DNA from: a virus
Length of the DNA: 23,026 bases
IMG/VR virus record: IMGVR_UViG_3300022591_001066
Span: 1 to 23,026 of that record
Direction: 5' to 3' (one strand)
The notes under the pieces were generated by a model that was not told the DNA's origin, did not search any database, and worked only from the letters and a program-made list of their open reading frames with translations. Positions 1 through 23,026 of this stretch are shown here, piece after piece. A program made the translations under genes and the position numbers. Position 1 is the first letter of the stretch. Each line of letters opens with the position of its first letter.

Positions 1-597
1 GTTACAGCCGCACTCGATGATCTGGCGGTTACGACAGCTAAATTGGCCGATACTGGGGTCACAACTGGAAAGCTTGCCGATTTGGCTGTCACCGGAGCCA
101 AGATCGCAGCAACGACGGTTGCTACTGGAAATCTCGCAGACCTGGGAGTAACGACTGCCAAGCTTGCGGCTAGTGCTGTGACGGCCGCCAAAGTAGCTGC
201 TGGGGCTATTGCTGCGACCGCCATCGCTAACAATGCGGCGGCAACTTGGCCGAAGCTTTCTCCGTTGTTGATGTTGATTATGGCGGTGACGGCGGGGGTG
301 ACTGGAACGGCGGATGATTTTACGATTTTGACAAATGCTCCAACAGCATTGCTGATCGTGGACGGATTTTTTCAAGTTACAGGTGGAGCAAATAGTGGAA
401 ATTCAACTTACAGAGACGCAACTGGAGGCGGCGGCAATGCTCTGAGTAATGCGCTGTCTTGCTCGTCGAATGGCTACAAACGCCTGGCTTTGACTACCGC
501 AATGCAGACTGTAGCTCTTGGTGGGAATATCTACCTTCGACGCGACAACGACAATTTCGCCGGTATGGCAGTTTTGTTTTGCTTGCCAGTCGTCTAG
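1..597 (+). CDS. Fibre-like protein with decapeptide repeats, 3' part only
   Basis: The reading frame is open at the window edge, so the true start lies upstream. The visible part starts with a run of ten-residue repeats of the form V-T-x-x-K-L-A-x-x-x (for example VTTAKLADTG), with seven units at nt 28-237. A roughly 120-residue Gly/Ser/Asn-rich C-terminal domain follows. Repeats of this kind are common in the shafts of trimeric phage fibres, with the terminal domain acting as the tip. Because the gene lies immediately upstream of the capsid gene, a head fibre or capsid-decorating fibre is possible, but a tail fibre cannot be excluded. No enzyme motif is visible. It ends in TAG, and 143 nt separate it from the capsid gene. 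Confidence 0.6.
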   Translation, partial: VTAALDDLAVTTAKLADTGVTTGKLADLAVTGAKIAATTVATGNLADLGVTTAKLAASAVTAAKVAAGAIAATAIANNAAATWPKLSPLLMLIMAVTAGVTGTADDFTILTNAPTALLIVDGFFQVTGGANSGNSTYRDATGGGGNALSNALSCSSNGYKRLALTTAMQTVALGGNIYLRRDNDNFAGMAVLFCLPVV

Positions 598-607
598 TCG
601 ATCGAAG

Positions 608-636
608 TTGAACCCAGAGCGAGTGTAGCGTAAGCT
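608..636 (+). promoter_or_regulatory. Probable promoter of the major capsid gene
   Basis: TTGAAC at 608-613 and TAAGCT at 631-636 are separated by 17 nt, the ideal sigma-70-type spacing. The -10 box fits TANNNT. A transcript would begin near 643 and carry a leader of about 100 nt before the capsid start codon. A second TAAGCT at 712-717 lacks a good -35 partner. The call is inferred from sequence and position. Confidence 0.4.
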
Positions 637-740
637 GAATTCTGTAAACGCTCACCGGCCCCGAACCACGCTCACTCCGGCGGACCAGAAGGGAGGACAA
701 CGGCGGTTAGGTAAGCTCCAACCAAACGGAGTTTCCCGCT

Positions 741-2126
741 ATGTCACTTCTGATTTCAGGTTTTCCGAGCACTGTCAGCGCAATCGTCCAGGATCGCACT
801 CTTGAGCGTGTCTTCCATGACGCGGCCTATCCTCTGCTCCTATGGAGGGGAGAGGCGGTGCCGGAGAAGTGGCAGGCCAACATTGGTGAGCGGCAGACCT
901 TCACCCGCGTTGGGTTGATGGAAGCTGATGTTGATCCAATCGACGCTGGTAATGACCCCACGGTTGGGGAGTACTCGACCGAGCAGTGGCAGGCAGAAGC
1001 CAAGCAGTACGGCAAGACCCGGCCGACGCATCTTCCGACCAGCGCAATCGCCATCGCGCCAACCCTGCTGCGCGACACTCAGCAACTCGGTCTCCATGCT
1101 GGCATGACTATGAACCGGCTGCCCCGCAACCGAATCCTCCAAGCCTACGGAACCGGTGACACGGTGACCACGGCGGCAACCACCTCGGTGACCGTCATTC
1201 CGGTGGCGTCAGTGGCCGGTTTCACGGAGCAAGTCCAGAACGGCCTTTTGATGCCCGTCTCCGTCACCAATCCCATGGTGGTGACGTTCTCGACGGCGGA
1301 GCCCGCCAATACGGTTGTTGGCTTCCAGGTGAATGACCCGCGCCGTCCATTCGGTGCCGGATCGCTCATTCTTGGTGCCGCGACCTCGGGCGCCGTGGCT
1401 GCGCGCGTTGGTGTTCGGGCCGCTACGCGTTCCCCGATCTACCGCGTGGGCGCCGGGGGGACTGTGGACGGAATCACGGCGGCCAACATCGTAACCCTGC
1501 AGGACATCATCAACTGCGTGGCCTACATGCGAAACAACCGTGTTCCGCCGCATGCTGACGGCACCTACCATTGCCACTTGTCTTCGTTCGTGGAAGCGGC
1601 GCTCTTCGGGGACAACGCGGTGCAACGCATGTACCAGTCGATTCCGGACAACGTTCCGTTCCGGGATCTGATCATCGATCGGAAGGTTAGTTGCACGTTC
1701 TATCGCAACACGGAAATGCCGAGCCTGACGACCACGCATCCCTTGTACCGACAGACGGACGCGGGTGGTGCGGGCGGCGCAATCCTCGCGCAGGAGTTTG
1801 GTGCGGAGATCGTCAATGCGAACGGCGTGCCGATTCAGCGCACGATCATCACTGGTGGCGGCGTGCTCGTCGAGAAGTACATCGACGAAAGCCTCTTCAT
1901 CAGTGAGGCTGGCGTGACTGGCAAGATTGGCGAGTTCTCGATCGTCAACGGTGGCGTGGCGGTGATGTTGGACCGCATCCGCTTCATCATGGCTGCCCCT
2001 CTGGATGCCCTGATGCAGACGATCCGCCAGTCCTGGTCTTGGTCTGGCGACTTCCCGACCCCAAGCGACGCGCTCACGGGCGGCCCGGCTCGGTTCAAGC
2101 GCGCACTCGTCATCGAGAGCGCCTAG
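741..2126 (+). CDS. Major capsid protein (HK97-fold, N4 gp56-like)
   Basis: This 461-residue protein is the likely shell subunit of the head. Around residues 262-300 it has a pattern typical of the N4 gp56-type capsid family: a helix, then NNRVPPHADGTYHCHLSS, then a helix containing FGDNAVQRMYQ. The C-terminal third has alternating Gly-rich loops and beta strands ending in a segment like those of HK97-fold coats. Length and the downstream run of head-completion genes agree with this role. The ATG at 741 has a GGAG at 728-731. The gene stands apart from its neighbours, with 143 nt upstream and 87 nt downstream, a promoter-like site before it and a strong hairpin after it, as expected for the most abundant virion protein. 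The family assignment is by recognition only. Confidence 0.72.
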   Translation: MSLLISGFPSTVSAIVQDRTLERVFHDAAYPLLLWRGEAVPEKWQANIGERQTFTRVGLMEADVDPIDAGNDPTVGEYSTEQWQAEAKQYGKTRPTHLPTSAIAIAPTLLRDTQQLGLHAGMTMNRLPRNRILQAYGTGDTVTTAATTSVTVIPVASVAGFTEQVQNGLLMPVSVTNPMVVTFSTAEPANTVVGFQVNDPRRPFGAGSLILGAATSGAVAARVGVRAATRSPIYRVGAGGTVDGITAANIVTLQDIINCVAYMRNNRVPPHADGTYHCHLSSFVEAALFGDNAVQRMYQSIPDNVPFRDLIIDRKVSCTFYRNTEMPSLTTTHPLYRQTDAGGAGGAILAQEFGAEIVNANGVPIQRTIITGGGVLVEKYIDESLFISEAGVTGKIGEFSIVNGGVAVMLDRIRFIMAAPLDALMQTIRQSWSWSGDFPTPSDALTGGPARFKRALVIESA

Positions 2127-2136
2127 TTCAGAAAAG

Positions 2137-2185
2137 CAACGGGGCCCCGGTAGTTCTTGCCCCCTCTGGCTATCGGGGCCCGTTG
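2137..2185 (+). terminator. Strong hairpin after the capsid gene, possible terminator
   Basis: The left arm CAACGGGGCCCCGGTAG (2137-2153) pairs with CTATCGGGGCCCGTTG (2170-2185), with a one-base bulge and a 16-nt loop. The stem is very GC-rich. The usual U-run after the stem is missing, so it may be an attenuator or a 3' end stabiliser rather than a full intrinsic terminator. Confidence 0.5.
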
Positions 2186-2213
2186 TCTAAGCAGGGGGCT
2201 TGTTTGAGGAACC

Positions 2214-2825
2214 ATGGCTGAACCGCATCTGTTAGACGGCGCTCCGAGAGAAGAGCTGGAAGGGCTGCCTTACGACGCACTGAGGGACTACCACGCTCAT
2301 CTTGGTGGGCGCGGGAGCCCCAAGAAAGTGGTTCTGATTGACCAAATCTTGGAGCTACGACAAGGGGAGCTCAATGGACGGGCAGCGATCGAATCGGCAA
2401 TCGAAGCCAATGGAGTGCCCGACGAAGACGAAGCGGAGCCCCAGGTCATCTCACCCGAGGCCGCGAGGAAGTTCAGTAGTGCCACCGACGACGCGATCCG
2501 TGAATGGCTCGTTCGTCGTCCCGACGCGCGGCAGTGTCTCATCGACTACGCGCGGGACGAGCTTTCTCGCCGCGCGCAAGAGAAGCAACGACGCGCCGAG
2601 ACGGAAGCCCTCAAGTCTCCCGGGCCCCCACAATACGTGGTGACCAAGGGCGGCCGCATCGCCATGGGCGGGATGTTCTATCAGGTGCCAGTCGGTTCTG
2701 TGATCACGGAGGCGACGCATGATTTTGAACTTCTGCGTTCACAGGGCATTGAGGCAGAAAGAGTCAGGGCAACTCACACTGAGTTCGATCAACTTGGAAG
2801 AGCTGTTACCAAAGTCGATCTGTAG
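2214..2825 (+). CDS. Head-completion protein with SAP/HeH-like N-terminus (putative)
   Basis: The protein has 203 residues. Residues about 15-50 (LEGLPYDALRDYHAHLGG followed by KKVVLIDQILELR) look like a small helix-extended-helix fold of the SAP/HeH/Rho-N type, which binds nucleic acid. The middle is acidic, then charged and helical. Residues about 153-186 (GGMFYQVPVGSVITEATHDF) form a short beta-rich module, with a central Gly-Val-Pro turn, of a kind I recall from small proteins encoded just after phage capsid genes. The start is supported by GAGGA at 2206-2210. The place between the capsid and neck genes suggests a role in head completion or the DNA-filled neck. The exact function is not recognised. 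Confidence 0.45.
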   Translation: MAEPHLLDGAPREELEGLPYDALRDYHAHLGGRGSPKKVVLIDQILELRQGELNGRAAIESAIEANGVPDEDEAEPQVISPEAARKFSSATDDAIREWLVRRPDARQCLIDYARDELSRRAQEKQRRAETEALKSPGPPQYVVTKGGRIAMGGMFYQVPVGSVITEATHDFELLRSQGIEAERVRATHTEFDQLGRAVTKVDL

Positions 2826-2827
2826 TC

Positions 2828-3235
2828 ATGGCCTTCACGCCGCACCAACAGGCACGAATCAAGCACTTCTTGAAGTATCCCGCGTGGGAATCGATGACCA
2901 ACGGGATCTTCCTGGGGGTGCCCGAAGGTGCGCAGGCGATGTATCTCGTCGAGCAGAGCTTCCGACGATTGGCCGCGGAGGGCGAGGAATCCGTCATCGA
3001 AGACCTTGATGAGTGCGAGCGTGTGGAGTGCCAGATCAAGGACGCGCGCAAGCGGCTCAAGGCCAAGAAGCTTGGGGACATGGTGGTGAACCCCGACGAG
3101 CTTCGCGATCTGAAGGTGGAACTCGAGGAGTGGCGCCAACGGCTTTCTGACGATCTTGGTGCCCCCATCAATCCCTACACCCTGCAAAACCCCAATGGCG
3201 GTGCGGGTGGCATCAACGCCCGAGTGGTTGGCTAG
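2828..3235 (+). CDS. Small helical protein of the head-neck region, unknown function
   Basis: The protein has 135 residues. It starts 2 nt after the previous stop (TAGTCATG), so it is probably translationally coupled. It is mostly alpha-helical and highly charged, with a long amphipathic stretch at residues about 55-110 (ERVECQIKDARKRLKAKK, then LRDLKVELEEWRQRL) that could form a coiled coil. A Gly/Asn-rich tail follows. I recognise no catalytic motif. Size, helicity and gene order fit a head-tail connector or adaptor, but this is inference from position. Confidence 0.4.
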   Translation: MAFTPHQQARIKHFLKYPAWESMTNGIFLGVPEGAQAMYLVEQSFRRLAAEGEESVIEDLDECERVECQIKDARKRLKAKKLGDMVVNPDELRDLKVELEEWRQRLSDDLGAPINPYTLQNPNGGAGGINARVVG

Positions 3236-3236
3236 G

Positions 3237-3335
3237 ATGGCAGATCCGAGCCAGAACCCGCGGGACCCGACCCCAAACACCGATCGGCGCCTCGCGCCAA
3301 TCGAGGATCGTGTCGTCTGCGGGCAGTCCATGTAG
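3237..3335 (+). CDS. 32-codon ORF in frame with the next gene and ended by an amber codon
   Basis: ATG at 3237 follows the preceding TAG by one base. The ORF runs 32 codons with G/C-rich third positions (24 of the 31 codons after the start) and stops at TAG 3333-3335. The next gene continues in exactly the same frame, with its GTG at 3345. This could be a short coupled peptide, the detached N-terminus of a once 209-residue protein, or coincidence. The TAG also forms the first bases of the promoter-like box TAGCCT used to explain the GTG start. I have no family match. Confidence 0.25.
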   Translation: MADPSQNPRDPTPNTDRRLAPIEDRVVCGQSM

Positions 3336-3338
3336 CCT
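3333..3338 (+). promoter_or_regulatory. TANNNT -10 box placed for a leaderless start at GTG 3345
   Basis: TAGCCT at 3333-3338 is followed by exactly 6 nt and then GTG. A weak -35 candidate, GTGTCG at 3310-3315, lies 17 nt upstream. No Shine-Dalgarno sequence precedes the GTG. The same 6-nt spacing recurs before the genes at 13507, 19430 and 22468. Confidence 0.4.
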
Positions 3339-3344
3339 TCGCTC

Positions 3345-3866
3345 GTGGATGAGCTGGGCGAGGTTGCCGACGATCTTCGCCAGCTAATGACGGACTTTGG
3401 AGCGCGGCCGTACCGCATGTTCTCGGTGATCGTGTCGTGGGACGGGGGTGAGGTTGGGAGAGGAACTCAGCGGATTCTTCGAGAAACCGAGCTACTTCCA
3501 ACTCCCTACATCGACATGTCGGTGCTCCGCTACAACGTGGTGTCAGGCGGACGCAGCGATAGCGGCTCAACCAAGGTTCTTGAAATCTCGCCGCGCTACA
3601 CCGAGTTTGAACTCGAGGAGATGTTCCCACGAGAACTCGCGCTTCACGAGCAAGCCTTCCTCGAAGTGCGCATGGATGGGCGTGATGGGGCGAAGCCGCT
3701 TCGGCACCGCTTCGCCGTTGTTGGTCTTCCGGCGCGGGACGCCACCGGTTTTCAGTTCACGATGGCCGTCTCGATCCAGTTCGAAGAGCGCACTCCTGAC
3801 GGATTCCTGAGCGAGCGAGTCAAGACGGAAGACGTCAACCCTCTTACCTTGGGGATGCCCCAATGA
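3345..3866 (+). CDS. Neck/head-tail joining region protein, unknown function
   Basis: The protein has 173 residues from a GTG start; an in-frame stop lies 9 nt upstream, so no longer version is possible without reading through TAG. The sequence begins with a short helix (ELGEVADDLRQLM). It then becomes beta-rich, with a segment FSVIVSWDGGEVGRGT and a following LLPTPYID that I associate with small myophage structural proteins between capsid and tail genes. No enzyme motif is visible. It overlaps the next gene by 4 nt (ATGA), which implies coupled translation and shared assembly. A neck or head-tail joining role is inferred from position only. Confidence 0.42.
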   Translation: MDELGEVADDLRQLMTDFGARPYRMFSVIVSWDGGEVGRGTQRILRETELLPTPYIDMSVLRYNVVSGGRSDSGSTKVLEISPRYTEFELEEMFPRELALHEQAFLEVRMDGRDGAKPLRHRFAVVGLPARDATGFQFTMAVSIQFEERTPDGFLSERVKTEDVNPLTLGMPQ

Positions 3867-4474
3867 CGCGCACCATTTCCGTGCGGGACTTCATGGGGCT
3901 CGTCAAGAGCTTGCCGCCACAGATTGAGGCCGCGGCCGTCAAGGGTATCCGTTCGGCAGGGCTTCGCGGTGTCGGGGAAGTCGTTCGGCAGATCGATCAC
4001 GCCGAACCCTACCCAGCTGTCGACACGGGGGCGATGCGCCAGGCGGTTCTTTCTGAGCCGATTGTAGGCGGCGCCATGCTGAGCGTGGGCACTCCGGAGG
4101 CGCCTTGGATGGAGTTCGGGACACGCCCGCACATGCCCCCTCTTGGCCCGATTCTGACGTGGGTACAGCGGAAGTTCGGGCTGGCGACGCAGCGCAGAGG
4201 CAAGCGAGCGCAAGGGAAGCGTGGCTCCAAGGAACGAAAGCAGGGGCCCGCCATTCCGAAGCACATCCGGGCGGCACGGCGCTTCGATCGCGCCAGCAAG
4301 ATGCAGAATGACGCGGCGCAGGCCTACTTGATCGCGAACAAGGTGCGCTGGAAGATCTTCCGGTACGGAACTGCCCCACGCGGTTACTTCGCCAAGGCAA
4401 TGGTCACGATCCGTTCGAAGTACATGCCACAGGAAATCCGGCACGAATTGAAAGCCCTCGAAAGGCGGCTGTGA
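3863..4474 (+). CDS. HK97 gp10-like neck/tail-completion protein
   Basis: The protein has 203 residues. Residues about 50-105 show the pattern of the HK97-gp10 / virion-morphogenesis group: a helix, then AVDTGAMRQAV, then a strand with a Val/Gly-Thr turn, then PWMEFGTRPHMPP and a tryptophan-containing helix. Proteins of this group join the tail to the head connector or finish the tail end. The region about 110-150 is strongly basic (many Lys and Arg) and longer than in compact members, and may contact DNA or a partner. The start overlaps the previous stop as ATGA. The family assignment is by motif recognition without a search. Confidence 0.62.
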   Translation: MTRTISVRDFMGLVKSLPPQIEAAAVKGIRSAGLRGVGEVVRQIDHAEPYPAVDTGAMRQAVLSEPIVGGAMLSVGTPEAPWMEFGTRPHMPPLGPILTWVQRKFGLATQRRGKRAQGKRGSKERKQGPAIPKHIRAARRFDRASKMQNDAAQAYLIANKVRWKIFRYGTAPRGYFAKAMVTIRSKYMPQEIRHELKALERRL

Positions 4475-4475
4475 A

Positions 4476-4613
4476 ATGGCACTCAAGATCGATCCAAAGA
4501 AACTCAAGATGGGTGAGGCGAAGCCGAAGGGTAAGGCGAAGGCTGGCGCGGTAGCGCTTCCGAAGCCCAAGGCAACGAGCATCGATCCCAAGAAGATCAA
4601 GGGACTCAAGTAG
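4476..4613 (+). CDS. 45-residue lysine-rich protein with a duplicated IDPKK motif
   Basis: ATG at 4476 follows the upstream TGA by one base, and the next gene starts 2 nt after this TAG. The 45 residues contain 15 lysines. The two ends carry the same motif, KIDPKKLK at residues 4-11 and SIDPKKIK at 35-42, joined by a Lys/Ala/Gly/Pro linker. There is no transmembrane segment. The tight packing and the internal repeat argue that it is expressed. A small basic protein here might bind packaged DNA or act as a two-headed linker between identical subunits. No known family is recognised. Confidence 0.55.
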   Translation: MALKIDPKKLKMGEAKPKGKAKAGAVALPKPKATSIDPKKIKGLK

Positions 4614-4615
4614 GT

Positions 4616-5320
4616 ATGCCGGTTGGCGCGCTTCTCCAGGCCGATGTCGGGGCACGACGCATGCCTCTGGCCATTCCGCGCCTCATGGAACCGCGTGATG
4701 CGGCCGCCATTGCCTTGTGCAAGTACCTCGAAGCCGCGGTGTGGACGGTCCGAGCGAAGGACAGTACCAAGCAGACCAAGTTCAAGCTGAACTACTGCAA
4801 TCCGGAGTGGCCCAACGAGGATGACGAGATCAACTACCCTTGCGCAGCGGTCACGGTGATCGCCGAAGAACGCGATGCCCACAACTTCGTTCCAACGATC
4901 ATCGAGGATAGCTGGAACAAATACGCTGCAAATTCAGTGCTTTGGAAGACGAGCGAGCGGGATATTCTCTTCCAGGTCGACTTCTGGGTAACCAACAAAC
5001 CTGAGCGTCAGGCCATTGCCGCTGGTCTCGATGAGTACTTCTGTCCAACCGAGATTCGCTACGGAGCGATGATCGAGGGGCCGAGTGAGTACTGGTCACA
5101 ACCGGTGCGGTTTGTGCTCGACTCCGCCCGAGGAACCGAGCGCCTGGATAACTCGGCGATGGTTTTCGGACGCGACCGACGATTGCTTGCTAGAATACGA
5201 GCGAGCATTGACGATTTGCAGCTTCATGTGGCAATGCCACTCGACCCGCGAATTTCGATGTCAGTAGACGATGCCCCACCAGAGATTGTTTTTCCAAGAT
5301 CAACGGAGCCAAGACCATGA
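4616..5320 (+). CDS. Putative tail terminator/tail-completion protein
   Basis: The protein has 234 residues, starts 2 nt after the small basic gene, and overlaps the following fibre gene by ATGA. An N-terminal helix (DAAAIALCKYLEAAVW) is followed by several strands. These include a segment describing INYPCAAVTVIAEE and a strand-rich middle with LFQVDFWVTNKPERQAIAAG and a helix. This resembles the alpha/beta layout of tail terminators and T4 gp15-like completion proteins, which cap the tail tube and sheath and dock to the neck. The order gp10-like gene, this gene, then tail genes supports such a role. The evidence is fold-level and positional. Confidence 0.4.
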   Translation: MPVGALLQADVGARRMPLAIPRLMEPRDAAAIALCKYLEAAVWTVRAKDSTKQTKFKLNYCNPEWPNEDDEINYPCAAVTVIAEERDAHNFVPTIIEDSWNKYAANSVLWKTSERDILFQVDFWVTNKPERQAIAAGLDEYFCPTEIRYGAMIEGPSEYWSQPVRFVLDSARGTERLDNSAMVFGRDRRLLARIRASIDDLQLHVAMPLDPRISMSVDDAPPEIVFPRSTEPRP

Positions 5321-6876
5321 CGCAACGTGAACGCACTCCAACCCAAATCCAGTCGGACATCGAAATCGTTCGCAACGAGATTGGGAGTGGCGCCAACTCT
5401 GCTGCAAGGATTGCTCAGTTGGTGGAAGACATCTCGAACAATGGGCAGCCGGCTTCCAATACTGCCTATCTTGCTCAGACCGCTTGGTTCCTGTCGTCCA
5501 CCGGAAATGACACAGCTGACGGCCAACAGGCGTCGCCACTGATGACCGTGAAACAACTCAACCGGCGCATCTGGTGCACAGCGGGACAGCTTGCCGCGGT
5601 AACGACAATCACCTTTGCTGGGAATCATCCTGGTGGCGCCCTGACGGTTCAAGTCGCCCCCAACAGTCCGTTGGTGCTGACCGGAACCCCGACTGTGCTT
5701 GCCACGGACACTTGTGGCACCTACACGAACGCATCGAGTGGAACCAATCGGTACGTGCTTCTGACGGGGACGACGATCACGGACTGGACCCCCTACGTTG
5801 GAAAGCGCTTGCGGATCACGGTGGGTACTTACGCCGGGGCCGTAAGTTGGGTGATGGCGGTCACTCCCTTCGGTTTGGGTGTCGCCACGGCTAAGATTAC
5901 AGTGCCGACGCAAGAGCCAACTGCGCTCAACGGTTGGGTGGTTACTGGAAATACGGTCTTGTCCAGCGGCAACACCGTTGTTGTTGAATCGCTTCCGGTT
6001 ATTGATCAACAGCTTGTTGATGTGCTCTCGTCGAATGACGACACGCTGCTGGCCGCGGCGGTTCCTTCTTTGGTGGTCAAGAACCTGACGTTGACCAAGT
6101 GGTCGCATCGTGTGTCCGGTGGGCTTTCCAGTGCGATGTTCTGGGGCTGCAAGACCGGAGCGCTCAGCTGCCCAGGGGCTACGCAAGAAACCCTGCTTTT
6201 CGTCGGCTGCTTGTTGAGTAGTCCCTCTTCAAAGCTCGTGGGGGCCAGCTACTATCATTGTGGCGTATTGAAACCGAGTGGCTCTGGGCTTTCGCAGTAC
6301 CAACTGTCCACTCTAGCAGATTTCAACCACATGACATTCGAGGGGGTCGGTTTATTGGTGAAGGGCGCCCAAGCAACTTTCACCAACTTGAACATCGACA
6401 ACGCTTCCGGGACTGGTCTCGAGGTTGGATCTGGAGGAAGGTTCATCGCAACCAACACGGGGCTAAGCGGCCAAGGAAATAATGGTTTTGGTGTCTCGGT
6501 AGAGAAAATTTCTGGCTACTTGGAGATCTGGAGTTCAGGGACGTCAATCACGGGAACTAGTGGCGCTTGGGCTTTCAGTTTCGTTTTGGCGATGGCGTGG
6601 ACTGATGCGCCGCGGTGTTACGGGCGAGGAAGAACTTCGGCACAAGCGCTCTCGTCGGGAATCGCTTCATTTACCATTCCAGATCTTCCGCCAACCGCGA
6701 ACTTCAGCCCGGCGTACGCGGTTCCCAAGTCAGGTGTAACCGGCGTGCTTTACCCAGCCAATGCGGCAACATCGACGGTTGAGGTGCGCTCCTCTGACCT
6801 AACCGACAGCACTTCGACGGTGACGATTGGCTGGGAATCTGGGCAAAATGGAATGGTGGCGAAGCACGCCACCTAA
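5317..6876 (+). CDS. Tail fibre/spike with beta-helix features
   Basis: The protein has 519 residues. Residues about 10-46 form a helical module (IVRNEIGSGANSAARIAQLV) shared with the next gene and probably an attachment or trimerisation piece. Residues about 57-80 (WFLSSTGNDTADGQQASPLM) match the typical entry to phage right-handed beta-helix spikes, where a Gly-Asn-Asp-x-x-Asp-Gly motif precedes the helix. The body is rich in short Val/Thr/Asn/Gly strands with regular turns, including a rung-like part around residues 330-400. The C-terminus is beta-rich and could be the receptor-binding tip. I see no clear catalytic residues, so depolymerase activity is only possible. The first codon overlaps the previous stop. 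Confidence 0.6.
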   Translation: MTQRERTPTQIQSDIEIVRNEIGSGANSAARIAQLVEDISNNGQPASNTAYLAQTAWFLSSTGNDTADGQQASPLMTVKQLNRRIWCTAGQLAAVTTITFAGNHPGGALTVQVAPNSPLVLTGTPTVLATDTCGTYTNASSGTNRYVLLTGTTITDWTPYVGKRLRITVGTYAGAVSWVMAVTPFGLGVATAKITVPTQEPTALNGWVVTGNTVLSSGNTVVVESLPVIDQQLVDVLSSNDDTLLAAAVPSLVVKNLTLTKWSHRVSGGLSSAMFWGCKTGALSCPGATQETLLFVGCLLSSPSSKLVGASYYHCGVLKPSGSGLSQYQLSTLADFNHMTFEGVGLLVKGAQATFTNLNIDNASGTGLEVGSGGRFIATNTGLSGQGNNGFGVSVEKISGYLEIWSSGTSITGTSGAWAFSFVLAMAWTDAPRCYGRGRTSAQALSSGIASFTIPDLPPTANFSPAYAVPKSGVTGVLYPANAATSTVEVRSSDLTDSTSTVTIGWESGQNGMVAKHAT

Positions 6877-6888
6877 CAGAGAGGAAGC

Positions 6889-7251
6889 ATGACCTATCGA
6901 GTCTCAGCAGACGTTCTCGCGGAGATCGCGGCCGTTCGCGGCGAGTTCGAGGGAGGGAAGAACTCCAAGGAGCGCATCGCTCAACTTCTTGAAGATCTCT
7001 TGAGCAATGCGCGCCCAATCACCGGAACAGTCGATTTGTCAAATCCAGACGCTTCGGACGTGAACATCCCGGGGATGCCGGACGGCGTGCTGATCTCGGC
7101 CTGCTACGTGAGGGCGCAGCCGATGGCCACAGGTACCCCATTCATTCGACGATATCCGGGATACCCATCTTACCTAACGTTGTTTTCGGTGTTGTCTACA
7201 GATCCGTACGACAAAACTAGCATTTTGGGCTGGGAAGTGAGGCTTCCGTGA
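6889..7251 (+). CDS. Short protein sharing the fibre N-terminal module
   Basis: The protein has 120 residues and is preceded by GAGGAAG. Residues about 8-45 (LAEIAAVRGEFEGG, then NSKERIAQLLEDLLSN) align with residues about 11-46 of the upstream fibre, keeping the V-R, E, N-S, R-I-A-Q-L and E-D spacing. The remaining 75 residues are Pro/Tyr-rich and probably beta, and are not recognised. Its stop overlaps the GTG start of the first peptidase by 4 nt (GTGA), so the two are likely made together. It may be an adaptor fixing the peptidase to the same place on the tail as the fibre. Confidence 0.55.
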   Translation: MTYRVSADVLAEIAAVRGEFEGGKNSKERIAQLLEDLLSNARPITGTVDLSNPDASDVNIPGMPDGVLISACYVRAQPMATGTPFIRRYPGYPSYLTLFSVLSTDPYDKTSILGWEVRLP

Positions 7252-8540
7252 GCCAGCCGAGCGGGAACGGTAGCTTGTTGCCTCCAGTGCTGGTGCTCAA
7301 TGACAGCATTCCTGGGGTGACGCCGTTCGATTGGATCATCACCGGGGAAGGCTACCAACAACAGTACCAGGCCTGGTTTTTCCACAAGTACGCGTCCGCG
7401 ATGTACGATCTTTTTCGAGCCCAGAGTCCGCTCAAGGGGCGTCGTATTTCATGGCGTGTCTTTTTTCTTCCCAGCTGTTCAACTGATCAGGGCGTATCGA
7501 ATGATCCGGCATTCCCGGAGTGGCCCACACGCCGAACGATGTACGGGTTCGACCATGCGGACAATTCGTACGACACGGCGCTTCTGTCGGCCAATTTGAT
7601 TACTGCGCAAACAGCACTTGGTCTCTCGACTTCCTTTGGGATTATGCTCATCAATTCGCGAGGCAAGGAAGGCCGTGCTGAGGTAGTCGCGCAGAAGATG
7701 GTCTTCGCACCAGTTGGGGACGGCTACGACGGGAGCGAACGCGTTTTTGTCCACGAATATGGCCATTTGCATGGATTGCGGGATGAGTACACACACAATC
7801 AGACTGGCAGTCTGGAACCGGTCTATCCCAACGTGACTCTGAACACCGATCGGGCAAGTCTAAAGTGGCTGCGGTTGGTGAACACGCCCGTTTCTCCTTG
7901 GCCCACAGACATGACGCTGATGCCGAACACGTTGTTACCAGGCGGCACCGATTGGCCCGAATCAATCGCTTTGAGTGATCCTTTCCCACCGAATGGTGTC
8001 GGGCTTTATCGGGGCGCTTACGGCTGGGATAACGCCTACCGCCCTTCGCACGATTGCACCATGCGCAAGGTGGAGTTTCCGTTTTGTGCTGTCTGCCAAA
8101 ACCACCTAGAAGGTGAATTCGCCCCCTACATCGCGGGCGACGTTGCTCCCTACGAATATCGAGCATTTGGCTTCAACACATTGTTGGGCACTGGGGCTAA
8201 GTGTTGGTTGATGCCTAACATCCTTGAGCCGATCAACTACAACCCTCCGGCAGCCTCAAGCTTACTTGGCTCGAAGACGGTGCAACGGGCGGGCACCATC
8301 GACTATCTGACAATCACTCTGGAAGTTCCGCTCACTGGAACTACGTTTGATTGCTACATCGAAATCAACGGGAACCAACAGAATACTTCTCAAGTGCATA
8401 TTGGCTCGGGAGCTAACTTTGGTATTGCTTCGGGTCTAGGGCTTGGAGTGTCCATTGACGACAAGGTGTCGATCAGCTGTACACCAAGCACCAGCTCGTC
8501 CGCCTCGATTCGAATGCGCGGTCACATTGGGGTGCATTAG
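7248..8540 (+). CDS. Zinc metallopeptidase, M64-like, copy 1
   Basis: The protein has 430 residues from a GTG start overlapping the previous stop. Residues 169-181 read HEYGHLHGLRDEY, the zinc-binding HExxHxxGxxD pattern (likely ligands H169, H173, D179; catalytic E170), followed by the L-x-D-E-Y typical of peptidase family M64 (IgA-peptidase type). Upstream, WIITGEGYQQQY and ISWRVFFLPSCSTDQG match the family's N-terminal part. Downstream, a Cys-rich box (C270, C280, C283, as CTMR and FCAVCQNH) also fits M64. Residues about 338-430 are a beta-rich domain that may bind a receptor or anchor the enzyme. There is no signal peptide, consistent with a virion component. The substrate is unknown; a host surface protein or glycoprotein is plausible. 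Confidence 0.78.
   Translation: MSQPSGNGSLLPPVLVLNDSIPGVTPFDWIITGEGYQQQYQAWFFHKYASAMYDLFRAQSPLKGRRISWRVFFLPSCSTDQGVSNDPAFPEWPTRRTMYGFDHADNSYDTALLSANLITAQTALGLSTSFGIMLINSRGKEGRAEVVAQKMVFAPVGDGYDGSERVFVHEYGHLHGLRDEYTHNQTGSLEPVYPNVTLNTDRASLKWLRLVNTPVSPWPTDMTLMPNTLLPGGTDWPESIALSDPFPPNGVGLYRGAYGWDNAYRPSHDCTMRKVEFPFCAVCQNHLEGEFAPYIAGDVAPYEYRAFGFNTLLGTGAKCWLMPNILEPINYNPPAASSLLGSKTVQRAGTIDYLTITLEVPLTGTTFDCYIEINGNQQNTSQVHIGSGANFGIASGLGLGVSIDDKVSISCTPSTSSSASIRMRGHIGVH
7827..7911 (+). repeat. 85-nt perfect repeat, copy in peptidase 1
   Basis: These 85 bases are identical to 9120-9204 in the second peptidase, at an offset of 1293. They encode PNVTLNTDRASLKWLRLV and the following NTPVSPWPTD, just downstream of the zinc motif. 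Flanking sequence of the two genes differs at many synonymous sites. Confidence 0.95.
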
Positions 8541-8549
8541 GGACGCGCC

Positions 8550-9824
8550 ATGAGCCAACCAAGCGGAAATGGTAGCCTGCTTCCACCTTGTGTGCTGCTC
8601 AATGACAGCATTCCTGGGATCACGCCGCTTGACTGGCTTGTGACAGGTGACGGTTTCCAACAGCAATATCAGGAGTATTTCGCGCAAAAGAAAGCGCGCG
8701 AAATATATGACTACATTCGATCGCAAAGCCCATGGAAAAATCGGCGCATCTCGTGGCGCGTCTTTTTCCTGCCGGCATGTTCGACGGATCAGGGGATTTC
8801 TCACAGTCCCCAATATCCGGAATGGCCTATTCGCAAAACCATGTACGGTGTTGATCAAATCAACGATTCGTACGACGTCTCTTTCATAACAAAGAGAATG
8901 ACCGCGGCGGAAGTTGCACTAGGAATTTCTGGCTCGAAGCGCATTCTGTTTACAAATACTTCAGGAAGCAGCGCGAACGCTGGCGCTGTGCTCTATGCGC
9001 CTATCGGAAATGAGGTTTTGTCTGGAGCGCGAGTATTCCTTCATGAATATGGACACACACATGGTTTGGCGGATGAGTACTTCCTTGGAGGCGCCGCGCC
9101 GTCGCATGAACCAGATGCGCCCAACGTGACTCTGAACACCGATCGGGCAAGTCTAAAGTGGCTGCGGTTGGTGAACACGCCCGTTTCTCCTTGGCCCACA
9201 GACAATAGCGATCCGGCTCTACTCGATTCCATTTCAATCTGGCCACCGATCACGCCGTCATCTGATCCGTTTCCTCCAACTGGCGTCGGGTTGTACCGCG
9301 GGGGCTTTTATTCGAGCAGCGTCTATCGCCCTTCCCACAACTGCAGGATGCGCGGAGCCGATTTCCCCTTTTGTGATGTTTGCTCGAACCATCTGGAGGG
9401 TGAGTACGCTCCCTACATCGCGGGCGATGTTGCACCGCATGAATATCGCCCATATGGCATCGATTCACTTGGAGGGACGACCAATAAACGTTGGTTGGGC
9501 TTCGATGTTCTCGCGAATGCGTTCGCAGTACCCGTGACAACAAGTCTGCTCGGCGCGAAGACGATTCAGCGCGCAGCGACGATTGATTATCTAACGATCG
9601 CTTTGAGTGCGGCAATAAGCGGGACCGCGCTTGATTGCTACATCGAAATCAACGGAGTACAGCAAAATACCTCGCAGGTCCACATCGCTTCCAATGGAAT
9701 TTTTGGCACTATTTCGAATCTCGGGCTTGGTGTCGCGGTGGGCGACAAGGTATCGGTGAGCGTTACGGCAAGCACGACATCGACTGCCAGCGTTTACCTT
9801 CGCGGTCGAGTGGGGGTTCACTAG
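8550..9824 (+). CDS. Zinc metallopeptidase, M64-like, copy 2
   Basis: The protein has 424 residues and is a paralogue of the gene directly upstream, starting 9 nt after it. It keeps every key element: WLVTGDGFQQQY near the N-terminus, the zinc motif HEYGHTHGLADEY at residues 165-177 (H165, E166, H169, D175), and the Cys box CRMR with FCDVC (C265, C275, C278). The C-terminal beta-rich domain of about 90 residues is also kept. The copies differ most in the segment before the zinc motif and in the loop after the shared PWPTD, where substrate choice could lie. Codons look more A/T-rich than in copy 1. Both active sites appear intact, so neither copy is an obvious pseudogene. Confidence 0.78.
   Translation: MSQPSGNGSLLPPCVLLNDSIPGITPLDWLVTGDGFQQQYQEYFAQKKAREIYDYIRSQSPWKNRRISWRVFFLPACSTDQGISHSPQYPEWPIRKTMYGVDQINDSYDVSFITKRMTAAEVALGISGSKRILFTNTSGSSANAGAVLYAPIGNEVLSGARVFLHEYGHTHGLADEYFLGGAAPSHEPDAPNVTLNTDRASLKWLRLVNTPVSPWPTDNSDPALLDSISIWPPITPSSDPFPPTGVGLYRGGFYSSSVYRPSHNCRMRGADFPFCDVCSNHLEGEYAPYIAGDVAPHEYRPYGIDSLGGTTNKRWLGFDVLANAFAVPVTTSLLGAKTIQRAATIDYLTIALSAAISGTALDCYIEINGVQQNTSQVHIASNGIFGTISNLGLGVAVGDKVSVSVTASTTSTASVYLRGRVGVH
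9120..9204 (+). repeat. 85-nt perfect repeat, copy in peptidase 2
   Basis: This block is identical to 7827-7911. The first mismatch on each side is immediate (G for T before, A for T after). Perfect identity inside two otherwise diverged genes points to gene conversion or a recent recombination tract. Confidence 0.95.
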
Positions 9825-9837
9825 CTTTCAGAATTTC

Positions 9838-9866
9838 TGCAAATCGGCTATCAACCCAGCTACAAT
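9838..9866 (+). promoter_or_regulatory. Possible promoter of the sheath-tube unit
   Basis: TACAAT at 9861-9866 matches five of six bases of the consensus -10 box. The -35 candidate 17 nt upstream (TGCAAA at 9838-9843) is poor. A start near 9873 would give a leader of about 17 nt containing the Shine-Dalgarno AGGAGA at 9878-9883, well spaced for the sheath ATG. It lies in the 65-nt gap after the peptidases. Confidence 0.4.
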
Positions 9867-9889
9867 GACTCTCGGTTAGGAGACACATC

Positions 9890-12139
9890 ATGTCCGGATA
9901 CGTCCGCAGATTTACCGAAGTGCCCACCCTCGAAGTGATTCGGGAAATCGAGGGGCTTGTCATCATCGATCTGGCTCCGCCTGCTCCCGCTACAGGCGCC
10001 GGGACTGGAACTGTCCTACTCGTTGGCGAATGGGAGGACGGCTACTTTGCGACAGACGACGCCGCGCAAGGTGCTGTCGAGGTGTACGGTTCTGGTGACT
10101 ACAAGCACAAGTTTGGTGGTTTTGGCTACACCTACAACGACGTCAAGGCATGCCATCCATCGGCGCGCAAGTCGCTGGACGAGCACTGGAACGGCAACGG
10201 TTGGCTGAAGTCCTTCGGGTTGAAGGCGGCCCGTCTGCTTATTGCTCGCGTGGACACTTCGGTGGGCGAGGTGATGCTCTCTCCTTACGCGACCATCATG
10301 GGTGGAGCTGGGCCTTGGCAGCTTGCCGCGGCGGCGCAGCTGAGCGTGACGAGCAACATCGGCACCGGGACGACTGCTGCCCTGACCGCGGGAGCAGCGA
10401 CCGTGACGGGTACGGGGGCAGCGTTCAACACCATCGTTTCCGGCGATTCGGTAGGGATCCAGATCGATGGCGGGAAGTCGCAGAAGATCGTCTTTGGTTC
10501 GACCGACACGACGATTTCAGCTGTGGCTGCTCGATTGAACGCTTTCCTTGGAGCGGTCATCGCGAGCAACACCGGGGGACAGCTGACGCTGACGGGTCTT
10601 CGTCACGGAACCGGCGGATCCTTGGTGCTCACCGAGACCACCGCGGGCGTGTTGGCTAAGCTCGGACTGACTGCTAATACCTACGCAGGGACAGGCAACG
10701 TGGGGAACCTCGATGCTGTCACGGCTACAGAGGTCGCGGGACTCATCAACGCCTCAGTGTCGATGGGCGCTGCCAACGTGGCGGCGAAGATTGGCCCAGA
10801 CGGCAGCCTGTGGGTCTACAACAACGTCTCGGCTGCTTTGTCTTCGGTGAGTATTGGGACGGGCGTAGGTGGGATGGCGGCAACGCTTGGGTTCGCGATC
10901 GGTGTTGCGAGACTCATTGCGGACAACGGCAGCGGCACGATTCCGGCTGGAACTCGTGTTCGAGCATCGGGACTCACGACGTTCGACACCACCTTCGATC
11001 ACACCTTCGGCGGCGTGCTTATGCCGGCAGAGTGGGTGACGATGCAGACCCTCGACATCCCCGAAGGGGCATCGGGTCCGTTCTCAGTGCGTGTGCGCCC
11101 GGGGCTCGACAACGGAACTCACGTTGGGGCAGCCGTAGGGACGATCAACACTCTGGTCGATGTCCCCTCTTTCGCTGCCTTCGGTGTCAGCAATCCCGAG
11201 GCCTTGTCCGCGGCGCTGACTGAGGGACAACGGGACGCCTGCTACAAGGAGGCCCTTGACGCAACGCTGAACGAGCTTGGGGCGTGCCGCGAAGCGAACT
11301 ATCTGCTCATCGCCCGTCGCTCTGATTCGACGGTGCGAGAAGGCCGAGCCAACGCCATGCAGGCGACGGAGATCGGGATGTTCGGGCGCAAGTTCATCAC
11401 TGGCGATCCGCTCGGCACGACTCCGGATGGTTCGATCGTCAATGTCCAGCTGTACCGGCGCGACCGGCTCTTCTACGCGGCTCTGGGCCTCAAGGTGAAA
11501 GTGCCAGTGATTGCTGAGCGCGGCGCTGCCGGCGGCTCGGGTTTTACCGCGGACGGCGTGATCACAGTGCGCCCCGATGGGCCACTGACGACCATCTGCG
11601 CCACCCTGCCGCCCGAAGAGAACCCGGGGCAGCAGACGGGGCTGATCGACGACTTCTTTGCGGTGGACGCCGCGGGGTCCTCAATTTCGATCGACACCTA
11701 CAAGGCGTTTCGCCGGAACGGCATCTGCGCCCCGCGCATCGACCGCACCGCGGGGACCATCTTCCAGTCTGGCGTGACCTCAAGTCTCATCTCAGGGGAA
11801 GAGAACATTGCTCGGCGCCGAATGGCGGATTTCATCCAAGACTCGGCAATCGGTGTGTTCCTTCCGTACTGTAAGCGTCTGAACAAGGAGTCGAACCGTT
11901 CCAAGCTGTTGGGCAAGTGGAACCAGTTCCTCTCCGGCCTCAAGTCAGCGGAGAACGCTGAGAAGAGCCGGATCTTCGACTACTCGACAGACGATGGGGT
12001 GAACGCTGGGAACACGTCCGCTACCCTTGCGCTCGGCGTCTACTACGTGTTGACCAAGGTCAAGACCCACCCGTCCATGGACTTCATCGTCCTTCAAACC
12101 GAGATTGGCGAGAACGCCATCATCACCCGCACCCTGTAA
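9890..12139 (+). CDS. Contractile tail sheath protein with an inserted domain
   Basis: The protein has 749 residues. The C-terminal part is sheath-like: FRRNGICAPRIDRTAG, then QSGVTSSLISGEENIARRRM, ADFIQDSAIGVFLPY, and a final domain with TKVKTHPSMDFIVLQTEIGE. The N-terminal part contains LLIARVD at the end of the first domain. Between residues about 150 and 345 lies an extra Gly/Thr/Ala-rich region that looks like two hook-IN-type repeats (about 205-265 and 275-345). This makes the protein longer than the roughly 400-660 residues common for sheaths. A good AGGAGA precedes the start. The tail tube gene follows, the classical order. The inserted part is probably exposed on the outside of the tail. 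Confidence 0.85.
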   Translation: MSGYVRRFTEVPTLEVIREIEGLVIIDLAPPAPATGAGTGTVLLVGEWEDGYFATDDAAQGAVEVYGSGDYKHKFGGFGYTYNDVKACHPSARKSLDEHWNGNGWLKSFGLKAARLLIARVDTSVGEVMLSPYATIMGGAGPWQLAAAAQLSVTSNIGTGTTAALTAGAATVTGTGAAFNTIVSGDSVGIQIDGGKSQKIVFGSTDTTISAVAARLNAFLGAVIASNTGGQLTLTGLRHGTGGSLVLTETTAGVLAKLGLTANTYAGTGNVGNLDAVTATEVAGLINASVSMGAANVAAKIGPDGSLWVYNNVSAALSSVSIGTGVGGMAATLGFAIGVARLIADNGSGTIPAGTRVRASGLTTFDTTFDHTFGGVLMPAEWVTMQTLDIPEGASGPFSVRVRPGLDNGTHVGAAVGTINTLVDVPSFAAFGVSNPEALSAALTEGQRDACYKEALDATLNELGACREANYLLIARRSDSTVREGRANAMQATEIGMFGRKFITGDPLGTTPDGSIVNVQLYRRDRLFYAALGLKVKVPVIAERGAAGGSGFTADGVITVRPDGPLTTICATLPPEENPGQQTGLIDDFFAVDAAGSSISIDTYKAFRRNGICAPRIDRTAGTIFQSGVTSSLISGEENIARRRMADFIQDSAIGVFLPYCKRLNKESNRSKLLGKWNQFLSGLKSAENAEKSRIFDYSTDDGVNAGNTSATLALGVYYVLTKVKTHPSMDFIVLQTEIGENAIITRTL

Positions 12140-12167
12140 TCCAGGCGACTGAAAGGAACCTACGTAA

Positions 12168-12605
12168 ATGGCACAGAGAATCAAGGGCCTGGAATGTAGC
12201 CTGGCCTGTACGACTCCAGACGGCAGCCAAGAGGACATCTTTGATGATGTCTTGGAAGCCGAACTGAATATCGACATGGAAATCTTGGAGCGGGCCTACC
12301 TTGGGCAAACCGGGCAGAAGTTCGACGATTTGTTCAAGGGTATTTCGGGTAACGCCAAGTTCCACATGGAAGGCCTGACCTACTTCAAGTTCACCGAGAA
12401 GGTTCAGGATCGCGCAACTCGTCGGACTCCGGCTGACGGCGTGTTCTCGCTCACTTTCACGCTGAACTTCCCCTCGGGAGCCCGAGCGCGCCTGACAGCG
12501 GAGGATATCTTCTTTGGGCCGCTACCCATGAAGGTGCCGAAGCAAGAGGAGTACATCGAGGGCGCGATTGACTTCAAGTGCGCGACCTTGCGTCGGGTGT
12601 ACTAG
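12168..12605 (+). CDS. Tail tube protein
   Basis: The protein has 145 residues and directly follows the sheath, the usual place for the inner tube subunit of contractile tails. The sequence alternates strands and one helix: an N-terminal strand (IKGLECSLACTTPDG), an acidic stretch (LEAELNIDMEILERAYLG), and later VFSLTFTLNFPSGARA and a C-terminal strand (YIEGAIDFKCATLRRV). Size and strand layout agree with a tube/Hcp-like beta-barrel monomer. AAAGGA at 12152-12157 serves as ribosome binding site. A terminator follows, which separates this high-copy product from the low-copy chaperone. The name rests mostly on order and size. Confidence 0.7.
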   Translation: MAQRIKGLECSLACTTPDGSQEDIFDDVLEAELNIDMEILERAYLGQTGQKFDDLFKGISGNAKFHMEGLTYFKFTEKVQDRATRRTPADGVFSLTFTLNFPSGARARLTAEDIFFGPLPMKVPKQEEYIEGAIDFKCATLRRVY

Positions 12606-12650
12606 TCAACGCGCATGGTGTAGTTTGGGCTGGCTACGGGCCAGTCGCAT

Positions 12651-12685
12651 GGGCCCGGGGCCGAGTCTCCTGGGCCCTTTGCTTT
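12651..12685 (+). terminator. Intrinsic terminator after the tail tube gene
   Basis: GGGCCCGGGG (12651-12660) pairs with TCCTGGGCCC (12668-12677), including two G-U pairs, around a 7-nt loop. The T-rich tail TTTGCTTT follows at once. It sits 46 nt after the tube stop and is the best intrinsic terminator in the window. Confidence 0.65.
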
Positions 12686-12717
12686 CCATGGTTTCTGGTC
12701 CGTAGCGCTAACCATGG
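12686..12717 (+). promoter_or_regulatory. Inverted repeat overlapping the chaperone ribosome binding site
   Basis: CCATGGTT (12686-12693) and AACCATGG (12710-12717) form a perfect 8-bp inverted repeat with a 16-nt loop that contains the palindrome TAGCGCTA. The right arm includes the GG of the GGAG (12716-12719) in front of ATG 12726, so folding could limit translation. It might also be a protein-binding site. Confidence 0.35.
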
Positions 12718-12725
12718 AGTGAGAA

Positions 12726-13244
12726 ATGTCGAAAACGAAACCAGTTACGGAAATGCAAGAAGGTACCGAGCCTGCTGTGGTCGTTCCTCAACAGCTTGGG
12801 AACCGCCTGAACACTGACAGCGATTTGCTCGACAAGGTGTTCGCCCGGGTAACCCGAACCGGCAAAGACGCTTTGAAGGACAGTCCCCTCATTTCGTGCC
12901 GGACCCTGACATTCACGGTGGACGGCTCAATCTGTGAACCTGAGATCTTCGTGGACGACGAAGGCGAGTACTACGATTTCTCGCTTACGATGCGCGGCTT
13001 GGATGCTTCGGAAGAACTCAGGGCTCTTGAGGGGGTTCGTAGCGCGGCGACGGTGGCGATGGACTGCTCGCAAGCGATGCTCTACAAGATGAATGGTTCG
13101 CTGATTTCCCCGAAGAAACGCGAGTTTCTTTGGCATGCGCTCGGGATGCGTGGGCGCTCCCTTTGCCTGATGGCCTACCAGCAACTGGGAAGTCCCTCGG
13201 CGGCCGCGTTGGGAAAATACCAGGCAAGCTTTACGATCGGCTGA
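12726..13244 (+). CDS. Tail assembly chaperone, short form (gpG-like)
   Basis: The protein has 172 residues and lies between tail tube and tape measure genes, where contractile and siphoviral phages encode their chaperone pair. It is soluble and mixed alpha/beta: VFARVTRTGKDALKDSPL, a strand part (RTLTFTVDGSICEPEIFV), a helical part with EELRALEGVRSAATVAM, and PKKREFLWHALGMRGR. A slippery heptamer at 13211-13217 near the 3' end allows a -1 shift into a second open frame, giving the long form. Such chaperones coat the tape measure protein during tail assembly and are absent from the virion. Family assignment comes from position plus the frameshift, not from sequence similarity. Confidence 0.75.
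   Translation: MSKTKPVTEMQEGTEPAVVVPQQLGNRLNTDSDLLDKVFARVTRTGKDALKDSPLISCRTLTFTVDGSICEPEIFVDDEGEYYDFSLTMRGLDASEELRALEGVRSAATVAMDCSQAMLYKMNGSLISPKKREFLWHALGMRGRSLCLMAYQQLGSPSAAALGKYQASFTIG
13211..13217 (+). promoter_or_regulatory. Slippery heptamer G GGA AAA for -1 programmed frameshift
   Basis: In the zero frame the codons are TTG GGA AAA TAC, so the heptamer reads G GGA AAA and fits X XXY YYZ. It differs by one base from the lambda G/GT site GGGAAAG. After slippage reading continues as ATA CCA GGC and stays open to the TAG at 13484. GATCGGCTGATC about 17 nt downstream could form a very small stem; no stronger stimulatory structure was found. Confidence 0.78.
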
Positions 13245-13486
13245 TCTCCACTTTCTGCGGCCCGATAGCCATTTCGTTCGCTTACGCAATTGCCTGGCAA
13301 CGGGTGGGCACAGAGAACGCTGTCGAGAAGGTTTGGGATCGAATAGCCTATGCCACTCGGTACGGTCGGATCGGGCTCGCAGAAGCCGTAACGCTTGCCC
13401 CTGAACACATGGAGTCTTACACCGCTGCTCTGGCTCGAATTGTCGCCGGGGAGAACGGCCCGGGTGGCGGTCTGCATGAAAAGTAG
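13217..13486 (+). CDS. Frameshift extension of the tail assembly chaperone (GT-like long form)
   Basis: This frame is -1 relative to the upstream chaperone and has no convincing start codon or ribosome binding site of its own. It adds 89 residues, giving a fusion of 253 residues after 164 shared ones. The extension is helical, with FAYAIAWQRVGTENAVEKVW and a later EHMESYTAALARIVAGENG, ending in a Gly-rich tail. In known systems the long form is the minor product and bridges the tape measure protein and the tube subunits. The stop lies 20 nt before the tape measure start. Confidence 0.75.
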   Translation: MPGKLYDRLISTFCGPIAISFAYAIAWQRVGTENAVEKVWDRIAYATRYGRIGLAEAVTLAPEHMESYTAALARIVAGENGPGGGLHEK

Positions 13487-13494
13487 CGGTCTGG

Positions 13495-13500
13495 TAGACT
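13495..13500 (+). promoter_or_regulatory. TANNNT -10 box placed for a leaderless tape measure transcript
   Basis: TAGACT at 13495-13500 is followed by 6 nt (TGGATC) and ATG 13507. No good Shine-Dalgarno or -35 box is visible. The same geometry occurs at three other starts in this window. Confidence 0.42.
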
Positions 13501-13506
13501 TGGATC

Positions 13507-15471
13507 ATGTCGGCCGACTTTGACGTCCGGGCTAGATTGACGCTGGACAGCCGAGGCGCCTTTACGGGCGTTTCTCGGCTGTCTGGTGGCCTTGGTGAGA
13601 TGGGCCGGGTCCTCACCAGTAACCAGGGGCTTGTAAGTGGTCTGATGGGGCGTTTGGTGGGCTTGGGGGCGGTGTACTTTGGCTTCAATGCCGGGGTGCG
13701 GGCGATTGAGAAACTGACGACCAGCACGGCCAACTACTACGGGGAACTCGAGGCAACCAAGATTGGTCTGCAGACGGTGTTGAGCGCCGTCACGGGGACA
13801 GGTTGGGAGCATGGCGCGGCTCTCGCGGATGAAGCTTTTGAGAAGATCCGCAAGGCGGCAATCAAAAGTCCCGCGGAAGCGATGGACATGTTCCAGATCT
13901 TCCAAGGGATCGTCGGCCCCATCATGGCGGCTGGCAAGAGCATGCAGTTCGCGCTCGACATGACGAACGACACGACGCTTGCCGCGAGTCAGCTGCACAT
14001 TCCCTACGATGAAGCGTCGCACGCGGTCTCGATGATGTCCCGCGGCGCGGCGGGCATGCACGTCCCGCTTTTCGGCCTTCTGCGGTCAATGAGCCTCATC
14101 AAAGAGGAGGCCAGGGAATTCAACGCTCTGCCGCAAGCGCAGCGCGTCAACAAGCTTGCTGACGCCCTGATGAAGTTCCGCAGCTCGGGGGCCGCGTTCG
14201 AGTCTTCGTGGGTCGGCGTGGCAAGCTCTCTCGCGGATATCTACAAGCAGGCGCGCAATGCGCTTGCGACGCCAATCATGCAGATGTTGGTGCGCCGCTT
14301 GCTGGGCGTGAGCAACAACCTACAAGAGCACCAACGAGCGCTCTTCTCGAGGCTTGCTCACTGGGGGCAGACAGCGGCGATTGTGTTGGAAAAAGTGTGG
14401 GATCGCGGAGCTCTTGTCGCTCAATACGTGATTGACCATTGGGACGGAATCTCTACAGGAATCCAGCGTTCAGTTCACGCTTTGCGTGTGGTCGGCTCGT
14501 TCTTGTACGAGCATCGTCACGCTTTGTTGGAAATCGCGAAGATCTATATTGGTTTGAAGGTTGCGATGGCAGCGATCGGTGCCGTGTTGCTGCCGATCGC
14601 TGCTATGTTGAGGATGGCGTCTTTGGCTAAAGGGTTATTCCTTCCTGGCCTGGCCACCGCAACAACTGCTGCGGCGACTACAGGAGCTGTGGCTGGGGCT
14701 GAAGGAACTGGGGCCTTGGCTGCCGGGGCCGTTGGCGCTGGGGCAGCCACAGAAGGAGCTGTAGCCACAGGTATGGCTGCCGTTGGCGCTGGGGCAGCCG
14801 GGGCAGCGGTTTCGCTGCCACTTGTTGCGACTGCCCTTGTTGCTGTTGCTTCTACAGCAGAGCCAATGATTGACAACTGGCAGACGATGAAGAAAATCGT
14901 CGTTGAAGCCACAATCGGTTTGGTACAAAGCGCAATCGGGTTCGGAATGGAGCTATGGAGGGTTGCTCGGGGACCGCTCTACCTTCTCGGCTCTGTGGTG
15001 CTCACGGTTGGACACATAATAGCCACTGGTTTGGTGACGGGTTTGCGAATGATTTTGACCGTGGGAACCGCGCTTCTTTGTCTCTTTGAGCCGTTGGGTA
15101 AGATTGTCTACGAATGGATTCTTCCAGCGTTTCGAGAGATGGCCAAAGTCATGCTCGACGTGACTGATGCGGTGAACTGGGCGTTCAATCGCATTCGAAC
15201 GCAGGCAGATCTGTTGAAGCACATGGACGATCGAGATTGGGGACTCAAGGACACTCTGGATACTGCAGGCAAATGGGTGCAAACCAAAGTTCCTCTTCCG
15301 AAGCAGCATCTCAATGTTCACAACGATTTCCGTGGTTCGAATATCAAGATCGACCAGAAATTCGAAGGTGACCAAGATCCCGATCGGGTCGTGGTAGCGA
15401 TGATGAAGGATCTGACGCGTCAGGCGGAGATGAGGCTTTCGTCGGGCTACGCCGGGGCATTCACGAGGTAA
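13507..15471 (+). CDS. Tail tape measure protein
   Basis: This 654-residue protein follows the frameshifted chaperone, as tape measures do. The N-terminal 330 residues are helical (SADFDVRARLTLDSRGAFTG, then long amphipathic stretches). Hydrophobic segments lie at about 343-375, 430-450 and 489-540 and may interact with the host membrane during DNA entry. Between them is an Ala/Gly-rich low-complexity block, about 380-440. The C-terminus is charged and likely contacts the baseplate hub. With the usual rule of roughly 1.5 angstrom per residue, it would set a tail of about 100 nm. I see no lysozyme or peptidase motif inside it. Confidence 0.85.
   Translation: MSADFDVRARLTLDSRGAFTGVSRLSGGLGEMGRVLTSNQGLVSGLMGRLVGLGAVYFGFNAGVRAIEKLTTSTANYYGELEATKIGLQTVLSAVTGTGWEHGAALADEAFEKIRKAAIKSPAEAMDMFQIFQGIVGPIMAAGKSMQFALDMTNDTTLAASQLHIPYDEASHAVSMMSRGAAGMHVPLFGLLRSMSLIKEEAREFNALPQAQRVNKLADALMKFRSSGAAFESSWVGVASSLADIYKQARNALATPIMQMLVRRLLGVSNNLQEHQRALFSRLAHWGQTAAIVLEKVWDRGALVAQYVIDHWDGISTGIQRSVHALRVVGSFLYEHRHALLEIAKIYIGLKVAMAAIGAVLLPIAAMLRMASLAKGLFLPGLATATTAAATTGAVAGAEGTGALAAGAVGAGAATEGAVATGMAAVGAGAAGAAVSLPLVATALVAVASTAEPMIDNWQTMKKIVVEATIGLVQSAIGFGMELWRVARGPLYLLGSVVLTVGHIIATGLVTGLRMILTVGTALLCLFEPLGKIVYEWILPAFREMAKVMLDVTDAVNWAFNRIRTQADLLKHMDDRDWGLKDTLDTAGKWVQTKVPLPKQHLNVHNDFRGSNIKIDQKFEGDQDPDRVVVAMMKDLTRQAEMRLSSGYAGAFTR
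14728..14799 (+). repeat. 21-nt direct repeat in the Ala/Gly-rich tape measure segment
   Basis: A 21-nt sequence at 14728-14748, encoding AVGAGAA, recurs exactly at 14779-14799, 51 nt later and in frame. It may be a trace of slippage or unequal exchange that changed tape measure length by whole codons. Confidence 0.75.
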
Positions 15472-15473
15472 CC

Positions 15474-16754
15474 ATGGGAATTGGGCTAGATGGGTTCACG
15501 TCCGCGGTCAACGTAGCGCTAGACAAACTCAGGTTGCTCGATGGCCCTGGAGGCGCCCCGATCCCTGGAACCTCGATGATGATCGAGGAGACCCACGGCG
15601 GACACAAGATCGTGCTTCGCGATCGGTCGATGCCATTTCAAGGTGTCGAGTTTGGAGTGGAGGCACGGACCAAGAAGACGATCTACCCGGGAAATCCCGC
15701 GGCATCGATTCAGGTGCTTGGGTTCGACAATCTAGATCTTCCTCTCGAAGGCGAGTGGAACTACCGTTTTTTGAAGCACTCCGTCACAGTGGACGGTGAC
15801 CCAGACCAGATCAAGACTCCGGCTCAGCTTGTCGCTCTGTTCGATCGAATGTGCCGTGCGGGGCGACAGTTGCGCGTCCAGTGGATGAACGCCGTTCGTA
15901 TTGGGGTGCTCAAGGAGTTCATTCCGAAGTGGGACCGGGCCAACGATGTCAAATGGACGATGAAGTTCGAATGGTCCGTGGCAGACGACGAGACTCCTCC
16001 GTCCCCGCCGATTGCAGTGCCAGGTTTTGGCCTTTCGGACTTCATGAAAGCGTTGAACTTCCTTGAGGACTGCTTGGCGATCGGTCCCGATCTGATGCGT
16101 TCGTTCTCGGCCGCAATCGTGAGCAATATCAAGGAAATCCGCGGGAAGATCTCGAAGGTGATTCAAGCCTTCGGGGCTATTGAAGCGCTGGTGAATCTTC
16201 CAGCAACCATCCTGGGCGCAATCGATGCGGCAATCTCGTCAATCGCCGACGAGTGCAGTGAGATGATCCGACGGTGTTCGGGGCCGCGCCTCTCGTCGCG
16301 TAGCGCCTCAATCGTGGCCATTGCCGCTCTGCCGCTGAGCGCCAACCCTTCGATGCCGGGAGGGAACGGCGGAAAGGGCGCGGTTCAGTCGTCAGCCACG
16401 CAACAGACCACCATCGAGTCATGGTCGCGAACAGTGGCGCGGGCAGCAAGCGATCTGCGCCACCAGGCCATCATGATTGGAGTGCAGCTGCGGGCGCAGG
16501 CGTACCACGAGGCGACCCGCCAAGCCACGTCTCGCGAGGGAGAGACGCTCTGGTCGATTGCGGCTCGTGAGTACGGTTCAAGCGACTACGCGAGCTACCT
16601 GGCGCAAGCCAATGGTTTGCAGGGCGCCATGATTCAGGCTGGCACCACGCTGAAGCTGCCGCCGCGTCCCTATGGCGCTGCCATTGACGTGGAACTCACC
16701 GCCACGGAGCCCCCGGTCATCACCCTGACGAACCCCGGAGCGTGTCAGGTCTAG
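15474..16754 (+). CDS. LysM-containing tail/baseplate protein (XkdP/gp53-like)
   Basis: The protein has 426 residues and starts 2 nt after the tape measure stop. Residues about 352-399 form a LysM domain (SREGETLWSIAAREYG and later QAGTTLKLPPRP). The N-terminal half is beta-rich, with QGVEFGVEARTKKTIYPG and a run RIGVLKEFIPKWDRANDVKW then FEWSVAD. I associate this with tail proteins encoded between tape measure and hub in PBSX/Mu-type tails. The middle is helical and Ser/Ala-rich. A LysM may bind peptidoglycan or, as in several baseplates, serve as a structural module near the hub. Gene position strongly supports a baseplate or tail-tip role. Confidence 0.72.
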   Translation: MGIGLDGFTSAVNVALDKLRLLDGPGGAPIPGTSMMIEETHGGHKIVLRDRSMPFQGVEFGVEARTKKTIYPGNPAASIQVLGFDNLDLPLEGEWNYRFLKHSVTVDGDPDQIKTPAQLVALFDRMCRAGRQLRVQWMNAVRIGVLKEFIPKWDRANDVKWTMKFEWSVADDETPPSPPIAVPGFGLSDFMKALNFLEDCLAIGPDLMRSFSAAIVSNIKEIRGKISKVIQAFGAIEALVNLPATILGAIDAAISSIADECSEMIRRCSGPRLSSRSASIVAIAALPLSANPSMPGGNGGKGAVQSSATQQTTIESWSRTVARAASDLRHQAIMIGVQLRAQAYHEATRQATSREGETLWSIAAREYGSSDYASYLAQANGLQGAMIQAGTTLKLPPRPYGAAIDVELTATEPPVITLTNPGACQV

Positions 16755-16757
16755 CCA

Positions 16758-18635
16758 ATGGCCATCTTCCGCCCCACTTGCCGTGTTCGTTTGCAGCTCT
16801 CTCTCGATGAAGGAGCCGAGCATCTTGCCCCGGCGCCAGAGCCACCCAAGACTTGGTTGAAGGCAGCAAGCGGCTCTGCGGCAAGCGTCAGCGCGGCGAT
16901 GGACAAGAACTACGCGTCGCGGCAGAGTCTCTGCCAGCTGTCTGGAACCATGGCAGCACCAGACTTCGCCAAGGCCAAGGCGGTTCTCGATCAGGAGCGC
17001 TATCAACTGGAAGTCATGGGCGCTGGCGGTACGCAGCAATACCCGTCAAGCGTGGATCCAAACCAAGGGGAAAGGGGGCGCTCAGTCATTTTCAACGCTG
17101 TTCCGGAAAACGCCACGATTGTGCGGGCGCCAACGAAGGACGCTGACACGGCGCAGGTCACGTTCGACTTCAAGATGTTTCCCATCGATCCGCGATGCGT
17201 GCGCGCGGCACTCGTCATCATCGATCTGGGCGCACAAGATGCCGACTCGTACGTCGCGGGGATGTTGCACGGGGCGCAGCATTTCGACGGTACTTCGATG
17301 GCCTTGATCGGGCACGATGATCGGCAAGAACTTCGTGTGTACTCAACCACGAGATTCATCGGCTTTGTGAGCCACTGGAAGGTATCCTACGACGAGTCAG
17401 GTGACACTGTGCAACTGGATTGTGTGGACGTGTCGTGTGTGATGCGCACGCAGCAGTTGCGAGAAAAGCGGATCGATTTCGCGAAGCCGGTAGACGAGGG
17501 GGTACAAGACCTGATCGACTCGTTCGTCACCAGCAACGGGATCAAGGTGATTCTTGGGACGCCGTTGGATCCAAGTGACCTGACGAAAGTGCAGAAGCCC
17601 GACGGCAAGTTCATTCCAGCTGATGTGATGCCCAAGGAATTGCAGCCAGTTCGCGGCACGGGAAGGCGGGGAGCAAAGGGCAAGAAACCAGCGAAGCCGC
17701 CAACTGTTACTGGCAACGGCGAGATCACAGCTACGCAGAAGAGCGAAAAGCAAACCGTGTGGGACCACATCAATGACGTGGTTCTTCGCCTTGGGCTTGT
17801 TCCGGTGATGCGGGGTTTCACGCTCTACTTGTTGGAACCGCGTCTCTTGTTCAAGAACCTAGCGAACGCCAAGCAAATGGTGGTCGGCAAGAACGTGAAG
17901 CGCCTTGAGATGACTCGCAAAATGGAGGGCATCACCACCGACACGATCGAGATCCGGTGTGCGGATCGCTCAATTGGGCGAGTACGATGGGCGCGCTATC
18001 CAGTGCTCAATGGCGAGCCAAAAAGCGGGATCTTGGGAATGCCTGGCAGCCCGCAGCCTGTGTTCTCCCGAGCCTCTGGTCTGACGCCGAACGGTGTTGC
18101 GCACGAACATATTCGAGTGATGACAGTGCGAGGAGTAGCCGAGCTGGCTACTCTCGAGAAGATTGCCGAATCGACGTTTCACGAAATCGGCAGACAAGAG
18201 ATTCAGGGGCAGTTTTCCACCGACGAAATCGACTCTTGGGGGTCCAAGACGGATGCTGATCTGCTCGATTTGTGGCCTGGGGATCCGGTGGCATTGCTGA
18301 TCTCCAGCCAGTCGCCGAAACCAGAGACCGACGGATCAACAACGTTCCAGGCGTTGCAGTCACTTTCGAAGGAAGCTCGTCAGAAATACCTGGAAAGCCT
18401 GCAGATTTCCCCGGAAAACTCCAAGCGGTTGGCTGAAGCGCAAGAGAAGGCGTGGATGACATCGACATTCCGGGCGAGCTACATCACCATTCGATGGTCA
18501 GCGGAGGAAGGGGTGGCGATCGAGGGTGACTATTACAACTTCATCGTCTTGCGAGAAGACCCCAACGGGCAGATTGAGGTTAGGGGCGCCCGTCCAACCA
18601 AGTTGAGCGAAGCGCTGAATCAGGTGCTCAAATGA
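16758..18635 (+). CDS. Baseplate hub protein (XkdQ/gpD/gp27-like)
   Basis: The protein has 625 residues, starts 3 nt after the LysM gene and overlaps the spike gene by ATGA. Residues about 120-230 contain hub-type strands, including AQVTFDFKMFPIDPR and RFIGFVSHWKVSYDESGD then TVQLDCVDVS, the part that describes a tube-like ring. Residues about 300-320 are a basic, Pro-rich linker. A later helix with AELATLEKIAESTFHEIG is typical of the second hub domain. The C-terminal 100 residues contain ISSQSPKPETDG and a beta domain. Hubs of this type form a trimer that joins the tail tube to the spike. At 625 residues it is larger than compact hubs. Confidence 0.7.
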   Translation: MAIFRPTCRVRLQLSLDEGAEHLAPAPEPPKTWLKAASGSAASVSAAMDKNYASRQSLCQLSGTMAAPDFAKAKAVLDQERYQLEVMGAGGTQQYPSSVDPNQGERGRSVIFNAVPENATIVRAPTKDADTAQVTFDFKMFPIDPRCVRAALVIIDLGAQDADSYVAGMLHGAQHFDGTSMALIGHDDRQELRVYSTTRFIGFVSHWKVSYDESGDTVQLDCVDVSCVMRTQQLREKRIDFAKPVDEGVQDLIDSFVTSNGIKVILGTPLDPSDLTKVQKPDGKFIPADVMPKELQPVRGTGRRGAKGKKPAKPPTVTGNGEITATQKSEKQTVWDHINDVVLRLGLVPVMRGFTLYLLEPRLLFKNLANAKQMVVGKNVKRLEMTRKMEGITTDTIEIRCADRSIGRVRWARYPVLNGEPKSGILGMPGSPQPVFSRASGLTPNGVAHEHIRVMTVRGVAELATLEKIAESTFHEIGRQEIQGQFSTDEIDSWGSKTDADLLDLWPGDPVALLISSQSPKPETDGSTTFQALQSLSKEARQKYLESLQISPENSKRLAEAQEKAWMTSTFRASYITIRWSAEEGVAIEGDYYNFIVLREDPNGQIEVRGARPTKLSEALNQVLK

Positions 18636-19405
18636 GGAAAAGACGCAGACCGGCAACATCTGGCGGACGGGTCGACGTGGAGCGCATTGCAGAAGCCGTC
18701 TCGCGGCCAGGCATCGACCCCCGGGCTTGGGTGTCGATGGCGAGAACGTCGGATGACCTCTCGTCGACCGACTACGATCCGGACTACGGCTGGCGGCTGG
18801 ATGCCATCACCTACGCCGGAGCATTTCACGGCAACACGGTTTGCTGCCGCCAGATGGCGCAGGGGCCCGGGATGGACGGCTACGGCGATTATCATCCCCC
18901 GGGGGCGGACGAGGAAATTGTGGTGTTGTTTCCGGGTGGCGATCCCGATGAAGATCCGATTGCCATTGGTGTCGTGAGCAACCGCAGTGGCGGTGGCCCA
19001 CCGAAGACGGTTGCTGGTCGCACCATTGCGGTGAGCGATTCCGGCGAAACCAGTCCCGGGGGTCCGGTCGATCCAAGCGACTGCTCATTCCTCAAGAGCC
19101 CCTACTCGCGAGTGGTCGAATACGAGGGCGAATACCACTTGAAAGCCAAGTGGGTGACGTTTGAGGCGTCGAGCCCAATGGCTGGGATCAAACTCGGAAG
19201 CCAAACTGCCAAGCACCCGGTGCCGCGCGGTGACAACTTGGTGCTGTTGTTGACATCGTTGCTTACGACTCTCGGAACCTTGCTTACGGCGCAGAGCGGA
19301 AAGGTGCCGCTGCTGGCGGATCCTAATGGCGCAGCAGCTACGTCTTTGACGAAGCTCGCGAAAGATCTGACAGATTTGGTATCCTTGGGCGTAGTTGTCG
19401 ACTGA
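18632..19405 (+). CDS. Baseplate spike protein with OB-fold (gpV/gp5-like)
   Basis: The protein has 257 residues. Residues about 88-118 (PPGADEEIVVLFPGGDPD then PIAIGVVSNR) match the OB-fold of P2 gpV and T4 gp5, the part that docks the spike to the hub. A short strand-rich stretch follows (YEGEYHLKAKWVTFEAS), compatible with a small beta-helix. A hydrophobic segment about 199-220 (NLVLLLTSLLTTLGTLLTA) is near the C-terminus. The N-terminal 35 residues are basic and probably flexible. There is no T4-gp5-like lysozyme domain, so wall digestion must come from elsewhere if needed. It overlaps the hub gene, in keeping with a stable complex. Confidence 0.72.
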   Translation: MRKRRRPATSGGRVDVERIAEAVSRPGIDPRAWVSMARTSDDLSSTDYDPDYGWRLDAITYAGAFHGNTVCCRQMAQGPGMDGYGDYHPPGADEEIVVLFPGGDPDEDPIAIGVVSNRSGGGPPKTVAGRTIAVSDSGETSPGGPVDPSDCSFLKSPYSRVVEYEGEYHLKAKWVTFEASSPMAGIKLGSQTAKHPVPRGDNLVLLLTSLLTTLGTLLTAQSGKVPLLADPNGAAATSLTKLAKDLTDLVSLGVVVD

Positions 19406-19423
19406 ACGACTGGCGCGTATGCT
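19395..19423 (+). promoter_or_regulatory. Promoter-like site for a leaderless start at ATG 19430
   Basis: TTGTCG (19395-19400) and TATGCT (19418-19423) are 17 nt apart, and exactly 6 nt (GGCGCC) separate the -10 box from ATG. No Shine-Dalgarno is present. TGGCGC at 19411-19416 and GCGCCA at 19425-19430 form an inverted repeat around the -10 box that could be an operator. Confidence 0.45.
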
Positions 19424-19429
19424 GGCGCC

Positions 19430-20128
19430 ATGCAGTCGAACGCAGCAAGACGTGCTGACGCCCTCCTGAAGTACAATGGGGTCCCCCGGGAAGGGGTAGC
19501 CTCCAATTTCTCGCCGACTCCACTGACCGCCTGGAAGCTGGCACTTCACTCGGGTTGGCCTGGGCGCACGGGAACTCAGAGCACCAACGAATGCTCGGCG
19601 GTCAACTACTTTCGGGTAGCTGTCCCTCGGAGCGACGGTGGATTTACCGTGGCGGAAGACGGCTCGGTCTCCTTGGCTGTCGTCCGAACGTTTCTGCAAC
19701 TGATTCAGGTTTCGACTCCAGAAAGACTCGATTTCTTCTCGATTGGTGAGCAACAAACCGGTGCTGGGATCATCGAGCAAATGGGGGTGATTGCGAAGTT
19801 TGGAACGGTCTTGATCCCGTTCTCGGCCAGCCCAACAGGCAATCTAGTCACGGCTCTTGGGCATCGCGCGGTTGCCGGCGATCGAGTGGCGCTTCTCCCT
19901 TTGAGCGGCCTCTCGCTTCCCGGTGGAGTGACGGAAGGCGGCGTCTACTTCGTTCGCGACGCTTCTCTCACTGCTGACACGATGACGGTCTCTGCGACCC
20001 CTGGTGGCGCGGCGGTGGTCATCTCGAGTTTCGGCGAGGGACAATTGGCTGTTTTGGGCGGACCGCTCATCGAGGGCTCCTACCAAGACGTCGAGCTTCA
20101 AACGACAACTGCTCTCCTGGTGGACTGA
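19430..20128 (+). CDS. Tail fibre-like or baseplate-associated beta protein
   Basis: The protein has 232 residues. Residues about 30-75 (LTAWKLALHSGWPGRTGTQS followed by CSAVNYFRVAVPRSDGGF) resemble the start of a common phage family in which a short strand L-A-L-H is followed by an E-x-x-x-x-x-Y-x-R-V motif, found in tail-fibre and tropism-type proteins. The rest is beta-rich with GDRVALLPLSGLSLPGGVTE and VYFVRDASLTADTMTVS, a likely jelly-roll or carbohydrate-binding shape. It ends overlapping the next ATG (TGATG). It may decorate the baseplate. No catalytic motif is visible. Confidence 0.5.
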   Translation: MQSNAARRADALLKYNGVPREGVASNFSPTPLTAWKLALHSGWPGRTGTQSTNECSAVNYFRVAVPRSDGGFTVAEDGSVSLAVVRTFLQLIQVSTPERLDFFSIGEQQTGAGIIEQMGVIAKFGTVLIPFSASPTGNLVTALGHRAVAGDRVALLPLSGLSLPGGVTEGGVYFVRDASLTADTMTVSATPGGAAVVISSFGEGQLAVLGGPLIEGSYQDVELQTTTALLVD

Positions 20129-20322
20129 TGGCACAGGTAACGGGGATTGCTACGGAACGAACCACCCTACTCGGAAGGGTGACTTCCGTTTTTCGAGCGG
20201 TCGTGGCAGCTGTCGGCAACCAACGGTCTTCGGCCGTTCAGCGCCAGACACACGTTCCGGGTCGGATTGAGCTTCTTGACGATCCGATGTTTCAGATTGA
20301 AATCACTGACGAAACGGCTTGA
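20128..20322 (+). CDS. Small protein of the baseplate region, unknown function
   Basis: The protein has 64 residues and its ATG overlaps the previous TGA by one base, so translation is probably coupled. It has a hydrophobic-amphipathic segment (LLGRVTSVFRAVVAAVG) in the first half and an acidic C-terminal end (ELLDDPMFQIEITDETA). There is no clear transmembrane helix because arginines interrupt it. It is not recognised. Tight packing argues that it is a real gene. Confidence 0.5.
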   Translation: MAQVTGIATERTTLLGRVTSVFRAVVAAVGNQRSSAVQRQTHVPGRIELLDDPMFQIEITDETA

Positions 20323-20324
20323 AA

Positions 20325-20675
20325 ATGGGACCGACTTACATCAACGCGGTATTTCGTCGCAGGATCCGGGTGACGGACGCGGCCACGGGTGACGTCTTCG
20401 CCCCAGACGTCCTTGTTGCGAGCTTTGTCTGGCCTGATGGTAGCGAAGTGATCGCGACCCTCGGGGGCTCTGGTGAATACGACGGCTACCTGCAGACGGT
20501 AGAACCTGGGGTGTACCGCTTCGAGTGCCCATCGGGCGCCGATGAAGGAAAGGCGCATTTTGCCGTGAAGGTCACTCATGCTGTTGGGGGCACCAACCAT
20601 TTGAGTGAGATTCACGCAGAGGTGTGGATCCGAGAAATTCCCAACGCGTTCGCGAACCGAGAACCAACTCGCTAG
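20325..20675 (+). CDS. Small beta-sandwich-like protein, unknown function
   Basis: The protein has 116 residues from ATG 20325. A TTG at 20319 would add two residues and overlap the previous stop, so the start is uncertain. The sequence looks all-beta: TYINAVFRRRIRVTD, FAPDVLVASFVWPDGSEVIA, YDGYLQTVEPGVYRFECP, HFAVKVTHAV. It recalls Ig-like or beta-sandwich decorations, and the pattern GVYRFECPSG resembles the G-V-W-K-F-T-P-T-G part of the next gene. The two may share a domain that builds the baseplate rim or a fibre shaft. The function is not known. Confidence 0.5.
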   Translation: MGPTYINAVFRRRIRVTDAATGDVFAPDVLVASFVWPDGSEVIATLGGSGEYDGYLQTVEPGVYRFECPSGADEGKAHFAVKVTHAVGGTNHLSEIHAEVWIREIPNAFANREPTR

Positions 20676-20682
20676 GTGAAGC

Positions 20683-21666
20683 ATGTTCAAGATTGATCAG
20701 GACGGAAGACCAGCGGGCCAGATCAACCGATCGCGAACCGACGGCAGTCTTACGGGCACCGTAACTCTGACCTACGTTGGGATCGGGACATTCCGTCCGA
20801 GATTTCTCTGGGTGCCCTTGGGCGACACGGGCGGCATCAACACGCTTCACGAGGACAGTCCTGGAGTTTGGAAGTTCACTCCGACGGGCTACAAGCCTGG
20901 AACCTATCGGATCGAGGGAATCGAGAACGAGGGGAAACCGTCAGAGAAGCGCTTGGTGCGGTTGTTCCGAATTCGCACCGCCAATGGGCTCATCATCCCG
21001 GCGTACGGCGAGCGAGCCAACCTTCTGGCCAACATCCAGAACGCGACACAGACCCAGATCGATGAGAGTGAGGACAATGCGCTCGATTATCTCGATCCAG
21101 CGTTGAATCAGATCCCTTGGGCTGGGTGGCTCAAGGGATACCTGGAAAATCTCAAGGTCTTGGATGCAGCGCTGAACCAGCCACTCAAGATCTACGTCGG
21201 GGCCTCGTATTTTGGAATTATTGCAAACTGGAAATTGACTGGTTTGGTGAGCTCACCGGTCTTGAGTTTGTCTCAATCGGGAAGCACAACCAATTTTCCA
21301 GTGGTGTGCGAGATCAATGCACTGATTCCTGCGCAAGCGAAAACCATCACGGAAATCGGTCTGATTTACAACGGATCTAGCGGTCATGTTGCGTTACCGG
21401 CAACGATGCCCAGCTTCAAACTGCAATCGGTTGCGGCTGCATCAGTTTCTGTGGCCCCGGATCCGGTTGACTTGATTTCGGTGGTAGATGCCAGTGGAAC
21501 TGTTCCGGTATTTCAGAATGCGCATCAAATTCTCGGGACGGCTTCACCCGGAATAGCGATTGATATGACGTCTTACCGGTATTTTTTGAGAATAGAAGGG
21601 GAATCTGGGACTAACTCAATAGTGGATTGCCAGATTCCAAAAATCTGGTTCAAGATCTCATTGTGA
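20683..21666 (+). CDS. Tail fibre/baseplate adaptor-like protein
   Basis: The protein has 327 residues. Residues about 1-100 form a beta domain (SLTGTVTLTYVGIGTFRPRF and PGVWKFTPTGYKPGTYRIEG). Residues about 105-165 are helical: GERANLLANIQNATQTQIDE, SEDNALDYLDPALNQIPW and WLKGYLENLKVLDAAL. This is a pattern seen in phage fibre adaptors that present a helix bundle next to the baseplate. The C-terminal 150 residues are Ser/Thr-rich strands (SSPVLSLSQSGSTTNFPVVC) and could be a receptor-binding head. It starts 7 nt after the previous stop. The next gene has a GAGGAA ribosome binding site. Confidence 0.48.
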   Translation: MFKIDQDGRPAGQINRSRTDGSLTGTVTLTYVGIGTFRPRFLWVPLGDTGGINTLHEDSPGVWKFTPTGYKPGTYRIEGIENEGKPSEKRLVRLFRIRTANGLIIPAYGERANLLANIQNATQTQIDESEDNALDYLDPALNQIPWAGWLKGYLENLKVLDAALNQPLKIYVGASYFGIIANWKLTGLVSSPVLSLSQSGSTTNFPVVCEINALIPAQAKTITEIGLIYNGSSGHVALPATMPSFKLQSVAAASVSVAPDPVDLISVVDASGTVPVFQNAHQILGTASPGIAIDMTSYRYFLRIEGESGTNSIVDCQIPKIWFKISL

Positions 21667-21672
21667 GGAAGT

Positions 21673-22455
21673 ATGCTCGGAGCACAGGTGCTAGGCGGCT
21701 CGGCTCTCGGAGGCTCGGAGCTTCCGGTTGAGGTGACCGCTGTTTCCGTTCCGGGCATGGCTTCCGTGATGCTGTGGTGCGACCCGCTTTCCGATCCAGG
21801 CCTTCCGAATCCAGGCCGTTCCGATTCCTTGTTCTACTGGAAGAATTGGCTTCTCGAGGGGACGAGTCTCGAGGGGCCCAAGGTGCGGCTGGTTCGTTCC
21901 GTTCAATGGGATGACGCGGCCAAAACGCTGACGCTGCATTTCGATGGGAGATTGTCCGGAGGTGGTCGCTATCGACTCCAAAGCCTGGTCGCTCGCATCG
22001 ATGTGTTTTTCACAGCTGTTGCTGCAGACAAGCTCGCTGGAAAGCTTCCACAGCGTGAAATGGTGATTCAGGATTGGGCGAAGCCGGAGCGGAAGCAAGA
22101 CCTGCAGGGCGGCAGTCTCGGAACGATCCAAATGCTAGCCGGAGATCTCGCGCTAACCTCGGGCGCCGCTGGCCTTCACGAGCGGATTGTGCGCTTGGTC
22201 GAGACTGGGGTTGGTGAGTTCGTTCATGACCCGACTTATGGCGTGGACGCGCGAGAAAAGGGGCTGATGACGGTTGACGCGTTGCAGCGGCTTCAGTCCC
22301 GGTTGCTGGCCGGTATTCGTCGTCAGCCTGACGTTGTGACGGCCCAGGTGACCGTGGGACAGGCGCCGGGGACCACGGACGTGGTTTCGGTCATGGTTCA
22401 AGCAGACACGGTAGACGGTCCCCTGGTGGTCGCGACAGAGGTCGGCCGTCGATGA
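21673..22455 (+). CDS. Baseplate wedge protein, gp25/gpW-like with N-terminal extension
   Basis: The protein has 260 residues. Residues about 154-228 match the gp25-like fold: GDLALTSGAAGLHERIVRLV, ETGVGEFVHDPTYGVDAREK and LQRLQSRLLAGIRRQPDVVT. The pattern is a helix, a Gly-x-x-x-x-x-x-x-Tyr-Gly loop, a helix, then strands ending in TAQVTV. This protein nucleates sheath assembly at the baseplate. The first 150 residues are a separate beta-rich domain not found in the compact T4 gp25 or P2 gpW proteins. A GAGGAA at 21665-21670 supports the start. The J-like gene follows, as usual in P2/Mu/PBSX-type tails. Confidence 0.68.
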   Translation: MLGAQVLGGSALGGSELPVEVTAVSVPGMASVMLWCDPLSDPGLPNPGRSDSLFYWKNWLLEGTSLEGPKVRLVRSVQWDDAAKTLTLHFDGRLSGGGRYRLQSLVARIDVFFTAVAADKLAGKLPQREMVIQDWAKPERKQDLQGGSLGTIQMLAGDLALTSGAAGLHERIVRLVETGVGEFVHDPTYGVDAREKGLMTVDALQRLQSRLLAGIRRQPDVVTAQVTVGQAPGTTDVVSVMVQADTVDGPLVVATEVGRR

Positions 22456-22461
22456 TACTCT
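22456..22461 (+). promoter_or_regulatory. TANNNT -10 box placed for a leaderless start at ATG 22468
   Basis: TACTCT at 22456-22461 is followed by 6 nt (GCGGCC) and ATG. GCGACA at 22432-22437 is a possible -35 with an 18-nt spacer. There is no Shine-Dalgarno before ATG 22468. Confidence 0.4.
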
Positions 22462-22467
22462 GCGGCC

Positions 22468-23026
22468 ATGGCTGCGCCGCTACCTACACGAGATGACTTC
22501 TTCCAGGTCGGGGCTCGTGAGCTGCTTGCTCGTCAGCTGAAGCGCCCGCCGGGCAAGCGAGTGACGGCAGCGGCGATCTTCACGACCGGAACGAACGTCA
22601 ATTCTGCTTTGGCTGGTGCTGCCGCCATGTCAGACGAAGTGATGCGCCATACGGCGATTCGTTTCAATGAGCTGTTTCTCGACTCGTCAGACGATGTGGC
22701 GCTAGCGCGTCTGGTGACCGATCACATTGACGCCGAGCTGTTCCAGAAGCAGCCGGCTAGAGCCGTGGTTCCGCTCGTGTTCAACCGAGCGATTCCCCCA
22801 AGTTCCGGGGGGGTATCCTCTGTTGGAGCCGATCAGATCGTTCGGACGACAACTGGGGTTGAATTTCGCGTGGTCACTCCAGTGACCTTTGCTGTTGGCG
22901 CCACGAGTTCGATCACTGTGGCCGGGGAATCCATGCTCGCCGGTTCGGCCGGAAACGTCGACGCTGGTACGATTGTGCAGTTCGCCCAGGCTCCCGCCGA
23001 CCCGGGCATCACCGTGACGAATCTCG
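22468..23026 (+). CDS. Baseplate J-like wedge protein, 5' part
   Basis: The frame is open to the window edge, giving 186 residues. It starts MAAPLPTRDDFFQVGARELL and contains LARLVTDHIDAELFQKQPAR, then VVPLVFNRAIPPSSGG, a strand-turn segment GADQIVRTTTGVEFRVVTPV, and ESMLAGSAGNVDAG. A long N-terminal helix region followed by A-x-x-P-L-x-F and a G-x-x-F strand set is the pattern of baseplate J (P2 gpJ, Mu gp47, PBSX XkdT), the main wedge arm that carries tail fibres. Its place right after the gp25-like gene is the standard one. The missing 3' part prevents a length check. Confidence 0.68.
   Translation, partial: MAAPLPTRDDFFQVGARELLARQLKRPPGKRVTAAAIFTTGTNVNSALAGAAAMSDEVMRHTAIRFNELFLDSSDDVALARLVTDHIDAELFQKQPARAVVPLVFNRAIPPSSGGVSSVGADQIVRTTTGVEFRVVTPVTFAVGATSSITVAGESMLAGSAGNVDAGTIVQFAQAPADPGITVTNL

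Follow-up and report, generated by a model that had tools for sequence, protein, structure and literature searches.

The window, that is, the whole stretch of DNA analysed here, is a complete IMG/VR record of 23,026 bases and represents a linear viral fragment. Its tail operon carries four genes between the conserved tail-module gene p4616 and the tail sheath gene. These code for a spike-like protein, a small protein named p6889 and two M64-type zinc metallopeptidases, hereafter A and B, so that the enzyme pair constitutes the second half of the insert. The genes and features of this region are the following.

4616..5320, + strand: conserved tail-module gene p4616, left border of the insertion; in relatives the sheath gene is directly next
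5317..6876, + strand: spike/fibre-like protein, 519 residues, first gene of the cassette; weak right-handed beta-helix match
6889..7251, + strand: p6889, small protein with an anchor-like N-terminal domain and a short beta-rich part; candidate adapter
7248..8540, + strand: enzyme A, M64-type zinc metallopeptidase, 430 residues, GTG start, no signal peptide; PF09471, and PDB 3p1v/4df9 by sequence
7248..7286, + strand: N-terminal peptide of A, (M)SQPSGNGSLLPP, identical in B; candidate docking peptide
7752..7790, + strand: catalytic zinc motif of A, HEYGHLHGLRDEY, with H169, E170, H173 and D179, then E180 and Y181
8055..8096, + strand: Met-turn and structural-zinc cysteines of A, CTMRKVEFPFCAVC, with C270, M272, C280 and C283; roles taken from the IgAse structure
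8235..8537, + strand: C-terminal beta-rich domain of A, about 100 residues
8550..9824, + strand: enzyme B, M64-type zinc metallopeptidase, 424 residues, ATG start; PF09471, and an AlphaFold2 model that matches 9qdi/4df9/3p1v (E about 1e-14 to 1e-13)
8550..8588, + strand: N-terminal peptide of B, MSQPSGNGSLLPP, identical in A
9042..9080, + strand: catalytic zinc motif of B, HEYGHTHGLADEY, with H165, E166, H169 and D175, then E176 and Y177
9342..9383, + strand: Met-turn and structural-zinc cysteines of B, CRMRGADFPFCDVC, with C265, M267, C275 and C278
9522..9821, + strand: C-terminal beta-rich domain of B; weak, low-confidence fold likeness to CBM35/CBM6 modules and phage fibre/structural proteins
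9890..12139, + strand: tail sheath gene, right border of the insertion; weak phrog_23 match, 66 related viral loci

When the sheath was used as query, these 66 related viral loci were found to share one gene order wherever the sequence allows it to be followed, namely MCP, p2828, p3345, neck, p4616, sheath and tube. In the 65 viral loci where both p4616 and the sheath were recognised, the median distance between the two genes is 36 bp (-32 to 899), compared with 4,569 bp in the window. The closest relative, L005, is collinear with the window (MCP 75%, sheath 71%, tube 72%) and lacks the insert, and no M64 gene was detected in 45 whole records of relatives. The insert has a lower GC content (0.551 vs 0.589), and its genes are co-oriented, with the stop codon of p6889 overlapping the start of A (GTGA). 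That these genes form an inserted cassette is almost certain. The same p4616/sheath junction harbours an HNH-type endonuclease in another locus (L033), which indicates that it is used by other elements too. Scans of viral contigs and of phage records yielded no homologue of the spike over its whole length, and no promoter-like site above chance was detected in the stretch. The original prediction had located the enzymes between a spike or fibre gene and the tail sheath, and this is borne out by a spike-like neighbour (weak profile matches) on one side and the sheath on the other. It had left out p6889, whose presence (120 residues) between the spike and the enzymes matters.

Family assignment and predicted structure of the enzymes

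Both open reading frames lie at the positions originally proposed. A and B are paralogues that share 59% identity from end to end, with a dN of 0.35 and a dS of 2.4. Since synonymous sites are saturated while dN has stayed at this value, purifying selection has acted on both copies ever since they arose by an old duplication. Superimposed on this divergence, with a background of around 60% nucleotide identity, an 85-bp tract at 7827-7911 in A (+) is identical at the DNA level to 9120-9204 in B (+), which probably reflects gene conversion. A and B also agree in all of their first 13 residues, MSQPSGNGSLLPP (13/13, against 59% overall), a weak signal given that two sequences only are compared. 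In agreement with the original prediction, neither enzyme has a signal-peptide-like hydrophobic start, as the maximal 15-residue Kyte-Doolittle mean over the first 60 residues is about 1.2-1.3.

The original prediction had assigned both proteins to the M64-like peptidases and proposed a Pfam search as a check. The Peptidase_M64 profile (PF09471) matches A with 78.3 bits (E 7.6e-22) and B with 85.1 bits (E 6.4e-24), far beyond chance for a gathering cut-off of 26 bits. By sequence, A also matches the solved Bacteroides M64 enzymes in the PDB (3p1v, E 7e-12; 4df9, E 6e-11). The M6 profile stays below its cut-off of 22 for both proteins (A 18.8 bits, B 12.1 bits), the M60 and M66 profiles match none of the window proteins, and PHROGs contains no family for A or B.

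At the level of individual residues, a structural study describes the catalytic domain of IgAse as requiring two histidines and a glutamate in the active-site helix together with an aspartate as third ligand, which is followed by a family-specific glutamate and a tyrosine (PMC12237041). The enzyme has a CxMR Met-turn, and its structural zinc is held by the family-specific glutamate, the Met-turn cysteine and two more cysteines (PMC12237041). All the ligands listed for both zinc sites, the Met-turn and the tyrosine are present in A and B, including the succession of third-ligand aspartate, glutamate and tyrosine (D179-E180-Y181 in A, D175-E176-Y177 in B) and the CxMR box with its two further cysteines; the zinc motifs and cysteine boxes described in the original prediction were thus found in both proteins. 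According to the structural definition, igalysins (MEROPS M64) carry HExxHxxxGxxD, in which one additional residue precedes the glycine (PMC12237041, PMC12402451). The motifs of A and B, HEYGHLHGLRDEY and HEYGHTHGLADEY, read HExxHxxGxxD and are one residue shorter. This is the ordinary metzincin spacing. The longer motif occurs in every Bacteroidota homologue of the fetched set with a readable motif. M64-like identity is consequently upheld by profile, PDB sequence matches and fold, but not by the extra residue that defines igalysins. Because A and B belong to the family by profile and fold and not by motif definition, they are best described as short-motif M64-like metzincins. Their enzyme class is solid and their metallopeptidase fold is hardly in doubt; activity is not certain, since the M64 enzymes characterised so far have a zinc motif with one residue more.

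Comparison with solved M64 structures had also been proposed, and it was carried out on an AlphaFold2 model of B built from a 32-sequence alignment. This model, of modest quality (mean pLDDT 59.6, catalytic core mostly 70-86, C-terminal third poor), retrieves Bacteroides M64 structures first in Foldseek (E 1e-14 to 5e-13) and IgAse afterwards (3e-10 to 2e-8), and it predicts a metzincin catalytic-domain fold like that of 3P1V, 4DF9 and IgAse. Among the predicted viral structures of BFVD, the B model has no match at E 1e-3 or better. The weak BFVD matches listed mostly cover around 85-150 columns, many of them to fibre, spike, collagen-like and structural proteins; they are consistent with the C-terminal beta domain and serve as leads only. 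Compared with the PDB, this domain shows a weak resemblance to CBM35/CBM6 modules, again a lead only, and its isolated model is poor (pLDDT 45.6). No confident homologue of the domain was found: the Pfam A4 hit falls below the cut-off, and the PDB sequence matches are at chance level.

The best matches of the window enzymes in both sequence and fold are the Bacteroides M64 proteins BF3526/BACOVA_00663 (PDB 4DF9, 9QDI, 3P1V), which display the zinc motif, the CxMR Met-turn and the FCxVC cysteines in the same order. However, an N-terminal beta-sandwich and the longer motif HEFGHSFGGLADEY are features of the Bacteroides enzymes that are missing from the window proteins, whereas the C-terminal beta domain is found in the window proteins and not in them. 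A Bacteroides-type homologue, L071, has a signal-peptide-like start that the window proteins lack. The type igalysin, IgAse/ThomasA of Thomasclavelia ramosa, resembles A and B in its metzincin catalytic domain with aspartate as third ligand, the structural zinc bound by glutamate and three cysteines, the tyrosine after the motif and the beta domains that come next (PMC12237041). Identity to the B model in structural alignment is 12-13%, and IgAse differs in its HExxHxxxGxxD motif, its seven domains and its nature as a bacterial cell-surface enzyme that cuts IgA. The two characterised enzymes also differ in access to the active site: IgAse has an open cleft and cuts folded protein, whereas BF3526, whose N-terminal sandwich goes with a blocked cleft, does not cut intact IgA (PMC12237041, PMC12402451) and acts on the N-termini of pre-digested proteins (PMC12402451). 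Absence of the N-terminal sandwich from the sequences of A and B suggests that their cleft may be accessible.

Occurrence of M64 genes in viral sequences

The original prediction had called a pair of M64-type peptidases in a phage tail cassette unusual, and the database searches agree with this. Among 50,697 phage records, a protein search produced one match only, a mislabelled bacterial sequence: the INPHARED entry MT835510 is bacterial chromosome, with thyA/folA-like neighbours and a Bacteroides-type M64. Two strict-motif scans of 2.9 million viral contigs, accompanied by profile checks, revealed three other M64-bearing contigs, L156, L072 and L160, all with PF09471 above the cut-off; these counts are lower bounds, as strict patterns miss variants. 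In three further strict-motif matches (L073, L074 and L159) an M64 protein was not identified. The short motif of the window enzymes, HExGHxxGLxDEY, recurs in L156 and L072. In L156, which also carries terminase and portal genes, the M64 gene lies upstream of the terminase; L072 is a Mu-type contig (transposase, GemA) in which M64 is split over two frames. L160 encodes an M64 protein with a signal peptide and an fn3 domain between fibre-like and lysis-type genes, and its signal peptide suggests that secretion of M64 is a further option open to phages. None of the three equals an M64 pair in a sheath-type tail operon. M64 is therefore rare in phages, not unique, and the arrangement described here is real and uncommon. 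Nothing on M64 in connection with phages was found in the openly licensed papers searched.

Regarding origin, L156 is the only close viral relative of A and B that emerged from protein, alignment and C-terminal-domain scans of viral contigs. One genome scan (A1) gave nothing, while another (A2) gave at least 317 relatives, of which the best 80 are nearly all from Bacteroidota (22-31%). The M64 tree is unresolved, with the window pair on a saturated branch, and does not tell the donor. The sheath of the window phage has no match in phage or plasmid collections, and the relation of its MCP to Streptomyces phage Kromp and Komagataeibacter phages (26-31%) is too weak to indicate a host.

Possible roles of the enzyme pair

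How the products of the cassette may be attached to the particle is suggested by a domain of 48 residues (39.6% identity, E 1e-7) shared by the N-termini of the spike (residues 1-58) and p6889, which is read as a putative virion anchor. Neither the spike N-terminus nor p6889 has a significant match in Pfam or PHROGs, where a T4gp10-like docking domain was looked for. The spike and p6889 would be fixed to the tail by this common domain. Attachment of the enzymes is hypothetical, because the anchor-like domain of the spike and p6889 is missing from A and B; both may dock on the spike or on p6889 through the identical N-terminal peptide MSQPSGNGSLLPP, and their C-terminal beta domain might trimerise or bind the host. 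A precedent is offered by phage K1-5, in which the adapter gp37 carries the capsule enzymes gp46 and gp47 via conserved N-terminal peptides of 7 and 11 residues (PMC6872550). The window likewise combines an adapter-type gene, p6889 being a putative adapter, with two enzymes that start with a short conserved peptide; by analogy, we infer that its layout fits the K1-5 plan, with metalloproteases in the place of polysaccharide depolymerases. Judging from gene position and architecture, a virion location of A and B is fairly probable.

The four genes would thus represent an acquired adsorption cassette of a contractile-tailed phage, made up of a spike, a small anchor or adapter protein, protease A and protease B. 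During adsorption, the exposed proteases would cut a proteinaceous or glycoprotein layer of the host, or its receptor, and so clear a path for the tail. Substrate loops probably differ between A and B, so that two variants could be attacked, much as two capsule enzymes serve K1-5. Given the adsorption-type cassette in which the genes are found, the host surface is the most likely site of action. On balance, we lean towards a virion-borne pair of zinc endopeptidases, brought in by the insertion, that cuts host surface protein during adsorption; that the substrate is a host surface protein is, taken by itself, an even call. The most elaborate version, a branched tail apparatus with a common adapter on which both proteases are docked by their peptides to cleave two variants of one surface protein of the host, would be a new adsorption strategy, the protein-directed counterpart of the dual capsule depolymerases of K1-5, and is offered as a tentative and rather doubtful extension.

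Other explanations have to be weighed against adsorption. A and B could be late, non-virion enzymes, cytoplasmic until lysis frees them to digest host surface or extracellular protein so that the progeny escapes without being trapped; biofilm matrix and receptors on vesicles or debris could be the targets. The missing anchor domain, the late tail operon and the M64 of L160 beside lysis-type genes speak for such a release, but A and B have no signal peptide and are encoded in the tail module away from lysis genes, within a tail/receptor-binding cassette, directly behind the spike and an anchor-domain protein with a stop codon overlapping the start of A, and the identical N-terminal peptide has been kept in both copies. 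This alternative is accordingly regarded as unlikely. It is very unlikely that A and B are catalytically dead M64 folds acting as mere binding domains in the adsorption apparatus, as the shortened zinc motif might imply, since the shorter spacing is that of ordinary metzincins and, although synonymous sites have diverged to saturation, neither copy has lost a catalytic or structural ligand.

Absence of a signal peptide and the accessory nature of the insertion would also suit intracellular proteases directed against host defence or regulatory proteins and carried as cargo in the late operon. This is highly improbable, as a late tail position is poorly suited to early defence and the C-terminal beta-rich domain weakly resembles fibre and carbohydrate-binding domains; PADLOC, which covers few counter-defence proteins, gave no match. 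Most improbable of all is that A and B are maturation proteases processing structural proteins in assembly: although their genes lie within the structural operon, M64 is missing from relatives such as L005 whose head and tail genes are the same, so that processing is not required and a role in assembly is unlikely, and two copies would not be expected.

To our knowledge, nearly all descriptions of phage tail enzymes concern glycan depolymerases or cell-wall hydrolases. The word 'protease' is absent from a review of the enzymes with which tailed phages breach the cell envelope (PMC6116005). The short zinc motif found here broadens the M64/igalysin definition. If the adsorption role is true, a tail-borne pair of endopeptidases would constitute a way to open proteinaceous surface layers, hinting at protein receptors or shields for an uncultured phage group and providing a source of compact, specific proteases.

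M64 peptidase genes on other viral contigs and on a plasmid

An M64 gene on a phage-type contig (L160:2222-3934, minus strand), whose product combines a signal peptide with an fn3 domain, is flanked by fibre-like genes and lysis-type genes (DUF5675). This enzyme is an independent phage M64. On a Mu-type contig (L072:9227-10196), the M64 gene adjoins GemA and is divided between two reading frames. An annotated M64 peptidase gene is also carried near a virB11 gene by the Sodalis plasmid pSG1 (L157:1159-2262); in its product, the glycine of the M64 zinc motif is replaced by His and the CxMR...FCxVC Cys box is missing. The record MT835510.1, titled 'Bacteriophage sp.', was discarded, the stretch examined being bacterial, from a Bacteroides-like chromosome.

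A baseplate-region protein and a probable baseplate protein of the window

When the product of 20683-21666 was compared with L005, the closest, collinear relative, conservation (62%) was limited to the first ~165 residues and the remainder was not conserved, the pattern expected if this is a baseplate protein whose tip varies. In a baseplate-region protein (15474-16754), the C-terminal end carries a LysM domain.

Insertion sites in related tail modules

In the related locus L033, the junction between p4616, the conserved tail-module gene bordering the cassette on the left, and the sheath gene holds an HNH-type endonuclease gene (L033:9245-9982). The window carries its cassette in the same place, and this junction seems prone to insertion. 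In L041, the neck and p4616 homologues are separated by ~2.5 kb of fibre-like genes (L041:1210-3712), and this interval is a second place of insertion in the window's phage group.
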